Source: Denitromonas halophila (GTDB taxonomy: Bacteria > Pseudomonadota > Gammaproteobacteria > Burkholderiales > Rhodocyclaceae). Taken from it: a stretch of 64,000 nucleotides of DNA. The notes beneath the pieces were generated by a model. It was not told the origin of the DNA. It did not search any database and saw only the letters and a list, made by a program, of their open reading frames with translations. A program made the translations under genes and the position numbers. Shown one piece after another: positions 1-64,000 of the stretch. The stretch is from NCBI RefSeq assembly GCF_007625155.1, contig NZ_VMNK01000003.1, forward strand, positions 124,001 to 188,000, given 5' to 3'. Within the stretch, counting starts at the first letter, position 1. The number at the start of each line of letters is the position of its first letter.

Positions 1-111
1 GACTACCACGGCACCGGCGCCAATCCCTCGGCCAACGCCAGCTACTCGGACGCGGCCTTCGTCGCCAACCGCTTCCGCGTCATCCAGCGCCGTTACCACG
101 TCGCCGAGTGA
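1..111 (+). CDS. paaN: C-terminal end of PaaN-like phenylacetate degradation protein (5' truncated by window)
   Basis: Only the last 36 codons are present; the frame is open from base 1 and stops with TGA at 109-111. The tail contains DYHGTGANPSANASYSDAAF and FRVIQRRYHV, which resembles the C-terminus of PaaN, an aldehyde-dehydrogenase-like protein linked to phenylacetate catabolism. The assignment is supported by the next gene, paaY, on the same strand 138 bases later, since paaN and paaY belong to the same pathway. No catalytic part is visible here, so function rests on the tail match recalled from the family and on context. Confidence 0.6.
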   Translation, partial: DYHGTGANPSANASYSDAAFVANRFRVIQRRYHVAE

Positions 112-149
112 TGCACCGGGGCTGGCACCCCGCCCGCCCCTTGCGATCC

Positions 150-235
150 GTAGGGCGGAAAAGCGTAGCGCCTTCCGCCGAACAACGCCCCGACGCGACA
201 CCGATGGCGGAAGGCGCTTCGCTTTTCCGCCCCAC
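150..235. repeat. REP-like palindrome pair (type A)
   Basis: Two oppositely oriented copies of a palindromic unit: TAGGGCGGAAAAGCG at 151-165 and its mirror GCGCTTCGCTTTTCCGCCC near 213-231. The same unit recurs at 867-952, 3255-3336, 15861-15892 and 28025-28056, always between genes. It looks like a bacterial interspersed REP/BIME element and may form a stem-loop between paaN and paaY. Confidence 0.75.
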
Positions 236-249
236 CCAAGGACCCCGCC

Positions 250-858
250 ATGCCCTGCTATGAAATCGACGGCCTCAAACCGGTCATTCACCCCACCGCC
301 TTCGTGCACCCCGACGCCGTGCTGATCGGCGACGTCATCGTCGGCCCGCACTGCTATGTCGCCCCGCTGGCCAGCCTGCGCGGCGACTTCGGCCGCATCG
401 TCCTCGAAGCCGGCTCCAATGTGCAAGACACCTGCGTGATGCACGGCTTCCCCGGCACCGACACGGTAGTCGAAGAAGACGGCCATGTCGGCCACGGCGC
501 CGTGCTGCACGGCTGCCGGATCGGCAAGAACGCGCTGATCGGCATGAACGCCGTGGTAATGGACAACGCGGTGGTCGGCGAGGCGAGCATCGTCGCCGCC
601 TGCGCCTTCGTCAAAGCCGGCATGCAGATCCCGGCCCGGCAACTGGTCGCCGGCATGCCCGCCAAGGTAGTGCGCGAACTCTCCGACCAGGAAATCGCCT
701 GGAAGAGCGACGGCACCCGCACCTATCAGGAACTGACCGAGCGCTGCCACGCCACGCTCAAGCCCTGCGCGCCGCTGACCGAGATGGAACCCGGCCGCGA
801 ACGGCTGCGCTTCGACGACAGCGTGGTGCCGCTAGTGGACCTCAAGAAAAACGCCTGA
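250..858 (+). CDS. paaY: PaaY, gamma-carbonic-anhydrase-like thioesterase of phenylacetate catabolism
   Basis: A 202-residue protein with left-handed beta-helix hexapeptide repeats (for example [47 protein letters not shown]). The histidines of MHGF, GHVGHG and LHGC match the metal-binding pattern of gamma-class carbonic anhydrase folds. The length of about 200 residues and the C-terminal extension after the helix are typical of PaaY, which acts as a housekeeping thioesterase hydrolysing dead-end CoA esters of the phenylacetate pathway. The start is preceded by AAGGA eight bases upstream. It follows the paaN tail, which supports the assignment. Confidence 0.88.
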
Positions 859-866
859 CCGCCGTC

Positions 867-952
867 GTAGGGCGGAAGAGCGCAGCGTCATCCGCCATCG
901 GTGCCGCTTTGGGGCCTTGTTCGGCGGAAGGCGCTTCGCTTTTCCGCCCTAC
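867..952. repeat. REP-like palindrome pair (type A)
   Basis: Begins GTAGGGCGGAAGAGCGCAGC and ends with the mirror image GCGCTTCGCTTTTCCGCCC TAC. It is nearly the same as the pair at 150-235, so paaY is bracketed by two copies. It lies between convergent genes (paaY and the DUF336 gene) and could act as a bidirectional 3'-end structure. Confidence 0.75.
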
Positions 953-979
953 CTGATGTCTCGATGCCGTCGGATCGGG

Positions 980-1384
980 TCAGACCCCGCCCAAGGCCGC
1001 CACCCCGGCACGCGCCACCTGCGCGTCTTCACCGGCCGTCACGCCCGACACGCCAACCGCGCCGATGACCGCGCCATCGACCACGATGGGCTCACCGCCT
1101 TCGAGCGGTACCACCGGCATGGCCAGCGCGGCGAAGCGGCCTTTGTTGACCATGTCTTCAAACACCTTGCTGGGCTTGCCGGTGAGCACGCAGGTGCGCG
1201 CTTTTTCGGGCGCCACGGCCGCACTCATCAGCGGCGCACCGTCCATGCGCTGCAACCACAGCGCGTGACCGCCCGCATCGCAGATGGCGATGCTGACCGC
1301 CCAGCCATTGGCCAGGGCCTCCGTCTCGGCCGCGGCGGCGATCTGCTTCACATCGTGAAGGGTGAGCATGTTGGTGGTTTTCAT
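980..1384 (-). CDS. GlcG/HbpS-like heme-binding family protein (DUF336)
   Basis: A 134-residue protein beginning MKTTNMLTL; an AAGGAAGG ribosome binding site precedes this ATG, so the upstream in-frame ATG at 1417 is less likely. The sequence AVSIAICDAGGHALWLQRMDG, EKARTCVLTGKPS and GGEPIVVDGAVIGAVGVSG is characteristic of the DUF336 (GlcG/HbpS/PduO-C) fold. Family members bind heme or corrinoids or are of unknown role in glycolate and diol metabolism. It is the third gene of a minus-strand set after DUF3830 and glycerate kinase genes, which suggests a part in hydroxy-acid metabolism, but no reaction can be given. Confidence 0.8.
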   Translation of the reverse strand: MKTTNMLTLHDVKQIAAAAETEALANGWAVSIAICDAGGHALWLQRMDGAPLMSAAVAPEKARTCVLTGKPSKVFEDMVNKGRFAALAMPVVPLEGGEPIVVDGAVIGAVGVSGVTAGEDAQVARAGVAALGGV

Positions 1385-1403
1385 GATTGTGCCTTCCTTG
1401 CGC

Positions 1404-2669
1404 TCACGCTGATTCAATCAGGATGGCGCGAAAATCATTCACATTGGTGCGCGTGGGGCCGGTGATCAGGGCGTCGCCCAGCGCGTCGAAAAACCCGTGA
1501 CCGTCGTTGTTATCCAGGCTGTCGTGCGGCGGTCGGCCGGCAGCCCAGGCCCGCGCCAGGGTATCCGGGCCGATGAAGGCGCCAGCGATTTCTTCCAACC
1601 CATCGACACCGTCGGTGTCGCCGGCCACGGCATGTACCCCCGGCGCGCCATTGAGCGCCACCGCCAGCGACAGCAGAAACTCCACATTGCGCCCGCCCCG
1701 GCCGCCACCGCGCACGGTGACCGTGGTTTCGCCGCCCGACAGCAACACGCAAGGCGGCGCGATGGGCTGGCCGTGATTGCGCACCTGCCAGGCGATGCCG
1801 GCGTGCACCTTGCCCACGTCGCGCGCCTCGCCCTCGATGCTGTCGCCGAGAATCATCGGCGTCACGCCCGCCGCGCGCGCCACTTCGGCGGCGGCTTCGA
1901 GCGCCATCTGCGGCGTGGCGATCAGGTGCGTGCTGACGCCGGCCAGGCGCGTATCGCCAGGCTTCACGGTTTCACCACGGCCGCTGTCGAGCAGGGCCCG
2001 CGCGCCGTCGGGCAGCGCGATGTCGTAACGCCGGATGATCGCCAGCGCGTCGGCGCAGGTGCTCGAATCGGCCACCGTCGGACCGGAGGCGATGTCCATC
2101 GGGTTATCGCCCGGCACATCTGAAATCAGCAGATTCACCACCCGCGCCGGATGGCAGGCCGCCGCCAGCCGACCGCCCTTGATGGCCGACAGATGGCGCC
2201 GCACACAATTCATTTCCGCAATCGTCGCGCCGGATTTCAGCAACGCGCGGCTGATCGCCTGCTTGTCCTCCAGCGTCACGCCCTCGCCCGGCAGCGGCAG
2301 CAGCGCCGAGCCGCCGCCCGAGATCAGGCAGATCACCAGATCGTCCGCCATCAGGTCGCGCACAAACGCAAGCAGCCGACCGGCCGCGGCCTGACCCGCT
2401 GCGTCGGGTACCGGGTGCGCCGCCTCGACAATCTCGATGCGCTCGCAGGGCACGGCATAGCCGTAGCGCGTCACCACCAGCCCGCTCAAGTCGCCCGGCC
2501 AGTGCTGCTCCAGCGCCTGCGCCATGGCCGCCGAGGCCTTGCCGGCACCGATCACCAGCGTGCGGCCCTTGGGCGGCGGTGGCAAAAAGCGCGGCACACA
2601 ATGCTCGGGCTGGGCCGCGTTCACGGCCGCGGCAAACATGTCGGCCAGCAGGGTGCGGGGGTCGGCCAT
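1404..2669 (-). CDS. Glycerate 2-kinase / hydroxypyruvate reductase-type MOFRL protein (TtuD/GckA family)
   Basis: A 421-residue protein. The N-terminal half carries TLVIGAGKASAAMAQALE and VCLISGGGSALLPLPGEGVT-type motifs (positions about 38-130) of the DUF4147 domain, and the C-terminal half has CVLLSGGETTVTVRGGGRGG and AGDTDGVDG of the MOFRL domain. This family phosphorylates D-glycerate, mostly to 2-phosphoglycerate, and was historically called hydroxypyruvate reductase. The chosen start follows the stop of the upstream DUF3830 gene by two bases (TGACGATG), so the two are translationally coupled. It probably feeds glycerate from tartrate or glyoxylate metabolism into the central pathway. 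Confidence 0.88.
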   Translation of the reverse strand: MADPRTLLADMFAAAVNAAQPEHCVPRFLPPPPKGRTLVIGAGKASAAMAQALEQHWPGDLSGLVVTRYGYAVPCERIEIVEAAHPVPDAAGQAAAGRLLAFVRDLMADDLVICLISGGGSALLPLPGEGVTLEDKQAISRALLKSGATIAEMNCVRRHLSAIKGGRLAAACHPARVVNLLISDVPGDNPMDIASGPTVADSSTCADALAIIRRYDIALPDGARALLDSGRGETVKPGDTRLAGVSTHLIATPQMALEAAAEVARAAGVTPMILGDSIEGEARDVGKVHAGIAWQVRNHGQPIAPPCVLLSGGETTVTVRGGGRGGRNVEFLLSLAVALNGAPGVHAVAGDTDGVDGLEEIAGAFIGPDTLARAWAAGRPPHDSLDNNDGHGFFDALGDALITGPTRTNVNDFRAILIESA

Positions 2670-2671
2670 CG

Positions 2672-3094
2672 TCACGCCTCGCCCAGATCGGTAAAGCGAA
2701 TCGCCTGCGCGCCCTGCCACAGAATCAACCGCCCCATGTCCATCAACTGCTCCGCGCCTTCGACCACAGTGAGAAAGTGGTTGCCGGCCAGTTGCCCCAT
2801 CTTGCTGGCGAAGCAACTACTGCCGTAGGCAAACAGGATTTCGGTTTCGGAGAAGCCGCCCGGATACAACAGCACATCACCGCGCGAGGGGTGGCTGGTG
2901 TGGTTCTCGAAGCCCAACCCGGTGTCGAACTCGCCCAGCGGCACCCACACCGCCTCGCCGCTCCAGCGCGAATGGATAGCCTGGTTGTTGAAAGGCAGCA
3001 GGTCGAGAAAGGCCGCACAGGTCTTGGGTGCGGCGGCCTCTTCGAGCCGCGCGACAAAACGATGGGGGCCGACATCAATGCCGAGATGGCGCAT
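2672..3094 (-). CDS. DUF3830 family (cyclophilin-like fold) protein
   Basis: A 140-residue protein starting MRHLGIDVG. It has features of DUF3830: the segment HSRWSGEAVWVPLGE, a phenylalanine-rich stretch TGLGFENHTSHPSRGDVLLY and a C-terminal LAGNHFLTVVEG. Members have a cyclophilin-like beta-barrel and no proven activity. The start lies downstream of a CTCAGGAGAAGTCC purine-rich site, and longer forms would run into spacer DNA. The gene overlaps closely with the glycerate kinase start, so the two are probably one operon. The function is unknown; conserved pairing with hydroxy-acid enzymes hints at substrate handling. Confidence 0.72.
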   Translation of the reverse strand: MRHLGIDVGPHRFVARLEEAAAPKTCAAFLDLLPFNNQAIHSRWSGEAVWVPLGEFDTGLGFENHTSHPSRGDVLLYPGGFSETEILFAYGSSCFASKMGQLAGNHFLTVVEGAEQLMDMGRLILWQGAQAIRFTDLGEA

Positions 3095-3254
3095 GGACTT
3101 CTCCTGAGGGCTGGCGCACCGGCATCGGCCGACGCTTCCTTGATGCTTCCACAGTAGACGATCCCGACCGACGGCGGAATTCCCACCGCGATCAGTTCTG
3201 TCGATACCGGGGATATGGACTGCGACGCGGGCGGGACGCCGTGTGTGGTATGTC

Positions 3255-3336
3255 GCAGGGCGGATAAGCCGCAGGCGCATCCGCCATCGGTCGTGGCAAG
3301 AGAAACGACGGATGCGCTTCGCTTATCCACCCTACG
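3255..3336. repeat. REP-like palindrome pair (type A variant)
   Basis: GCAGGGCGGATAAGCCGCAGG and, inverted, GATGCGCTTCGCTTATCCACCC, separated by about 30 bases. It is a diverged pair of the same family as at 150-235 and sits between the LysR gene and the DUF3830 gene. Confidence 0.7.
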
Positions 3337-3373
3337 CCGAACGCGGCGGCATACTCGCCACTCAGGCTCGGGA

Positions 3374-4312
3374 TCACGCCTCGCGCGAAATCAGCGCCGC
3401 GCCTGGCCACGCGCCGCTCGTGCACAGTGTCTGCGTCATCGCCACCACCAGTTGCGACACCGCCGTGGCGGCCGCCGACAGCGGGATGTGTTTGGACGCG
3501 CACAGCACCAGCCGGCGTGTCAGCGCGGGCGCCACCGGCACGGCGCACAGCGCGCCGCTGGCCAGATCGTGTTGCAGCGGCATCACCGGCAGCAGCGTGT
3601 GCCCCATGCCGGCCAGGAGCGTGGTGCGCAAGATACTGATCGAGCTGATATCGGCCACCACATTTGGCGCCGGTAGCCCGTGTTCGCGCGCCGCCGTCTC
3701 GATAATCGGACGCACGCCATGCGGATGCGCGGGGAGAATCAAGGGCAAGGCCAGCGCCTGCTTCAGACTCACCGCCGCCTGCGGGCGATCCGCCGCCGTG
3801 GCCGACGAAATCAGCGACAGGTGCTCATCGAGCAGGGCGGTCTGCTCAAACTCGTCGAGCGAACCATCGTCAAACAACACCGCCAGATTGATCTGACCGC
3901 TGCGCAGCTGCGGCACCAGATTGCCGGTCAGCTCCTCGGTCAATTCCAACTCCACCTTGGGTAACTGCTCGCGCACCGCCTGCAGCAGGGGCAGCGCCAG
4001 CGCGTTCGAAGCGCTGTGCGGCACGCCAAACACCACCTTGCCGCTCGGCTCGCCGGCCACATTCATCACGCTCGCACGGGCGTCCTCCACCTGCCGCAAG
4101 ATGGCCGTTGCGTGCGCCAGAAAAATGCGCCCGGCCTCGGTCAATTCGACGCCGCGCCGCGATCGATGAAACAGCCGTGCCCCCAGCTCCGTCTCAAGCT
4201 GCGCGAGCTGATGGCTCAGTGCCGATTGCGCCACAAACACCTGCTCGGCCGCTTTCGAAAAGCTACCGTGCTTGGCAATGGCGGAGAAGTAGCGCAGCTG
4301 TCGTAGCTCCAT
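3374..4312 (-). CDS. LysR-family transcriptional regulator
   Basis: A 312-residue protein with the N-terminal winged helix typical of LysR proteins: MELRQLRYFSAIAKHGSFSK, then AAEQVFVAQSALSHQLAQLE and LGARLFHRSRRGVELTEAG. The rest (about 90-300) is the two-lobed periplasmic-binding-like effector domain. It resembles the Nac/Cbl-like branch. It lies on the same strand upstream of the DUF3830/glycerate kinase/DUF336 group, separated by a REP pair, so it may regulate that set. The effector cannot be deduced. Confidence 0.9.
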   Translation of the reverse strand: MELRQLRYFSAIAKHGSFSKAAEQVFVAQSALSHQLAQLETELGARLFHRSRRGVELTEAGRIFLAHATAILRQVEDARASVMNVAGEPSGKVVFGVPHSASNALALPLLQAVREQLPKVELELTEELTGNLVPQLRSGQINLAVLFDDGSLDEFEQTALLDEHLSLISSATAADRPQAAVSLKQALALPLILPAHPHGVRPIIETAAREHGLPAPNVVADISSISILRTTLLAGMGHTLLPVMPLQHDLASGALCAVPVAPALTRRLVLCASKHIPLSAAATAVSQLVVAMTQTLCTSGAWPGAALISREA

Positions 4313-4350
4313 GCGGCGGATGATACGCCAAGCATCTCAATTCACGATAG

Positions 4351-4570
4351 AAACATCTTGAATCAGTGTTTTTCAGATAGTCGGATTTCAGGTCAAATGC
4401 ATCCAACAGATCAACGCGAACCCCGGCAGCCACCCGCCGCCGGCCCCAGGCCCACCCCGCCACCGTTCGCCGAGATGACGTTTCAACCCGAAACGTGCAG
4501 ACGCCGGCCCCACCCCTGAACCGGCTCACAAACAAAACAAAGGCCCGCTGGACGCGGGCCTTTGTTTTGG
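4351..4570 (+). ncRNA. Putative small RNA, copy 1 of a duplicated family
   Basis: Almost the whole stretch recurs at 6889-7112. Copy 1 and copy 2 share AAACATCT, then after five variable bases CAGTGTTTTTCAGATA, then after six variable bases TTTCAGGTCAAATGC, followed by about 130 nearly identical bases and a strong intrinsic terminator. Conserved blocks separated by variable spacers of fixed length look like promoter elements, with GATAGT at 4376-4381 as a possible -10. The transcript would be about 180 nt. A hairpin at 4478-4496 (ACGTTTC / GAAACGT) keeps its pairing in copy 2 through a G-C to A-U change. It is transcribed away from the LysR gene and has no gene directly after it, so it is more likely trans-acting than a leader. 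Confidence 0.65.
4537..4570 (+). terminator. Rho-independent terminator of small RNA copy 1
   Basis: AAAGGCCCGC, loop TGGAC, GCGGGCCTTT, followed by GTTTT. The stem extends outward by further A-U pairs (AAC/GTT), giving about 13 pairs. Confidence 0.85.
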
Positions 4571-4589
4571 GCAACACAGAACGCCGCCC

Positions 4590-4868
4590 CGGACGAATTG
4601 CGGCCGGACGCCACGACGTACCTTTAGCGAACCGAACGCCGATACACGCTCGAAGGCCAGGCAGGGGCCGAAAAGGACGACACCCTATTCGACATCTTCC
4701 TCTCGCGCACCCGGCAGGATGAAGCGCGCGTACGCGGCGCAAGCGCCCCGAGTTCGGCAATCCCGAGTTCGGCAATCCCGAGATCGCCACCAAGTTCATG
4801 GCGCCGGCCCGATGAAGCGCTACCTCGCCTGGCTCGACTCGCTCTCCCGCGCCTGGCAACCAACGTGA
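4590..4868 (+). pseudogene. Unrecognised degraded coding remnant with a 15-bp tandem duplication
   Basis: This spacer has short protein-like stretches in different frames: one reads ...EKDDTLFDIFLSRTRQDEAR, another EFGNPEIATKFMAPAR then stop, and a third MKRYLAWLDSLSRAWQPT ending at 4868. A 15-base unit GAGTTCGGCAATCCC occurs twice in tandem at 4750-4764 and 4765-4779. No single frame spans it. I read it as a frameshifted remnant of a gene whose identity I do not recognise; the alternative is chance coding potential in GC-rich DNA. Confidence 0.35.
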
Positions 4869-4970
4869 GCCCACACCAGCGCGATCGCACACGCCTCGGC
4901 GCCGCAGAACCGAAACCCCACCCCCGCGACGCGGTCTACCCGGTTCCGAGTACACGGAGCGGGACGCCCC

Positions 4971-5906
4971 ATGCCCGACACCCACCCCACCACGCGCCGC
5001 CAGTTTCTTGCGCTGGCACTCGCCACCGCGCTCGGCACCCCGCGCCTGGCGGCGGCCGCCCCGCGCGTTCACACGCGAGCCATCCCCGCCAGCGGCGAGC
5101 GCCTGCCCGCCATCGGCATGGGCACCTGGATCACCTTTGATGTCGCTCGCGGCCAGACCGTCACCCCCAGCGACGCACTCACCACCCGCTGGCAGGTGCT
5201 GCAAGCCTTCTTCGCTGCCGGCGGCCGACTCATCGACTCCTCGCCCATGTACGGCAGCGCCGAGGCGGTGCTCGGCGAGTTGCTGCCACAAAGCCCCGGC
5301 GCCGCGGCACTGTTCTCGGCCACCAAGGTCTGGACCCCGGGGCAATGGATGGGCGAACAGCAGATGGCCCGCTCGCTCGACCTGTGGGGTCTGCCGCGTT
5401 TCGACCTCATGCAGGTGCACAACCTGCTCGACTGGGACGCCCACCTGCCCACCCTGCGGCGCATGAAAGCCGAGGGGCAGATCCGCTACCTCGGCATCAC
5501 CACCTCGCATGGCCGTCGGCATGACGAGCTCGCCGCGCTGATCCGCAACGAATCGCTCGACTTCGTGCAACTGACCTACAACCTCGCCCATCGCGCCGCC
5601 GACCGCAGCCTGCTGCCGCTGGCCGCCGAGCGCGGCTGCGCTGTCATCATCAACCGCCCCTTCGACGGCGGCCATCTGTTCGACCGGGTGCGCGGAAAAC
5701 CCCTGCCCGGCTACGCCGCCGAGATCGGCTGCACCCACTGGGCGCAGGTTTTCCTCAAGTACGTGATCTCGCACTCCGCCGTCACCTGCGCCATCCCCGC
5801 CACCTCGCAGCCCACCCACATGCACGAAAACATGGGCGCGCTGCACGGGCCATTGCCGGATGCGGCCCTGCGACGAAGCATGGCCGAACACTTCGATCGG
5901 CTGTGA
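4971..5906 (+). CDS. Tat-exported aldo/keto reductase family protein
   Basis: A 311-residue protein. The N-terminus TTRRQFLALALATALGTPRL with a following alanine-rich region is a twin-arginine signal, so the enzyme is probably periplasmic. The mature part is an aldo/keto reductase (beta/alpha)8 barrel: GMGTW, LIDSSPMYGSAE (catalytic Asp and Tyr), FSATKVW (Lys), LMQVHNL (His), and YLGITTSHG. All tetrad residues seem present. Family enzymes use NADPH, which is unusual outside the cytoplasm, so a bound-cofactor or folded-export situation would be expected. It stands alone, with a purine-rich site GGAGCGGGAC upstream. Confidence 0.85.
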   Translation: MPDTHPTTRRQFLALALATALGTPRLAAAAPRVHTRAIPASGERLPAIGMGTWITFDVARGQTVTPSDALTTRWQVLQAFFAAGGRLIDSSPMYGSAEAVLGELLPQSPGAAALFSATKVWTPGQWMGEQQMARSLDLWGLPRFDLMQVHNLLDWDAHLPTLRRMKAEGQIRYLGITTSHGRRHDELAALIRNESLDFVQLTYNLAHRAADRSLLPLAAERGCAVIINRPFDGGHLFDRVRGKPLPGYAAEIGCTHWAQVFLKYVISHSAVTCAIPATSQPTHMHENMGALHGPLPDAALRRSMAEHFDRL

Positions 5907-6022
5907 GGCCCCTGAGCCTTACCCCCTCAGCGGTCAAACGGCCCTCAATCCGTAGCCGGACGCAGCGCATCCTGCAATGCTGATGGCCTACAATCAGGCG
6001 CAATGACAGCCCGAGCCCGCCC

Positions 6023-6718
6023 ATGCAACACGACGACATCAAAGCCATCTTCGATCAGCAGGCCGCCGGTTACGACGCGCGCTGGGCCAAGACCGCCCCC
6101 ATTCGAAACGCGCTGCATTTCCTCCTCGACGCCGTGTTTGCCGGGCTCCCGGCCCATGCGCGCATCCTGTGCGTCGGCGCCGGTACGGGCGAAGAAATCG
6201 ACTACCTCGCAAAGCGCTTTTCCCAATGGACCTTTACCGCCATTGAACCCTCCGGCGCCATGCTCGATGTCAGCCGCAGCAAGGCAGACAAAGGCGGCTA
6301 CCTGTCACGCTGCGAATTTCATGAAGGCTACCTCGCCTCATTGCCAGACCAGGACCGCTTTGACGCGGCCACCTGCTTTCTGGTGTCGCAGTTCATCACC
6401 GACCGCGACGCACGCGTCGACCTTTTCCGCACCATTGCCACCCGACTCCGCCCGAACGGCCTATTAGCCAGTTCCGACCTCGCCTCCGACGTCGACTCGA
6501 ACGCCTACACCGCGCTGCTCAACATCTGGCTGAACATGATGCTCGCCGCCGGTATCCCCGCAGCCGGAATAGCACAGATGCGCGAAGCCTATCGTCGAGA
6601 CGTCGCCGTCCTTCCGCCAGCACAGATCGAATCCATCATCGCGGCCGGCGGTTTCGATACTCCGGTGATGTTCTATCAGGCCGGATTGATCCATGCGTGG
6701 TTTTCGCAGCGCCGTTGA
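6023..6718 (+). CDS. Class I SAM-dependent methyltransferase
   Basis: A 231-residue protein with the Rossmann-type methyltransferase motifs: FDQQAAGYDARW at the N-terminus, motif I ILCVGAGTGEEIDYLA near residues 49-64, the acidic FTAIEPSGAMLDVS, and FDAATCFLVSQFI (motif IV). C-terminal residues 155-231 are helical and probably form the substrate lid. No substrate can be inferred. It is flanked by the two putative small RNA copies and has no obvious partner gene. Confidence 0.8.
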   Translation: MQHDDIKAIFDQQAAGYDARWAKTAPIRNALHFLLDAVFAGLPAHARILCVGAGTGEEIDYLAKRFSQWTFTAIEPSGAMLDVSRSKADKGGYLSRCEFHEGYLASLPDQDRFDAATCFLVSQFITDRDARVDLFRTIATRLRPNGLLASSDLASDVDSNAYTALLNIWLNMMLAAGIPAAGIAQMREAYRRDVAVLPPAQIESIIAAGGFDTPVMFYQAGLIHAWFSQRR

Positions 6719-6888
6719 GCGCTTCGGGCGCAGGGCGCCATAGCCGAAGAGCATTGCGCCACAACTGGCGCACCCCCAAACCGACTCGGCTACTTTCAAT
6801 AACAGGGTGTCGGGCAATGACCGAAACCCCGCGCAAGTGACGCCGCACCTACCCGGGGTGTCTTACACACCCATCGTGTTTTGCGATT

Positions 6889-7112
6889 TAAACATCTCAA
6901 AACAGTGTTTTTCAGATACTCCGCTTTCAGGTCAAATGCATCCAACAGATCAACGCGAACCCCGGCAGCTACCCGCCGCCGGCCCTAGGCCCACCCCGCC
7001 ACCGTTCGCCGAGATGGCATTTCGACCCGAAATGTGCAGACGCCGGCCCCACCCCATGAACCGGCTCACTCAATAAGCAAAAGGCCCGCATCCAGCGGGC
7101 CTTTTGCTTTTG
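6889..7112 (+). ncRNA. Putative small RNA, copy 2 of a duplicated family
   Basis: The sequence matches 4351-4570 across the upstream blocks (AAACATCT, CAGTGTTTTTCAGATA, TTTCAGGTCAAATGC), the body and the terminator position. Differences in the body are few: C/T changes, a changed hairpin at 7017-7035 (GCATTTC / GAAATGT) that still pairs, and one inserted A before TGAACCGG. The terminator stem is different in sequence but equivalent in shape. A 46-codon frame starting at 6938 (MHPTDQREPRQ) exists in both copies, but most differences change the amino acid and the frame ends differently, so RNA rather than peptide seems to be conserved. Confidence 0.65.
7077..7112 (+). terminator. Rho-independent terminator of small RNA copy 2
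   Basis: GCAAAAGGCCCGC, loop ATCCA, GCGGGCCTTTTGC, followed by TTTT. About 13 pairs with a U tract. Confidence 0.87.
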
Positions 7113-7302
7113 GCAGAACGAAACGTCTCAGCGCGAGGCGGCCACAACACAGCGTCGCGTGGGTTGAGCGACCGGCCTCCTACCGTCCTTTCGACGAAGC
7201 ACCGCCCTCCGCTGCATCCTTGGGCTTGCACGCCGGCAGCGTCCCTTCGGTCACCCAGCCCGTGCCGGCGACGGCGCCACGCAACGCGGCGCGTCGGTGC
7301 GC
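7113..7302. other. Spacer between small RNA copy 2 and the CBS gene
   Basis: No gene is supported. On the minus strand a short frame reads GTGWVTEGTLPACKPKD and stops near 7188; it has no start and may be a fragment or chance. Nothing else is visible. Confidence 0.4.
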
Positions 7303-7896
7303 TCAGGCGACCAAGGCGGCCTCGATATCGGCAAAGGTCTGCGCGATGGTGCCGGAGGGCATGGAAATCCCGAGCTGACGCGCAATCTGTGTCGCCGAAA
7401 ACACGCCGCGGACCGATGCCTTGCCGGCCGCATCCCGTTGCACCACCAGCAGGTGGTGCCGTCCGGAGCGCTTGAGCGTGGCGGCGATGTGACCAACCTC
7501 AGATCGCATCACATCGTCCATGTCGACCGCTTCAACCCGGTCCGCGGCAACCATCAGGTCGCGCGCGGTCAGCTCGGCTTGCGGAATGCCACGTGCGGTG
7601 GCGATCTTGACCGGCGCCTCGCCCAGCACCTGATCGGCGCACAGCAAGCCGAGCATCGCGTGGGTGTCATCGACCACAAACAGCGATCGCACGCCGCGCT
7701 GGATCATGCTTTGCGTGGCCGCAGGCAGGGGAAGATCGGGGCCAATGGTCGCAGCCGCCACCAGTCGAAGATCGGTCATGACATCGACGGCGGGTGAATC
7801 GGCGGTGACTTTGCGGGCGTAGGCGGCGTCCTCAACCGCGCAACTATCGGCGACGATCGGGACGAGATTCAAGGGGGTGTAGTGTTCTCTTTGCAT
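7303..7896 (-). CDS. Tandem CBS-domain protein
   Basis: A 197-residue protein made of two CBS-domain motifs: the first around residues 36-85 (AVDVMTDLRLV... RGVRSLFVVDDTHAMLGLLC) and the second around 110-170 (ARDLMVAADRVEAVDMDDVM... GRHHLLVVQ... VRGVFSATQIARQLG). CBS pairs bind adenosine nucleotides and usually regulate a partner; this protein has no attached effector domain. A second, shorter CBS protein is at 45908-46342. It is transcribed alone, with GAGAGAAC before the start. The partner is unknown. Confidence 0.8.
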   Translation of the reverse strand: MQREHYTPLNLVPIVADSCAVEDAAYARKVTADSPAVDVMTDLRLVAAATIGPDLPLPAATQSMIQRGVRSLFVVDDTHAMLGLLCADQVLGEAPVKIATARGIPQAELTARDLMVAADRVEAVDMDDVMRSEVGHIAATLKRSGRHHLLVVQRDAAGKASVRGVFSATQIARQLGISMPSGTIAQTFADIEAALVA

Positions 7897-8212
7897 GGGG
7901 CGTTCTCTCTCAAGCTTGCAACGTCCGATCGCCCGGCTAAAAAGCGTCGATGCGGAGGCAAACCTTGCAGCCGCGAACGTCGCGAATGCGGCCGGGGACC
8001 CTGGCGCTGCCAGTTGCCCTTGCGCGCACTAACCAGAACGATCCCGGTGCTCGATCCATGACTTCAATCAGCAAGCCTGGCCGAACTTATTATTACTGCG
8101 TGTTTCTGCGGCTCAGTCTTTCACACTTCGCCCGCAAGGGAAAGACGAGGTTTGAACGACAGCTTCCACCAACCGATGCGCACCGCACCCACAAGTTTTA
8201 CCAAAACACGGA
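7897..8212. other. Intergenic region without recognised gene
   Basis: These 316 bases lie between the CBS gene's start and the membrane-protein gene's stop, so they include the CBS promoter. Short frames are present, but none has a family-like sequence or good start. An AT-rich patch (ACTTATTATTACTGCG near 8082) is the only notable feature. Confidence 0.5.
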
Positions 8213-8569
8213 TTACTGCTCCTGCGCCCCCTGTCCGGACGACGCCTGCTCGGCACCTTCCGCCTTTTCTCGCGCACGGATGTAGTCACGCCATTCTTTT
8301 CGGGCTTCCATGGTTAGAAACAGGTAGCAGACAATGAACATCTGCTCGACTAATGGAAGGGGCTGCCCTTTGACGCCGCTCAGAAAAAGCCGGGAGATGA
8401 TTTTCAGCATCAACAATAGGGGGGCCAAGGCAAACGTGATCGCGATCACCCAACTCAAATTGACGCTCGAAGCGTGGCTGGCGAACATTGCTGTTCGGCT
8501 GACACTGAGGCTCAGAACAAAAATTACGACGGCAGCGAGGATCAGTCTGGACAGGGTTCGTTCGGTCAT
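8213..8569 (-). CDS. Small membrane protein of unknown function
   Basis: A 118-residue protein if started at MTERTLSRLI; ATGs at 8572 and 8611 are alternatives. Two hydrophobic segments are clear: LILAAVVIFVLSLSVS (about 8-25) and VIAITFALAPLLLMLKII (about 39-58), with a third weaker one, MFIVCYLFLTM (about 75-86). The tail is charged (ARKEWRDYIRAREKAEGAE). I do not recognise a family. It is a lone gene, and its codon use is slightly more AT-rich than its neighbours. Confidence 0.55.
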   Translation of the reverse strand: MTERTLSRLILAAVVIFVLSLSVSRTAMFASHASSVNLSWVIAITFALAPLLLMLKIISRLFLSGVKGQPLPLVEQMFIVCYLFLTMEARKEWRDYIRAREKAEGAEQASSGQGAQEQ

Positions 8570-8655
8570 CATGAGGAAATTCTCAAACACGCAGCAATGT
8601 CGGCCAATCATATCGCATATGCCAGGTGCAATTTAAGCTCAAAAATCGGTAACAC

Positions 8656-9570
8656 CTACCCCTTCTGCCCCTCCCAATAGCCCGGCTGGTTATAGACCGC
8701 TTTCAGGTAGTCCACAAAGCACCGCACCTTCGCCGGCAAATAGCGCTGCTGCGGATAGACCGCCTGGATGGCGTTGCTGGGCACGGCGAAATCATCGAGC
8801 ACGGTCACCAGCGCGCCGGAGGCAAGATCGGACTGAATCTCCCAGGTGGAGCGCCAGCCGATGCCGAGCCCCTGAAGCACCCAGTCGAACAGCAACTCCC
8901 CATCATTGCAGTCCAGGTCGCCGTCCACACGCACGGTGACGCGCTTGCCCTCGCGCACGAAGGCCCAGCCGCGCTGCTGCCCGCCGTGCAGATTGAAGGC
9001 GAGGCAGTTGTGGTGAGCGAGGTCTTCGGGCGTGCGCGGTACGCCGTGTTGCTCGAAGTAAGCGGGCGTCCCGCAGACGACGCGGCGGTTAGGGTAGAGC
9101 GGAATGGCGACGTAGTCGGGCGGCACGGCGTCACCGATGCGGATCGCCATGTCGTAGCCTTCGCTGACCAGGTCGACCACGCTGTCGGTGAAGTTGAACG
9201 ACAGCTTGAGCGCCGGATGCTGGGCCTTGAAGGCCGGCGCGTGCGGGCCGATGTGCTGACGGCCAAACCCCGCGGGGGCGGACACCACCAGGTGGCCACG
9301 CACATCGCTGCGCCCCGCGCTGACGCTGCTCTCAGCGGCGTCGAAGTCCTTGAGCAACTGCCGGCATTGCTCCACAAACTGCTCGCCCAGATCAGTCAGG
9401 GTCAGGCCACGCGTGGAGCGGTGCATCAGGCGCACGCCGAGACGTCGCTCCAGCGCGTCGAGGCGGCGGCCCATCACCACGGGGGTGACGCCTTCGACCA
9501 GCGCGGCGGCGGCAAAGCTGCCTTTTTCGGCGGTGAGGACAAAACTGCGGATTTCGGTGTAGCGGTCCAT
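8656..9570 (-). CDS. LysR-family transcriptional regulator (CrgA/PtxR-like branch)
   Basis: A 304-residue protein: helix-turn-helix MDRYTEIRSFVLTAEKGSFA with RRLDALERRLGVRLMHRSTR, then an effector domain with the motif GHLVVSAPAGFGRQHIGP and ending YLKAVYNQPGYWEG. The N-terminal pattern and the RVSAP-like segment are typical of the large CrgA/DmlR-type LysR group. It is divergent from the cupin gene, with about 250 bases between the starts, so it may control that gene; no effector is deducible. Confidence 0.9.
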   Translation of the reverse strand: MDRYTEIRSFVLTAEKGSFAAAALVEGVTPVVMGRRLDALERRLGVRLMHRSTRGLTLTDLGEQFVEQCRQLLKDFDAAESSVSAGRSDVRGHLVVSAPAGFGRQHIGPHAPAFKAQHPALKLSFNFTDSVVDLVSEGYDMAIRIGDAVPPDYVAIPLYPNRRVVCGTPAYFEQHGVPRTPEDLAHHNCLAFNLHGGQQRGWAFVREGKRVTVRVDGDLDCNDGELLFDWVLQGLGIGWRSTWEIQSDLASGALVTVLDDFAVPSNAIQAVYPQQRYLPAKVRCFVDYLKAVYNQPGYWEGQKG

Positions 9571-9819
9571 TCAAGCATCCGTGTTTAAACGCGGCGACGT
9601 GCGCGCGTGACGGGCGGTCTCGAGGTCGAGGTTTTTCGCATGCTCAATCCCTCGTCCATCGGCACAAGCGGCCGACGCGGCGGCCCGGCTCAATACCTCA
9701 GGTATCGACAGAAACGACTCTAGCAGGAATTCCCCTGCGCGCGACCCGCCGCTATTCTTGAATCCTGTCTATAGTGTTTGCAGTGCATCATCCCGGCACA
9801 CGACCCGCTTGCGAGGCTC

Positions 9820-10170
9820 ATGACCCGACCGACTCACGGCTCACTGCTCACCGATCTGCCTGCCGCGGGTGCGGACGAAGACTTTCGCCCGCTATTCGAC
9901 AACGGCGCGGTGCGCATCGAGCGCATCGTCTCGCATCACCATGCCAGCCCGCCGGGCTTCTGGTACGCGCAGGCGGACGACGAGTGGGTGTTGCTGGTGA
10001 GCGGCGCGGCGGTGCTGGCCTTTGACGACGGGCGCGAGCAAGCCATGGCGCCGGGTGATTGGGTGCTGCTCCCGGCCGGTTGCAAGCACCGGGTGGCGCG
10101 CACCGACGCGGCCACCGTCTGGCTGGCGGTGCACATGCGGCCAGCCGATACCGAATCAAGTTATATATAA
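9820..10170 (+). CDS. Cupin-domain protein
   Basis: A 116-residue protein. The cupin core is visible: IERIVSHHHASPPGFWYAQA, DEWVLLVSGAAVLAFDDG, APGDWVLLPAGCKHRVART (motif 2 with the conserved PGD and H). Motif 1 histidines appear in SHHHASP. The start at 9820 (MTRPTHGSLL) is preferred because GCGAGG precedes it; a longer form begins at 9778. Small cupins of this kind often act as phosphomannose-isomerase-like or sensor proteins with unknown ligands. It is divergent from the LysR gene at 9570 and lies directly before glcB. Confidence 0.8.
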   Translation: MTRPTHGSLLTDLPAAGADEDFRPLFDNGAVRIERIVSHHHASPPGFWYAQADDEWVLLVSGAAVLAFDDGREQAMAPGDWVLLPAGCKHRVARTDAATVWLAVHMRPADTESSYI

Positions 10171-10285
10171 GACATTAGATAAATTTATTGCAACGTTTTA
10201 GAATGGCGGTCAGTTCCCTTCGGGGAAAACGATCATTTGGAATTCTGCCGGCCCTCGCGGCCGGTGCTTCACAGAGGCCTAAACC
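10171..10285 (+). promoter_or_regulatory. glcB promoter region and structured 5' leader
   Basis: An AT-rich stretch (TTATATATAAGACATTAGAT from 10161 on) should carry the promoter. Downstream are two perfect hairpins: TTCCC-TTCG-GGGAA at 10214-10227, with a UUCG tetraloop, and CCGGCC-CTCGC-GGCCGG at 10248-10264, which ends about 20 bases before the glcB ATG. The second could mask or space the ribosome binding site. No known riboswitch is recognised. Confidence 0.5.
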
Positions 10286-12439
10286 ATGAGCTCACATACC
10301 CAGATCGGCGGCATGCAAGTCGCCACCACGCTCCAGCAGCTGCTTGAGCGCGACATCCTGCCGGGCACCGGCGTCAGCGCTGATCAATTCTGGTCGGGCC
10401 TCGAATCCATCGTCAATGACCTGGCCCCGAAGAACCGCGCCCTGCTCGCCAAGCGCGACGATCTGCAAGCCAAGATCGACGCCTGGCACCAGGCCAACGG
10501 CAAGGGCGACTTTGCCGCCTACAAGGCCTTCCTGACCGAGATCGGCTACCTGGTGCCCGAAGGCCCGGACTTCAAGATAGAGACCGAAAACGTCGAGCCC
10601 GAGATTGCGCAGCAGGCCGGCCCGCAGCTGGTGGTGCCGGTGATGAATGCGCGCTTTGCGCTGAACGCGGCCAACGCACGCTGGGGCAGCCTGTATGACG
10701 CGCTGTACGGCACCGACGTGCTGCCCGAAACCGATGGCGCCGAAAAAGGCAGCAGCTACAACCCGGTGCGCGGCGCCAAAGTGGTGGCCTACGCGCGCGA
10801 CTTCCTCGACGACGCCGCCACGCTGGTCGACGCCAGCCACAAAGACGCCACCGACTACGCCGTGGTCGACGGCAAACTGGTGGTCACGCTCAAGGACGGC
10901 ACCACCACCAGCCTGGCCGACCCGGCACAGTTTGCCGGCTACCACGGGGGCGACACGCCCGCCGTGCTGCTCAAGCAACATGGCCTGCACTTCGAAATCC
11001 AGTTTGACCGCAACCACCCGATCGGCAAGACCGACCCGGCCGGCATCAAGGACGTACTGGTCGAAGCCGCGCTGACCACCATCATGGATTGCGAAGACTC
11101 GGTCGCCGCCGTCGATGCCGAAGACAAGGCACTGGCCTACGGCAACTGGCTAGGCCTGATGAAGGGCACGCTCTCAGAGCAGGTCGCCAAGGGCAGCAAG
11201 ACGATCACCCGCAGCATGAACCCCGACCGCGTCTACACCGCACCCGACGGCAGCAAGCTCACCCTCAAGGGTCGCGCCATGCTGTTCGTGCGCAACGTGG
11301 GCCACCTGATGACCAACCCGGCGATCGTCGCCGCCGACGGCCATCAGATCCCCGAAGGCATCATGGACGCCATGTTCACCGCCTGCGCCGCGATCCACGA
11401 CCTGAAAGGCAATGGCCCAGTGCGCAACTCCACCGCCAAGAGCGTGAACATCGTCAAGCCGAAGATGCACGGGCCGGAAGAAGTCGCCTTCACCGTCGAG
11501 CTCTTCGGCCGCGTCGAGCAAGCCCTCGGCCTGCCGAAAAACACGCTCAAGGTCGGCATCATGGACGAAGAGCGCCGCACCTCGGTCAACCTCAAGGAAT
11601 GCATCCGCGCCGCCAAGGAACGCGTGGTGTTCATCAACACCGGCTTCCTCGACCGCACCGGCGACGAAATCCACACCAGCATGGAGGCCGGCCCGTTTGC
11701 GCCCAAGGCCAAGCTCAAGACCATGAAGTGGATCCTCTCGTACGAAGACCAGAACGTCGACGTCGGCCTCGCCTGCGGCCTGCCCGGCCGCGCGCAGATC
11801 GGCAAAGGCATGTGGCCGGTGCCCGACAACATGGCCGACATGATGACCGCCAAGATCGGCCATCCCAAGTCCGGCGCGAACACCGCCTGGGTGCCCTCGC
11901 CCACCGCCGCCACCCTGCACGCCCTGCACTACCACCAGATCAACGTCGCCAACGTGCAAGCCGAGCTGCGCAGCCGCACCCCGGCCAATGTGGACGACAT
12001 CCTCGACATCCCGCTGCTCGGCGACCAGCAACTCACCGCCGACGAGATCCAGAAAGAACTCGACAACAACGCCCAGGGCATCCTCGGCTACGTCGTGCGC
12101 TGGGTCGACCAGGGCGTCGGTTGCTCCAAAGTGCCCGACATCAACAACGTCGGCCTCATGGAAGACCGCGCCACCCTGCGCATCTCCAGCCAGCACATCG
12201 CCAACTGGGTGCGCCACGAAGTGTGCTCGATCGACCAAGTGCTCGAAACGCTCAAGAAGATGGCTAAGGTGGTGGACGCCCAGAACGCCGGCGACCCGCT
12301 CTACCGCCCCATGGCCCCGGCCTACGACGGCATCGCCTTCGAAGCCGCCTGCGACCTGGTCTTCAAAGGCTGCCAGCAACCCAGCGGCTACACCGAGCCC
12401 CTGCTGCACGCGCATCGGTTGTCGGTGAAGGCGCTGTAA
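10286..12439 (+). CDS. glcB: Malate synthase G
   Basis: A 717-residue cytoplasmic enzyme that condenses glyoxylate with acetyl-CoA to malate. Length and sequence match the monomeric G isoform (about 720 residues). Visible signatures include [38 protein letters not shown] (catalytic acid region), [49 protein letters not shown] and [20 protein letters not shown]. It stands alone with its own leader and a strong terminator at 12462. Together with the glycerate kinase group it points to growth on glycolate, glyoxylate or acetate. Confidence 0.98.
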
Positions 12440-12461
12440 GCCAAGCGCTCGCCGCAAAGAA

Positions 12462-12500
12462 AAACGCCAGCCGGTTTTGCCGGGCTGGCGTTTTTTTTGG
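12462..12500 (+). terminator. Rho-independent terminator after glcB
   Basis: AAAAACGCCAGCCGG, short loop TTTT, then GCCGGGCTGGCGTTTTTTTT. It has a GC-rich stem of about ten pairs and a run of eight T. Confidence 0.93.
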
Positions 12501-12574
12501 CGCGAGACCGATGCTCAATAGCGGCTTTCGCCCCGGCGCCGCCTTCGGTGCGATGGCGGAGTGGGCGTTGGATT

Positions 12575-12668
12575 CGTAGCCCGGATGCAGCGAAGCGGAA
12601 TCCGGGGGCCACGGTCGATTAACCGATGAGTCCCGGAGGCGGCCCTTCGGGCCTTGTCCAGGCTACGC
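12575..12668. repeat. REP-like palindrome pair (type B)
   Basis: CGTAGCCCGGATGCAGCGAA with GCGGAATCCGGGGG at 12575-12606, and a diverged inverted end CCTTGTCCAGGCTACGC near 12652-12668. It shares its core with the elements at 42244-42477. Confidence 0.7.
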
Positions 12669-12815
12669 TCGCTTTGAGGTCGCTCATCTCCTGGGCCTGT
12701 CATCGCGTAACAATGCATGAGTGAGAGAAGCGATCCTGCGTCGTGCGTGAAGCAAGTCATCACCGTTCGCCCCGAGCCGTCGTTACTATAAAGAAAAATG
12801 CATGGGGAATGCCGC

Positions 12816-14168
12816 ATGACCGAATCGAACCAGCCAGCAAAGGCACAGCAGAATTGGCGCGGACTACACACCGTACTACTGTTTCTGGTCGCGGTTCTGT
12901 GCGGGGGGCTGATCTATCAACAGCATCGGTTTCAGGAGCGCCTCGACGCGCTTGCCAGCGTCCAAAACGATCGCGAAGGACGGCTTATAGCTGAATTGCA
13001 CCAGCTGAACGCTGCGGTGGCTGCCGTCACAGCCACCTCTTCTCAACACAACGCCTTGCTCCATCGCAGTCTTGGCAAAGTCTTGCCTCTAGAGCTTCCC
13101 GCGGAGACAACACGTGTTTTCGACGAGGTTGAACGGCAATTGGCTAGCCCTGAGTCTTGGCCTACGGATGCTGCCACGGTCGAGGCGCGCATGAGCGAAC
13201 TGCAAGCGGTGCTGGAAGCTTCGCCGCCGTGGATTCAGGAAGCGTTGCTACCGAGGCTCGTGCCTGCACATTGGTCGTTGCAAGTGCTGGCGCTTGTTCG
13301 GGAGCTGTTGCCAGAAGATGTCGAGGCATTGGATGGACGTATCGAGCAGGCTGAGTTGCTCATTGCCAGTCGCCCGATGAATGCATCTGATGCGCTAGTC
13401 ACACAGTTAGACGACCGTCAGGCGGGAATGGTCCGTTTGCTGCGCGCCAAGCTTCAGCAGGAGGCCGTGCTGGTCGCCGAAAAGGCGCTCAAGGGGGAGT
13501 CCGATCCCGAAGAAGCACTGGCGTTGCTTGCAGATTTTGAGAGCCCGGTTTTGGAAGCACTGCGTGCTCAGTTGAACAATCGACGCCAGATGCTTGGACT
13601 GAAGCGTCGAGCCGAAGCGCTGACACAGCAATGGCCGGTGCTCGAAAAAATTTCGGCGCCTGACTTGAAGGAGCGATTTGCCACCGGCTTTCGGGTAGAG
13701 CTTCAGATGCTGCAGCTCGACGCATTGAGTGCTTCGATTCAGGATGCTCAGCTAGAAACTCAGATCGACAGTTTGCGCCAGAGCGTCGAGAACGCTTTGT
13801 CGGAACTGGCGGATGCGGCGAATAAGCGTAGCAAGGTTGAATTCAACGACTATCAGCGTTGGGCGCTCACTCAAATTGACGCAGTTTCGCCGCTCAAGGA
13901 GGTTTCGCTAGAAACAAAAGCCAAAGAGGGGCTCAAACGAGCTCTTGGTAACAAAGTGAAAAGCGCTGCCTCAAGTGCTCAAGACGCGCTCACTCGGGAC
14001 ATGATCCAGCATCTCAGCGTCATTGATGTTCATCTCCTCGATGTGGCCGTCGCAGAGTGGTACCAGGAAATATTCAGTGAGCGCTTCGCCAGTCTCGACA
14101 TGACTCACAAAAAACGCGTGGTGGATGCGTTTGCCAATTCAAGCAAGAAGTCACTTGGGGCCACCTGA
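12816..14168 (+). CDS. Membrane-anchored, coiled-coil-rich protein of unknown function
   Basis: A 450-residue protein starting MTESNQPAK; GGGGAA lies eight bases before this ATG, so it is preferred over an ATG at 12798. One transmembrane helix is clear at about residues 21-39 (TVLLFLVAVLCGGLIYQ), followed directly by helical, heptad-like sequence (RFQERLDALASVQNDREGRL, IAELHQLNAAVAAVTA) and long leucine/glutamate-rich helices to the end. The bulk is probably periplasmic. The stop overlaps the start of the next gene (TGATG), implying coupled translation with the secreted nuclease-like protein. Base composition is more AT-rich than the flanks. I recognise no family. Confidence 0.65.
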   Translation: MTESNQPAKAQQNWRGLHTVLLFLVAVLCGGLIYQQHRFQERLDALASVQNDREGRLIAELHQLNAAVAAVTATSSQHNALLHRSLGKVLPLELPAETTRVFDEVERQLASPESWPTDAATVEARMSELQAVLEASPPWIQEALLPRLVPAHWSLQVLALVRELLPEDVEALDGRIEQAELLIASRPMNASDALVTQLDDRQAGMVRLLRAKLQQEAVLVAEKALKGESDPEEALALLADFESPVLEALRAQLNNRRQMLGLKRRAEALTQQWPVLEKISAPDLKERFATGFRVELQMLQLDALSASIQDAQLETQIDSLRQSVENALSELADAANKRSKVEFNDYQRWALTQIDAVSPLKEVSLETKAKEGLKRALGNKVKSAASSAQDALTRDMIQHLSVIDVHLLDVAVAEWYQEIFSERFASLDMTHKKRVVDAFANSSKKSLGAT

Positions 14169-15448
14169 TGCCGCATTTTTCGAAAACCTTGCTGACCTGT
14201 CTTGCGGTGTTCGTCAGCAGCGTTGCATTGGCACAGAACGTTGCCAAACCACCGGTAGGCGGTACGTACCAGGAGATCAAGACCTGGCACGAGCGCCTTC
14301 TGACAACTGCGCCGAGCCTGAGTCAGCGTCAGGCGGGCATGCGCGCGGTGGTTCGTTCAGGCCCTCTTGGCCAACGTGGGCTCCAGCGCATCTTCAACAA
14401 CTTTGAAGGCAGGTTGGCGCTCGACCCGCGCATCCCCGGAGTCGAGCGCAATGCGCGCTTGCTGGCTTCGTCGAGCAAGTCCCAGCGCAAGGGCTATGTG
14501 CGTGAGGTTTTGTACGCAGCCAACATTCACGCAGATCGCCGCTTTGAATTGATCGAGATGGGCCGAAAGCTCGATCGTCCGTGGGGCAAGACAGATGCGG
14601 ACATCCTGTTTCGACACAAAAAAACGGCCCGTGTCGTTCGGCTGGAGGTCAAAGACTACTCGCTGCGTTCTCAAGTGACTAATGAGGCCAAGCTCAAGCA
14701 CCAGATTTCGAAAATGACAAAAGAAGCTCGATTGACTGGTGAGCAGCAAGTCTGGATCAACCGGCGTTCGGTGACCCCCGAAATTCACCGGTACGCCACC
14801 CGGCGCGGGGTTATGGTGCTCTCCAACGTGGGCACAGGGCGTCAATTGCCGATCGGGACGACACGGTTTGCCGACGCGCTAACACGTATTGAGCGATCTG
14901 TTGCCCCGACACCGGCGAGCACATCACGGTGGAGTATCCAGGGAGGCTTCCCTGTCGTTCGCCTGGCCACCGTCAATTCAAACAATTTGGTTCGCAGGGC
15001 CGCCGCTGCACCGGCCCTACGCCACGGCATAGTTCGAGCATCATCTGGGCGGTCAGCATGGGGCAGCGTAAGCAATCGCTTGTCGAATAGCCAAGCGCCA
15101 CGCATTGCATCAGGTTTGGCCTTAGCTACCGCCACTATTTTTGCCGCAGATCTTGCGACGGACTGGATGGAATATCGCCGTGGCATGATTTCCTCAGTCC
15201 GCATGTGGCAAATAGCAACTGCCAAATCGGCGATCGCAGCCTCTGCGGCGGGAGGGGGCTATGCGGGTGCGACGGTGTGCGGGCTTGCGACCGCTAACCC
15301 TTGGGCTTCGGCCGGATGCGGACTCGCAGGCGCCGCAGCTGGAGGCGCGCTGGCAAATTGGTCGTTCGGCGGATTACTCAAATCGGACACTGCTAAAGAG
15401 ATCAGTCGGTACCGACGGGATGCCCTGAAGCTGCGCTACGGGATTTGA
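14168..15448 (+). CDS. Secreted protein with PD-(D/E)XK nuclease-like domain and C-terminal glycine-rich hydrophobic region
   Basis: A 426-residue protein. Residues 1-22 (KTLLTCLAVFVSSVALAQ) form a signal peptide. The segment 108-220 resembles a restriction-endonuclease-like core: Glu113 in GYVREVLYAANIHA, Asp145 in GKTDADILFRH, then Glu160-Val-Lys162 in VVRLEVKDYS, which is the D...ExK pattern, followed by GEQQVWINRRSVTPEIHRYA and VMVLSNVG. Residues about 350-395 are glycine/alanine rich (AAGGGYAGATVCGLATANP, GCGLAGAAAGGALANW) and may insert in a membrane, as in some toxins. It is coupled to the upstream coiled-coil gene. The nuclease reading is an inference from the motif spacing; no immunity gene is evident. 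Confidence 0.6.
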   Translation: MPHFSKTLLTCLAVFVSSVALAQNVAKPPVGGTYQEIKTWHERLLTTAPSLSQRQAGMRAVVRSGPLGQRGLQRIFNNFEGRLALDPRIPGVERNARLLASSSKSQRKGYVREVLYAANIHADRRFELIEMGRKLDRPWGKTDADILFRHKKTARVVRLEVKDYSLRSQVTNEAKLKHQISKMTKEARLTGEQQVWINRRSVTPEIHRYATRRGVMVLSNVGTGRQLPIGTTRFADALTRIERSVAPTPASTSRWSIQGGFPVVRLATVNSNNLVRRAAAAPALRHGIVRASSGRSAWGSVSNRLSNSQAPRIASGLALATATIFAADLATDWMEYRRGMISSVRMWQIATAKSAIAASAAGGGYAGATVCGLATANPWASAGCGLAGAAAGGALANWSFGGLLKSDTAKEISRYRRDALKLRYGI

Positions 15449-15605
15449 ATCGAAGGGCATTGCGCCGAATGCTGGTTTGCCGACATGACCAATCCTCGCT
15501 CGGGAGGCAAGCGGTCAGCTGCACAGCGACTGTCGATCGTTTTTATTTGGACCGCACAATCTCGCACGGAGCGGCGCCTCCATCCACGCCGCCCCGTGAG
15601 CATCG

Positions 15606-15839
15606 CTACATCACCCGATCAGCAACCAACAACTCAACTGCCGCCCGATCAAACTCCATCGTCTTCCCCGAAAGCGGCACATGAACCGGCTCCTTGGTGG
15701 CCTTATAGAGGCTTTCCGTGCGCATGCCGGACTTGACCTTGCCGCCCTCGGTGGCGGGTTCTTTGGCGTGGGAGACGACGACCTCGACCGGCTTGAGCAG
15801 CTCGCATAGATTGAAAAACCGAAGCACCTTCCACCACAT
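15606..15839 (-). CDS. Small conserved-looking hypothetical protein
   Basis: About 77 residues if begun at MWWKVLRFFNLCELLKPV; the frame continues upstream to 15923, but that extension is encoded by a REP-like palindrome and is unlikely to be real. The sequence VVVSHAKEPATEGGKVKSG and HVPLSGKTMEFDRAAVELLV looks like ordinary protein with balanced composition. I do not recognise a family. No good ribosome binding site is visible, so the exact start is uncertain, and a fragment of a larger gene is possible. Confidence 0.45.
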   Translation of the reverse strand: MWWKVLRFFNLCELLKPVEVVVSHAKEPATEGGKVKSGMRTESLYKATKEPVHVPLSGKTMEFDRAAVELLVADRVM

Positions 15840-15860
15840 GAGGTGATTGGTGTGGTGGCA

Positions 15861-15892
15861 TTCGGCGGATGACGCTTCGCTGATCCGCCCGA
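15861..15892. repeat. Single REP-like palindrome (type A)
   Basis: TTCGGCGGATGACGCTTCGC with TGATCCGCCC. It lies just upstream of the small hypothetical gene on the minus strand. Confidence 0.6.
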
Positions 15893-16034
15893 CATCGACC
15901 GTCCGCCCCTCGCCGATCGCCATCAGATGGCGCCGCCAGTGTGCAGTTTTTCATGCTCCCCGTCTTTTTCCACCCACCCCGCCCTCAAGAACCACGCCGC
16001 CACGCCGTAGGCTCGACAGCGATCTGCGTGCGCC

Positions 16035-17222
16035 ATGATGGCGCCGGATACCTTTTTCCCGATCGATGAGCGCCCAATGCCCCGGCTTCATCCGCTGACA
16101 CTCCGGTTTCACGACCCTGCGCTTGAAAACGCCTACGACGACTACGTCTACCCGCGCATGCTGGTGCAGTGGCGCGCGGCGCTGGTGATCGGGCCGGCTT
16201 TGTATGTGCTGCTGTTTGTGCTCGACGGCTGGTATATCCCCGAGGCAGAGCGCGGCGCGCTGTGGGCGATACGGCTGGGTTCGCTGATCGTCCCGATCAC
16301 CTTCATCGCCATCACGTTGACGCGCCACTACCGGCGCTGCGCCTATCTGCTGCCGGCACTCAACGGGCTCACGGGCGGGCTCGGGCTGATCGCGATGATG
16401 CAGCTCATGCCGCTGGAGGTGGTGGCGCAGTATTACCCGGTGGTCGTGGTGGTCACCTTTTTTACCTACAACTTCAGCGGCACCCGCTTTATCTATGCGG
16501 TGGCGGTCGATGTGGTGCTGCTGGTGACCTACAACCTGTGCTTTGGCGTCGTGGCCGATTACCCCGGCTACCTGCTGGCCACCCAGGATTTCTTCATCAT
16601 CTGTGCCAACCTCATCGGCGGCGGCGCGGGCTATATGGTGGAGTTGCAACGGCGGCGCCTGTTCGTCCACAAACAGGCACTGGAGGACGAGCGGCGTTTG
16701 CACCTGGAGCGCGCGCTGCATGACAGCCTGACCGGCCTGCCCAATCGTGAGCTGCTCTATGACCGCATCAACCAGCTACTCGCCGGCGCCCCCCGCTCGA
16801 CGGCACAACATGCGCTGTACTTTGTGGATCTGAACGACTTCAAGCCGATCAACGATGTGCACGGCCACGCCGTGGGCGACCAGATGCTTCAGCGTGTGGC
16901 CGCGCGGCTGCGCCAGGCGGTGCGTGACGCCGATACGGTGGCCCGGCTGGGCGGTGACGAATTCGTGGTGCTGGTGGCCCAGATGCCCGACGCCACCGCC
17001 GCGCACCTTCAGGCCGAACGCATCCAGGCCATGGTCGCCCGCCGCGATGACGACCTGCCCAGCGACATCGCACTCAGCGCCAGCGTCGGGCTGTGCCTGT
17101 TCCCCTACCCCGGCGCCACGGCTGACGACATCATCCACCGCGCCGACCTGGCGATGTATCACCACAAGGCTTCGGGCACCCTCCCCTTGCCACTCACCGA
17201 CCCCCAAGCCGCGGCCACCTGA
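16035..17222 (+). CDS. Membrane-bound diguanylate cyclase (GGDEF)
   Basis: A 395-residue protein (a start at 16077, MPRLHPLTL, is a credible alternative). Six hydrophobic helices occupy about residues 45-205 (ALVIGPALYVLLFVL, LIVPITFIAITL, VVVVVTFFTYNF, AVDVVLLVTYNLCF and others), forming a MASE-like sensory module. The GGDEF domain follows: HDSLTGLPNRELLYDRI, YFVDLNDFKPINDVHGHAVG, RLGGDEFVVLVA and SVGLCLFPYPG. The signature Gly-Gly-Asp-Glu-Phe is intact, so it should make cyclic di-GMP from GTP at the inner membrane. No clear RxxD inhibitory site precedes it. Confidence 0.92.
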   Translation: MMAPDTFFPIDERPMPRLHPLTLRFHDPALENAYDDYVYPRMLVQWRAALVIGPALYVLLFVLDGWYIPEAERGALWAIRLGSLIVPITFIAITLTRHYRRCAYLLPALNGLTGGLGLIAMMQLMPLEVVAQYYPVVVVVTFFTYNFSGTRFIYAVAVDVVLLVTYNLCFGVVADYPGYLLATQDFFIICANLIGGGAGYMVELQRRRLFVHKQALEDERRLHLERALHDSLTGLPNRELLYDRINQLLAGAPRSTAQHALYFVDLNDFKPINDVHGHAVGDQMLQRVAARLRQAVRDADTVARLGGDEFVVLVAQMPDATAAHLQAERIQAMVARRDDDLPSDIALSASVGLCLFPYPGATADDIIHRADLAMYHHKASGTLPLPLTDPQAAAT

Positions 17223-17250
17223 CACCGCCACACATGACGCAGATCATTTT

Positions 17251-17276
17251 GACTCTTCAACATCTGTTGTAGAGTC
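17251..17276 (+). promoter_or_regulatory. Probable ArsR operator
   Basis: GACTCT-T-CAAC-ATCT-GTTG-T-AGAGTC is an almost perfect 26-base inverted repeat ending five bases before the arsR ATG. Dyads of this form upstream of arsR are bound by the repressor itself and released with arsenite. Confidence 0.8.
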
Positions 17277-17281
17277 GCGTC

Positions 17282-17611
17282 ATGAATACCGACACGGCTA
17301 CCGCCGTTTTTGAATCTCTCGCCTCCGGCCTGCGCCTGGAGGTGTATCGCTTGCTGGTGCGCAAGGCGCCCGATGGCCTGGTGGCGGGCGACATCGCCAC
17401 TGCGCTCGATGTGCCGCCCACCAACCTGTCCTTCCATTTCAAAGCGCTGACCCGCGCCGGGCTCATCACGGTCACCCCCGAGGGGCGCTACCAGCGCTAC
17501 CGGGCCAATATCCCGCTGATGCTCGACACCATCGCCTACCTCACCGAATCCTGCTGCGCCGACCAGCCCGAAAAATGCATCGAGCTGCGCGCCGCCGCCG
17601 GCCAACGCTGA
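17282..17611 (+). CDS. arsR: ArsR-family metalloregulatory repressor
   Basis: A 109-residue winged-helix repressor: FESLASGLRLEVYRLLVRKA, VAGDIATALDVPPTNLSFHF (recognition helix), LTRAGLITVTPEGRYQRYRA. The DNA-binding helix lacks the usual ELCVC-type cysteine pair; instead, cysteines are at the C-terminus (SCCADQPEKC), as in ArsR variants that bind As(III) with C-terminal cysteines. An inverted repeat directly precedes it, suggesting autoregulation. It heads arsR-arsD-arsA. Confidence 0.9.
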   Translation: MNTDTATAVFESLASGLRLEVYRLLVRKAPDGLVAGDIATALDVPPTNLSFHFKALTRAGLITVTPEGRYQRYRANIPLMLDTIAYLTESCCADQPEKCIELRAAAGQR

Positions 17612-17647
17612 TTTTTAACCCCCCTTATCTGTTCAAGGAACCCGTCC

Positions 17648-18019
17648 ATGAAAAGCATCCAAGTGTTCGATCCCGCCCTGTGCTGCAGCTCCGGTGTGTG
17701 CGGCGTTGACGCCGACCAGGCGCTGATTACCTTCGCCGCCGACCTCGAGTGGGCCGCGCAGAACGGCGCCCGTATCGACCGCTTCAACCTCGGTCAGCAG
17801 CCGCTGGCCTTTGCCGGCAACGCCACGGTCAAGGGCTTTCTCGATCGCTCCGGCCCCGACGCCCTGCCGCTGATTCTGCTCGACGGCGAAATCGCCATGG
17901 CCGGCCGCTACCCCAGCCGCGCCGAACTGACCCACTGGCTGGGCACCGCCGAAGCGGCACCGGCCGAGCCCGAGCCCGAAGTCAGCGGTTGCTGCTCCGG
18001 CGGCCGTTGCGGCGGCTGA
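17648..18019 (+). CDS. arsD: ArsD arsenite metallochaperone
   Basis: A 123-residue protein with the N-terminal motif FDPALCCSSGVCG holding the Cys12-Cys13-Cys18 triad that passes As(III) to ArsA, and a C-terminal pair-type cluster GCCSGGRCGG. The thioredoxin-like core includes PLILLDGEIAMAGRYPSR. AAGGA precedes the start. It lies 36 bases after arsR and 8 bases before arsA. Confidence 0.95.
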   Translation: MKSIQVFDPALCCSSGVCGVDADQALITFAADLEWAAQNGARIDRFNLGQQPLAFAGNATVKGFLDRSGPDALPLILLDGEIAMAGRYPSRAELTHWLGTAEAAPAEPEPEVSGCCSGGRCGG

Positions 18020-18027
18020 GCACCGCC

Positions 18028-19797
18028 ATGCACTTTCTCGACCAAGCGCCGCGCTGCATGTTCTTCACCGGCAAAGGCGGCGTCGGTAAGACCTCGCTGG
18101 CCTGCGCCACCGCCATCCGGCTGGCCGACGCCGGGCGGCGGGTGCTGCTGGTCAGCACCGACCCGGCCTCCAACGTGGGGCAGGTGTTTGGTATCGAGAT
18201 TGGCAACCGCATCGTGCCGGTGGCCGAGGTGCCCGGCCTGTCGGCGCTGGAGATCGACCCCCAGCAAGCCGCCCAGGCCTATCGCGACCGCATCGTCGGC
18301 CCGGTGCGCGGCGTGCTGCCCGACGCGGTGATCCGCAGCATCGAAGAGCAGCTGTCGGGCGCCTGCACCACAGAAATCGCCGCCTTCGACGAATTCACCG
18401 CCCTGCTCACCGACGCCAGCCTCACCGCCGATTTCGAGCATGTCATCTTCGACACCGCGCCCACCGGCCACACCATCCGCCTGCTGCAGTTGCCCGGCGC
18501 GTGGACTGGCTTTCTCGACGCAGGCAAGGGCGACGCCTCCTGCCTCGGTCCGCTGGCCGGGCTGGAGAAGCAGCGCGCGCAATACAAAGCCGCCGTCGCC
18601 GCGCTGGCCGACCCGACCCGCACACGCCTGGTGCTGGTGGCCCGCGCCCAGCAATCGACGCTGCGCGAAGTGGCGCGCACCCACGCCGAGCTGGCCGCCA
18701 TCGGCCTGTTGCAACAACACCTCGTGATCAACGGCATTCTGTCGCGGGCCGACGCCGGCGACGACCCGCTGGCTCGCGCCCTGTGCGACCGCGAAGACGC
18801 CGCACTGGCCGCACAGCCCGAAGCCCTGCACGCCCTGCCGACCGATACTGTCGCGCTCAAGGCCTTCAATCTGGTCGGGCTGGACGCCGTGCGCCAATTG
18901 CTCGCCGACACCCCGGCGCCGGCCACTGCCAACGCGCCGACCACCCCGGCATTTGACGCGCCCGACTTCGCCGCGCTGATCGACGACATCGCCGCCGACC
19001 ACCACGGCCTGATCATGCTGATGGGCAAGGGCGGCGTCGGCAAAACCACGCTCGCCGCCGCGCTGGCGCTCGAACTCGCGCAGCGCGGCCTGCCGGTGCA
19101 CCTGTCCACCTCCGACCCTGCCGCACATCTGGCCGACACGCTGGCCGGTTCGCTCCCCGGCCTGACCGTCAGCCGCATCGACCCCGTGGCCGAGACCGCG
19201 CGCTACCGCGAGCAGGTGCTCGCCACCCGCGGCGCCGCACTCGACGCGCAAGGCCGCGCCCTGCTCGAAGAAGACCTGCGCTCGCCCTGCACCGAAGAGA
19301 TCGCCGTTTTCCAGGCCTTCTCGCGCGTCATCCGCGAGGCCGGCAAGCAGTTTGTGGTGATGGACACCGCACCCACCGGCCACTCGCTGCTGCTGCTCGA
19401 CGCCACCGGCGCCTATCACCGCGAGATGCTCCGTCAGCGTGGCGCGCAGACGCAGGCCGAGATCACTCCCATGCAGCAACTACAGGACCCCGAGCAAACC
19501 AAGGTGCTGCTCGTGACGCTTGCCGAGACCACGCCGGTGCTCGAAGCCTCCCACCTGCAATCCGACCTGCGCCGCGCCGGCATCGAGCCCTGGGCCTGGG
19601 TCATCAACAACAGCATCGCCGCCGCCGGCAGCGAAGCGCCCCTGCTGCGACAGCGCGCACACAACGAGTTGCGCGAGATTGAGGCCGTGGCGCACGAGCA
19701 CGCCCGCCGCTACGCCGTGGTGCCGCTGCTGCAGGACGAACCGGTCGGCGTCGATCGCCTGCTCGCGCTGGCCGAACGGCGCATCGCCACCCCCTGA
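18028..19797 (+). CDS. arsA: ArsA arsenite-stimulated ATPase
   Basis: A 589-residue protein made of two homologous halves. A1 has the P-loop FTGKGGVGKTSLA near residue 13 and the switch DTAPTGHT; A2 has MGKGGVGKTTLAAALALE near residue 331 and DTAPTGHS. Cysteines in GACTTEIAAFDEF and SPCTEEIAVFQAF match the metalloid-binding sites of the two halves. ArsA normally energises the ArsB pump at the inner membrane. No arsB, acr3 or arsC follows within the window; the next 490 bases are tandem repeats. Confidence 0.95.
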   Translation: MHFLDQAPRCMFFTGKGGVGKTSLACATAIRLADAGRRVLLVSTDPASNVGQVFGIEIGNRIVPVAEVPGLSALEIDPQQAAQAYRDRIVGPVRGVLPDAVIRSIEEQLSGACTTEIAAFDEFTALLTDASLTADFEHVIFDTAPTGHTIRLLQLPGAWTGFLDAGKGDASCLGPLAGLEKQRAQYKAAVAALADPTRTRLVLVARAQQSTLREVARTHAELAAIGLLQQHLVINGILSRADAGDDPLARALCDREDAALAAQPEALHALPTDTVALKAFNLVGLDAVRQLLADTPAPATANAPTTPAFDAPDFAALIDDIAADHHGLIMLMGKGGVGKTTLAAALALELAQRGLPVHLSTSDPAAHLADTLAGSLPGLTVSRIDPVAETARYREQVLATRGAALDAQGRALLEEDLRSPCTEEIAVFQAFSRVIREAGKQFVVMDTAPTGHSLLLLDATGAYHREMLRQRGAQTQAEITPMQQLQDPEQTKVLLVTLAETTPVLEASHLQSDLRRAGIEPWAWVINNSIAAAGSEAPLLRQRAHNELREIEAVAHEHARRYAVVPLLQDEPVGVDRLLALAERRIATP

Positions 19798-19810
19798 GCG
19801 CGTCGGCACT

Positions 19811-20290
19811 GCCTCATTTTGCGGCAGCGCAAAAAAGTCCTGCCGCGTCAGTCAGATAAGCTGCCCGCACACAGCTTATCCACAGACTGACGCACGGCAG
19901 CCGGGGATAAGCGCCAACACCAATGCCGCTGAAACGTCCAGCCCGCAAGGCTTTCATGCCAATCGCCTGTTTTCGCCCCGCCACCCCGTGTTTGCCTCAT
20001 TTTGCGGCAGTGCAAAAAACCTGAGTCGTCTCAGTCGGATAGGTGCCTGCCACACAGCTTATCCACACCTTCGCCCACGGCGAACGGGGATAAAACCCCG
20101 CCCCACGGGTCCGAAACGCCCAGCCGGCGCGGGTTTCATGCGAATCGGCTGGTATCGGCCCGACCAACCGCGATTGCCTCATTTTTAGGCAGCCGCAGAA
20201 AACGCCATCGCCTCAAGGAGATAGCCCCGCCTCTCACAGCTTGTCCACAAGCCTGCCCACGGCAGCCGTGGATAAGCCGCCGCGCCGTCT
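19811..20290 (+). repeat. Three tandem ~183-bp repeats with DnaA-box-like sites
   Basis: Copies begin with GCCTCATTTT at 19811, 19994 and 20176 (spacing 183 and 182); the third is cut off by the LysR gene end at about 20289. Each copy holds CACAGCTTATCCACA or a one-base variant: TTATCCACA at 19876-19884 and 20059-20067, TTGTCCACA at 20241-20249. These equal the consensus DnaA box. About 25-30 bases on comes the mirror: GGGGATAAGC, GGGGATAAAA, GTGGATAAGC. Site and mirror can form a stem (GCTTGTCCAC / GTGGATAAGC in copy 3). A second dyad TTTTGCG-GCAG-CGCAAAA opens copies 1 and 2. A DnaA-binding locus, an old replication origin or tandem RNA elements are all possible. Confidence 0.75.
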
Positions 20291-21191
20291 AGCCAGCCTC
20301 GCGCGCCGCATCGGCGGGCGGCGCAATGCCCCAAACCGCGCAGAGCTGGTGCATCACCGCCCGGATCAGCGGGTCGTTCTCGCGCTTGCGCAGATAAACG
20401 AACTGCAGCGGCACCGAGGGCAGCGCCACCGGCAGTTCATAGGCGTGGTCGTCGTTCGAAAATACCCCGGCACGCACAATGCCCAGGCCGACACCGGCGC
20501 GAATCATCTCGACCAGCGCGTCTTCCTGGTTGGCGATCAGGGTCCGCGTGGGCTCGCAGCAGTGCGCGTCGAAAAGCGCGCGCATCGCCGCAAAGTGCGA
20601 GCAGTCGGGCGAGGTATACACCCAGGGCAGACGCGCCAGATCGGCCACGTCGGTAGAGATGATCTGATCGCGCAGCGAGACCGGCGCGCCGATCACCAGC
20701 GGCTCGTCGCACAGGAAGCACACGCTCATGCTCGGGTCGTCGATCTCGCCGGTGACGAAGGCGGCGTCGAGCTTGCCGACGCGCACCGCCGGCAGATTGG
20801 TGCCGGTCGAGCCGGTGAGCATGGCCACTTCAAGACGGGGATAGTGTTCGGCCAGCCCGGCCTGCAGCGCGGTCAGGCGCAAAAAGCGCGCGTCGGTATT
20901 GAGGCCGATGCGCACGCTGCCGATCAATTCATCCTGCAAGCCCTTGGCGTGCTGCATCACCGCGCTGGCCGCGGCCAGCGCCTGACGCGCGCGGGGCAGC
21001 AGCTCTTCGCCCACCGGGGTCAGCCGCATGCCTTTCGGGGTGCGGTCGAACAGCGTCACGCCCAGGGTTTCTTCCAGCGCCTTGATATGTGCGCTGATCG
21101 CCGGCTGGCTGGTAAACAGGCGCTCGGCGGCACGGGTGAGGTGCTTCTCTTCGGCGACGGCAACGAAGGTTCTGAGGTGATAGAGCTCCAT
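20289..21191 (-). CDS. LysR-family transcriptional regulator (paralogue of the gene at 51182)
   Basis: A 300-residue LysR protein: MELYHLRTFVAVAEEKHLTR, FTSQPAISAHIKALEETLGV, LFDRTPKGMRLTPVGEELLP, then an effector domain with IGLNTDARFLRLTALQAGLA. It closely resembles the LysR protein at 51182-52075 over its length. ATG at 21191 matches the family start. Downstream of its promoter it shares with that paralogue a sequence block 30 bases upstream of the start, so the two may share autoregulation or a common operator. It is divergent from the DUF1127 gene. Confidence 0.9.
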   Translation of the reverse strand: MELYHLRTFVAVAEEKHLTRAAERLFTSQPAISAHIKALEETLGVTLFDRTPKGMRLTPVGEELLPRARQALAAASAVMQHAKGLQDELIGSVRIGLNTDARFLRLTALQAGLAEHYPRLEVAMLTGSTGTNLPAVRVGKLDAAFVTGEIDDPSMSVCFLCDEPLVIGAPVSLRDQIISTDVADLARLPWVYTSPDCSHFAAMRALFDAHCCEPTRTLIANQEDALVEMIRAGVGLGIVRAGVFSNDDHAYELPVALPSVPLQFVYLRKRENDPLIRAVMHQLCAVWGIAPPADAAREAG

Positions 21192-21220
21192 GACACGGTC
21201 CTGTGACGTCGGCTGACCCA

Positions 21221-21260
21221 CAGTACACCGCAGATCGCCACACCACGCCATCACAATTTC
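21221..21260 (-). promoter_or_regulatory. Conserved upstream block shared by two LysR paralogues (copy 1)
   Basis: CAGTACAC, two variable bases, CAGATCGCCAC, then a looser match through CGCCATCACAATTTC. The same block in the same orientation lies upstream of the paralogue at 52122-52160. It is a candidate LysR binding site. Confidence 0.55.
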
Positions 21261-21350
21261 CGAAGACGCGAATCCGAATAAACGATTGGATGCATTTGTC
21301 CTGAGCGGCCAAGCTTCAACTCACCAAAGCCCCACTCAAGGAGACGCATC

Positions 21351-21578
21351 ATGAGCAGCCTGACACACAAAGCTTGCGCCCCTGCCGTCGCCCGCACCGA
21401 CATTGCCTCGGTGCTGCGCCAACTGGGCCACGCACTGCGCACCACCATCACCGTCTGGCGCAAGCGCAGCGCCGCCCGCCGCGAGCTGCGCGAGCTCGAT
21501 GAACATGTGCTGCGCGATGTCGGCATCAGCCGCAGCCAGGCGGACTTTGAAGGCCGCAAGCCGTTCTGGGTGAAGTAA
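21351..21578 (+). CDS. DUF1127 (YjiS-like) small basic protein
   Basis: A 75-residue protein ending in the DUF1127 motif RRELRELDEHVLRDVGISRS followed by QADFEGRKPFW. DUF1127 proteins are small, arginine rich and in some bacteria bind RNA or tune phosphate and carbon metabolism. A strong AAGGAG site precedes the ATG. It is divergent from the LysR gene, which may control it. Confidence 0.85.
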   Translation: MSSLTHKACAPAVARTDIASVLRQLGHALRTTITVWRKRSAARRELRELDEHVLRDVGISRSQADFEGRKPFWVK

Positions 21579-21657
21579 CGGTATCGATGACGAAGTCTGG
21601 TGGGTGGCTCGCCACCCACCGAATACCCCATCGCGCCGTCAAGCCACTCGCCCGGCG

Positions 21658-22074
21658 TCAGCCCTCGGGCATCTGCTCAATCACCATCCACTGCACGCCA
21701 AAGCGATCCACCAGCATGCCGAACTGCCGGGCGAAAAAGGTGGGCGCCAAAGGCATGCGCACCTCGCCCCCCTCGGACAGCGCTGCAAATACGCGCTGCG
21801 CCTCCGCGTCGTCGGCCACGTCGACCGACAAGGCAAAGCCGTCGAAGCCGGCCGCCTCACCGCACATCCCGTCCGAGGCCATCACCATGGTGTCACCGAT
21901 CTTGAGATTGGCATGCATCACCTTGTCGGCCATGCCAGGCATCTCCGGCATCGCCCCCGGCGGGGCGTCGCTGAAACGCATCAGCGCGGTCACTTCAGCG
22001 CCAAGCGCCTCGGTGTAGAGACTCAGCGCGGCTTCGCAGTCACCGCGGAACAACAAATAGGGTTCAACTCGCAT
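21658..22074 (-). CDS. VOC-family (PhnB/glyoxalase-like) protein
   Basis: A 138-residue protein: MRVEPYLLFRGDCEAALSLY, VMHANLKIGDTMVMASDG and PLAPTFFARQFGMLVDRFGV with WMV, the usual sequence of the PhnB-like VOC group (3-demethylubiquinone-9 methyltransferase-like fold). No metal ligands can be assigned with certainty. Its start overlaps the end of the SRPBCC gene by 11 bases. It is the last gene of the sigma-factor-headed operon. Confidence 0.85.
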   Translation of the reverse strand: MRVEPYLLFRGDCEAALSLYTEALGAEVTALMRFSDAPPGAMPEMPGMADKVMHANLKIGDTMVMASDGMCGEAAGFDGFALSVDVADDAEAQRVFAALSEGGEVRMPLAPTFFARQFGMLVDRFGVQWMVIEQMPEG

Positions 22075-22618
22075 GATGTGACTCCTTCTCTGTTTGGATT
22101 TCGATCTCGCCGGCCAGATACGCATCGAGACGCACCCAGGCATCAAGGACATCGCGGCGCAGACGATCGTGCCCGTCTTCAAAAGCGCGAATCTCGGCGT
22201 CACTCGCGTGGACCGGTCGCGAGCACAGGCGAAGTTCGGTGCCAACGGGCGCGTCGGCCAGCTCCAATGTGTGATGCACGTAGCGCGGCCAGTGCGGCAC
22301 GCGCGGGTGGCGGGTCACGCCGCCCTTGGTATCCAGCAACGAGCCAACAAACACAAGCCGCGCCGGCTCGATGATGTCGCGATACACCCAGCGCCCCCAG
22401 CGAGGCGGCTCGTTCGGCCGCTCGATCACGTAGAGAAAACGCCCGCCCAGATGGAAGCTCAACGATGCGGCGCGCATTTGCGCCCCCGCCGGGGCCCACC
22501 ATTGCGTGAGGTGACCGGCATCCGACAGCGCGGCCCAGACCCTGTCGCGCGGCGCTGCGACGCAATGGGTCAGGGCAAACGCGACGCGGCGTGAATCGGC
22601 ACGCATATCCATGCGCAT
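22064..22618 (-). CDS. SRPBCC / AHSA1-like ligand-binding protein
   Basis: A 184-residue protein with the START-like hallmark FALTHCVAAPRDRVWAALSD, HLTQWWAPAG, and LSFHLGGRFLYVI. The AHSA1/CalC-type fold forms a hydrophobic cavity, but the ligand is unknown. The overlap with the VOC gene and the short gap to the NTF2-like gene indicate one transcript. An earlier part of the start (MRMDMRADS) offers several ATGs; the first is used here. Confidence 0.82.
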   Translation of the reverse strand: MRMDMRADSRRVAFALTHCVAAPRDRVWAALSDAGHLTQWWAPAGAQMRAASLSFHLGGRFLYVIERPNEPPRWGRWVYRDIIEPARLVFVGSLLDTKGGVTRHPRVPHWPRYVHHTLELADAPVGTELRLCSRPVHASDAEIRAFEDGHDRLRRDVLDAWVRLDAYLAGEIEIQTEKESHHAS

Positions 22619-22647
22619 CCTCCTGTGTCGTGACGACGCGCGCCCGC

Positions 22648-23091
22648 TCAGGGCGTCAGTTCAAACTGCGCCTTGCAGGTCTCGGGCTCGAAAGGCACCG
22701 AAAAATGCTCATGCGCGATTCGCCACTGACCATCGACCTTGCGCAGCCCGATCGAGCAACGCATCCAGCCGGCCTGGGTCTTGCCCTCCGGATCGGTGGC
22801 GCCGCAGTACACCAGATAGTGGCCAAAGCCGACGTCCTCGCCGAGCGTGAGCGACAAGTCCTGCATGTCGAACACCATCTGACCGGCACACATCTCCAGG
22901 CAGCTGCGCCAGTGCGTGTCGTAGGCCGCGCGGTCGGTAAACTGCAGGGGGCCAATGGCATCGAAGGCCACCAGCGACGCGGTGTAATAGCCCATGAGAC
23001 GCTTCACGTCACGGGCGGCCACGGCCTCGCGGCAGGCCGCGAACATCTCGCGCACCGCGGCTTCGTCGGCCGGATCGTTCTGTGTTGTCAT
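22648..23091 (-). CDS. NTF2-like/SnoaL-type protein
   Basis: A 147-residue protein of the nuclear-transport-factor-2-like fold: EMFAACREAVAARDVKRLMG, YYTASLVAFDAIGPL, TDRAAYDTHW, and a C-terminal GWMRCSIGLRKVDGQWRIAH. AGGAG six bases before the ATG at 23091 decides the start. It is the third gene in the sigma-factor operon. Such proteins may be enzymes or binding proteins; this one is not specifically assigned. Confidence 0.8.
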   Translation of the reverse strand: MTTQNDPADEAAVREMFAACREAVAARDVKRLMGYYTASLVAFDAIGPLQFTDRAAYDTHWRSCLEMCAGQMVFDMQDLSLTLGEDVGFGHYLVYCGATDPEGKTQAGWMRCSIGLRKVDGQWRIAHEHFSVPFEPETCKAQFELTP

Positions 23092-23117
23092 GTCATCGCT
23101 CCTGTTGGGTTGGGTCG

Positions 23118-23462
23118 TCACACCTGCAATTGACGCACCGGCCGCACCTCGACGCTGCCGACACGCGCCGCCGGAATCTGCGCCGCAACCTGGATCGCTT
23201 CATTCAGATCGCGCGCCTCGACCAGATAGAAACCGGCCAACTGCTCCTTGGTTTCGGCAAACGGCCCGTCGGTGATCGACACCTTGCCGCCGCGCATGCG
23301 CACGGTGGTGGCGGCGGCCACCGGCTCGAGCGCCTCGGCCGCCAGCATGCGGCCGCTGCCGGCCACCTGCTCGGCGTAGGCCTGGCATTCGGCATCTTCG
23401 GGACTGTCGGGCAGGCTGTGCAGCAAGGCTTCATCGGCATACACCAGACACAGATATTTCAT
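23118..23462 (-). CDS. YCII-related (DGPF) protein
   Basis: A 114-residue protein: MKYLCLVYADEALLHSLPDS and SITDGPFAETKEQLAGFYLV with the eponymous DGPF motif. DGPF proteins are the standard genomic partner of ECF42 sigma factors, and the sigma gene is directly upstream here. Biochemical function is not established. The gap to the NTF2-like gene is 26 bases. Confidence 0.9.
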   Translation of the reverse strand: MKYLCLVYADEALLHSLPDSPEDAECQAYAEQVAGSGRMLAAEALEPVAAATTVRMRGGKVSITDGPFAETKEQLAGFYLVEARDLNEAIQVAAQIPAARVGSVEVRPVRQLQV

Positions 23463-23552
23463 GGGGCAGGCTCCTGACGTAGGGAACGTGTATCGGTCAT
23501 TGCTTAGTCGCCCGCGCTGGTGCCGATTCGACAGCCGTTCGTCGGAACGCCA

Positions 23553-24782
23553 TCAACGCAGGCGCTCGAGCCGTGCCGCGAGGTGGCGCTGCTCGGGCCC
23601 CGGCCGGGTCAGCGCCAGCGCGCGGCGGTAGGCATCGCGGGCACCGTCGCGCTCGCCCAGGCGCTGCAGCAGCTCGCCGCGGGCGGCGTGCGCCAGGCGG
23701 TAGTCGGCCAGCTCGCCATCCGCGAGCAGCGCATCGATCAGCGCCAGACCGACCGCCGGCCCGTCGCGCATGGCGACTGCCACTGCGCGGTTGAGCGCCA
23801 CCACCGGCGAGGGCTCGGCGCGCATCAGCACCTCGTAGAGCCCGACGATCTGCGGCCAGTCGGTGTCGGCGGCGGTCGGCGCCTCGGCATGCACCGCGGC
23901 AATCGCCGCCTGCAGGGCGTAGGGGCCGACACGGCGTGCGCGCAGCGACGCCTCCACCAAGGCGCAACCCTCGGCGATCAGCGCGCGATCCCACCGGCCG
24001 CGATCCTGCGCGTCGAGCAACACCAGCTCGCCATCGACCGTCGTGCGCGCCGCGCGGCGCGATTCGGTGAGCAGCATCAGCGCCAGCAAGCCCTGCGCCT
24101 CGGGTTCGGGCAGCAACTCGACCAGCAGCCGACCGAGGCGGATGGCCTCATCGGACAGGTCCGCACAGGTCAGCGCCTCGCCACTGGAGGCGAGATAGCC
24201 CTCATTGAAGATCAGGTAGATCACCCGCAACACGCTGTCGAGCCGCTCGGCCAGCGCCGGCCCCTCGGGCACCTCGTAGGGGATGCGCGCATCGCGGATC
24301 TTGCCCTTGGCGCGCACGATGCGCTGCGCCAGCGTCGGCGTGGCGGTGAGATACGCGCTGGCAATAGCCTCGGTGGTCAGCCCGCACACCTCGCGCAGGG
24401 TCAGCGCCACCTGCGCCTCGGGCGCCAGTGCAGGGTGGCAGCAGGTGAAGATCAGTCGCAGCCGGTCGTCTTCGATGCCGCTGGCCGGCTCGGCAACGTC
24501 TTGCTCGTCCTCGGCCAGCCGCCAGGCCAACTCGGCGAGCGAGGCATCGAACCGGGCGCGCTGACGAATGCGGTCGATGGCCCGGAAACGCCCCGCCGAC
24601 ACCAGCCAAGCACGCGTGTTGTCCGGCACGCCGTCGCGCGGCCACTGCGCCATGGCCGCGGTGAAGGCCTCCTGCACCGCCTCCTCGGCCAGATCGAAAT
24701 CGCCCAGCAGACGGATCAACGTGGCGCGGATGCGGCGCGACTCGGTGCGGTAGAGGGCGTCGATTTGAGTGGGAATATCCAT
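23553..24782 (-). CDS. ECF42-type RNA polymerase sigma factor with C-terminal TPR-like domain
   Basis: A 409-residue protein. Sigma region 2 is at the N-terminus ([37 protein letters not shown], and RAIDRIRQR), sigma region 4 at about 125-180 ([35 protein letters not shown]), then a long helical extension ending LAARLERLR. The extended C-terminus with TPR-like repeats and the adjacent DGPF gene define the ECF42 group, which lacks a classical anti-sigma factor. The start at 24782 is chosen from the usual [11 protein letters not shown]-terminus; an ATG at 24797 is possible. It probably drives its own operon of four small proteins. Confidence 0.9.
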
Positions 24783-24935
24783 ATTCCGTGCCAACATGCC
24801 CATGAAGCGCAGCTTAGCTGCATTACGAAAAGCATAAAATGGCGACGTACCAAAGTCACGATTCGACAACCGTTTCAACGCCTACCCAAAACTCAATCTC
24901 CATACGTCTCATTAGCTTAGAGTTTGAAAACACTC

Positions 24936-25871
24936 ATGACTGGAATCGAAACAACCCTCCTGCGTCAGGCGCTTCTACTCATCGGCGTGGCGGTTGTCAT
25001 GCTTTCCGGCCCAGCGATTGGCGGCGGCGTTCTGATTTGGCGCAAGCAAAAGGCACGAGCTTCCCGACGGTCGCCGCTGACGACGAAGCTGCTGAGGGGG
25101 CCCGGCCAAACGCTCCGAGATCATATTGAGGAGTCACGCGTAGACCTCATGGCCGACTTGGCAATGATGATGACAATGCCACTCATGCTGGTAGGGCTTC
25201 ATCTTGCGCAGTCCTACTTGCTAGGAGCCCCCGAAAGCACTTTCAGGATCGGATTTACAACCGTAGCAGCGATCGGAATGACGCTCTGGAGCGCTAGACG
25301 ACTCTACAAGCGTTCAAGATCGCTCGACTTTGCGCGACTCGGACTAGATGCCGAAATCGCCGTTGGTCAAGAACTCGATCAACTCATGCGCGAGGGCGCA
25401 GCAGTCTTCCACGATTTTCCCGCCGAGGGATTCAACATTGACCATGTTGTCATCTCACCCAGCGGAATTTACGCGATCGAGACCAAGGGGTATTCAAAGC
25501 CCAATCGCTCACGCGGCGCGGAGAACGCAAAAGTCGGTTTTGATGGTCATGCACTGCACTTCCCCAACTGGACGACGACCAAACCGCTCGAACAAGCCGA
25601 GCGGCAGGCAGCGTGGCTAAAAAAATGGCTGTCAAACGCAGTCGGTACGTCCGTTTCTGTAACACCTGTATTAGCGCTTCCAGGCTGGTTTGTCGAAAGG
25701 GCGGGACGTGGCTCGGTCTGGGTCTTTAGCGGAAAAGAAATCCGAAAGCTATTGAGTCAGAGAAGCGCGCCCGCAGTTGATGCCCAACTCGTCCGGCAAG
25801 CGGCCCATCAAGTCGAACAACGATGCCGAAACGTCAGTCCAACTTACCGCCCACTAGATCAGGGCGGTTGA
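24936..25871 (+). CDS. Membrane protein with NERD (nuclease-related) domain
   Basis: A 311-residue protein; an in-frame TTG at 24924 would add four residues. Hydrophobic helices lie near residues 9-31 (LLRQALLLIGVAVVMLSGPA), 72-92 (MMMTMPLMLVGLHLA) and 100-118. The cytoplasmic part from about 135 is a NERD domain: LDAEIAVGQELDQLM, FNIDHVVISPSGIYAIETKG with the Asp and Glu-x-Lys pattern of PD-(D/E)XK folds, ALHFPNWTTTKPLEQAERQA and VTPVLALPGWFVE. Members are linked to DNA processing but mostly uncharacterised. The DNA here is more AT-rich than its neighbours. No partner gene is apparent. Confidence 0.78.
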   Translation: MTGIETTLLRQALLLIGVAVVMLSGPAIGGGVLIWRKQKARASRRSPLTTKLLRGPGQTLRDHIEESRVDLMADLAMMMTMPLMLVGLHLAQSYLLGAPESTFRIGFTTVAAIGMTLWSARRLYKRSRSLDFARLGLDAEIAVGQELDQLMREGAAVFHDFPAEGFNIDHVVISPSGIYAIETKGYSKPNRSRGAENAKVGFDGHALHFPNWTTTKPLEQAERQAAWLKKWLSNAVGTSVSVTPVLALPGWFVERAGRGSVWVFSGKEIRKLLSQRSAPAVDAQLVRQAAHQVEQRCRNVSPTYRPLDQGG

Positions 25872-25894
25872 AGCGGACCTCTCCGACAACCAGT

Positions 25895-26341
25895 TCACCC
25901 CGGTTTCATCACCGCCCGCAGTTTCTCCGCATACTCCGCCAGCACTGCCGCCGGCGGATCCTTGCGTGGCCAGGACAGCGCGATGCCGTCGTCGCCATGG
26001 CGCGGCACGACATGCATGTGGCAGTGGAAGACGGTCTGGTCGCCTTCCTTGCCGTTGGCCTGCAGCAGGGTCAGGCCGGGCGGGTCGAAGGCCTCGCGCA
26101 CGGCGAAGGCGACGCGCTGGGCGGTCTGCATGAGGGCGCCGGCCTCATCAAAGGTGAGGTCGAACAGCGTGGCGGCGTGGCGCTTGCTGGCCACCAGCAC
26201 ATGGCCGGGATTGACCTGGCCGATGTCCATGAAGGCGATGGTCAGCGCGTCTTCATAGACACGCTCGGCAGGGATCTCGCCCGCCACCAGGCGGCAGAAG
26301 ATGCACTGTCCGGGGGGCGAGGTATCGACAAACATCGGCAT
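25895..26341 (-). CDS. HIT-family nucleotide hydrolase
   Basis: A 148-residue protein: CIFCRLVAGEIPAERVYEDA near the N-terminus (with the zinc-type Cys pair), MDIGQVNPGHVLVASKRHAA, and the histidine triad FHCHMHVVPRHG near residue 110. HIT proteins hydrolyse nucleotide phosphoramidates or dinucleoside polyphosphates. AAGGAG precedes the ATG at 26341, so longer in-frame starts are not used. It is divergent from selO. Confidence 0.9.
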   Translation of the reverse strand: MPMFVDTSPPGQCIFCRLVAGEIPAERVYEDALTIAFMDIGQVNPGHVLVASKRHAATLFDLTFDEAGALMQTAQRVAFAVREAFDPPGLTLLQANGKEGDQTVFHCHMHVVPRHGDDGIALSWPRKDPPAAVLAEYAEKLRAVMKPG

Positions 26342-26486
26342 GGCGGCTCCTTGTGCGGTTCGGTGCGCGCTTGCAGTGGCGCACGGGTGGACCATGCTAC
26401 CAGCGCGCACGGCAACGCATCCGCTGTCACACTGTCTACCGATGCCGGCACAGACCGGCCGCCCGAGAACCCGACAGAGTGAGCCC

Positions 26487-27995
26487 ATGAACGCCCCCCA
26501 TCCGGATGCGCCCGCACGCGCGCACCGCCTCGACGCCCTGCCCTTCGACAACAGCTTCGCGCGCCTGCCCGGGGCCTTCTACACCCGCCTCGCCCCCTGG
26601 GGCCTGCCCGAGGCCCGCCTGGTGGCGGTGAGCGATGCAGCCGCCGCGCTGATCGGCCTGCACCCGGAGGAGACCGCCACGCCAGCCTTCGTCGCCGCCA
26701 TGGCCGGCAACACGCCGCTGCCCGGCAGCGACACGCTGGCGGCGGTGTATTCGGGCCATCAGTTCGGCGCCTGGGCCGGCCAGCTCGGTGACGGGCGCGC
26801 CCACCTGCTCGGCGAGGTGCGCACGCCGCACGGCCCGTGGGAGCTGCAACTCAAGGGCGCCGGGCGCACGCCCTATTCGCGCATGGGCGACGGCCGCGCG
26901 GTGCTGCGCTCGTCGATCCGCGAATTTCTCTGCTCCGAGGCCATGGCCGCGCTCGGCATCCCCACCACGCGCGCGCTGAGTCTGGTCGCCTCCGACCTGC
27001 CGGTGCCGCGCGAGACCATGGAAACCGCCGCGGTGGTGACGCGCATGGCGCCGAGCTTCGTGCGCTTCGGCTCCTTCGAGCACTGGACCGCCAACAAGCG
27101 CACCGACGAACTGCAGCAGCTGGCCGACTACGTCATCGACCGCTTCTACCCCGCCGCCCGCGACGCCGCCAACCCGGCCGTGGCGATGCTCGCCGAGGTC
27201 AGCCGCCGCACCGCCACGCTGATGGCGCAGTGGCAGGCGGTGGGCTTCATGCACGGGGTGATGAACACCGACAACATGTCCATCCTCGGCCTCACGCTCG
27301 ATTACGGCCCCTTCGCCTTCATGGATGGCTTCGACGCCGACCACATCTGCAACCACACCGACCGCGGCGGCCGCTACCGCTACAGCGCACAGCCGCACAT
27401 CGCGCACTGGAACCTGCACGCCCTCGGCCACGCGCTGATGCCGCTGATCGGCGACGCCGACGCACTGGACACGGCCATCGACACCCCCTTTGTGGAGACC
27501 TACAACCGCGAGTTCCTCGCCCGACAGGGGGCCAAACTGGGACTGACCGACACGCGCGACGACGACGAAGTACTCATCGGCCGGCTCTTAGGCCTGCTCC
27601 ACGCCCATCACACCGACTACACCTTGTTCTTCCGCGCCCTCGGTGAGTTGCCAGCCGTCGCCGGCACGCCCGCGCAAGACGCGCCCGTGCGCGACCTCAT
27701 CGCTGACCGTGCCGCCTGCGATGCGTGGCTCGCAAGCTGGCGTGCCCGGCTGGCGCAAACGCCACGACCCGACGCCGAACGTCGCGCTGCCATGCACGCA
27801 GTCAATCCCAAATATGTGTTGCGCAACTGGGTGGCCGAGACCGCGATCCGCGCCGCGCAGGCCGGTGATTTCGCCCCCCTGCACCGCATTCACGCCTGCC
27901 TGCAGCGCCCCTTCGACGAACAGCCCGAAAACATAGAATTCGCCGCCCCGCCGCCAGACTGGGCGCAGTCGCTGTCGGTGAGTTGTTCGAGCTGA
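26487..27995 (+). CDS. selO: SelO (YdiU) protein AMPylase
   Basis: A 502-residue pseudokinase that transfers AMP to protein hydroxyls and helps in the redox stress response. Visible features: FDNSFARLPGAFYTRLAP, VYSGHQFGAWAGQLGDGRAH, LQLKGAGRTPYSRMGDGRAV, the active-site MNTDNMSILG and TLDYGPFAFMDGFD, and NPKYVLRNW. It ends in CSS; in many animals this cysteine is selenocysteine. The start MNAPHPDAPA lies eleven bases after GAGTGAG. Length fits the family (480-530). Confidence 0.95.
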   Translation: MNAPHPDAPARAHRLDALPFDNSFARLPGAFYTRLAPWGLPEARLVAVSDAAAALIGLHPEETATPAFVAAMAGNTPLPGSDTLAAVYSGHQFGAWAGQLGDGRAHLLGEVRTPHGPWELQLKGAGRTPYSRMGDGRAVLRSSIREFLCSEAMAALGIPTTRALSLVASDLPVPRETMETAAVVTRMAPSFVRFGSFEHWTANKRTDELQQLADYVIDRFYPAARDAANPAVAMLAEVSRRTATLMAQWQAVGFMHGVMNTDNMSILGLTLDYGPFAFMDGFDADHICNHTDRGGRYRYSAQPHIAHWNLHALGHALMPLIGDADALDTAIDTPFVETYNREFLARQGAKLGLTDTRDDDEVLIGRLLGLLHAHHTDYTLFFRALGELPAVAGTPAQDAPVRDLIADRAACDAWLASWRARLAQTPRPDAERRAAMHAVNPKYVLRNWVAETAIRAAQAGDFAPLHRIHACLQRPFDEQPENIEFAAPPPDWAQSLSVSCSS

Positions 27996-28024
27996 GCGGC
28001 AAGGCAGCTCGCCGCGGGGCGTTG

Positions 28025-28056
28025 TTCGGCGGATGCGCGGCGCTTATCCGCCCTAC
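28025..28056. repeat. Single REP-like palindrome (type A)
   Basis: TTCGGCGGATGCGCGGCGC and TTATCCGCCCTAC, between selO and the convergent small membrane-protein gene. It may serve as a shared 3'-end structure. Confidence 0.65.
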
Positions 28057-28098
28057 GGGGCCGGGGAGTTCGCGACAGGTTTCAACCCGCCTTACCCC

Positions 28099-28476
28099 TC
28101 ACCGTCGACACGCCATCCGCGTGCCCGGCAGCAGCATCAGCACCAGAAAACTCACCAGCAACCCGAGCACCAGCAGCGTGCCCTCGCCCGGCAGGCGCGA
28201 CAGCGAATAGTGCTGCGACACCCATAGCCCCATGCGCACGAGCTGAAACCCCGCCGCGGCGACGCCCAGCCACCAGGCCCAGGCGAAGCGCTTCCACACG
28301 CCAAAGATGATCAGCACGATGACGGCCGTGGTCAGCCACAGCATCGGGGTGCCGAAGCTCACCCGCAGGGTCAGCGCGTCGCCCGAGACGGCGGCGCGAA
28401 ACAGCGAGGTGCCGGGCACGGCGAGGAGATAGACCAACGCAATGGCGATGGCCAGAAAGAAGCGGGCGTTGAGCAT
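28099..28476 (-). CDS. Small four-helix membrane protein of unknown function
   Basis: A 125-residue protein starting MLNARFFLAIAIALVYLLAV. Four hydrophobic segments are seen at about 5-22, 45-62 (LWLTTAVIVLIIFGVW), 66-84 (AWWLGVAAAGFQLVRMGL) and 98-116 (LLVLGLLVSFLVLMLLPG). I do not recognise a family. It is a lone gene opposite in direction to the MFS gene beyond, and its promoter region abuts that gene's. Confidence 0.6.
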   Translation of the reverse strand: MLNARFFLAIAIALVYLLAVPGTSLFRAAVSGDALTLRVSFGTPMLWLTTAVIVLIIFGVWKRFAWAWWLGVAAAGFQLVRMGLWVSQHYSLSRLPGEGTLLVLGLLVSFLVLMLLPGTRMACRR

Positions 28477-28650
28477 GATCGATAGGCCGCAGGATTCAGA
28501 GGGAGGCAAGCATAGCCGAGTCGCGCCGGGGCGGCGAGACAGCGCCGCCGCACACATGAAATGCGCTGGCGGCGCGCACAGCATTCTTCGCCAGTCGGGC
28601 GCGGCGCTGGCGCTAGGGTGTCATCACCCCAACCTCCTCTGGAGAATAAA

Positions 28651-29874
28651 ATGACAACCCCATCCTGGCGCTCGCCCGCGCTGGTCATCGTCTGTGGCGG
28701 GCTGATCCTCAGCCTGGCGCTGGGCATGCGCCACAGCTTCGGGCTGTTTCTGCAGCCGATGAGTTTCGACTATGGCTGGGGGCGCGAAACCTTTGCCTTT
28801 GCCATTGCCCTGCAGAACCTGCTGTGGGGCATCGCCCAGCCCTTTACCGGCATGATCGCCGACCGCTTCGGCGCCGGCCGCGTGGTGGTCTTCGGCACGC
28901 TGGCCTATGTGGCCGGGCTGGTGCTGATGCCGCTGTCCGACAGCGGCGTCACGCTCAGCCTGTCGGCCGGCCTGCTGGTCGGCCTGGGGCTTAGCGGCAC
29001 CGGTTTCAGCATCATTTACGGGGCCATCGGCCGCACGGTGCCGCCGCACCGACGCACCGCCGCGCTGGGCACGGCCGGCGCGCTCGGCTCGCTCGGCCAG
29101 TTCGCCATGCTGCCTTTCGCGCAGCACCTGATCAGCAGTGCCGGCTGGGCCGACGCGCTGTGGGTGCTGGCCGCCACCGTGGCCGTCGCGCTGCTGCTGG
29201 CGGTGGCCATGGCCGAGCCGCGCGCCGCCGCCACCCCCTCGGCCACACCGCCGCAGGGCCTGTGGAGCGCGCTGGCCGAGGCCTTTTCTCACCGCGGCTT
29301 CTGGCTTCTCGGGCTGGGCTTTCTGGCCTGCGGCTTCCAGCTGGCCTTCATCGGCAACCACCTGCCGGCCTTCCTGACAGACCAGGGGCTGAACGCCAAT
29401 GTCGGCATGCGCGCGCTGGCGCTGGTCGGTCTGTTCAACGTGCTCGGCACCTGGGCCTGGGGCCAGATGGGGGTGCACTGGCGGGCCAAGAATCTGCTCA
29501 GCATTCTCTACCTGCTGCGCGCCGGGCTGACCGCCGCCTACATGGTCCTGCCAGTCACCGCCACCACCACCTATGTGTTCGCTGCCGGCATGGGCTTTCT
29601 GTGGCTGGGCACGGCGCCGCTGACCAGCGCCGTGCTGTCGCAGATCTTCGGCGTGCGCTATATCTCTACGCTGTTCGGCTTCGTCTTCTTCAGCCACCAG
29701 GTGGGCAGCTTCCTCGGCGTGTGGCTGGGCGGCCTGGTGTTCGACGCCACCGGCAGCTACGACGTGGTGTGGACGCTGTCGGTCGGCCTTGGCGTGCTGG
29801 CCGCGCTGCTGCACTACCCGATCGACGACCGCACGCCGGCCGCCACCCCAGTGCCGGCGGGTCGCGCCGCGTGA
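28651..29874 (+). CDS. MFS transporter
   Basis: A 407-residue, 12-helix major facilitator protein. The start MTTPSWRSPALVIVCGG is preceded by GGAG. Motif A is seen as GMIADRFGAGRVVVFG between helices 2 and 3, and the N-terminus ALGMRHSFGLFLQPMSFDYG resembles the oxalate/formate-antiporter-like and related acid transporter group. The second half begins about residue 215. The substrate cannot be told. Two LysR genes follow, so import of an organic acid under regulation is a reasonable guess. Confidence 0.85.
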   Translation: MTTPSWRSPALVIVCGGLILSLALGMRHSFGLFLQPMSFDYGWGRETFAFAIALQNLLWGIAQPFTGMIADRFGAGRVVVFGTLAYVAGLVLMPLSDSGVTLSLSAGLLVGLGLSGTGFSIIYGAIGRTVPPHRRTAALGTAGALGSLGQFAMLPFAQHLISSAGWADALWVLAATVAVALLLAVAMAEPRAAATPSATPPQGLWSALAEAFSHRGFWLLGLGFLACGFQLAFIGNHLPAFLTDQGLNANVGMRALALVGLFNVLGTWAWGQMGVHWRAKNLLSILYLLRAGLTAAYMVLPVTATTTYVFAAGMGFLWLGTAPLTSAVLSQIFGVRYISTLFGFVFFSHQVGSFLGVWLGGLVFDATGSYDVVWTLSVGLGVLAALLHYPIDDRTPAATPVPAGRAA

Positions 29875-29993
29875 AACACCCCGGCCTCTGGCTGGCCCTG
29901 GCGATGACGGCGGTGGCACTGCTCGCCGCCCGCGCCTGGACCTCGCCCGATCTGCTGCTGGCGCTGCAGTCGCTGGGGGCGCTGTGCCGTTAG
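29871..29993 (+). CDS. 40-residue single-pass membrane peptide coupled to the MFS gene
   Basis: A GTG start overlaps the MFS stop codon (GTGA). The product begins MKHPGLWLALAMTAVALLAA and is one hydrophobic helix with a short tail ending ALCR. The overlap is the typical arrangement for translational coupling and argues that the frame is used. It may be an accessory peptide of the transporter; no family is known to me. The stop overlaps by four bases with the 3' end of the convergent LysR gene. Confidence 0.45.
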   Translation: MKHPGLWLALAMTAVALLAARAWTSPDLLLALQSLGALCR

Positions 29994-30871
29994 GCCACGG
30001 CCAGCGCCACCAGCGCAGCGGCGGCGCGGCGCGCCAGCTCCTTGCGCTGGCCGCGCTCGGTGAGCGTGATGGCGTAGTGGCCGGCATCGATCTGCGCTGG
30101 GTGGAGCGGACGCAGCTGACCGCTGGCAACATAGGGCGCCACGCTCAAGGTGCTGAGCAAGGCGGGGCCGCCGCCGGCCAGGCAGGCTTCGAGCGCGCTG
30201 AGCGGGTCGTCCAGCATCACGCCGTAATGCAGCGGCGCGCTGTGGCCGAAGGCGGTGACACACCAATCGGACCACTCGACCACGGTTTGCCGCAGCAGCG
30301 TCTGCTGCTGGAGCTCGCCGAGGCTCACCGGACTGGACAGCGGTGAACGGGCGTCGACATACGCACCAATGCGGGCGCCGAACAGGCGGGTGAGGCCGGA
30401 CGCGAGCGGATCGGCGACCAGCTCGATGAGAATGTCGGTGCGCGGGTCGGCCGGGGCATTGGGCAATCGCGTGGCGCTCAGTTCCACCTGCAGCCGGGGC
30501 AGATCCAGGGCCTGGCGCAGGGCCGCCAGCTGGGCGGTCAGCCAGGTGGCGCCGAGCACCGGCGTGACATCGATGTGCAGCGTCTGCTGGGCATTGTGGC
30601 GCAGGGCGTGGGTGGCACGGCGAAACTCCGCCACCAGCGCGCTCAGTTCATGCTGGCAGGCGGCGGCCGCAGCGGTTGGCGCCACGCCACGCCCGCGCCG
30701 CGCCAGCAGGGCGATGCCCAGGGTGCGCTCGAGCTGGCGGATGCGATGGCTGATCGCCGAGGGCGTCACCGACAGCTCGTCGGCCGCCCGCGCCAGCGAG
30801 CCCAGGCGCAGGCTGGCCTCGAGTGCCAGCAGTTCCCGCAAGGGCAGATCACGCAATAATGAACGACTCAT
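29990..30871 (-). CDS. LysR-family transcriptional regulator (GcvA-like), head-to-head with a second LysR gene
   Basis: A 293-residue protein with HTH LLALEASLRLGSLARAADEL, SVTPSAISHRIRQLERTLGI and LLARRGRGVAPT. The effector domain includes TRLFGARIGAYVDARSPLSS and ends at LVALAVA. The start is decided by AAGGAGG in the 18-base spacer between the two LysR start codons. It is convergent with and overlaps the MFS-coupled small gene, so it may regulate the transporter. Confidence 0.85.
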   Translation of the reverse strand: MSRSLLRDLPLRELLALEASLRLGSLARAADELSVTPSAISHRIRQLERTLGIALLARRGRGVAPTAAAAACQHELSALVAEFRRATHALRHNAQQTLHIDVTPVLGATWLTAQLAALRQALDLPRLQVELSATRLPNAPADPRTDILIELVADPLASGLTRLFGARIGAYVDARSPLSSPVSLGELQQQTLLRQTVVEWSDWCVTAFGHSAPLHYGVMLDDPLSALEACLAGGGPALLSTLSVAPYVASGQLRPLHPAQIDAGHYAITLTERGQRKELARRAAAALVALAVA

Positions 30872-30889
30872 CGACTGGAGCCTCCTTGA

Positions 30890-31825
30890 ATGTCGACACC
30901 GCCCGCCCCCTTGCCACCGTTGCATGCGCTGGCCGCCTTCGAAGCGCTGGTGCGCCACGGCTCCGTGGCGCGGGCGCTGAGCGAGCTGGGGGTCAGCCGC
31001 GCCGCGCTGACCGGCTCGCTGGCGCTGCTCGAAGCGCGCACCGGCATGCAGTTGTTGATCCGCCACAGCCCGACCGTCGAGCTGACCGACGAGGGCCTGG
31101 CCTACTACCATGCGGCGGCGGCCTTTGCGCGCGGCGCGGCCGACTGGCTGCACGGGCTGGGCAGCGGCTTTGCCACCGAGGTGCGCATCGCCGCCAGCCC
31201 GGGCGTGGCGCGGCTGTGGCTGGCACCGAAGCTCGATGCCCTGCGCGCGGCCTGCCCCGGCGTGGCGCTGACCCTGTCGGCGAGCGAGTCCTTGTCCGAC
31301 CTCGATCGCAGCGAGTGTGACATTGCCATTCGCTACTGTCATCCGGCAGACCATGAAGACAGCCGCATCCTGTGGCAAGAAACGCTCGGCGTGCTCGCCC
31401 CGGCCAGCCGCGCACTGGCGCTTGGGCTGCGTGCCCTGCCTGAACTGCTGGCCAGCGAGCCGCTGATCGAGCATGCCTTCCTGCCGTGGACGCGGCTGGC
31501 GCGGCAGCTCGGGCTTGCCGAACTGCCGCGCCAGCCGGTGCTGGTCTGTCATGATCTGTACGCCGCACTGCTGGCCTGCGCGCGCGGCGACGGACTGGCC
31601 CTGATGCCAGTGCAGCTGACGCAGGACTTCTGCGCCCGCCACGGCCTCAAAACCGTGCACCCGCTGCGCCTGCCCGACAAGAGCTATGTGCTGCTGGTGT
31701 CAGCGCGCGGGCAGGCCCGGCCGGTGGTGCAGGCCTGTGCCGACGCGCTCGCCGCGCTGGCGCAGCCCGTTGCCGAGTCGGACACAGGCCTCCCCCAGAG
31801 CGCGCAGGATCTGCCGCCCGACTGA
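30890..31825 (+). CDS. LysR-family transcriptional regulator (GcvA-like)
   Basis: A 311-residue protein: PLHALAAFEALVRHGSVARA, LSELGVSRAALTGSLALLEA, then an effector domain with VRIAASPGVARLWLAPKLDA, CDIAIRYCHPADHED and LVCHDLYAALLACARGDGLA. It is divergent from the previous LysR gene with only 18 bases between the ATGs. Its 3' end (126 bases) overlaps the convergent DUF2917 gene, which is unusually long for two genuine genes. Confidence 0.85.
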   Translation: MSTPPAPLPPLHALAAFEALVRHGSVARALSELGVSRAALTGSLALLEARTGMQLLIRHSPTVELTDEGLAYYHAAAAFARGAADWLHGLGSGFATEVRIAASPGVARLWLAPKLDALRAACPGVALTLSASESLSDLDRSECDIAIRYCHPADHEDSRILWQETLGVLAPASRALALGLRALPELLASEPLIEHAFLPWTRLARQLGLAELPRQPVLVCHDLYAALLACARGDGLALMPVQLTQDFCARHGLKTVHPLRLPDKSYVLLVSARGQARPVVQACADALAALAQPVAESDTGLPQSAQDLPPD

Positions 31826-32059
31826 ATCATCGGCCACGCCAAGCACCAGCCAGGCCTCGCCCCGCCCGGAGACCACCACCGGCCCGGCGCCGCCGGCCGT
31901 GTGGACATCGCCCGCACGCAGCAGCACATCCCGGCCGGGGCGATACTCGGTCAGCCAGACGCTGCCCGCCCGGCATTCCACCATCGTCCCCGGCGGCAAG
32001 CGCAGCACCGCGCCGGGGTTCAGCTCGACCGTCCATTGCACATCATCTCTGGCAAGCAT
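31700..32059 (-). CDS. DUF2917 family protein
   Basis: A 119-residue protein. The DUF2917 core is VQWTVELNPGAVLRLPPGTM, VECRAGSVWLTEYRPGRDVL, and GGAGPVVVSGRGEAWLVLGV. It is a small cupin-like beta protein common in betaproteobacteria with no known activity. GGAGG nine bases before the ATG at 32059 sets the start. The last third overlaps the coding end of the LysR gene on the other strand. Confidence 0.8.
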   Translation of the reverse strand: MLARDDVQWTVELNPGAVLRLPPGTMVECRAGSVWLTEYRPGRDVLLRAGDVHTAGGAGPVVVSGRGEAWLVLGVADDSVGRQILRALGEACVRLGNGLRQRGERVGTGLHHRPGLPAR

Positions 32060-32304
32060 TGTCTTGTCCTCCACGAGATCCCATCGTCCCGGTGCCGGAA
32101 AAAGGCCGCCCCCGTGGGGGCGGGTCCGGGCCGTTGCTGACGCACCCGAAGGCGAAACGCCAAGGGAGGGATGGGACAAGGCCAGACTAAACATGCCCGT
32201 CGGCCGAGCATTGAATTCTGCTGGGCGCGCACGCAGCAGTTCTCACTTGAGGCGGCGCCACCGACGGCACCATGCCTGTCACCGACACTGACGGAGCAGG
32301 CCCC

Positions 32305-32916
32305 ATGACATCTGCACAAGCGCAGCTGCCGCGCATCGAATTCTGGTTCGACCCGGCCAGCACCTATTCGTATATCGCGGCGGCCGACGTGGCCCGGCTG
32401 GAGGCTGAGGGGCGCGCCCACGTCGACTACCGCCCCTTCCTGCTCGGGCCGATCTTCGCCCGCCAGGGCTGGGCCGACTCGCCGTTCAATCTCTACCCCG
32501 CCAAGGGCGACTACATGTGGCGCGATCTGGCCCGCCTGTGCGCCGAGCGCCAGCTGCCGCTGCAACGGCCGAGCCGCTTCCCGCGCCACAGCGTGCTGTC
32601 GGCCGGCGTGGCCCTGGTCGGGCTGGATGCCGGCTGGGGCAAGCGCTTCGTGATGGCAATGTATCGGGCCAACTTCGGCGAGGACGTCGACATCGCCACG
32701 ACCGACGGCCTGGCCCGCGTCTTGCGCGATCTGGACCTCGACCCCGCCCCCATCCTGGCCGACGCCAGCGCGCCGCCGATCCGCGCACGCTTGCGCGCTG
32801 CCACCGGCGAGGCCGTCGCGCGCGGGGTGTTCGGCGCGCCCAGCTTTTTCGCCGGCGACACCCTGTTCTGGGGCACCGACCGCCTCGACACCGCACTGCG
32901 CCACGCGCAGGCCTGA
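32305..32916 (+). CDS. 2-hydroxychromene-2-carboxylate isomerase-like (DsbA/kappa GST fold) protein
   Basis: A 203-residue protein: IEFWFDPASTYSYIAAADVA at the N-terminus (the catalytic Ser region of HCCA isomerases), VDYRPFLLGPIFARQGW, SRFPRHSVLSAG, and GVFGAPSFFAGDTLFWGTD. HCCA isomerases work with glutathione in naphthalene-type catabolism; many homologues isomerise other substrates. GGAGCAGG precedes the ATG. It leads a three-gene set with a CmcJ-like protein and an SDR. Confidence 0.85.
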   Translation: MTSAQAQLPRIEFWFDPASTYSYIAAADVARLEAEGRAHVDYRPFLLGPIFARQGWADSPFNLYPAKGDYMWRDLARLCAERQLPLQRPSRFPRHSVLSAGVALVGLDAGWGKRFVMAMYRANFGEDVDIATTDGLARVLRDLDLDPAPILADASAPPIRARLRAATGEAVARGVFGAPSFFAGDTLFWGTDRLDTALRHAQA

Positions 32917-32931
32917 TCCGGAGGACACGCC

Positions 32932-33741
32932 ATGACCGACCACGCCCATTTCAGCTATCTGCACGCAATGGCCGACAAACCCTATGCCTATCTGTACCCG
33001 CCGCCAGCCGGCGTGGCACGCGAGAACGGCCGCTATGTCGAGCAACGCTGCCCGGTGGCCGATCTGCGCCGCGCCGGCGCCACCTCGCTCGACGTCGAAG
33101 GCTTCCGCCTGATCGAGCACCACAGCCAGATGGCAGACTTCCTCGACACCCGCGAGCTCACCGACACCTACTACCGCGAATGCGCCCTGCTGGCGCGCGC
33201 CCTGACCGGTGCCCGGCTGGCCATGGTCTTCGACCATCTGGTGCGCGAGCGCGAGCCCGACCGGCCGGCGCTGGGCTTCGGCCGCGAGGGCGCGGCGCCG
33301 GCCGCCGTCGGCCGGGTGCACAACGACTACACCGACGCCTCCGGCCGGCGCCGGCTGGAACGCCAGTGCCGCGGCATGGACGCCGGCGAATTCGCCGGCC
33401 GCTTCGCCATCGTCAACCTATGGCGGCCACTGGTGGATGAGGTGCGCGACACCCCGCTGGCGGTGTGCGATGCGCGCAGCGTGCGCGCCACCGAACGCGT
33501 CGCCGCCGACATCCACTACCCGCAGCGCAGCGGCGAGATCTACCTGCACACCTATTCACCCGCCCACCGCTGGTACTACGCCCCGCGCATGGGCCGCCAC
33601 GAGGTACTGGCCTTCAAGTCCTATGACTCGGCCACCGACGTGGCGCGCTTCACCCCGCACGCCGCCTTCGACGAGCCGGACATCCCCGCAGGCACGCCGC
33701 CGCGGCGCAGCATCGAGGTGCGCGTGCTGCTCATTTACTAG
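32932..33741 (+). CDS. CmcJ/NvfI-like oxidoreductase family protein
   Basis: A 269-residue protein matching the CmcJ/AsaB/NvfI pattern: AVGRVHNDYTDASGRRRLER (with the His-Asn-Asp metal-type motif), FAIVNLWRPLVDEVRDTPLA, IYLHTYSPAHRWYYAPRMGR and FKSYDSATDVARFTPHAAFD, with RRSIEVR at the end. Members are 2-oxoglutarate/iron-like oxygenases in secondary metabolism or are functionally unknown. GGAGG precedes the start. It lies between an isomerase and an SDR gene, with 15 and 31 bases between, so the three likely act in one small pathway on an aromatic or hydroxy compound. Confidence 0.8.
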   Translation: MTDHAHFSYLHAMADKPYAYLYPPPAGVARENGRYVEQRCPVADLRRAGATSLDVEGFRLIEHHSQMADFLDTRELTDTYYRECALLARALTGARLAMVFDHLVREREPDRPALGFGREGAAPAAVGRVHNDYTDASGRRRLERQCRGMDAGEFAGRFAIVNLWRPLVDEVRDTPLAVCDARSVRATERVAADIHYPQRSGEIYLHTYSPAHRWYYAPRMGRHEVLAFKSYDSATDVARFTPHAAFDEPDIPAGTPPRRSIEVRVLLIY

Positions 33742-33772
33742 GCTGACACTATCGCACGACGGGAGACGCCCC

Positions 33773-34525
33773 ATGGCACACGACAAGATACTACTGGTCA
33801 CCGGCGGCAGCCGCGGCATTGGCGCCGCGGTGGTCGAACGGGCCGCCATCGACGGCTACCGCATCTGCATCAACTACCAACGCAACCGCGCAGCCGCCGA
33901 AGCGGTGCAGGCGCGCGTCGCGGCATGCGGCGGCGAGGCCATGATCCACGCCGCCGACGTGGCCGACGAGGCCGCGGTGGTGGCAATGTTCGCCGCCATC
34001 GACCAGCGCTTCGGCCCGCTCACCCACCTGGTCAACAACGCCGCCGTGCTGGAGACGCAGATGCGTGTGGCCGACATGGACGCGGCGCGCTTGCAGCGGG
34101 TGCTCGCCTGCAATGTGATAGGCAGCTTCCTGTGCTGCCGCGAGGCGATCCGCCGCATGTCCATCCGCCACGGCGGTGCCGGCGGCGTGATCGTCAATGT
34201 ATCCTCAGCGGCGGCGCGGCTGGGTTCGGCCGGCGAGTATGTCGACTACGCCGCCTCGAAAGGCGCCATCGACACGCTGACCACCGGGCTGGCCAAGGAG
34301 GTGGGGCCGGAGGGCATCCGCGTCAATGCGGTGCGCCCGGCCTTCATCGAGACCGCAATGCACGCCAGCGGCGGTGAGCCGGGTCGGGTTGCGCGCATCG
34401 CGCCGCAACTACCGATGGGCCGTGGTGGGCAGCCGGCGGAAGTGGCCGCGACCATCGTCTGGCTGCTCTCCGAGGCGGCGTCGTATGTCTGCGGCGCGCA
34501 TGTCGACATGGCCGGCGGGCTGTGA
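33773..34525 (+). CDS. Short-chain dehydrogenase/reductase
   Basis: A 250-residue NAD(P)-binding Rossmann protein: LLVTGGSRGIGAAVVERA (cofactor loop), HLVNNAAVLETQM (NNAxV), VNVSSAAARLGSAGEYVDYA with the catalytic Ser, then YAASKGAID with Tyr and Lys, and VRPAFIETAMH. All catalytic residues are present. It is the last gene of the isomerase/CmcJ-like/SDR set; the substrate is unknown. The start is chosen from GGGAG upstream. Confidence 0.9.
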   Translation: MAHDKILLVTGGSRGIGAAVVERAAIDGYRICINYQRNRAAAEAVQARVAACGGEAMIHAADVADEAAVVAMFAAIDQRFGPLTHLVNNAAVLETQMRVADMDAARLQRVLACNVIGSFLCCREAIRRMSIRHGGAGGVIVNVSSAAARLGSAGEYVDYAASKGAIDTLTTGLAKEVGPEGIRVNAVRPAFIETAMHASGGEPGRVARIAPQLPMGRGGQPAEVAATIVWLLSEAASYVCGAHVDMAGGL

Positions 34526-34536
34526 TCGCGCGCGCC

Positions 34537-35004
34537 TCACTCCCACTGCAGCTCGCGCAGTCGCCACTGGCCATCCTCACGCACCCACAAGCCCCGCAGT
34601 TGATAGATCCGCCCGGCCTCGGGGATCAGTCCGTCGGCGCCAGTGAGTACCACCGACGCATTCGACCAGGCTTGGTCGGGCGTGTGCGAGAGCGGCTCGA
34701 CCGTCACGCCGGTGATCACCACGTGAATATTTTTGTAGCGCAAAAAATAGCCCGCGAGCAGGCGCTGCACGCCGCTCTTGTCGAGCTGTCCGGGATCGGT
34801 GCTGGGGCCGCCGCGAAAGGCGTCGGCGAGTTCGGCGCGGACAGTGGCGTTCTGATGCTCGGCAATGCCTTGTTCGATACGGCCAATGGCCTCGCCAATG
34901 GCTTGTTCCGGCGAGGTTTTCTGGCACGCGGCGAGGGCTGCAAGCAACACCAGACAGAGGCATGAACGGGCGAGTCGGGGCAGGGGGATTTCGAGCGGAC
35001 GCAT
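34537..35004 (-). CDS. Putative lipoprotein with NTF2-like helical/beta domain
   Basis: A 155-residue protein. The signal ARSCLCLVLLAALAACQKTS has a lipobox LAAC, so it is probably lipid-anchored. The mature part EQAIGEAIGRIEQGIAEHQN and GLWVREDGQWRLRELQWE looks like an NTF2/Cif-like fold that ends with the typical W-x-L-x-x-L. The family is not further identified. It is convergent with the SDR gene and divergent from the cytochrome cluster, with about 290 bases of spacer. Confidence 0.65.
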   Translation of the reverse strand: MRPLEIPLPRLARSCLCLVLLAALAACQKTSPEQAIGEAIGRIEQGIAEHQNATVRAELADAFRGGPSTDPGQLDKSGVQRLLAGYFLRYKNIHVVITGVTVEPLSHTPDQAWSNASVVLTGADGLIPEAGRIYQLRGLWVREDGQWRLRELQWE

Positions 35005-35296
35005 GGCCACATCATACGGTGGCCTCGAGTCGCGCGTCCAAGGCAAAAAACCGCCAGGAACGGCCCGCCGGGCGGCACGGACGACACCACGCCCGTCTTG
35101 CAATCGACCGCTGGGGTGCTACACCAAGTACACAGAACCAGAAAAATATGACGATGGCGCGCGACTTTGCTGCGAGGCGGCGCCATCTCCCGATCAGAGC
35201 CCCTTTACCCCGAACGTTTTCGGGGGTTCGCGGCAAAGCGCTTCACTGCGCGCGCCGTTTTGGGCCGGTCGTCACCGCGTGTCACGGAGGCCCGAC

Positions 35297-37816
35297 ATGG
35301 TCCGCCTGTTTCTGCTTGTCATCGCCCTGTCTGCCAGCTTCATTGCCCCTGTGGGCCGCCTCGCTCATGCCGCACCGGTGGTGCACGAGCAGGACATTCC
35401 CTACTTCGATTCCTGTGCACGCGAGGGTTTGAACGCCTCGGAGTGCGCCGGCCGGCTGATCTGGTTCAAGGCCACCGCAGGCAACGATCGCTTCCACACC
35501 TATGTGTTCCAGCAGCGCGTGGGCGTGTTGATCGACTGGTTCCGCGTGCTGCGCTCCGATGAGCGCGGCGAACGCTTCCGCGCCTGGGGCGGCATCAACG
35601 ACCCGAGCTGCTGTACGCCGGGCGACGCCAACTGCCCAGCCAAGAGCCTGGACGAGACCTATGGCCTCGACTGGTGCCCAGGTGACGAGGAACTGCTCAA
35701 GTATGTGGGCAAGGCCGGCTACACCGACCCGGCCTGCGACTTTCACGACGCGCCGCTGGCCGAGGGCGATGTGCACGGCCCCAAGGACCAGCGCCAGAGC
35801 GCCTGTGACCTCAAGTTCGGCACCTCCACCGGCATGCTCGGCATCCGCAAGTTTCCCAACCCGCGCTTCGACCGCGACAAGTGGGTCAAACTCAACGGCA
35901 GCGCCGGCAGCTGGGAAGGCTACAACCGCAAGATCCCGGCCGCCGGCGGCTCGGACGAACCGGCCAAGAGCCGCCTGCTCGACGGCGCGGTCGAGCCACC
36001 CTACCTGATTGGCACCGCCTGCGGCTCCTGCCATATTTCCTTCGACCCGCTCAACCCGCCGGCTGACCCGGCCAATCCCAAGTGGGAAAACATCAAGGGC
36101 CTGCTCGGCAATCAGTACTCGCGCATCTCCGAGATCATGGTCTCGGGCATGGCCAGCAACACGCTCGAATGGCAGATGTTTGCCCACGCCAGGCCGGGCA
36201 CCTCCGACACCTCCGCCATCCCCAACGACCAGGTGAACAACCCTGGCTCCATGAACGCGCTGATCAACATCCCGCAGCGGCCGGTGTTCATGGGCGAGAA
36301 GGTGCTCAAATGGCGCAAGACGAACAGCTGCGAGGGCAAGGCGGGTGCGACTTGCTGGTGCGAGCCGGGGCGCGAGGGCAAGTGCTGGGAGAAGTCGCTC
36401 AAGGAGGAAACCGTGCATCACATCCTCAAGGGCGGCGAGGATTCAATCGGCGCGCTTGAAGCCATCCAGCGGGTGTATTTCAACATCGGCTCGTGCTCGG
36501 AGCAATGCTGGGTCAATCACCTGACCGACCTGCGGGTGGCCGACCCGCAGCAACGCGGCTTTGGCCAGACGCCTTTCAACATTGGCCAGTGCCGGCGTGA
36601 CTGCCCGAATTTCCGCGCGATTGAAGACCGGCTCGGCAATATCCTCGACTTCTTCATGTCGGCCGAAGCACGCAACACCGACCTGCGCGAAGCGCGCGAG
36701 ACCGGCCTGCGCAAGGCCGACCCGGCCGCCACCTACGCCACGCAAGACCTGATCGCCGACCTGGAAAAAGAGTTTGGCGACGGCGCCGTAGCCCGCGGGC
36801 AACAGGTGTTTGCCACCACCTGCGCACGCTGCCACTCCAGCCAGCCCGAAGCGGCGGCCGGGCAGTTCGACGCGCTGGACTTCTACAAGATGGACGAGAA
36901 GAGCGGCCTGCGCACCGACTGGCTGGGCAATGACGCGCCCACGCTGGTCTCCGAGGTCGGCACCTTCCGCTGCCGCGCCCTGCACAGCAATCACATGACC
37001 GGCAAGATCTGGCAGGAGTACGGCTCCGAGACCCTGCGCGCCCAGCCGCCCGACCCCAACCTGGCCGAGCCGGCCGACGGCGGGCGCAGCTACTACCGCA
37101 ACATCTCGCTGCTCAACCTGTGGGCGCACGCTCCCTTCCTGCACAACAACGCGCTCGGCCCCGAGCTGTGCGGCAAGCCGGCCAACAAGGCCAACGCCTT
37201 CTACGCCATGCGCCCGCGCTATGTCGACGGCGACACCCTGTCGCTGCTGCCGCCCGACCAGCAACCGGCCTGCTGGGAGTACGACCCCAGCGTCGAGGGT
37301 CGCTACAAACTCTACAAGGCGAGCATGGACGAGCTGCTCAACCCAGCCAAGCGCATCCCCAAGGTGACGCTGCTCAATGAAGACGTGACCTTGCGCGTCG
37401 GCCCGCGGCTGTGGGACGGCACCGAGAAGGAGAAGCTGGTCGGCTTCTCGCTCACCATCCCGGCGGTCATCGACGGGCGCGGCGTCAATGCCGGCACGGT
37501 GGGCAACTTCCAGCACAAGACCTTCGTGGTCGACCTGGTGCAGGCCAAGTTCAAGCCCAAGGAGGTCGAGGCACGGCTGGTCAAGCAATGGGGGCCGGAT
37601 GCCGGCAAGCGCATCTTCACCGACCTCAAGGGCATCACCGAAGAGGTGAGCAGCCAGCCCAATGGTCTGGTCGAGGCGCTGAAGAAGCGGCCCTACCTGG
37701 TCAAGCAGATCTACTCCTCCTGCTTTGCCGAGATCGAAAACGCCGGTCACCGCTTTGGCGAAGACCTCTCCGACGCCGACAAGAAGGCACTCACCGCCTT
37801 CCTGGCCACCCTGTAA
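35297..37816 (+). CDS. Large di-heme cytochrome c family protein (first of cluster)
   Basis: An 839-residue exported protein with signal VRLFLLVIALSASFIAPVGR and AHA cleavage. Two CxxCH heme sites: CGSCH at 242-246 and CARCH at 509-513. Many further cysteines (SCCTPGDANCP, CWCEPGREGKCW, CSEQCW, CRRDCP) suggest disulphides. It shares LWAHAPFLHNN with the LHNGSVP motif of the other cytochromes of the cluster. Roles of the family are uncertain; peroxidase or dioxygenase chemistry has been shown in distant relatives such as RoxA. The start is set by GGAGG. It leads a five-gene plus-strand set. Confidence 0.75.
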   Translation: MVRLFLLVIALSASFIAPVGRLAHAAPVVHEQDIPYFDSCAREGLNASECAGRLIWFKATAGNDRFHTYVFQQRVGVLIDWFRVLRSDERGERFRAWGGINDPSCCTPGDANCPAKSLDETYGLDWCPGDEELLKYVGKAGYTDPACDFHDAPLAEGDVHGPKDQRQSACDLKFGTSTGMLGIRKFPNPRFDRDKWVKLNGSAGSWEGYNRKIPAAGGSDEPAKSRLLDGAVEPPYLIGTACGSCHISFDPLNPPADPANPKWENIKGLLGNQYSRISEIMVSGMASNTLEWQMFAHARPGTSDTSAIPNDQVNNPGSMNALINIPQRPVFMGEKVLKWRKTNSCEGKAGATCWCEPGREGKCWEKSLKEETVHHILKGGEDSIGALEAIQRVYFNIGSCSEQCWVNHLTDLRVADPQQRGFGQTPFNIGQCRRDCPNFRAIEDRLGNILDFFMSAEARNTDLREARETGLRKADPAATYATQDLIADLEKEFGDGAVARGQQVFATTCARCHSSQPEAAAGQFDALDFYKMDEKSGLRTDWLGNDAPTLVSEVGTFRCRALHSNHMTGKIWQEYGSETLRAQPPDPNLAEPADGGRSYYRNISLLNLWAHAPFLHNNALGPELCGKPANKANAFYAMRPRYVDGDTLSLLPPDQQPACWEYDPSVEGRYKLYKASMDELLNPAKRIPKVTLLNEDVTLRVGPRLWDGTEKEKLVGFSLTIPAVIDGRGVNAGTVGNFQHKTFVVDLVQAKFKPKEVEARLVKQWGPDAGKRIFTDLKGITEEVSSQPNGLVEALKKRPYLVKQIYSSCFAEIENAGHRFGEDLSDADKKALTAFLATL

Positions 37817-37831
37817 GCGAGGAGGATCGCC

Positions 37832-38734
37832 ATGACAACGCACCGCACCGCCCGCCTCCTCGCCATCGCCGCCGCCCTCGCCCTGCTCGCCGGCTGCGGC
37901 GCCAAGGAAGACAAGACCCCGCCAGCGATCAGCTTCGCGCCCTACGGCGAGGCCCACAACGCCAAGCCCGATTTCGCCGAACTCGAAGCGCAACACCCGC
38001 TGTCGGTCGAAGAGCTGTACAAGATCACACCCAAGAACCTCGCCCTGCTCGAGCAGGAACAGGTCGACCAGATCTACGCGCGCCTGTCCGCCGGACCGAT
38101 CCCCGAGGGTCCGTACGAGGGCGACCTGTTCTTTCCCAAGGGCGGCAGCGGCAAGCTGCGCCTGTCGGAGATTGCCGGCGGCGGGCTCAAGGGCTTGCTG
38201 GTGAACGTGGCCGGCAAAAAGCTCGACCTGATGGGCGAGATCCTGTGGAAGGGCAAGGTCTTCTACCGCGACGAGCGTCTGCTGCGTAACCGCATCGAAG
38301 ACCTCAAGACCCTCAAGGCCGTCGGCCTGATCGAAGAGAGCGACGCCAACCCGCTGCAGGAGATCACCGTCAACGGCAAGGACCAGTGGCTGCTCTTCCC
38401 CGCGCAGCTGTATTGCGGCCAGAGCCTGCTCGACGGCCGGCGCGAGTCCATCATCATCGACTACGCCTTCACCGACCAGCTGCCCGGCTACCGCCGCATG
38501 CCCGACATGATGGCCGGGCGCGACGGCTTTGCCATCCGCGACGAAATCCGCATGATCCGCCCCGGGCTGTACCTTGGCCGCGCCTATATCGACCGTGCCT
38601 TCGTGGTGAACTTCGTGCTCTACAACAAGGCCGTGGACGAGGCCGGCAAGGCCGGCTACCTGGCCACAGGCAAGACGGCGGAAGACTGCTGGACCGGCAC
38701 CCAGCACCGGCAACTCGTCGCCGCGGCGAAATGA
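37832..38734 (+). CDS. Lipoprotein of the cytochrome cluster, unknown function
   Basis: A 300-residue protein with a signal ending LALLAGCGAKEDK (lipobox LAGC), so it is probably a lipid-anchored protein. The rest (SFAPYGEAHNAKPDFAELEA, GDLFFPKGGSGKLRLSEIAG, FPAQLYCGQSLLDGRRESII) is not recognised. It has no heme motif. GGAGG precedes the start and only 15 bases separate it from the first cytochrome gene, so it is likely part of the same operon and complex. Confidence 0.7.
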   Translation: MTTHRTARLLAIAAALALLAGCGAKEDKTPPAISFAPYGEAHNAKPDFAELEAQHPLSVEELYKITPKNLALLEQEQVDQIYARLSAGPIPEGPYEGDLFFPKGGSGKLRLSEIAGGGLKGLLVNVAGKKLDLMGEILWKGKVFYRDERLLRNRIEDLKTLKAVGLIEESDANPLQEITVNGKDQWLLFPAQLYCGQSLLDGRRESIIIDYAFTDQLPGYRRMPDMMAGRDGFAIRDEIRMIRPGLYLGRAYIDRAFVVNFVLYNKAVDEAGKAGYLATGKTAEDCWTGTQHRQLVAAAK

Positions 38735-38744
38735 GGCCGCGCCC

Positions 38745-40691
38745 ATGCGCAGCGCGTGGCGAACGCTCGGCCTCCCGGTGCTGTGCTGGCTGTGGCTGGC
38801 GCCGTCCGCCGCCTGGGCCGAGGGCGCCTCGCTGTTCGCGCAACTGATGACCCCGCCCGGCCAGCCCGTCGCGCGCATCACCTACCCGATCGAAGCACTG
38901 GTCGCGCAACTGCGCGGGCAGGTCTCGAGCGGTGGCGGCGAGGCCGGCGATGGCCTGCCGCTGGTGCTGATTCCGCTCGGCCGCTCGCTGCAACGCCACA
39001 CCGCCGGTGCCGCACACTATTTCGAAGCCCCCCGCGTGGTCGTCGCCGTCACCGGCGAGCCCACGCGCACCGACCGCCCCCTGCTGCGCGACCGGCTCTA
39101 CCTCGGCTATCACGAAGCCGCCGGCGTGCTCGAGGTCATCAGCTACAACGACAGCGCCGGCCGCTTTGAATTCGAGATCGTGGACGACTACCGCGACGGC
39201 GCCACGCCCCGCCTGCGCGCCAGCAATCGCGGCCTGTGCCTGGCCTGCCATCAGAACGCCGCGCCGCTGTTCTCGCGCCAGACCTGGGACGAAACCAGTG
39301 GCAACGCCGCCATCGCGCGCCTACTCACTGCCGCCGGCCGCGACTTCTACGGTCTGCCCTGGCGTCACGGCGTGGACGTGGCCAATGCCATCGACGACGC
39401 CACCGACCGCGCCAACCTGCTGTCCATCGCGCAAACCGTCTGGCAACACGGCTGCGCCCACACCGACCGCCCCACCGCCGTGCGTTGCCGCGCCCGCCTG
39501 CTGTGGCGCACCCTGCTCGACCGCCTCGGCAGCCGAGCCAGCGGACGGATCGCCGACGATCCCGCGCTGGGCCCGCTGGCCGCCCACTGGACCCAACACT
39601 GGCCCGACGGCCTGCCGGTGCCGAACCCCGACATCCCCAACCGCCAACCCTTCGCCGCCACCCTGCCCTGGCAGGCACTGCCGACCGATCCCGCCGAGCT
39701 GCGCCGCGTCGCCGACGTGGCCGAGCGCTTCGACCCGCTCGCCCTGCGCCCACCGCTGGGCCACTGGCGCGCCAACGATGCCGCCACGCTGCCCAATGTC
39801 ATCCACGCACTCGGCCAGTTCATTGCCGATGTCGACATCGCCGCACTCGATAACGCACTGCGCGGTGCGGCCGGCATGCACGCCGAAGCCCTCACCCTCG
39901 AGTGCAGCCGCCGCCCCCGCCCCGACCGCGAAGACCTCGACTGCCACCATGCCAGCGGTCTCGCCCTCAGCGCCCGGCGCAGCGCCGAGCTGCTCAAGAT
40001 CGACCGCCTCGTACTCGGCGCCGGCCCGGCCCGCAACGCCGCACCATTTCGCCGTGGCGCCGACGGCCACTTTCACCCCACCGGCGCCGCCCCGCGCACC
40101 CCCGAGGGCGCAGCGCTGCGGCGCATCGAGATCACGCCGGAGCGCGTGCGCGTGCTGCTGACCGACGACCTCGCCACCGTCCGCGCCCATGTGGACCGCC
40201 TCGTCGCCGACACCCTCGCCGGGCGCAGCGACGCACTGGCCGACGCCCCGCTGCGCCGCGCCGCCGTGCTCTCGCCGCTGCTGCCCATGCCAGTCGAACA
40301 CCCCGCCCCGGTGCCCACCCTGGCCGAACGCAGCAGCCCGGACGACCCCGAACTGGCGCCCTTCTACAAACACTGCGGCCTGTGCCACGACAGCACCGAG
40401 GCCTTCCCGCCCGGCTTTTTGCACGGCACCCGCGAGGCCGTGCGCGCGGCGGTCGACCGCTGTGCGCCACGCATGGCCCGCCGGCTGGCCATGTGGTCGG
40501 CCGCCGCCGGCGCACGCGAGAAAACCCCCATGCCGCCACCAGCCACCCCGCAGGCCGGCGACATCCAGCACAGCGGCGACTTGGCCTCGATGCGCCAATG
40601 GCTTGACGGCCGGCTGCAGGCCAACGGCCACAACCCGGCACAACTGGCCACCCGCCCCTATGCCGACCTGCCCGACTGTGCGGTCTTCTGA
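38745..40691 (+). CDS. Exported protein with two heme c motifs
   Basis: A 648-residue protein with signal peptide RTLGLPVLCWLWLAPSAAWA. CLACH at 165-169 (in RGLCLACHQNAAPLFSRQTW) and CGLCH at 544-548 (in YKHCGLCHDSTEAFPPGFLH) are two heme attachment sites. The rest has no obvious similarity to well-known oxidases. It follows the lipoprotein by ten bases and is followed by two anchored di-heme cytochromes; the cluster as a whole suggests a periplasmic or outer-surface electron-transfer or oxidation system. Confidence 0.7.
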   Translation: MRSAWRTLGLPVLCWLWLAPSAAWAEGASLFAQLMTPPGQPVARITYPIEALVAQLRGQVSSGGGEAGDGLPLVLIPLGRSLQRHTAGAAHYFEAPRVVVAVTGEPTRTDRPLLRDRLYLGYHEAAGVLEVISYNDSAGRFEFEIVDDYRDGATPRLRASNRGLCLACHQNAAPLFSRQTWDETSGNAAIARLLTAAGRDFYGLPWRHGVDVANAIDDATDRANLLSIAQTVWQHGCAHTDRPTAVRCRARLLWRTLLDRLGSRASGRIADDPALGPLAAHWTQHWPDGLPVPNPDIPNRQPFAATLPWQALPTDPAELRRVADVAERFDPLALRPPLGHWRANDAATLPNVIHALGQFIADVDIAALDNALRGAAGMHAEALTLECSRRPRPDREDLDCHHASGLALSARRSAELLKIDRLVLGAGPARNAAPFRRGADGHFHPTGAAPRTPEGAALRRIEITPERVRVLLTDDLATVRAHVDRLVADTLAGRSDALADAPLRRAAVLSPLLPMPVEHPAPVPTLAERSSPDDPELAPFYKHCGLCHDSTEAFPPGFLHGTREAVRAAVDRCAPRMARRLAMWSAAAGAREKTPMPPPATPQAGDIQHSGDLASMRQWLDGRLQANGHNPAQLATRPYADLPDCAVF

Positions 40692-40702
40692 GAGACGACG
40701 CG

Positions 40703-42211
40703 ATGGCCCATCTCGACACTGATACCCCGCCCCGCCGCCCCCACTGGCTCGGCCGCAGCCTGCTGTGGCTGCCCTGGGTGCTTGGTCTGGTCGGCGGCAT
40801 CTACGCGCTCGGCCGCTTCACCGCCGACATCCCGGTCGCCTATGCCGACGCACCCAGCCACTTCAAGTACGGCTCGACCGGTGGTGAGCGCGAGTCGGGC
40901 TTTCCGTACTGGATCTGGAAGGTGTTGCCCAAGGTCTGCTCCGAGCACCTGCCCGGCGACGGCTACCGTTCGATCGGCTTCACCTACGAGCCGGGCAAGG
41001 ATCTGCCCATTGGCGTATCGAAGCGCTTCAACCTCGGCATCGACCGCGTCTTCCTCAACTGCGCGGCCTGCCACGCCAGCACCGTGCGCGATGCGCCGGG
41101 CGCCGCGCCCAACATCTACCTCGGCATGCCGGCACACCGGCTCGATCTGAAAGGCTTCGAGACCTTCTTCTTCAACTGTGCGGCGGGGCCGAAGTTTCGC
41201 AGCGAGTTCATCGTCCCCGAGATCGAAGAAGCCGCCGGCGGCCTCAGCCCGCTCGACCGCTACGTGGTGTACCCGGTGGCGATCAGCCTGATGCGCGAGC
41301 GCCTGCTGATGCTCCGCGAGCGTTTCGCCTTCGCCTTCGCGCAGCCCGACTGGGGGCCGGGCCGGGTGGACACCTTCAACTCGGCCAAGATCCTGTTCAA
41401 TTTCCCCATGCACCAGCTGCCCAAAAAAGAGCTGCTCGGCGCCTCGGACTTCCCCTCCATCTGGCTGCAAGGCCCACGCATGAAGCGTGACGACGGCCAG
41501 CGCATGGAGTTGCACTGGGACGGCAACAACACCCGCACCGAAGAGCGCAACAAGAGCGCCGCCTTCGGCACCGGCACCACCCCGCCCACCCTCGACCTGC
41601 GCGCCATCGGCCGTATCGAGCAGTGGCTACTCAATCTCTCCCCGCCGCCCTGGCCCTATGCCATCGACGCCGAAAAGGCGGAACGCGGCAAAGCCCTCTA
41701 CACCGCCACCTGCGCCGCCTGCCATGGCGCGGGCGGGCGCGATTTTGCGGGCGAGTATGTCGGCCATGTCACGCCGATTGCCCACATCGCCACCGATCGC
41801 GCCCGACTCGACTCCTACACTTACACCCTGGCGGTGAACCAGAGCACGCTCTACGCCGGCTACCCGCACCGCTTCCAGCATTTCCGCAAAACCCATGGCT
41901 ACGCCAACATGCCGCTCGACGGCCTGTGGCTGCGCGGCCCCTATCTGCACAACGGCTCGGTGCCCACCGTGCGCGACCTGCTCGAACCGGCCACCCTGCG
42001 CCCCACCACCTTCTGGCGCGGCAACGACATCATCGACCGCGACCGCCTCGGCTTTGTCTCCGACGTGGCCGCCGAACCCGCCCGCAGCTACTTCCTGTTC
42101 GACACCACCGAACCCGGCAACGGCAACGGCGGCCACGAAGGCGCGGCCTACGGCACCACGCTGGCGCCCGAGGACAAGGACGCCATCGTCGAATATCTGA
42201 AGACCTTCTGA
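40703..42211 (+). CDS. Membrane-anchored di-heme cytochrome c
   Basis: A 502-residue protein. An N-terminal helix at about 19-38 (LLWLPWVLGLVGGIYALG) anchors it, with the rest periplasmic. Hemes: CAACH at 120-124 and CAACH at 337-341. Family features FKYGSTGGERESGFPYWIW, DGLWLRGPYLHNGSVPTVRD and FWRGND are shared with the next protein and with RoxA-type di-heme proteins (the LHNGSVP loop). It is a paralogue of the gene at 42494. A GAGAG site lies upstream. Confidence 0.8.
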   Translation: MAHLDTDTPPRRPHWLGRSLLWLPWVLGLVGGIYALGRFTADIPVAYADAPSHFKYGSTGGERESGFPYWIWKVLPKVCSEHLPGDGYRSIGFTYEPGKDLPIGVSKRFNLGIDRVFLNCAACHASTVRDAPGAAPNIYLGMPAHRLDLKGFETFFFNCAAGPKFRSEFIVPEIEEAAGGLSPLDRYVVYPVAISLMRERLLMLRERFAFAFAQPDWGPGRVDTFNSAKILFNFPMHQLPKKELLGASDFPSIWLQGPRMKRDDGQRMELHWDGNNTRTEERNKSAAFGTGTTPPTLDLRAIGRIEQWLLNLSPPPWPYAIDAEKAERGKALYTATCAACHGAGGRDFAGEYVGHVTPIAHIATDRARLDSYTYTLAVNQSTLYAGYPHRFQHFRKTHGYANMPLDGLWLRGPYLHNGSVPTVRDLLEPATLRPTTFWRGNDIIDRDRLGFVSDVAAEPARSYFLFDTTEPGNGNGGHEGAAYGTTLAPEDKDAIVEYLKTF

Positions 42212-42243
42212 GGGCCGGAGAATGAACACCCTCCCACAAAAAC

Positions 42244-42477
42244 GTAGCCCGGATGCAGCGCAGCGCAATCCGGGAGCATCCGCCCGAGCGGGCACACCCG
42301 CTGTCAACGCAAGGCATCGGATGACCCAAAAGCCTTTGGGACTCGGCACGCGGCTCCCGGATTCCGGCCTTCGGTCTGCATCCGGGCTACGGTCTGACGC
42401 GGACAGTCGGATCTTCCAGGAACCATTGGCGCTCGATACGCCGATCCCGGATTCCGCTACGCTGCATCCGGGCTACG
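42244..42477. repeat. Cluster of three REP-like palindromes (type B)
   Basis: GTAGCCCGGATGCAGCGCAG at 42244-42275, then CCCGGATTCCGGCCTTCGG ending GCATCCGGGCTACG at 42356-42391, and CCCGGATTCCGCTACGCTGC ending at 42477. One unit is opposite in orientation to the other two. They fill the 282-base gap between the two paralogous cytochrome genes. Confidence 0.8.
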
Positions 42478-42493
42478 CCCCAAGGAGCCGCCC

Positions 42494-43957
42494 ATGAGCA
42501 CCCAACCCAAACCCCGCCGCACCTGGCTCGCCGTGCTCGGCCTGCTGCTCATCATCGGCATCGCCGCCGGCGTCTACGGCTGGGTCAAATTCTTCCGTGA
42601 AGTGCCGCAGCCGGCTTGGATCACCGACAACCCCGAGATGCGCTTCAAGTACGGCTCGATCGGCGCCGAGGCTGACGCCGGCATTCCGTACTGGATCTTC
42701 TATGTGCTGCCGCGCGTCTTCCCCGACAAGCTCCCCGGCCCCGGCGGCTACGCCAGCTTTGGCGTCGCCTGGGAACAAGGCATGGAGCTGCCCGTCGGCT
42801 TCACCAAAAAAACCATCGGCTTCGACCGCGTCGCCAACACCTGCGCCGTGTGCCACACCGCCACCTACCGCACATCGGTCGATTCCAACCCGGTATTCGT
42901 GCCCACCGGCCCCAACCACACGCTCGATCTGGCCGCCTTCTTCCGCTTTCTGATTGACTGCGCCAAAGACCCGCGCTTCGACCCCGACGTGCTCATGCGC
43001 GAAATCAATCTGGTCACCGACCTGAGCTGGGACGACGCGCTCATCTACCGCTACCTGCTGATCCCCATCACCAAAAAGCGCCTGCTCGAACGCCAGACCC
43101 AGTTCGCCTGGCTCTACCACAGCGCCTTCCCCGACTGGGGGCGCGGCCGCGACGACTCGATGAACCTCACCAAGTACTTCATGATCGAGTGGCCGATGGA
43201 CGAAACCTTCGGCCCCACCGACATGCCGTCAATCTGGAACCTCGGCAAATACCAGGCCGACAAGGGCCACCGCATGAACTTCGCCGGCGACAGCCACAAC
43301 GCCTATTCGGTGGTCATCGACTCCGCCCTCGGCCTGCTCGGCGCGCCGCCCAAGGACAATGCCGAATTCCTCGCCCAGATCGACTGGATGCTCGACTACC
43401 TCAAGGCCGCCCGCGCCCCGGCCTACCCCTTCGCCATCGACACCGCGCTGGCCGAGCAAGGCAAAGCCGTGTTCGACGCCACCTGCGCCGGCTGCCACGC
43501 CTCGGAGCGCACCGGCACGGTGGTGCCCGTCGAAGAGGTCGGCACCAGTCGCGACCGCATGGACACCTGGAATGAAAAGGCCGCGTATGAAGCCAACAAG
43601 GTCGTCACCGACATGGGCATCCAACGCGAAGGCCTGGTCGAAGAACCCCTGCGCGGCTATGTCGCCGCCTTCCTCGACGGCATCTGGCTACGCGCCCCCT
43701 ACCTGCACAACGGCTCGGTGCCGACGCTACGCGACCTGCTCGAGCCCCCCGAGCGCCGCCCGGTCACCTTCTGGCGCGGCTACAACTTGTACGACCGCGA
43801 GCGCGTCGGCTACATCACCGCCGGTGAGGATGCCGAGTACTACGGCAGCCTGCACGACACCCGGCTCAAGGGCGGCGGGAATCAGGGGCACAACTACGGC
43901 ACGGGCTTGCCCGATGAGGACAAGACGACGCTGGTGGAGTATTTGAAGACGCTGTGA
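42494..43957 (+). CDS. Membrane-anchored di-heme cytochrome c (paralogue of the upstream gene)
   Basis: A 487-residue protein with an N-terminal anchor at about 11-30 (WLAVLGLLLIIGIAAGVYGW). Hemes: CAVCH at 117-121 and CAGCH at 331-335. Matching segments to the upstream paralogue: MRFKYGSIGAEADAGIPYWI, GIWLRAPYLHNGSVPTLRD and YHDTRL-like ends such as SLHDTRLKGGGNQGHNYGTG. AAGGAG precedes the ATG. Its C-terminal third (about 43490-43957) has a second, degraded copy at 46378-46856. Confidence 0.82.
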   Translation: MSTQPKPRRTWLAVLGLLLIIGIAAGVYGWVKFFREVPQPAWITDNPEMRFKYGSIGAEADAGIPYWIFYVLPRVFPDKLPGPGGYASFGVAWEQGMELPVGFTKKTIGFDRVANTCAVCHTATYRTSVDSNPVFVPTGPNHTLDLAAFFRFLIDCAKDPRFDPDVLMREINLVTDLSWDDALIYRYLLIPITKKRLLERQTQFAWLYHSAFPDWGRGRDDSMNLTKYFMIEWPMDETFGPTDMPSIWNLGKYQADKGHRMNFAGDSHNAYSVVIDSALGLLGAPPKDNAEFLAQIDWMLDYLKAARAPAYPFAIDTALAEQGKAVFDATCAGCHASERTGTVVPVEEVGTSRDRMDTWNEKAAYEANKVVTDMGIQREGLVEEPLRGYVAAFLDGIWLRAPYLHNGSVPTLRDLLEPPERRPVTFWRGYNLYDRERVGYITAGEDAEYYGSLHDTRLKGGGNQGHNYGTGLPDEDKTTLVEYLKTL

Positions 43958-43987
43958 GGATGGGCGCCCGGCCGGGGGGCGGCGACT

Positions 43988-44926
43988 TCACTTGCGCTTT
44001 CGTGCCGCCTTCGCCCGCACTACCGGCTCACCGAAAACCTCCGTTCTTGCCGCTTGCCAGATGGCGATGATCGCCGGGCGGGTGAGTTTGCCTTCGGTGG
44101 TGATGGCGTAGAGTTGCTCGACCACGGCGTCGATCTGGCCGATCACGTCGACACCGTATTGCCCGCACACGTAGTCGTTGGTGGCGCTTGGCGCAACGAA
44201 GAAGCCGACACCGGCCTGGCCGAAGGCCTTGAGCAGGGCGCTGTCGTCGAATTCGGCGACAACGCGCGGCCGAATCCCCTGCCCATCGAACCATTCACTC
44301 AAGGGGGCGTGAATGGCGGTGTCCTCGCCCGGCATCAGAAAAGGGGCGTTGTCCAGACACGCCGGACACGCCCCAGGGTGTGCTTCGCGCAATGCCGGGG
44401 TCCCCATCACCGACAGGGGGCTTTCACCGAGCAGGTGGTTGAAGCCGCGCACGCTCAGGCGCGCGGGCATGGGGCGGTCGGCAATGACCAGGTCGAGCCG
44501 GTGGATCGCCAGATCGGCGAGCAAGGTATCGAGCCGGCCTTCACGACAGGTGAGTTTGACCGGGTCATCCAGACGCAACGCGGGAGAGACCAGGCGGTAG
44601 GCCACGGCCTTGGGCACCGAATCGGCAATGCCGATGCGTAGCGGCTGGGTATCGCGCGTGGTGGTGTCGCCGACGATGTCGAGGATTTCATCGCCCAGCG
44701 AAAAGATGGTTTCGGCGTGTTCGAGGATGCGCTTGCCGGTCATCGACACCGTCAAGCGCCGGCCTTCACGCTCAAACAGCTTGGCGCCCAGACTGGCTTC
44801 CAGCGCCGTGATCTGGCTGCTGATGGCGTGCGGCGTGAGGTGGAGCGACTCGGCGGCACGCGCAATGCTGCCGGCCCTGGCCACCGCCCAGAAGTAACGC
44901 AGGTGCTTGTAGTTGAGCGATGCCAT
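43988..44926 (-). CDS. NhaR-like LysR-family regulator
   Basis: A 312-residue protein with MASLNYKHLRYFWAVARAGS, AAESLHLTPHAISSQITALE and LGAKLFEREGRRLTVS, the start and recognition helix of the NhaR group (activators that respond to cations in enterobacteria). The effector domain includes FNHLLGESPLSVMGTPALRE, and the tail AKAARKRK is basic. GGAGG precedes the start. It is convergent with the cytochrome gene and divergent from the HPF-like gene, so it may control the latter. Confidence 0.85.
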   Translation of the reverse strand: MASLNYKHLRYFWAVARAGSIARAAESLHLTPHAISSQITALEASLGAKLFEREGRRLTVSMTGKRILEHAETIFSLGDEILDIVGDTTTRDTQPLRIGIADSVPKAVAYRLVSPALRLDDPVKLTCREGRLDTLLADLAIHRLDLVIADRPMPARLSVRGFNHLLGESPLSVMGTPALREAHPGACPACLDNAPFLMPGEDTAIHAPLSEWFDGQGIRPRVVAEFDDSALLKAFGQAGVGFFVAPSATNDYVCGQYGVDVIGQIDAVVEQLYAITTEGKLTRPAIIAIWQAARTEVFGEPVVRAKAARKRK

Positions 44927-44943
44927 GCGCCGACACCTCCAAA

Positions 44944-44968
44944 ATATTGATGATTACGATCAGTATAT
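44944..44968. promoter_or_regulatory. Imperfect palindrome between the NhaR-like and HPF-like genes
   Basis: ATATTGAT, then GATTACG-type spacer, then ATCAGTATAT: TGAT...ATCA arms with AT-rich flanks. It is a candidate LysR-type binding site in the divergent promoter region. Confidence 0.45.
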
Positions 44969-45035
44969 TGGAGTTTTGTCGATGGATTGGCTGATCTAGA
45001 GTGAGATCGTCTTTCACCCACAGCAGGAGTTCATG

Positions 45036-45404
45036 ATGCATGTCGACATCAAAAGCCAAGGCTTCGAAATGACCCCGGCTTTGCGCAATTACACGCTGCA
45101 GCGGCTGCAATCCTCGTTGGGCCGGATTCGCGACCGTGCCCGCCATGTCAGCGTGCATCTGTCCGATGAGAACGGTCCGCGCGGCGGCGTCGACAAGCGC
45201 TGCCTGGTCGCGATCCATATCGCCGGCGGCGCGCCGGTGGTGATCGAGGACACGCGGGAGGACATGTACAGCGCGATCGACCGGGTGTCGAAGCGCGCCA
45301 TGAATTCGCTGATGCGCCGGCTCTCACGCACCCATGCCCGCCGGGGTCGCGAGTCGCGCCGCCCCGTAATGGACGCACTCGCCAACACCGACGAACCCGC
45401 CTGA
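45036..45404 (+). CDS. HPF/RaiA-like ribosome hibernation protein
   Basis: A 122-residue protein (an ATG at 45033 directly precedes and is also possible; AGGAG spacing favours the second). It resembles the sigma-54 modulation/S30Ae family: HVDIKSQGFEMTPALRNYTL, RARHVSVHLSDENGPRGGVD, CLVAIHIAGGAPVVIEDTRE and MYSAIDRVSKRAMNSLMRRL. Such proteins bind the 30S decoding centre and silence ribosomes in stress. It is followed by TerB-like and CBS genes on the same strand. Confidence 0.82.
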   Translation: MHVDIKSQGFEMTPALRNYTLQRLQSSLGRIRDRARHVSVHLSDENGPRGGVDKRCLVAIHIAGGAPVVIEDTREDMYSAIDRVSKRAMNSLMRRLSRTHARRGRESRRPVMDALANTDEPA

Positions 45405-45462
45405 ACGGGCATGCCGACTGGTACGCCCGACCTCACGATCGAACAACACAAGGACTTTCAGT

Positions 45463-45858
45463 ATGCGTAGCTACCCGAATGACAGCGCCGAAGCCGCGGC
45501 CCGGATCGTCTCCCTGGCGATGCTGGTCGATGGCGGACTCGACCCAGCGGAAACCGCCCAGCTCAAGCGCGCCGGCGTGCTTGAAGACATGGGCATGAGC
45601 GCGGAGCAGTTCGACGCCGTGGTGCACGACTTCTGCAACGACCTGCTGCAATGCTCGGCCTACTGGAGCGCAGGCCGCCTGCACATGCAGCCGGAAGTGA
45701 TCGAACAGCTGCTGGGCGAAATCCAGCGCCCGGCGCACCGCCTGCGCCTGCTCGGCGCCATGCTCGACATCATCTCCGCCGATGGCCGCGTCACCCGCAG
45801 CGAAGCGGATCTGCTCACCCAGGCCCTGCGTCGCTGGGGCGATGGCCTGGAGCACTGA
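45463..45858 (+). CDS. TerB-like protein
   Basis: A 131-residue helical protein with a TerB-type pattern: AARIVSLAMLVDGGLDPAET, RLRLLGAMLDIISADGRVTR and SEADLLTQALRRWGDGLEH. The two DG-containing loops resemble the metal-binding acidic positions of TerB. A diverged relative is at 59219-59617. AAGGA precedes the ATG. It lies between the HPF-like and CBS genes, so it may be part of a stress-response group. Confidence 0.7.
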   Translation: MRSYPNDSAEAAARIVSLAMLVDGGLDPAETAQLKRAGVLEDMGMSAEQFDAVVHDFCNDLLQCSAYWSAGRLHMQPEVIEQLLGEIQRPAHRLRLLGAMLDIISADGRVTRSEADLLTQALRRWGDGLEH

Positions 45859-45907
45859 GGATTGCCTCCGCCACCGTGGCGCGGGCACAGAAAAAAGGAA
45901 GCACATC

Positions 45908-46342
45908 ATGCCGAACCGATCTGTCAGCAACGTCATCGCCAACCGGTTTTTCATCGCAGCGCCCCTCGACATGAGCGTGGGCGATGCGGCCAGACTGATG
46001 CGGGAGCACCGCCAGGGCGCCGTCCTGGTGGCCGACGACGGCCACCTGCTCGGCATCTGCACCGAACGCGATATCGTGTTCGACGTCGTGGCCAACGGGC
46101 TCGACCCCTTCTGCACGCCAGTGAGCGCCGTGATGACCACCGATCCGGTCGCGATCGGACCGGACATGCCCTTCGGTCACGCACTGCACCTGATGTTTGA
46201 AGGCGGCTTCCGCCATGTGCCGGTGGTGGACATCAACGGCAAGGTGCTCGGCGTCATCTCGGCGCGGGACGCCCTCGAGATCGACATGATCCGCTTCAAG
46301 CAGGAGCTGGACCGACGAGAGGAACTGGCCGAAGTCCTCTGA
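45908..46342 (+). CDS. Tandem CBS-domain protein
   Basis: A 144-residue protein: MSVGDAARLMREHRQGAVLV with DDGHLLGICTERDIVFDVVA (CBS1) and VSAVMTTDPVAIGPDMPFGH with GFRHVPVVDINGKVLGVISA (CBS2). It is a stand-alone CBS pair, like signal-transduction CBS proteins of Rhodocyclales. AAGGAAG precedes the ATG. It is last in the HPF/TerB/CBS run, before the cytochrome pseudogene. Confidence 0.85.
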   Translation: MPNRSVSNVIANRFFIAAPLDMSVGDAARLMREHRQGAVLVADDGHLLGICTERDIVFDVVANGLDPFCTPVSAVMTTDPVAIGPDMPFGHALHLMFEGGFRHVPVVDINGKVLGVISARDALEIDMIRFKQELDRREELAEVL

Positions 46343-46377
46343 ACCGCCGTCGCCGCCCCCAACCAACGCCGCTGCAG

Positions 46378-46856
46378 CCGGCGCCACCCGCAGCACGGGC
46401 GCGAGCGAACCGGCACCGTCGTGCCCGTCGAAGACGGTTGGCACCAGCCGCGGCGGCATGGATACCTGGAATGAAGAGGCCGCATATGAAGCCAACAAGG
46501 TCGTCACCGACATGGGCATCGAGCGCGAGGGCCTGGTCGAAGAACCTCTGCGCGACGACGTGGCCGCCTTCCTCGACGGCATCTGGCTGCGCGCGCCCTA
46601 CCTGCACAACGGCTCGGTGCCCACGCTACGCGACCTGCTCGAGCCGCCGGCCGCGCGCCCGGTGACGTTCTGGCGCGGCTACACCCTCTACGACCACGAA
46701 CGGGTCGGCTACATCACCACCAGCGAAGACGCGGAGTACTACGGCAGTCTGCACGACACCCGGCTCAAGGGCGGCAGCAATCAGGGGCACGATTACGGCA
46801 CCGGCTTGCCGGAGGACGACAAGGCGGCAGTGGTGGAATATTTGAAGACCCTGTAG
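46378..46856 (+). pseudogene. Truncated, frameshifted copy of the di-heme cytochrome c gene at 42494-43957
   Basis: The sequence from 46458 (MDTWNEEAAYEANKVVTDMG) to the stop at 46856 (VVEYLKTL) is highly similar to 43559-43957 of the upstream gene, including GIWLRAPYLHNGSVPTLRD. Just upstream, ACCGGCACCGTCGTGCCCGT and GTCGAAGA still match, but an extra base shifts the frame (GAAGACGGTTGGCACC against GAAGAGGTCGGCACC), and the second heme site has lost its cysteines. No heme site or signal remains, so it cannot make a working cytochrome. It is a remnant of a tandem duplication split from the parent by about 2.4 kb. Confidence 0.85.
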
Positions 46857-47043
46857 GCGCAGCACCACATTCACGGGGCTGTCGATCGCTCATCTGCGTG
46901 CAAGCATTCATCCCGTTTGCGCGACACCATCGGGCCGCAACACACTGGCGAGCCAGCCATCAGCTGAACGGGCGTGCCGCCGCGCGCCAAATGACATACG
47001 ATCAGGGTATCGTTAGTACGACGCCATACCACCTGGACACCTC

Positions 47044-49290
47044 ATGGCTAACACGCCACACAACCCTCGCGAGACCGACGCACTGATCGGCTTTCGCGAT
47101 GAAAACGACGCCCCCGCGACCTCGTCGTCCCCCGTCTGGCGCGTCCTGTCCGTCGACGACGACCTGGGTTTCCAGCAAGCGCTGGCCCATGCCCTGCGCA
47201 ACTTCCACATCCTCGGCCGATCGCTGGAGTTGCAACAGGCCTACAGCCTGTCCGAGGCAGCACACCTGCTCGCCAAGGATCGCGATTTCGCGGTGATCCT
47301 CGCCGATGTGGTGATGGAGACCGAGGACGCCGGGCTGCGCCTGGTCAAGGGCGTACGCGAGATGCTCGGCCTGCACGAGCCGCGCATCGTGCTGCTCACC
47401 GGCCAACCGGGCTTCGCGCCGGTCGACGAGGTGATGGAAACCTACGACCTGTCCGACTACTGCCTCAAGTCCGACCTGGCCAGCCGCGGCCTCAAGAACG
47501 TGCTCACCGCGGCCATCCGCGGCTACAGCCAACTCAGCGCAATATCCTCAGCACGCAAAGGCCTGCAGCTGATTCTCGAAGCCAGCAACCGGCTCACCGC
47601 CGCACGTACCATCGAGCAGATCGCCAGCGCGGTGCTGGTCGAACTGGCCGACCTGCTCAAGGTGCCCGCCGAGGGCATCGTCTGCGTCGAAGGTCTCAAC
47701 GGCGCCGAGGCGACACCGGCGGCTGAACCAGTGATCATCGGCGCCGCGGGTCAATTCGAGGTCTATCTGAAGGGCTCGCTCATGGCCCTGCCGGACCGCA
47801 GTATCGCCGACAGCATTACCGCCGCCCTGGCCGGACGCCACCCCATCGCACGGGACGATTTTCAGGTGCTGTATTTCCCGCGTCAGCATGCCATGGCCGA
47901 CTATGCCGTCTACCTGGCGACCGGCCGGCCACTGGCGGCCGCCGAACACGAACTGCTCGGTGTGTTCGCGGCCAATGCTTCGAAAGGTTTCGGCAATGTA
48001 GCCTTGATCAGCCGCCTCGACCGCATGGCCTATGAGGACGAATTGCTGCGTATTCCGAACCGCGCCGCGCTGCTGCGCGAGATCGAACGCCTGCGCATCG
48101 GCACCGCGAGCGGCCAGCACCGCATGCTCTTGATCGACCTGGACAACTTCTCGGGCCTCAATGATGCCTTCGGTGTGGTGTTGGGCAACCGCATCCTCGG
48201 CGCGCTGGTCGAGCCGCTGCGCCAGGCCTTCCCGCCGCCGGCCCTGATCGCCCGCATCACCGCCGACCTGTTTGCGGTCATCGGCCCGGTCGAGCAGGTC
48301 GACCACCCACGTGCGATGGCCATCTTCGCCTCGCCGCTGCGCGTAGACAACGACTACTACCACCTGACCGCCTGCGCCACCCACATCCGCCTCGACGCCG
48401 TCCCGGGCAGCGCCGCTGAGTTGTTGCGCGCCGCCTGGACCAGCCTGCGCGCCGCCAAACAGCGCGGCCCCGGCAACAGCGTGGCCTACGATCCGGACAT
48501 CGAACGCCGCGCTGGCGAGCGCTTTGCGCTGATGTCGCGCCTGGGCCAGGACCTGCAGCGCGATGCCCTATTCCTGGTCTTCCAGCCCCAACTCTGTCTG
48601 AGCACCGGTCACATCGTCGGCGCCGAAGCCCTGCTGCGCTGGCGCACCGACACGGGCCTGATCCCGCCCGGCGAGTTCATCCCCATCGCCGAGAAATCCG
48701 CCTACATTCACGCCATCGGCGACCAGGTGGTACGCCAGGCCTGCACAGCACTCAAGGCGCTCAATGCCGCCGGGCTTCACGAAATAACACTGAGCGTGAA
48801 TGTGTCCGGGCGCCAGTTCGACACCCCCGGGCTGGCCGAGCGGGTGGCCGCCCGCTGCACCGAGGCCGGGGTCGATCTGCACCGGCTCGGCCTCGAGATC
48901 ACCGAAACCGCAGCCATGACCAATTTCGGTCAGGTGGCCCAGGCGCTGCGCAGCTACCGCGCCGCGGGCGGCCTTGTCGCGATTGACGATTTCGGCACTG
49001 GCTTGTCCTCGCTCGAATACCTGCGCGACCTGCCGGCCGATCATCTCAAGATCGATCTGAGTTTCGTCCGCCACCTCGAACAGGACGAACGCAGCCGCCA
49101 GATCGCCCGGATGATCATCAAGCTGGGTCGCAGCCTTGGCGTCGGCCTGATTGCCGAAGGCGTCGAAACCCGCGGCCAGGCCGACTGGCTGCGTGACAAT
49201 GGCTGCCAGACTGGCCAGGGCTGGCTGTTTTCGCGGCCCCTGGCCTTGCCGGATTTCATCGACTTCTGCCGGCAGCAGAGCCCGCGCTGA
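47044..49290 (+). CDS. Response regulator with DUF3369, degenerate GGDEF and intact EAL domains
   Basis: A 748-residue protein. The receiver domain (32-160) has the acidic cluster LSVDDD and phospho-acceptor Asp88 (VILADVV). A DUF3369/GAF-like region follows (about 165-320). The GGDEF position reads ARITADLFAVIG, so catalytic Gly-Gly-Asp-Glu-Phe is lost. The EAL domain is intact: HIVGAEALLRWRTDTGLIPP, LSVNVSGRQFD, LGLEITETAAM, VAIDDFGTGLSSLEYLRDLP and IAEGVETRGQ. It should degrade cyclic di-GMP when phosphorylated. TGATG couples it to the histidine kinase downstream. Confidence 0.9.
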   Translation: MANTPHNPRETDALIGFRDENDAPATSSSPVWRVLSVDDDLGFQQALAHALRNFHILGRSLELQQAYSLSEAAHLLAKDRDFAVILADVVMETEDAGLRLVKGVREMLGLHEPRIVLLTGQPGFAPVDEVMETYDLSDYCLKSDLASRGLKNVLTAAIRGYSQLSAISSARKGLQLILEASNRLTAARTIEQIASAVLVELADLLKVPAEGIVCVEGLNGAEATPAAEPVIIGAAGQFEVYLKGSLMALPDRSIADSITAALAGRHPIARDDFQVLYFPRQHAMADYAVYLATGRPLAAAEHELLGVFAANASKGFGNVALISRLDRMAYEDELLRIPNRAALLREIERLRIGTASGQHRMLLIDLDNFSGLNDAFGVVLGNRILGALVEPLRQAFPPPALIARITADLFAVIGPVEQVDHPRAMAIFASPLRVDNDYYHLTACATHIRLDAVPGSAAELLRAAWTSLRAAKQRGPGNSVAYDPDIERRAGERFALMSRLGQDLQRDALFLVFQPQLCLSTGHIVGAEALLRWRTDTGLIPPGEFIPIAEKSAYIHAIGDQVVRQACTALKALNAAGLHEITLSVNVSGRQFDTPGLAERVAARCTEAGVDLHRLGLEITETAAMTNFGQVAQALRSYRAAGGLVAIDDFGTGLSSLEYLRDLPADHLKIDLSFVRHLEQDERSRQIARMIIKLGRSLGVGLIAEGVETRGQADWLRDNGCQTGQGWLFSRPLALPDFIDFCRQQSPR

Positions 49291-51254
49291 TGCCCGCCCG
49301 CCCCATCCGCAGCACGGGACTGTGTGCACGGCTGCGACCATTCTGGATCGTGCTGCCCTACGTGCTGCCCTGGTGGATTCTGGTGCCCACGCTCACCACC
49401 TTGCTCTACCAGAGCCGGCTGCAGAACGACCTGACCCAGCTTGCGGTGGCACAGTCCGACTATGTCGGCGGACGCACGGCAACCCTCACCAACGCCCTGA
49501 TCCGCCTGACCAACGACATCCGCCTGGTCGAGCATGTCACGCGCAGCGCTCATGATCACTTGCCCGCCCCCATTGCCAGCGAACGCCTCGGGCGTTTCTT
49601 CGGCAATCTGCTTGACGCCCACCTCGACTATGCCCAGGTCCGCCTGCTCGACCCGGCCTGCCGCGAGCGCCTTCGGATCGAGCGAGCGGCCGACGGGCGC
49701 CCCACCCAGGTTCCCGACAAAGATCTCCAGGACAAGTCGCGACGCCCCTATTGCACCAAAACTCAAGCGCTGCCTGACGGACAGGTCTATCTGTCGCCGC
49801 TCGACGCCAACATCGAGTTCGAACGCGTGGTGCTGCCCCTTGAGCCGGTGCTGCGCATCGCCATGCGTGTCGTACAGGCAGACGGCACCCCCCTGGGCAT
49901 CGTGGTTCTGAACTACGACGCGGCCCCGCTACTCGCCGCCTTCACCGACCATAGTCGAACCGATGCCGCGCTGATCAACGCCGACGGCTACTGGCTGCAC
50001 GCCCCCGACCCGGCCGACGCTTTCGGCTTCGTCACCGGCCAGCACGATAGACGACTCGGCGTTCGACATCCCGCGCTGTGGGCGCACATTCGCGCAAGCC
50101 CGCGCGATACCGGTCAAATCCGCCTCGACTCCGGACTGTGGACCTTCCGCCGCGTCGCCCCGGCCGGCACCTCGGCACAACTGCACGCGCCCATCTGGTA
50201 CGTCCTCAGCCAGATTCCACCCGAGACCCTGGCCCAGGTGCGCCACAAGCAGCTCGTCGCTCACCTCGCGCTGGCCGGTACCGCCTTGCTGGCGCTCACC
50301 GGCCTCTCCCTCGCCCTGGCCATCAGCCGCCTGCGCCAGCAGCGCACTGGCGACGCGCTTGCCCGCAGCAACCAGGCATTGGCCCAATCGCTGGCTCAGC
50401 TCGAACAATCCCAGGACGACCTCATCCGCAGCGCCAAACTCGCCTCGCTCGGCTTGATGGTCGCCGGCGTCGCGCACGAGCTGAGCACCCCGCTCGGCTC
50501 GGCCATGCTCGCCAGCGGCAGCCTGAAGGAGCAACTCGCCACACTCGAAAAAGCCTTTGCCGAAGGGCTTCGCCGATCCGACATGACGCGCTTCACCGAA
50601 GCCCACGCCGCCGGGCTGGCGCTGCTGCGCGACAATCTGCAACGCGCCGCCCGGTTGATCCATCAATTCAAGGCGGTCGCGGCCGACCGTGCTACCGCCA
50701 CCCGCCACAGCTTCGATCTGGCCGACACCGTCAGCGACGTCCTGGCACTGATGCAGAACGATCTTAAGCACACTCGCCACCAGGTCGAGCTCGACATCCC
50801 GCCGGGGCTGACGCTCGACAGCTATCCCGGCCCGCTCGGGCAGATCGTCCAGAACCTGATCAGCAACGCCGTGCGGCATGGCTACACCGATGGTCGTGTA
50901 GGTCATATCCGCATCGTCGCCCGCCCCAAGGAAGATCAGGTAACGCTGTCAGTGATCGACGACGGCCACGGCATTCCCGTCGAAGCGCGGGAACGTATCT
51001 GGGACCCCTTCTTTACCACGCGACGCCACCAGGGCGGCACAGGCCTGGGGCTGCACCTCTGCCAGCATATGGCCACTGCGGTGCTCGGCGGCACGCTGAC
51101 GCTGGCCAGTGCCGCGACGGACCAGGGTTGCGAGTTCCGGCTGAAAATCCCGATGTCGGCCCCCGACAAGCCAACCGTGGGTCAGGCGAGCACGCCCCAC
51201 ACCGCGAACACGGCCGAGCGCACCGCGCGCAACACCGGCTCACCCGCCCGCTGA
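49290..51254 (+). CDS. Sensor histidine kinase (periplasmic Cache-like sensor)
   Basis: A 654-residue kinase. Helix 1 is at about 20-40 (IVLPYVLPWWILVPTLTTLL), a long periplasmic sensor fills 42-325, and helix 2 is at 330-352 (LALAGTALLALTGLSLALAI). A coiled linker leads to the H-box VAGVAHELSTPLGSAML, the N-box IVQNLISNAVRHG, and G-boxes IDDGHGIPVE and GGTGLGLHLCQHMA. It is coupled to the response regulator by a one-base overlap and so is its likely partner. Its last 73 bases overlap the convergent LysR gene. Confidence 0.9.
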   Translation: MPARPIRSTGLCARLRPFWIVLPYVLPWWILVPTLTTLLYQSRLQNDLTQLAVAQSDYVGGRTATLTNALIRLTNDIRLVEHVTRSAHDHLPAPIASERLGRFFGNLLDAHLDYAQVRLLDPACRERLRIERAADGRPTQVPDKDLQDKSRRPYCTKTQALPDGQVYLSPLDANIEFERVVLPLEPVLRIAMRVVQADGTPLGIVVLNYDAAPLLAAFTDHSRTDAALINADGYWLHAPDPADAFGFVTGQHDRRLGVRHPALWAHIRASPRDTGQIRLDSGLWTFRRVAPAGTSAQLHAPIWYVLSQIPPETLAQVRHKQLVAHLALAGTALLALTGLSLALAISRLRQQRTGDALARSNQALAQSLAQLEQSQDDLIRSAKLASLGLMVAGVAHELSTPLGSAMLASGSLKEQLATLEKAFAEGLRRSDMTRFTEAHAAGLALLRDNLQRAARLIHQFKAVAADRATATRHSFDLADTVSDVLALMQNDLKHTRHQVELDIPPGLTLDSYPGPLGQIVQNLISNAVRHGYTDGRVGHIRIVARPKEDQVTLSVIDDGHGIPVEARERIWDPFFTTRRHQGGTGLGLHLCQHMATAVLGGTLTLASAATDQGCEFRLKIPMSAPDKPTVGQASTPHTANTAERTARNTGSPAR

Positions 51255-52075
51255 CGCAAACAGGCAAAACGCAACGAGACGGTCGGCGTCGGTTCCAGCG
51301 GCAGCGGGACGGCGTAGATCTTGCCCGTTTGAGCGGCGCGTTCGATGTCTTGCAACCGGGTAATCGCCAGCCCCACGCCAGCGGCAACCATGGCCAATAC
51401 GGCGTCTTTCTGGTTGGCGAGCATGCTGCGTTCTGGCCACAGGGCGTGGGGCTCGAACATGGCCTGCATCACGCTGTGCTGCACCCGATCGGGTGAGGAG
51501 TGGATCCACGGCTGGCGGGCGAGCGTGGCGATGTCGGCCGCACCGATGGCCTCGCGCAGGGCGACGGGTGCGGCGATCGCCATGTCTTCTTCGCGCAGCA
51601 CCTGGCTGTCGAACAGGCTGTCATCGAGCGTGCCGCTGACAAAGCTGGCGTCGAGCCGGCCGCTCTTCAGCTTGGGCAGATTGGCGCCGGTGGTGCCGCC
51701 GAGGAATTCGAGTTCGAGCCGCGGGTGACGCGTCTTGAGCAGGCTTTGCAACTCGACCAGTCGCAGAAAACCGGCGTCAGTATTGAGCCCGATACGCACG
51801 GTGCCAATCACTTCGCCGCGCAACTCCTGCGCGTGCAGCCCGACATCACCGACAGCCGCGAGTGCGTGCCGGGCACGTGCGAGCAAGGCCTCGCCGGCGG
51901 CGGTCGGCAGCATGCCCTTGGGCGTGCGCTCGAACAGCGCCAGCCCGAGCTCTTCTTCGAGCGCCTTGATATGCGCGCTGATCGCCGGCTGGCTGACGCA
52001 CAGGCGCTCGGCAGCGCGTGTCAGATGGCGTTCCTCCGCCACGGTGACGAAGGTTTTGAGGTGGTAAAGCTCCAT
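51182..52075 (-). CDS. LysR-family transcriptional regulator (paralogue of the gene at 20289)
   Basis: A 297-residue LysR protein: MELYHLKTFVTVAEERHLTR, CVSQPAISAHIKALEEELGL, LFERTPKGMLPTAAGEAL, and IGLNTDAGFLRLVELQSLL. It resembles the protein at 20289-21191 along its length and, like it, is divergent from another gene, here an SDR. It shares an upstream block with that paralogue. Its 3' end overlaps the kinase gene by 73 bases. Confidence 0.88.
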   Translation of the reverse strand: MELYHLKTFVTVAEERHLTRAAERLCVSQPAISAHIKALEEELGLALFERTPKGMLPTAAGEALLARARHALAAVGDVGLHAQELRGEVIGTVRIGLNTDAGFLRLVELQSLLKTRHPRLELEFLGGTTGANLPKLKSGRLDASFVSGTLDDSLFDSQVLREEDMAIAAPVALREAIGAADIATLARQPWIHSSPDRVQHSVMQAMFEPHALWPERSMLANQKDAVLAMVAAGVGLAITRLQDIERAAQTGKIYAVPLPLEPTPTVSLRFACLRQRAGEPVLRAVRSAVFAVWGVLA

Positions 52076-52121
52076 GGCAGACCCTGGGGTGATCGTTGCG
52101 TGCGGCCAGCACCGCACAACC

Positions 52122-52160
52122 GCAGTACACACCAGATCGCCACCCTATGCCATGACGATT
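52122..52160 (-). promoter_or_regulatory. Conserved upstream block shared by two LysR paralogues (copy 2)
   Basis: CAGTACAC, two bases, CAGATCGCCAC, then a looser match to TGCCATGACGATTTC. It is 19 of 21 identical to the block at 21221 in the first part and in the same orientation relative to its LysR gene, 47 bases upstream of the start. Confidence 0.55.
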
Positions 52161-52253
52161 TCACCGCCACCGACCGGGCCACCTCGCCGCGCAGGACCGG
52201 CGCCAGCATGCCGGCACGCCTAGAATGGCGAAACCCCCTTTTTGGAGCGCAAC

Positions 52254-52958
52254 ATGAACGAACAGAAAGTCGCCCTCATCATTGGCGGTGGCAGCGGCAT
52301 GGGCGCCGACGCGGCGCGGGCCATGGCCGAAGCCGGCTACGCGGTGGCGGTGCTGTCCTCGTCCGGCAAGGGCGAAGCGCTCGGCGCGGCGCTCGGCGGG
52401 ATCGGGCTGACCGGCTCGAACCAGTCGCCGGCCGACCTGCAGGCGCTGGTCGATGCGGCAATGGCCAAGTGGGGCCGGATCGACGCGGTGGTCAACAGTG
52501 CCGGCCACGGCCCGAAGGGCGACATCCTGGCCATGACCGACGCCGACTGGCTGGCGGGCATGAACACCTATCTGCTCAACGTGGTGCGCATCGCGCGGCT
52601 GGTGACGCCGATCATGCAGGCGCAGGGCGGCGGCAGCATCGTCAACATCTCGACCTACGCCACCTTCGAACCCGAAGCGAGCTTCCCCACCTCGGGCGTC
52701 TTCCGCGCCGGGCTGGCGGCTTTCACCAAGCTGTTTGCCGACCAGTACGCCAAGGACAAGATCCGCATGAACAACGTGCTGCCCGGCTTCATCGACAGCC
52801 TGCCGGAGAAGGACGACCGCCGTGCGCGCATCCCGATGGGGCGCTACGGGCGGGTGGAGGAGGTATCGAAGGCCATCGTCTTCCTCGCCGGCGACGACGC
52901 GAGCTACATCACCGGGCAGAACTTGCGGGTCGATGGCGGCATCACCCGCTCAGTCTGA
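52254..52958 (+). CDS. Short-chain dehydrogenase/reductase
   Basis: A 234-residue protein: VALIIGGGSGMGADAARAMA (cofactor loop), AVVNSAGHGPKGDI (NxAG-like), VNISTYATFEPEASFPTSGV in place of the usual Ser segment, and NVLPGFIDSLPEK. The catalytic Tyr-x-x-x-Lys motif is not in its standard place (FPTSGVFRAGLAAFTK), so it may be a divergent or non-catalytic SDR. GGAG lies seven to ten bases before the ATG. It is divergent from the LysR gene, and its end overlaps nnrS by nine bases. Confidence 0.82.
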   Translation: MNEQKVALIIGGGSGMGADAARAMAEAGYAVAVLSSSGKGEALGAALGGIGLTGSNQSPADLQALVDAAMAKWGRIDAVVNSAGHGPKGDILAMTDADWLAGMNTYLLNVVRIARLVTPIMQAQGGGSIVNISTYATFEPEASFPTSGVFRAGLAAFTKLFADQYAKDKIRMNNVLPGFIDSLPEKDDRRARIPMGRYGRVEEVSKAIVFLAGDDASYITGQNLRVDGGITRSV

Positions 52959-54155
52959 GTCCATCACACCTTCGCAACCGAGCCCGCCATCCGGGCGCGG
53001 CCGCCAATAGAGCGGCAGGTAGTGCGCAATGAACGCGCCGAAGGCGAGCCCCCAGCCGCCGCCCGCGAGCCACAACAAGGTCCCGTCCGCCGGCCACCAC
53101 GACCAAGCGGCGCGCGCCACGGCCGCGAGCAGCAAGACCCCGGCGGCGATCGGAATCCAGCGCCGGGTATCCAGCTCGCGCCCAGTGTGAATGCGCCCAG
53201 CGATGTTCATCACCACGAAAATGCTCAGCCCCAGCGCGCCGATAGCGAGCAGATGCCGCCCGCCGCTGACGCTGCCGAGGTCGGTCAGCACGGCCACACC
53301 GATCAGCGCGTAGCCCAGCGCCATCGCCACATACACCGCATAGAGCATGAGCACCCAGCGGCGCAGCAGTACGCGGCCCAGATGCCAGTCGCCCTGCAGA
53401 TTGAACAGCGCCGCCGCCGCGGCCAGCGCCAGCCAGCCGGCCACGGGGGCACCAGGGGCGAGCACGTCGGCCAGGGTGAACAGGACGATGCAGGCCACCG
53501 CCAGATGGCGGCGCGGCGGCCGGGCGAGGTAGCTGACGGCGGTTTCGCCGAGTGTGTCGAGCGCGGAGTTGACCACGCGCATCGAGATGCGGCTCATGAC
53601 GATCACCACCAGCACCATCACCACGCCGATGGCCGCATGCAGGCTGCGCATGGGCGGCTCGCCGCGCAGCACGTCGGTGTAGAAGCCGGCCGTCACCGCC
53701 AGCCAGGCGAGCAGCGCCCACAGGATGCTCAGATGCCGGCGCGCCGGATCACGCCACAGCAGGGGCGCCACCAGCGCGATCACCACCAGCACCGGCGCCA
53801 CGTTCAGCACCGCCGCCGGCCACGGCCCGATCACCCCGCTGGCCGACCAGGCCACCCGCCCGCCCAGCCACAGCAACACCAGCGCGAGCACCGCCGGACG
53901 CGGCGCCGCCGGGCCGTCGACGAACTCCGGCACGGCGGTGAGCACAAAGCCGGCAATCGCCGCAAAGGTAAAACCGAAGAGCAACTCGTGCGCATGCCAC
54001 ACCACCGGCCCGCCCGGCACCCCGGGCAGCGGCCAGCCGAGGAGTAAGAAGCCGAGCCATGCAGCCATGCCGAGCACGGCCGCGCCGGCCGCCAGCAAAA
54101 ACAGTGGCCGGAAGGCGCACAGCATCAGCGGCGCGGCGAGCAGGCGGTTCAGCAT
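52950..54155 (-). CDS. nnrS: NnrS family protein
   Basis: A 401-residue, 12-helix membrane protein: CAFRPLFLLAAGAAVLGMAA, VVWHAHELLFGFTFAAIAGF with the histidines typical of NnrS, TAVPEFVDG, HAAIGVVMVLVVIVMSRISM and IAHYLPLYWRPRP. NnrS is a heme- and copper-containing protein linked to nitric oxide stress and denitrification. It is the last gene of the TonB receptor/ABC operon, overlapping the ATPase gene by seven bases. Confidence 0.9.
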   Translation of the reverse strand: MLNRLLAAPLMLCAFRPLFLLAAGAAVLGMAAWLGFLLLGWPLPGVPGGPVVWHAHELLFGFTFAAIAGFVLTAVPEFVDGPAAPRPAVLALVLLWLGGRVAWSASGVIGPWPAAVLNVAPVLVVIALVAPLLWRDPARRHLSILWALLAWLAVTAGFYTDVLRGEPPMRSLHAAIGVVMVLVVIVMSRISMRVVNSALDTLGETAVSYLARPPRRHLAVACIVLFTLADVLAPGAPVAGWLALAAAAALFNLQGDWHLGRVLLRRWVLMLYAVYVAMALGYALIGVAVLTDLGSVSGGRHLLAIGALGLSIFVVMNIAGRIHTGRELDTRRWIPIAAGVLLLAAVARAAWSWWPADGTLLWLAGGGWGLAFGAFIAHYLPLYWRPRPDGGLGCEGVMDSD

Positions 54156-54955
54156 CGCAGCCCCCCGACGGCCGCCAGGGCAAGCGGCGCCGCCGGCGCG
54201 GGCGCATCAAGACCGAAGCAGGCGCGCACCGTGGCGTCGTCGAGCAGGCCGGCGGTACGGGCATAGACCTGCGCGTCGGTGCGCTGCGCGGGCGCATCGT
54301 CGAAGCGAAAGCCCGTGGCGATGCGCCCGGGCTCGGGCGCCATCACCCACACCGCGTGGGCGAGGCGCACGGCTTCCATCAAGTCGTGGGTGATCATCAG
54401 CACCGCCATCGGCCGTCGCGCCTGCTCGGCCAGCAACTGGCGGTACAGCTCGGCCTTGAGGCCGACATCGAGCGCCGAGAAGGCTTCGTCGAGCAGCAGC
54501 AGATCGGGCGCCAGCACCAGCGCACGGGCCAGCGCGACGCGGCTTTGCATCCCGCCGGAGAGCTGCTGCGGATACTGCGCCAGCGCGGTGTCGTCCAGCC
54601 CGAAGCGCCGCGCCTGATCGCGCGCCTGCGCATGGCGCGCGGCACGCGGCACGCCACGCGCCTTGAGGCCGAGGGCGATGTTGTCGAGCGCGCTCTTCCA
54701 CGGCAGCAGGCGCGGCTGCTGGAACATGCAAGCGCTGCGCGCGAAGCCGTTGCGAATGGCGCCGTCTTGCAGCGGCAGCAGGCCGGCGACCAGATGCAGC
54801 AGGGTGGTCTTGCCACAGCCCGAGGGGCCAACCAGCGCGTGGATGCGCCCGGCCGGCAGGTGCAGGTCGATGCCCGACAACACCGTGCGCGCCCGGTAGG
54901 CGTGGCCGACGCCGGCCAGCTCCAGCGCGGGCGCGGTCACGCCAATGTGCGCCAT
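54149..54955 (-). CDS. ABC transporter ATPase (NitT/TauT-like)
   Basis: A 268-residue ATPase starting MAHIGVTAPALELAGVGHAY. Walker A ALVGPSGCGKTTLLHLVAGL, Q-loop CMFQQPRLLPWKSALDNIAL, signature LSGGMQSRVALARALV, Walker B DLLLLDEAFSALD and the H-loop ITHDLMEAVRLAH are all intact. It overlaps the permease gene by 19 bases. It belongs to the taurine/nitrate/sulfonate-type importers; the substrate is discussed under the binding protein. Confidence 0.92.
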   Translation of the reverse strand: MAHIGVTAPALELAGVGHAYRARTVLSGIDLHLPAGRIHALVGPSGCGKTTLLHLVAGLLPLQDGAIRNGFARSACMFQQPRLLPWKSALDNIALGLKARGVPRAARHAQARDQARRFGLDDTALAQYPQQLSGGMQSRVALARALVLAPDLLLLDEAFSALDVGLKAELYRQLLAEQARRPMAVLMITHDLMEAVRLAHAVWVMAPEPGRIATGFRFDDAPAQRTDAQVYARTAGLLDDATVRACFGLDAPAPAAPLALAAVGGLRC

Positions 54956-55728
54956 CGTTCCACCTCGCGTTTGACGGGCTCCAGCAACAGGTACTCCACC
55001 GCCAGCAGTGCGCCGACCACGGCCACGATCCAGGCCAGCGTGCCGGCGGTGTCGAGCTGCGAGCGGGTCACCGCCAGCGCCGCACCCACACCATCGGCGG
55101 TGGCCAGCAGCTCGGCCATCACCACCACCTTCCAGGACACGCCCAGGGCGGTGATCCAGGCCGGAAACAGGTAGGACAGCACATGTGGCAGATAGAGGTC
55201 GAACAGGCGCTGCAGCGGCGGCAGCGCGAAGGCCTGCGCCATCTCGCGCAGCTGGCCGTCCAGCGTACGCACGCCCTGCATGGCGCCGATGAAGATGGGC
55301 GGAAAACAGGCGACAAACACGGTGAACACCGGCGTGCCGTCGCTGGCGCCAAACCACAGCATGGCCAGCACCAGCCAGCCGATGGGCGGCGTGCCGACCA
55401 GCACGGTGACCCACGGCCGCGCCATCATCGAGGCGGTCATCGACAGCCCGGCGAGCATGCCCAGCGCGCTGCCGATGCCCAGCGACAAGGCAAAGCCGGT
55501 GAGCGCGCGCCGGCCGGTGATGCCCAGCTCGGACCACGCATTGCCGTCGGTGAGCAGGCCGTGCAAGGTGGCCAGCACCGTGCGCGGGTCGGGCAGCGCC
55601 AGCGGGTCCAGCCACTGGCTGGCAAACTCCCAGCCCGCCAGCAACAGCAAGAGGCTGGCGATGGCGCCCCAGCCGCCCCACAGGTAGGCGGGCAGACCGG
55701 CCAGCCATTGGCGCAGGATGCCGATCAT
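54937..55728 (-). CDS. ABC transporter permease (NitT/TauT-like)
   Basis: A 263-residue inner-membrane permease with about six helices: AIASLLLLLAGWEFASQWL, GRRALTGFALSLGIGSALGM, FVACFPPIFIGAMQGVRTLD and WITALGVSWKVVVMAELLAT. The EAA-like cytoplasmic loop is in LREMAQAFALPPLQRLFDLY. The start overlaps the stop of the binding protein gene by four bases (ATGA). Confidence 0.9.
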   Translation of the reverse strand: MIGILRQWLAGLPAYLWGGWGAIASLLLLLAGWEFASQWLDPLALPDPRTVLATLHGLLTDGNAWSELGITGRRALTGFALSLGIGSALGMLAGLSMTASMMARPWVTVLVGTPPIGWLVLAMLWFGASDGTPVFTVFVACFPPIFIGAMQGVRTLDGQLREMAQAFALPPLQRLFDLYLPHVLSYLFPAWITALGVSWKVVVMAELLATADGVGAALAVTRSQLDTAGTLAWIVAVVGALLAVEYLLLEPVKREVERWRTLA

Positions 55729-56717
55729 GGCGCGGCGAAGAAGCCGTCGTCGGGCAACCGGCCGCCGATCAGCGCGGGGTCCTTGGCCATCAGGCGGTCG
55801 AAGAAAAACTGCAATTCGGCACGCGCCGCTTGCGCCGACACGGCCTCAAGGCGGCTGTGGGCGAGCGAGTCGGCCACCGCCTCGGGCATGAGCTGGGGCA
55901 CATGGCGGGCCACGGCCTGGCCGCATTCGGTGGCATGGTCGCCGCACCACACCAGGGCGTCGGCGTAGGCCTCGGCCACGCGCGCGGCGAGCGCGGGGTC
56001 TTTGAGGGCCGCGCCCATCGCCACGATACCGGCCTGCGGCATGCGCGCCTCGCGCTGGAAGGTTTTGCCCCACTCGACTTGCAGATCCACGCCGCGATGC
56101 AGCTCCGGCGCGATCACGCTGATCGGGAAGGACTGCGTCTTGCGCAGCGCCATCGACACCGCCGGCTCGGCCAGCAAGGCATGGTCGATGCGGCGCATGA
56201 TCAGCAGCTGCATGGCATCGAGCGGCGAGGCCACGTAGCGCAGGTGGAAGTCGCGCTTGGGGGCGATGCCCTGCGCCTCGGCGAGCACGCTGAAGACGAT
56301 GTCCGGCATGTCGGCGCGGAAGGGAATGGCAACCTCCTTGCCCTTGAGGTCGGCCAGCGTGCGCACCGCCGGGTCGCGGCTGACCAGCCACAGCATGCCC
56401 CAGGTGGACACATTGAGCAGCTGCAGCGGAACCCCCTTGTTGTAGAGATTGGCGGCGACGTTGGTGGGCATGGCGAGCACGTCAGCCTTGCCGTTCAGCG
56501 CCAACACGCGCAGCTGGTCGGGGTCGCGCCACAGCACGAACTCGACCGTCTCGGCCACGTCGGCCAGCGCGCCGGATTCGATCATGCGCACCAGCGGGAA
56601 GGACACCGCCGCCGGCGGGCCGGCGAGCACCAGCCGCGCCAGCTTGTCCGCCGCCTGCGCCGGTGCGCTGACCAGCAGCACGCTGAGGCACACCGCCCAC
56701 CACAGTCGCCGTGCCAT
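55725..56717 (-). CDS. ABC transporter periplasmic substrate-binding protein
   Basis: A 330-residue protein with signal RRLWWAVCLSVLLVSAPAQA. It is an SsuA/NMT1-type binding protein: RLVLAGPPAAVSFPLVRMIE, NGKADVLAMPTNVAANLYNK, GMLWLVSRDPAVRTLADLKG, LLAEPAVSMALR. Such proteins bind small organic or metal-complex ligands. Its position directly after the TonB receptor and the Fur-like site suggest a ferric-chelate, cobalamin-like or copper-type ligand rather than taurine; that is inference. Confidence 0.85.
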   Translation of the reverse strand: MARRLWWAVCLSVLLVSAPAQAADKLARLVLAGPPAAVSFPLVRMIESGALADVAETVEFVLWRDPDQLRVLALNGKADVLAMPTNVAANLYNKGVPLQLLNVSTWGMLWLVSRDPAVRTLADLKGKEVAIPFRADMPDIVFSVLAEAQGIAPKRDFHLRYVASPLDAMQLLIMRRIDHALLAEPAVSMALRKTQSFPISVIAPELHRGVDLQVEWGKTFQREARMPQAGIVAMGAALKDPALAARVAEAYADALVWCGDHATECGQAVARHVPQLMPEAVADSLAHSRLEAVSAQAARAELQFFFDRLMAKDPALIGGRLPDDGFFAAP

Positions 56718-56718
56718 C

Positions 56719-58779
56719 TCAGAAACGCCCGGTCAGGGTGAGGGTGATGTTGCGCCCGGTGGCGGCGATCTCCTGCCCCGACAGGCCGAGCGTGGTGTGC
56801 TCGTGGTACTCGCGGTCGAACAGGTTGCTCAGCTTCACGCCGAGATCGGCGCTGTTCAGGCTGCCGAGCTTGCCGAAGCGCCAGCCGAAGGCGGCGTCGG
56901 TGGTGACGAAGCCGGCGGTTTCATTCTCGCCGCCATTGGTAAAGATCGTCGCCACGCGGTCCTGCCGGGCCACGGCACGCACCTGCCCGCGCCAGTAGAA
57001 GCCCTGCCCGGCCGGCTGGCCGACGCCGATGCGCACTTCGGGCGGCGGCATCTCGGCCAGCGGCTCGTCGTCCTGCTTGTTATCGCCACGCAGCCAGGTG
57101 AAGCCGGCATCGGCCACATAACTTCCCACCGGCACGCTCAGGCTGCCTTCGGCGCCATAGATCACCACCTGGTCGAGGTTCTCGGTGAGCTTGACCGGCA
57201 GGCCATTGGGCGCGTTGGTGCCGGTGACCCGGCCAGCGATGTAGTCATCGATGCGGGTGTGGAAGAGCGCCAGGTTGTAGTCGAGCGACGCGTTGCGGCC
57301 CTTGATACCGATCTCGATACTGGTCGAGCGCTCGGGGTCGAGCTGCGGGTTGCCGACGTGGTAGTAGCCATCGCCCCGGGCCGCGTCCTCGAAGCGCTCG
57401 CGCATGTCGGCAGCACGGTAGGCGCTGCCGATGTTGATGTAGGGATTGAGCAGCGGCGACACGGCGCGAATGGCGCCGAGGGTCCACGACACGGTGTTGT
57501 CGGTCTTGTCGAGGCTGGTGGTGGCCGCGCCTTTTTTCGCGGCATCGCCCTGCACCTGGTCAAAGCGCAAGCCGGCGACAAGTTGGGTGGCGCCGAAGCG
57601 CATCTCGTCCTGCACAAACAGGCCGGTCGAGGTGATCTCGCCGTCGCTGAAGGGGTCGTTGCGCACATTGTTGTTGAACAGCGGCGCGTTGTTGTCCATG
57701 TAGCGGGCGGGGTCGCCGGTCATCTGCCAGGTGTCGGCGCCGATGGTGAGCAGGTGGTCGTCGCCGATCGGGAGCAGGTAGCGGCCGCGCGCGCCGTGGG
57801 TGACGAAGGTAACATCGTTGCGCACATAGTTGCGCTGGATAGTATCGGACCAGGCGCGGATCTGGCGGAACACCTCTTGCCGGTAGACCTCGGCCATCAA
57901 GGTGCCGCTACCCAGCGCGGTCTTGATGCCGCCTTCGATCAGCTCGCGGTGCTGCTCGGGCGAGTGGATGGTGACCGTGCCCAACGGCGCCGGAATACCC
58001 GCCCCGCCCGGCTGGCCGCCGGTGCGCGCCGAGCCGGGGTACCACACGTCGTGGTCGCGGTGGCGCTGCAGGTTGAGATGCAGTTCGGTGGCGGAGGAGA
58101 CGCGGAAGGCGTACTTGAACAGCAGGTCGTCGGTCGAGTAGCCGGTGCGATCGACCGTGCCGGACGGGCTGTCATAGTCGTCGACCTCCTTGGCCGCGAC
58201 ACCGACCACCAGCGCATGGTCCGGGCTGCCGAAGCGGTAGAGCGCGGCGCCAGAGACGCCCGAATCGGCGCTCGAAGCACCGAGCGAGAACTGGCCGCCG
58301 TGGGTGGGGGTATCGGTAAAACGGGTAGGCGCGGTGATGAAATTCACCGTGCCGCCCAGCGCGCCGCTGCCATACAGCACCGAACTCGGCCCCTTGACCA
58401 CCTCGGCGCGTTCGAGCAGGCCGACGTCGAGCAGAGAGGCGATCGAGCCATAGGGCTGGGCCGAGTTGAGGCGCACGCCGTCGACCAGCACCACCACACT
58501 CTCTTTTTTCAGGCCACGGATAACCGGGTTCTGACCCCAGGCGCCGTCGGTCTGTACCGCCAGGCCGGGCTGACCGCGGAACAGTGCACCGGCCGGCGCG
58601 CCGGCATCGGCCGCTTCGGGGGCGACCACAGTGACGGCCTGCGGGGTGTCGAGGGTGTCGGCCCGGGTGCCGCGGGCGGTGACGTTAACGGTGCCGAGTT
58701 CGGCGTCGGCATTGGCCAGCGTAGCGGTCGCCGGCAAACACAGGATAGCCAGCGCCAAGGGACGCAGTTGGAAAAGCAT
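56719..58779 (-). CDS. TonB-dependent outer membrane receptor
   Basis: A 686-residue receptor. Signal peptide LRPLALAILCLPATATLANA, then a TonB-box-like ELGTVNVTARG, plug domain with PEAADAGAPAGALFRGQPGL, GAWGQNPVIRGLKKESVVVL, VDGVRLNSAQ, RAEVVKGPSSVLYGSGALGG, then the beta-barrel ending TLTGRF with terminal Phe. The ATG at 58779 is preferred over a TTG at 58791 because GGAG lies just upstream. It imports a large ligand, probably iron-related given the Fur-like site in front. It heads the operon with the ABC importer and NnrS. Confidence 0.93.
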   Translation of the reverse strand: MLFQLRPLALAILCLPATATLANADAELGTVNVTARGTRADTLDTPQAVTVVAPEAADAGAPAGALFRGQPGLAVQTDGAWGQNPVIRGLKKESVVVLVDGVRLNSAQPYGSIASLLDVGLLERAEVVKGPSSVLYGSGALGGTVNFITAPTRFTDTPTHGGQFSLGASSADSGVSGAALYRFGSPDHALVVGVAAKEVDDYDSPSGTVDRTGYSTDDLLFKYAFRVSSATELHLNLQRHRDHDVWYPGSARTGGQPGGAGIPAPLGTVTIHSPEQHRELIEGGIKTALGSGTLMAEVYRQEVFRQIRAWSDTIQRNYVRNDVTFVTHGARGRYLLPIGDDHLLTIGADTWQMTGDPARYMDNNAPLFNNNVRNDPFSDGEITSTGLFVQDEMRFGATQLVAGLRFDQVQGDAAKKGAATTSLDKTDNTVSWTLGAIRAVSPLLNPYINIGSAYRAADMRERFEDAARGDGYYHVGNPQLDPERSTSIEIGIKGRNASLDYNLALFHTRIDDYIAGRVTGTNAPNGLPVKLTENLDQVVIYGAEGSLSVPVGSYVADAGFTWLRGDNKQDDEPLAEMPPPEVRIGVGQPAGQGFYWRGQVRAVARQDRVATIFTNGGENETAGFVTTDAAFGWRFGKLGSLNSADLGVKLSNLFDREYHEHTTLGLSGQEIAATGRNITLTLTGRF

Positions 58780-58834
58780 GCTCCACTCCAAGTGAGTGGG
58801 CTGGCTGGCGTTCGGCTGGCTGACCCGGGGATTT

Positions 58835-58888
58835 GATGATTCTCAGTTTATACAAACGAGAATCATTCGCAATTGATGATCATCAATT
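58835..58888 (-). promoter_or_regulatory. Fur-like binding site in front of the TonB receptor operon
   Basis: GATGATTCTCAGTTTATAC and CGAGAATCATTCGCAATTGA followed by TGATCATCAA. The GAGAATCATTCGCA core matches the usual Fur box (GATAATGATAATCATTATC) in both arms, and the AT-rich stretch overlaps the expected promoter. It indicates iron repression of the operon. Confidence 0.8.
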
Positions 58889-58913
58889 TCCGGGACTGCC
58901 GTCATGGCGTGAT

Positions 58914-59219
58914 TCAATCGAGGTGGATGGCCTCGCGCGGATCGTCCGGCGATTCGGTGGCGTCGAACAAGTGATCGAAGTGCTGGTGCGCCGGAATATG
59001 GAAAGCCAGCGCCCGCCCACGATGATAGATGCCGCGCAGCCGGTTGGCGGTTTCCCACACATGTACATAGCTGTCACTGACCGCCACCTTGGCCATCGGA
59101 TGGTCGGCATCGCCTTCGCGATAGAGCACGACATCGGTCACATGAAAATACGGGCGCAGGCCATCGGCGATAAGCTCAACGGTCGTATCGGCTTGCAAGC
59201 CGCCAAGAATGAAATACAT
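58914..59219 (-). CDS. Small hypothetical protein
   Basis: A 101-residue protein starting MYFILGGLQADTTVELIADG, with WETANRLRGIYHRGRALAFH and a histidine-rich IPAHQHFDHLFD. I recognise no family. The ATG overlaps the stop of the TerB-like gene (TGATG), so the two are coupled. It precedes the Fur-like site of the next operon on the same strand. Confidence 0.55.
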   Translation of the reverse strand: MYFILGGLQADTTVELIADGLRPYFHVTDVVLYREGDADHPMAKVAVSDSYVHVWETANRLRGIYHRGRALAFHIPAHQHFDHLFDATESPDDPREAIHLD

Positions 59220-59617
59220 CAGGCCACCACATCGTCCAGGGTCAGGTGCCAGCGCTCCAGCGCGCGGCGCAACAGGGATTGTTCAGGGTCGCTGATCGAC
59301 CCGTCCGATTTTGCCAGGACGACCATAGCGCGGATGACCAGCAGGCGTTGCTGCGGGTTGGTCACCGCGTCGAGCAAGGCGTCGATGTGCGCTGGGTCAA
59401 GCACGGCAACCCGCGCCTCCGCCGACTCGTCGAGCAGCTCGGCACTCAGATCGGCCACGGCGCGCAACAGCGCATCGCGACTCAGGCCGACCAGTCCGGG
59501 GATGTCATGGCGGTCAAGCGCCGCCAATTCACCATCGGCCAGCTCGCCGTCGGCCATCAGGGTCAGTCCAATAAGGCGGGCAATGGCGTTTCGGGTGTCA
59601 TGACCAGAGGTCGGCAT
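59219..59617 (-). CDS. TerB-like protein
   Basis: A 132-residue helical protein: NAIARLIGLTLMADGELADG, LLVIRAMVVLAKSDGSISDP and EQSLLRRALERWHLTLDDV. The two acidic DG-type loops and overall pattern match the protein at 45463-45858, so both belong to a local TerB-like family. GGAGATGG precedes the start. It is coupled to the following small gene by a one-base overlap. Confidence 0.68.
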   Translation of the reverse strand: MPTSGHDTRNAIARLIGLTLMADGELADGELAALDRHDIPGLVGLSRDALLRAVADLSAELLDESAEARVAVLDPAHIDALLDAVTNPQQRLLVIRAMVVLAKSDGSISDPEQSLLRRALERWHLTLDDVVA

Positions 59618-59633
59618 CAGTCCATCTCCATCA

Positions 59634-60098
59634 TCAGTCAGTCGGTAGAAACAAGGTTTCCTTGATCTCTTCCATCACCACCGAGCTGCGCGATTCGGTC
59701 GCGCCCGGCAGCTTGAGCAGGATGTTGCCCAAGAGTCGACGATACTCGCCCATCTGGCTGATGCGCGCCTTGATGAGGTAATCGAACTCGCCCGACACCA
59801 GATGACACTCCATCACCTCGGGGATGAAGAGCATCTCATGCTTGACCTTGTCGAACACATCGCCCGACTTGGCGGACAGCTTGATCTCGACAAACACCAG
59901 CAAGGGCTTGCCCAGTGCGACCGGATTGAGATGGGCGTGATAGCCAGTAATCACCCCATCGCGCTCGAGCCGGCGCACCCGCTCGGTACACGGCGTACTC
60001 GACAAACCCACCTTGTCGGCAAGTTCAGTCATCGGCAGGCGGCCGTTTTTCTGAAGCAGATCGAGGATTTTCCGGTCCAGACGATCGAGCTCGCGCAT
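59634..60098 (-). CDS. Lrp/AsnC-family transcriptional regulator
   Basis: A 154-residue protein: RELDRLDRKILDLLQKNGRL, LADKVGLSSTPCTERVRRLE, and the RAM domain VMECHLVSGEFDYLIKARIS. GGAGAGG precedes the ATG. It is divergent from dadA; in related bacteria a similar Lrp/DadR protein activates dadA-dadX in response to alanine. It is therefore a candidate DadR, by context. Confidence 0.9.
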   Translation of the reverse strand: MRELDRLDRKILDLLQKNGRLPMTELADKVGLSSTPCTERVRRLERDGVITGYHAHLNPVALGKPLLVFVEIKLSAKSGDVFDKVKHEMLFIPEVMECHLVSGEFDYLIKARISQMGEYRRLLGNILLKLPGATESRSSVVMEEIKETLFLPTD

Positions 60099-60163
60099 TT
60101 CACCTCTCCATGACTAGAAACGGCCGAAATAAAGTGATTGTCTAACAAATCGTCTTGATATTA

Positions 60164-60176
60164 AGTGAAATTCACT
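60164..60176. promoter_or_regulatory. Near-perfect palindrome in the lrp-dadA intergenic region
   Basis: AGTGAA-A-TTCACT sits between the divergent Lrp-type gene and dadA, in AT-rich DNA that also has CTAACAAATCG-type stretches. It is a candidate Lrp/DadR binding site or part of a promoter. Confidence 0.5.
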
Positions 60177-60231
60177 GCAAACAAGGCAATAAAGTAGCGA
60201 ATCACAACATCAGCGCACCAGGAAGCTCGTC

Positions 60232-61542
60232 ATGGACGTTATCGTACTCGGAAGCGGCGTCATCGGCACCTCCACCGCCTATTACCTCGCCCGCAACGGC
60301 GCCCGCGTCACCGTGCTGGAGCGCCAACCCGGCCCCGCGCTGGAGACCAGCTACGCCAACGCCGGCCAGGTCTCGCCGGGCTACTCTACCCCGTGGGCCG
60401 CGCCGGGCATCCCGCTCAAGGCCATGAAGTGGCTGTTTCAGCGCCATGCACCGCTGGCCATCCGCCCGGACGGCACGCGTTTCCAGCTCGAATGGATGAT
60501 GGCCATGCTGCGCAACTGCGCGGCCGACCGTTACACCGTCAACAAGTCGCGCATGATGCGCCTGGCCGAATACAGCCGCGACTGCCTGCGCGGTCTGCGT
60601 GCCGACACCGGCATCGACTACGAGAGCCGCAGCCGCGGCACGCTGCAGCTGTTCCGCACCCAGGCCCAGGTCGATGCCGCCAAACGCGACATCGAGGTGC
60701 TGATGGATTTCGGCGTGCCCTTCGAGCTGCTCGACCGCGACCAGGTCGCCGGTGCCGAGCCCGCGCTGGCGCATGCCCGCGACAAGCTTGCCGGCGGCCT
60801 GCGTCTGCCCAACGACGAGACCGGCGATTGCCATCTGTTCACCCGCCGCCTGGCCGAGATGGCCACCGAGCTGGGTGTCGACTTCCGCTTCGATCAGGAC
60901 GTGGCCGGCCTGCTCACCGAGAACAATCGCATTACCGGTGTGCGCGTCGGCAACGACGTGCTGCGCGCCGACCGCTACGTGCTGGCCTTCGGCAGCTACA
61001 GCCGCGACCTCCTCGCCCCGCTCGGCCTCAAGCTGCCGGTGTATCCGGTCAAGGGCTACTCACTGACCATCCCGATGACGAACGCCGAGGCCGCACCGGT
61101 ATCGACCGTGCTCGACGAAACCTACAAGGTCGCCCTCACCCGCTTCGACAACCGCATCCGCGTCGGCGGCATGGCCGAGCTGGCCGGCTTCGATCTGTCG
61201 CTCAACCCGCGCCGCCGTCAAACGCTGGAGATGGTGGTGAACGACCTGTTCCCGGGCAGCGGCGATGTGCCGGCCGCCGAGTTCTGGACCGGTCTGCGCC
61301 CGATGACGCCCGATTCAACGCCGATTGTTGGCACCACCGGCTACGGCAACCTGTTCATCAACACCGGTCACGGCACCCTGGGCTGGACGATGGCCTGCGG
61401 ATCGGGCAAGCTCGTTGCCGATTTGGCCACCGACCGCCATCCGGACATTTCCACCGATGGGCTGTCGCTGGACCGCTACACTCGCCCAGAACAGCCCCGC
61501 ATGGCGCCTCGCCTGCAGGGCGCCCATCGGAGTGCCGTGTGA
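60232..61542 (+). CDS. dadA: D-amino acid dehydrogenase (small subunit)
   Basis: A 436-residue FAD enzyme: [20 protein letters not shown] (dinucleotide fold), [66 protein letters not shown] and [20 protein letters not shown]. It oxidises D-alanine and other D-amino acids to oxo acids at the inner membrane, feeding the respiratory chain. AGGAAG precedes the ATG. The stop overlaps the start of alr. Confidence 0.97.
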
Positions 61543-62603
61543 GTCGACCTGCCATCGCCCGCATTGACCTGAGCGCACTGCGCCACAACTACCGTCTGGC
61601 GCGCAGCCGCCACGGCGGGCGGGCACTGGCCGTCATCAAGGCCAACGCCTACGGCCACGGCGCCGTCACCTGTGCCCGCGCGCTGGCCAGCGAGGCCGAT
61701 GCCTTCGCGGTCGCCATCGTCGAAGAGGCGCTGGAGCTGCGCGACGCCGGCATCCGCCAGCCCATCCTGGTGCTCGAAGGCGCCTTCGGCCCGGACGACC
61801 TCGCCCACGCCACCATGCACGACCTGTGGATGGTCGCGCACAACGCCGAACAACTCGCCCTGATCGAAGCCCACCGCAGCATCCGCCCGCTCACGGTGTG
61901 GCTGAAAATGGACAGCGGCATGCATCGCGCCGGCATTGCGCCGGCCGACTACGCCGCCGCCCACGCCCGCCTGCGCGCGCTGCCGCAGGTCGGCCCGATC
62001 GTGCTGATGACCCACTTCGCCCGCGCCGACGAGCCCAACGAAGCCGCCACGGCCGATCAGATCGCCACCTTCGACCGCGCCACGGCGAATCTGCCGGGCG
62101 AACGCAGTCTGTGCAATTCCGGCGGCATCCTCTGCTGGCCGGCCGGCTATCGTGACTGGGCACGCCCCGGCATCCTGCTCTACGGCGCCGACCCGATGCC
62201 GAGTGACGATCACGGCCTCAAGCCCGTGATGACGCTCGAAAGCGCAATCATGAACATCCGTGACCTCGCCCCCGGCGAAGCCCTGGGCTACGGTGGCCGT
62301 TTCGTCTCCGACACCCCCACGCGGGTCGGCCTGGTCGCCATGGGTTATGCCGACGGCTATCCGCGCGTGGCGCCCACCGGCACGCCGGTGGCGGTCGACG
62401 GCCAGCTCACCCGCGTCATCGGTCGCGTGTCCATGGACATGATGACCGTCGACCTCACCGACCTGCCGGCCGCCCGCATCGGCAGCCGGGTCGAGCTCTG
62501 GGGCAACACCGTGCCGATCAATACCGTCGCGCATGCGGCGGGCACCATCGCGTATGAGCTGCTGTGCAACATCAAACGCGTGCGGCGCGACTACATCGGC
62601 TGA
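61539..62603 (+). CDS. dadX: Alanine racemase, catabolic (DadX type)
   Basis: A 354-residue PLP enzyme starting at GTG (GTGA overlap with the dadA stop). The PLP lysine is in [14 protein letters not shown] near residue 34, and the catalytic tyrosine in [19 protein letters not shown] near residue 270. Other motifs: [10 protein letters not shown] and [14 protein letters not shown]. It converts L-alanine to D-alanine for DadA. Being in the dad operon, it is the catabolic form rather than the housekeeping Alr, but it can supply peptidoglycan as well. Confidence 0.95.
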
Positions 62604-62717
62604 TCGCCCTGCGCGCACCGGCGCCACTCGCCGCCGGCCGCGCAGCCGCCTATACTCGGTGAGCCAACACGCCTCGCGGTCGTCCAGTGACGGTCGGGTG
62701 CCTTGCCGGAGCCTGCC

Positions 62718-63470
62718 ATGCGATCTGCTTTTTACGCCGTCCTGCCAGCGCTTTTTGCCACTGCGGCAATGGCGGCCGAACTGCCCAAGGGCGACTGCCT
62801 GACCCCGGCCGCCGGGCACGATCTGACCGCCTGTGATTTCACCGGGCGTGATCTGTCGGGGCTGGATCTGAGCGGCGCCCACCTCGACAACGTGCGCTTT
62901 ACCGACGCCCGCCTCAACGGCACCCGACTCAACAAGATCACCGCCAAGTGGGCCAACTTTCACGGCGCCCAGCTCAAGGGCGCGCAACTGGCCGACGCCG
63001 ATCTGTTTCATGCCATTTTCGACAAGGCCGACCTGTCCGGTGCCCAGCTTCAGCGCGCCAACCTGTTCGGCGCCAACCTGATCGCCACCCGGGCACCTAA
63101 GGCCGATTTTAGCGGCGCCTTCCTCAAGGATCTGCTGATACCCGAAGCGGACTTGAGCGGTGCCATCCTGCGCGACTGTAATGCCCTGCGCGCCGTGCTC
63201 ACCGACTCCATCCTGATCGGCGCCGACCTGTCCGGCAGCAACTTCACCGGCGCCGATGGCGAATCGGCCGATTTTTCGTCCGCCGTCCTGCACGGCACGC
63301 GTCTCGGCGGCGCCTCGCTGCGCGCGGCTATTTTCCGCGATGCCGACCTCACCGACGCCGACTTCTCGCACGCCACCATCACGCAAGGCGACTTCACCGA
63401 CGCCAAAAACCTGCCGCAGACCGTCACCGACCTGCTGATCGGGCCGCACATCGGCGTGTTCACCCGATAA
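62718..63470 (+). CDS. Exported pentapeptide-repeat protein
   Basis: A 250-residue protein with signal RSAFYAVLPALFATAAMAAE. After a cysteine pair (GDCLTPAAGHDLTACDFTGR) it consists of A(D/N)LXX-type repeats: LSGLDLSGAHLDNVRFTD, AQLKGAQLADADLFHAIF, ADLSGAQLQRANLFGANL, TDADFSHATITQGDFTD. Such proteins fold as a quadrilateral beta-helix. The export is unusual for a DNA-mimic and points to a cell-surface or periplasmic role. GGAG precedes the ATG; a TTG frame start at 62703 is not preferred. Confidence 0.85.
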   Translation: MRSAFYAVLPALFATAAMAAELPKGDCLTPAAGHDLTACDFTGRDLSGLDLSGAHLDNVRFTDARLNGTRLNKITAKWANFHGAQLKGAQLADADLFHAIFDKADLSGAQLQRANLFGANLIATRAPKADFSGAFLKDLLIPEADLSGAILRDCNALRAVLTDSILIGADLSGSNFTGADGESADFSSAVLHGTRLGGASLRAAIFRDADLTDADFSHATITQGDFTDAKNLPQTVTDLLIGPHIGVFTR

Positions 63471-63533
63471 GCGTCGGGCCAGCGCGTTTTCAGATACTGC
63501 GCGCGGTCAGGACGAGCGCACGAAAAACAGCGC

Positions 63534-64000
63534 TCAGGACAACCCGGCCATCAACGCCTGGTATTCAGCCTCGATCTCGTCGGCCAGCGCAATCAGCTCG
63601 GGATCATTCAATGCCGGATAGCCCTCGGCGGTCGCCTTGCCGCTGGACAACCAGCCAGCCATCCCGCCCGCCAACTGGTTGGCGACGTAAACGACCTCTT
63701 CAAGCGTGCGCACGCCGTAGTCAAGCGCGTGCGGTTGGTCGTGCTCACGCGTGGCCTGGATGATGTGCTCTGGCAGACCGAGCGCGCCCATCAAGGACTC
63801 CCCGATGCTCTCGTGCCACTGGGCGATGAGGTGTCTGACCGAGTCCGGCCGGATGCGCATCTCTTCATATTGCGCCGCACGGTAGAGCATGTAGAACGCG
63901 CCCAGGTCGTGCACCAGCCCGGCCATCATCGCCTCTTCACGATTCACCCGCGTGAGCCGGCCTGCCACCACGCGCGCGGCGGCGGCCGTGCGCAAGGTGT
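63534..64000 (-). CDS. HDOD-domain protein (5' end beyond the window)
   Basis: The last 155 codons only. AAARVVAGRLTRVNREEAMM, AGLVHDLGAFYMLYRAAQYE, HLIAQWHESIGESLMGALGL and REHDQPHALDYGVRTLEEVV match the HDOD domain, a degenerate HD-type signalling domain often in cyclic di-GMP or stress regulators. The frame is open to the window edge, so total length is unknown. Confidence 0.85.
   Translation of the reverse strand, partial: TLRTAAAARVVAGRLTRVNREEAMMAGLVHDLGAFYMLYRAAQYEEMRIRPDSVRHLIAQWHESIGESLMGALGLPEHIIQATREHDQPHALDYGVRTLEEVVYVANQLAGGMAGWLSSGKATAEGYPALNDPELIALADEIEAEYQALMAGLS

Follow-up and report, generated by a model that had tools for sequence, protein, structure and literature searches.

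A putative LysR-regulated small RNA present in two copies in Denitromonas halophila and conserved in other Rhodocyclales

Results

In a 64,000-nt stretch of the Denitromonas halophila genome (contig NZ_VMNK01000003.1, positions 124,001 to 188,000; referred to below as the window) we found one unit in two copies, at 4351-4570 (copy 1) and 6889-7112 (copy 2), with 89% identity. We consider it likely that a LysR-type regulator here has its own small RNA of about 165 nt, that this RNA has been duplicated and is switched on by the regulator in response to a ligand, and that it represses mRNAs through hairpin loops carrying ACC.

A unit in two copies

Copy 1 was compared with the whole 4.39-Mb genome (34 contigs). 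It matched copy 2 at 89% identity over query bases 1-213 with an E-value of 6.4e-74, which bears out the claim of an earlier note on this DNA that the same unit of about 220 bases occurs twice, 2.5 kb apart. At E ≤ 0.001 only two full copies were found, on which ground a repeated mobile element was rejected; the two remaining matches were the opposite-strand reading of the copies' own terminators. The unit had been said to start at 4351; its conserved part begins further upstream, at an ATC-N9-GAT box at 4334 in copy 1 and at 6873 in copy 2. The two copies are 75% identical in the promoter and 86% in the RNA, whereas their 200-bp flanks give 51-52% in a forced global alignment, the level of unrelated sequence.

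As had been noted, both copies end in strong terminators, and hairpins of this kind were located on the plus strand at 4533-4569 and 7073-7112. Such terminators would also suit a cis-acting element (a terminator pair, leader or attenuator) without action in trans. We regard this as very improbable: in agreement with the earlier description, neither copy is closely followed by a gene in sense orientation. An aldo/keto reductase gene lies 0.4 kb downstream of copy 1, and the CBS-domain gene next to copy 2 is convergent with it. The window's neighbour proteins recur at Denitromonas loci only, and the operator and internal hairpins are conserved.

Fold and covariation of the RNA

The RNA of copy 1 is predicted to span about 164 nt (4405-4568, plus strand), with its start placed from the -10 element and its end from the terminator; that of copy 2 is predicted at about 168 nt (6944-7111, plus strand) from its covariance-model match. 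The model matched copy 1 at 4399-4575 (173.2 bits) and copy 2 at 6938-7116 (193.1 bits), both copies being among the 13 sequences from which it was built. Judged from pair counts, the RNA folds into a P1 stem around two hairpins, followed by two further hairpins and the terminator. In copy 1, all on the plus strand, P1 (4411-4475) encloses P2 (4424-4442, loop CACCC) and P3 (4449-4461, loop CCACCCC); then come P4 (4478-4496, loop AACCC), for which the sequence was also considered, and P5 (4503-4525, with CCACCCC in its loop). P5 is the weakest helix, with 69% of its cells paired over 16 sequences.

The fold is supported by covariation. In the set of 13 sequences, both partners had changed in 17 of 47 pairs (mean of shuffles, 10.2); with 16 sequences it was 17 of 46 (mean of shuffles, 10.6), a value reached in none of 500 shuffles. 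In the same 16 sequences 90% of cells were paired in the true register and 37-46% when the register was slid. One of five covariation measures, the number of pair types, was weak, being reached by 25 of the 500 shuffles.

A frame of 40 codons in copy 1 and 46 in copy 2, starting with ATG at 4397 and 6936 respectively, is open in both copies, and its ATG is found in 10 of 16 sequences, so a small protein was also considered. The ATG overlaps the predicted -10 element, is absent in five of the 16 sequences and is unreadable in one at a contig end. Indels of one or two bases shift the frame even within the genus, the peptide is not kept, and the changes that occur preserve base pairs. As the frame is interrupted between members of the genus, we rejected this reading, which is extremely improbable. 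A secondary structure conserved without a conserved reading frame is what a trans-acting small RNA should display, and the unit's own promoter and terminator elements are conserved at the sequence level. Covariation, a promoter of fixed geometry, terminators and the lack of a conserved frame are thus in favour of the duplicated, separately transcribed regulatory RNA that had been proposed.

No family had been recognised in the unit, and the window gave no match to Rfam 15. In a search of ten loci against Rfam at E ≤ 5 there were eight matches. Seven were below threshold (leader families matching on the terminators, one mmgR and one microRNA); the single real one, anti-hemB in L055, is located elsewhere. 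Very probably, then, this is a new small-RNA family.

Operator and promoter

Three conserved blocks had been described upstream of the RNA and taken for a promoter. Both copies have them, as do the relatives. The blocks look like the operator of a LysR-type regulator, which had been missed, together with a sigma-70 promoter. We aligned 21 promoters, a set that leaves out L104 (missed by the script) and L053 (genome G221, promoter off the contig). In copy 1 (plus strand), the first inverted repeat, IR1, is ATC-N9-GAT at 4334-4348, centred at about -64; its ATC and GAT are at a fixed position in all 21 promoters. The second operator region (4355-4378) comprises an ATC half-site (4355-4357) and a CAGAT half-site (4374-4378), giving predicted site centres at -43 and -34. 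This ATC is found in 21 of 21 promoters, as is CAGAT, of which AGAT belonged to the selecting pattern. The predicted -35 element, TTTTCA (4370-4375; 16 of 21 promoters), stands 17 bp from the predicted -10 element, TCAAAT (4393-4398). The -10 variants were TCTAAT (9), TCAAAT (8), TGTAAT (3) and TTTAAT (1), T..AAT again belonging to the selecting pattern. In 21 of 21 promoters ATC-N9-GAT begins 65 nt ahead of the end of the -10 element; in L104 the distance is 66 nt, 1 bp off. Counted from the predicted RNA start, repeats lie at about -65 and -35/-44, as expected for an RNA of the OxyS/GcvB kind.

In copy 2, the operator was located by the whole-genome scan at 6873-6917 on the plus strand (IR1 at 6873-6887, second region at 6894-6917) and the predicted -10 element, TCAAAT, is at 6932-6937. 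The full operator array occurs in the genome only at the two RNA copies (control, 0); as the pattern had been derived from them, their own matches are by construction. A promoter-core pattern found the two copies and one further site (control, 0). In addition, ATCTG-N5-CAGAT was searched as a single 15-bp operator; this was uninformative as a regulon search, because the genome had three sites, the reversed control two, and there was no match at either RNA copy.

The LysR-type regulator and its linkage to the RNA

While the earlier picture holds for the unit itself, it overlooked the divergent gene beside copy 1 (3374-4312, minus strand), which encodes a LysR-type regulator (Pfam HTH_1 and LysR_substrate) and which we propose as regulator of both copies. 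A comparison of the protein with solved structures gave no match at E ≤ 1e-20. The divergent arrangement of small RNA and regulator genes was found for copy 1 and the relatives; no regulator gene lies beside copy 2.

The covariance-model search that had been suggested as a check was run over 297 genomes of the family and gave 13 strong matches (142-193 bits) in 11 genomes, the next reaching 48 bits. A weak match of 48 bits, in G085, was set aside, the sequence having by eye no promoter. A promoter-pattern scan gave 14 loci, ten of them true homologs; the other four (L082, L083, L085 and L086) were dropped as chance. RNA homologs are present in six of ten Denitromonas genomes. The true homologs include Denitromonas ohlonensis (two copies), D. 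iodatirespirans and two others of the genus and, outside it, Cognatazoarcus, three Accumulibacter and two Rhodocyclales/Rhodocyclaceae MAGs.

RNA and regulator adjoin in Denitromonas, Cognatazoarcus, Accumulibacter and other Rhodocyclales, and short flanks of the RNA loci held no further protein neighbour common across genera. The regulator was found at E ≤ 1e-60 in 10 of the 11 RNA-bearing genomes of the family; in the eleventh the contig ends beside the RNA. Four Denitromonas genomes without the RNA, two of them 86% complete, are also without the regulator. The two are not inseparable: one Accumulibacter (L080) has the RNA, but only the first 33 residues of the regulator align there and the rest of its gene looks largely deleted.

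ATC-N9-GAT was found upstream of each of seven more distant orthologs of the regulator (66-74% identical, two genera), and the whole array upstream of six. At these six loci the RNA model gives a sense match that begins with the first base downstream of the -10 element. The scores of the distant relatives (18.5-37.8 bits) lie within the range reached by terminators alone, so that their homology rests on position and fold. At L104 the covariance model found nothing. Orthologs from another bacterial family (50-57% identical; seven of nine matches among 399 genomes of the order) have ATC-N9-GAT somewhere within 300 nt upstream in four of seven cases, the array in none of seven, and no RNA-model match above 9.4 bits at their loci. 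Two regulators, L108 and L120 (54-55% identical), have one perfect CTATCTGTTTTTCAGATAG and no array; the gene divergent from them is of the HpcH/HpaI family, with TRAP-transporter and amidase genes behind it, and no RNA was seen there by eye, nor any match of the covariance model.

Hairpin loops and proposed mechanism

ACC occurs in 61 of 83 hairpin loops, against 16.2 of 63.1 in shuffles, a set of loops that again leaves out L104 and L053 for the reasons given above. The apical loops are C-rich, and the same short motif sits on up to four hairpins per RNA while the stems change, which suggests a mode of target recognition. The motif is found in none of three loops in L106, one of four in L103 and two of four in five sequences; in L080, L081, L102, L103 and L106 the count was equalled by at least 10 of 100 shuffles.

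From what can be read in the DNA (two copies, fold, operator and promoter geometry, linkage to the regulator and loop motif) we infer transcription, binding of the regulator and activation as follows. The regulator would bind the predicted operator between its own start codon and the RNA promoter, using one anchor site (about -64) and two alternative half-sites (about -43 and -34). With ligand bound it would activate the sigma-70 promoter of the RNA; it probably also acts as a repressor of its own gene, the predicted -10 element of which is beside the anchor site. Copy 2 (6873-7111) carries the operator of copy 1 and should therefore answer in trans to the regulator adjoining copy 1. The most likely partners of the ACC/ACCC loops are GGU/GGGU-rich stretches close to the translation starts of mRNAs, which would be repressed by the pairing. 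This antisense action is the least certain part, with roughly even chances if the RNA is real; a point against the proposed reading is that ACCC has no match to a GGAGG ribosome-binding core.

The loops could instead titrate an RNA-binding protein, the regulator setting the amount of such a sponge and copy 2 raising the dose. One motif kept on up to four hairpins with changing stems fits this reading, as does L104, whose RNA is invisible to the model and still folds with TACC-tipped hairpins. The loops, however, vary (CACA, TACA, CACAA, TATCC) beyond what a protein site might allow, and no protein recognising ACC loops is known to us in bacteria. We regard it as unlikely. In the CsrB/RsmZ sponge RNAs a short motif is likewise repeated in hairpin loops, GGA there and ACC here; a CsrB-like sponge built on a new motif, its stems free to evolve around a mostly conserved loop motif and its dose tuned by duplication, seems slightly more doubtful still.

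Copy 2 might also be a dead duplicate, leaving copy 1 alone functional. It was seen in only two of the six RNA-bearing Denitromonas genomes, and its P2 loop in D. ohlonensis reads TATCC and not YACCC. All operator and promoter elements of copy 2 are kept, though, and in P4 it differs from copy 1 by a change that keeps the pair (third pair G-C in copy 1, A-U in copy 2). When copy 2 of the window genome is compared with that of D. ohlonensis, identity is 95% in the RNA and 94% in the promoter; it is 90% upstream of them and 93% downstream, so the margin is small. A dead copy 2 is in our view rather improbable.

Relation to known systems

We found no match to AbcR (ar15), a family included in Rfam, in the Rfam results for the window and the ten loci. 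A LysR-type regulator with a divergent small RNA would be a system of a known kind, in which the RNA family itself is very probably new. The closest likeness is to OxyR-OxyS and GcvA-GcvB, where the gene pair is also divergent and 15-bp inverted repeats are similarly placed, at -65/-43 in gcvA-gcvB and -66/-44/-35 in oxyR-oxyS (PMC5002191); the Denitromonas sites, counted from the predicted start, lie at about -64/-43/-34. In contrast to both, the Denitromonas operator has another sequence (ATC-N9-GAT), the RNA has no Rfam match and is duplicated together with its operator, and the array is found in the genome only at the RNA copies.

Similarly, in the Rhizobiales a LysR-type regulator (VtlR/LsrB) adjoins the duplicated small RNA AbcR1/AbcR2. 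There, VtlR directly activates abcR1 in Agrobacterium, the AbcR copies are in tandem, AbcR2 is not VtlR-dependent and the proposed box is GCAT-N3-TG-N3-T (PMC7486931), whereas the Denitromonas copies are 2.5 kb apart with the operator kept at both. In its loops the RNA resembles sX13 of Xanthomonas, which also has several stem-loops with C-rich apical loops; three of its loops carry 4C/5C motifs, and mRNAs that have G-rich motifs close to their translation starts are repressed by it independently of Hfq (PMC3771888). The Denitromonas RNA differs in having up to four ACC/ACCC loops, two hairpins enclosed by a stem, and a LysR-type operator.

If the sole recognisable full operator of a regulator in the genome belongs to a small RNA, its signal would be turned entirely into control by RNA, and two diverged copies under one operator would be a natural test of dose against division of labour. 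To the small RNAs of Rhodocyclales the analysis adds a family that is apparently undescribed, together with its likely regulator and operator; Accumulibacter, one of the bacteria that carry it, is known for removing phosphate in wastewater plants. In the literature searched, one paper mentions both Accumulibacter and sRNAs, and judged by title and abstract it concerns nanoparticle resistance.

The duplicated unit and its relatives

The unit, a predicted small RNA gene with its promoter, was found twice in the window (RNA of copy 1, 4405–4568; of copy 2, 6944–7111; both on the plus strand) and nowhere else in the 4.39-Mb genome. In a search with copy 1 the copies were 89% identical, and the remaining genome matches at E ≤ 0.001 were the terminators of the two copies on the opposite strand. 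With copy 2 offset one base short in the comparison, the RNAs were 86% and the promoters 75% identical, and the 200-bp flanks were 51–52% identical in a forced global alignment. Judged from these alignments, the copies are unrelated beyond the limits of the unit, and the duplication proposed in the earlier note is borne out.

The earlier note had also recognised no known family, and this held: no Rfam 15 family was matched in the window, and when ten loci were compared with Rfam at E ≤ 5, only anti-hemB among the eight matches reached its threshold. This strong match (RF02837, 77.5 bits) lies at 288–374 (minus strand) in L055, a locus from a g54 genome, with the small RNA some 1.1 kb away. Among the papers listed in full-text literature searches, judged by title and abstract and mostly from non-subscription journals, no description of the RNA was seen in work on small RNAs of Rhodocyclales, Azoarcus, Denitromonas or Accumulibacter. 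Divergent pairs of a LysR-type regulator and a small RNA are already known from OxyS and GcvB; AbcR with VtlR offers a further comparison case (PMC7486931). We rate the RNA, without an Rfam match, as a new family of a known regulator–RNA type.

The earlier note had suggested a covariance model search. A model built from 13 sequences and run on 297 genomes of the family gave 13 matches of 142–193 bits in 11 genomes, the sequences used for building it among them; the next score was 48 bits. Some match at E ≤ 0.001 occurred in 132 of the 297 genomes; the weak ones, of which six were inspected, are taken to be terminators. Six of ten Denitromonas genomes carried the unit. When the promoter pattern was scanned over a collection of species genomes, 14 loci were obtained, of which ten were true: Denitromonas ohlonensis (two copies), D. 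iodatirespirans, two more placed in the genus through matching contigs (L087, L089), Cognatazoarcus halotolerans, three Accumulibacter and two Rhodocyclales/Rhodocyclaceae MAGs. The other four were discarded as chance. A second copy was seen only in the window genome and D. ohlonensis, its nearest named relative among the genomes compared.

Fold of the RNA

Hairpins P2 and P3 lie inside helix P1 (4411–4475 in copy 1), and P4, P5 and the terminator come after it. In the 13-sequence alignment 89.7% of cells were paired, falling to 36–46% when partners were shifted by 1–3 columns, and both-sided changes occurred at 17 of 47 pairs (shuffle mean 10.2; the observed count was reached by 0/500 shuffles). 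Sixteen sequences aligned by the model, an alignment biased towards structure and made of sequences related to one another, gave 90.2% of cells paired (37–46% with shifted partners) and both-sided changes at 17 of 46 pairs, again reached by 0/500 shuffles; the number of pair types, one of five measures, was reached by 25/500. In P4 one G–C pair has become A–U between the two window copies, and P5 is the least well paired of the helices (69% of cells).

Linkage to a LysR-type regulator

Divergent from copy 1 lies a LysR-type gene (3374–4312, minus strand; Pfam HTH_1 and LysR_substrate), whose best NCBIfam match, NAC, scored 200 bits, under its cut-off of 309. Orthologs (E ≤ 1e-60) were found in 19 of the 297 genomes. 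Among the 11 genomes in which the RNA model matched strongly, 10 carried the regulator, and the remaining one (G221) has its RNA right next to a contig end; all four RNA-free Denitromonas, two of them 86% complete, had no regulator. The nine further regulator-bearing genomes comprised one contig-edge fragment (G239), seven orthologs at 66–74% identity (six from genus g45, one from g62) and one at 55% (G099).

Upstream of the seven orthologs at 66–74% identity, the anchor box of the predicted operator, ATC-N9-GAT, was present in all, and the whole array, in which a second region with ATC and CAGAT half-sites follows, in six. These six showed sense matches to the RNA model from the first base past the -10; the scores of 18.5–37.8 bits are unconvincing by themselves, but position and fold agree. 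At the seventh, L104, the model gave no match; the RNA there still folds into several TACC-tipped hairpins. The array was absent upstream of seven out of seven regulator orthologs from another bacterial family.

Accumulibacter locus L080 is a case against strict linkage. Its RNA is retained at 121 bits, and its regulator could be aligned over the first 33 residues only; the gene (about 1–455) appears to have been broken by a large internal deletion with most of the remainder lost. The other two Accumulibacter have an intact regulator.

Predicted operator and promoter

The promoters compared numbered 21, 15 from the close group plus the six distant ones, L104 not among them. In all of them the distance from the start of ATC-N9-GAT to the end of the -10 was exactly 65 nt, and a second ATC stood 21 bp downstream of the first. 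The -10 was TCTAAT, TCAAAT, TGTAAT or TTTAAT and the -35, 17 bp from it, TTTTCA, TTTGCA or TTTCCA, the selecting pattern having already included AGAT, a T run and T..AAT. With the start predicted 7 nt past the -10, the putative sites have their centres near -64, -43 and -34; the published positions are -66, -44 and -35 for oxyR–oxyS and -65 and -43 for gcvA–gcvB (PMC5002191).

Single boxes were too short for a genome search. The whole array, with at most one mismatch, occurred in the genome at the two copies only (reversed control, 0), so that no further target of this type can be recognised for the regulator there. Only about 7 nt separate a partly conserved TATCAT-like -10 of the regulator gene (4320–4325, minus strand) from the start codon downstream, a spacing that points to an mRNA leader that is very short or missing and to repression of the gene by its own product, acting at the anchor box.

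Loop motif and proposed action

In the likely chain of events, a ligand would act on the regulator, which would drive transcription of both RNA copies, and the RNA would then act. The strongest hint about this last step comes from the hairpin loops. When the first 125 nt of 21 sequences were folded at minimum energy, ACC was found in 61 of 83 hairpin loops, compared with 16.2 of 63.1 in dinucleotide shuffles. Low counts were seen in L106 (0/3), L103 (1/4) and L080, L081, L101, L102 and L105 (2/4 each), and for L080, L081, L102, L103 and L106 the count was reached by 10 to 100 of 100 shuffles. Xanthomonas sX13 directs three C-rich apical loops at G-rich sites at translation starts, independently of Hfq (PMC3771888). 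Pairing of the loops with mRNA is therefore our first choice; that the RNA serves as a sponge for a protein is the second.

Gene neighbourhood

Behind the regulator the window carries DUF3830, glycerate-2-kinase-like and HbpS-like genes (980–3088, minus strand). DUF3830 occupied this position in five of six RNA-bearing Denitromonas genomes, and G002, the sixth, showed none within 1.5 kb; none of the window's neighbour proteins was found at loci outside Denitromonas. When the reading frames of 22 loci were crudely compared all against all, three groups crossed lineage labels: the regulator itself, joined at some g45 loci by a second LysR-type gene; frames overlapping or antisense to the regulator; and a group at the regulator that is confined to g45. 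Distant shared genes would escape this comparison because many loci span only about 1.5 kb per side.

At L120 (G099:C78:45500-57500), a regulator with 54–55% identity has a perfect CTATCTGTTTTTCAGATAG palindrome upstream of 6804 and is transcribed divergently from an HpcH/HpaI-family gene, behind which come DctP, DctQ, DctM and amidase genes. As a protein-regulating cousin, it may hint at the class of ligand.
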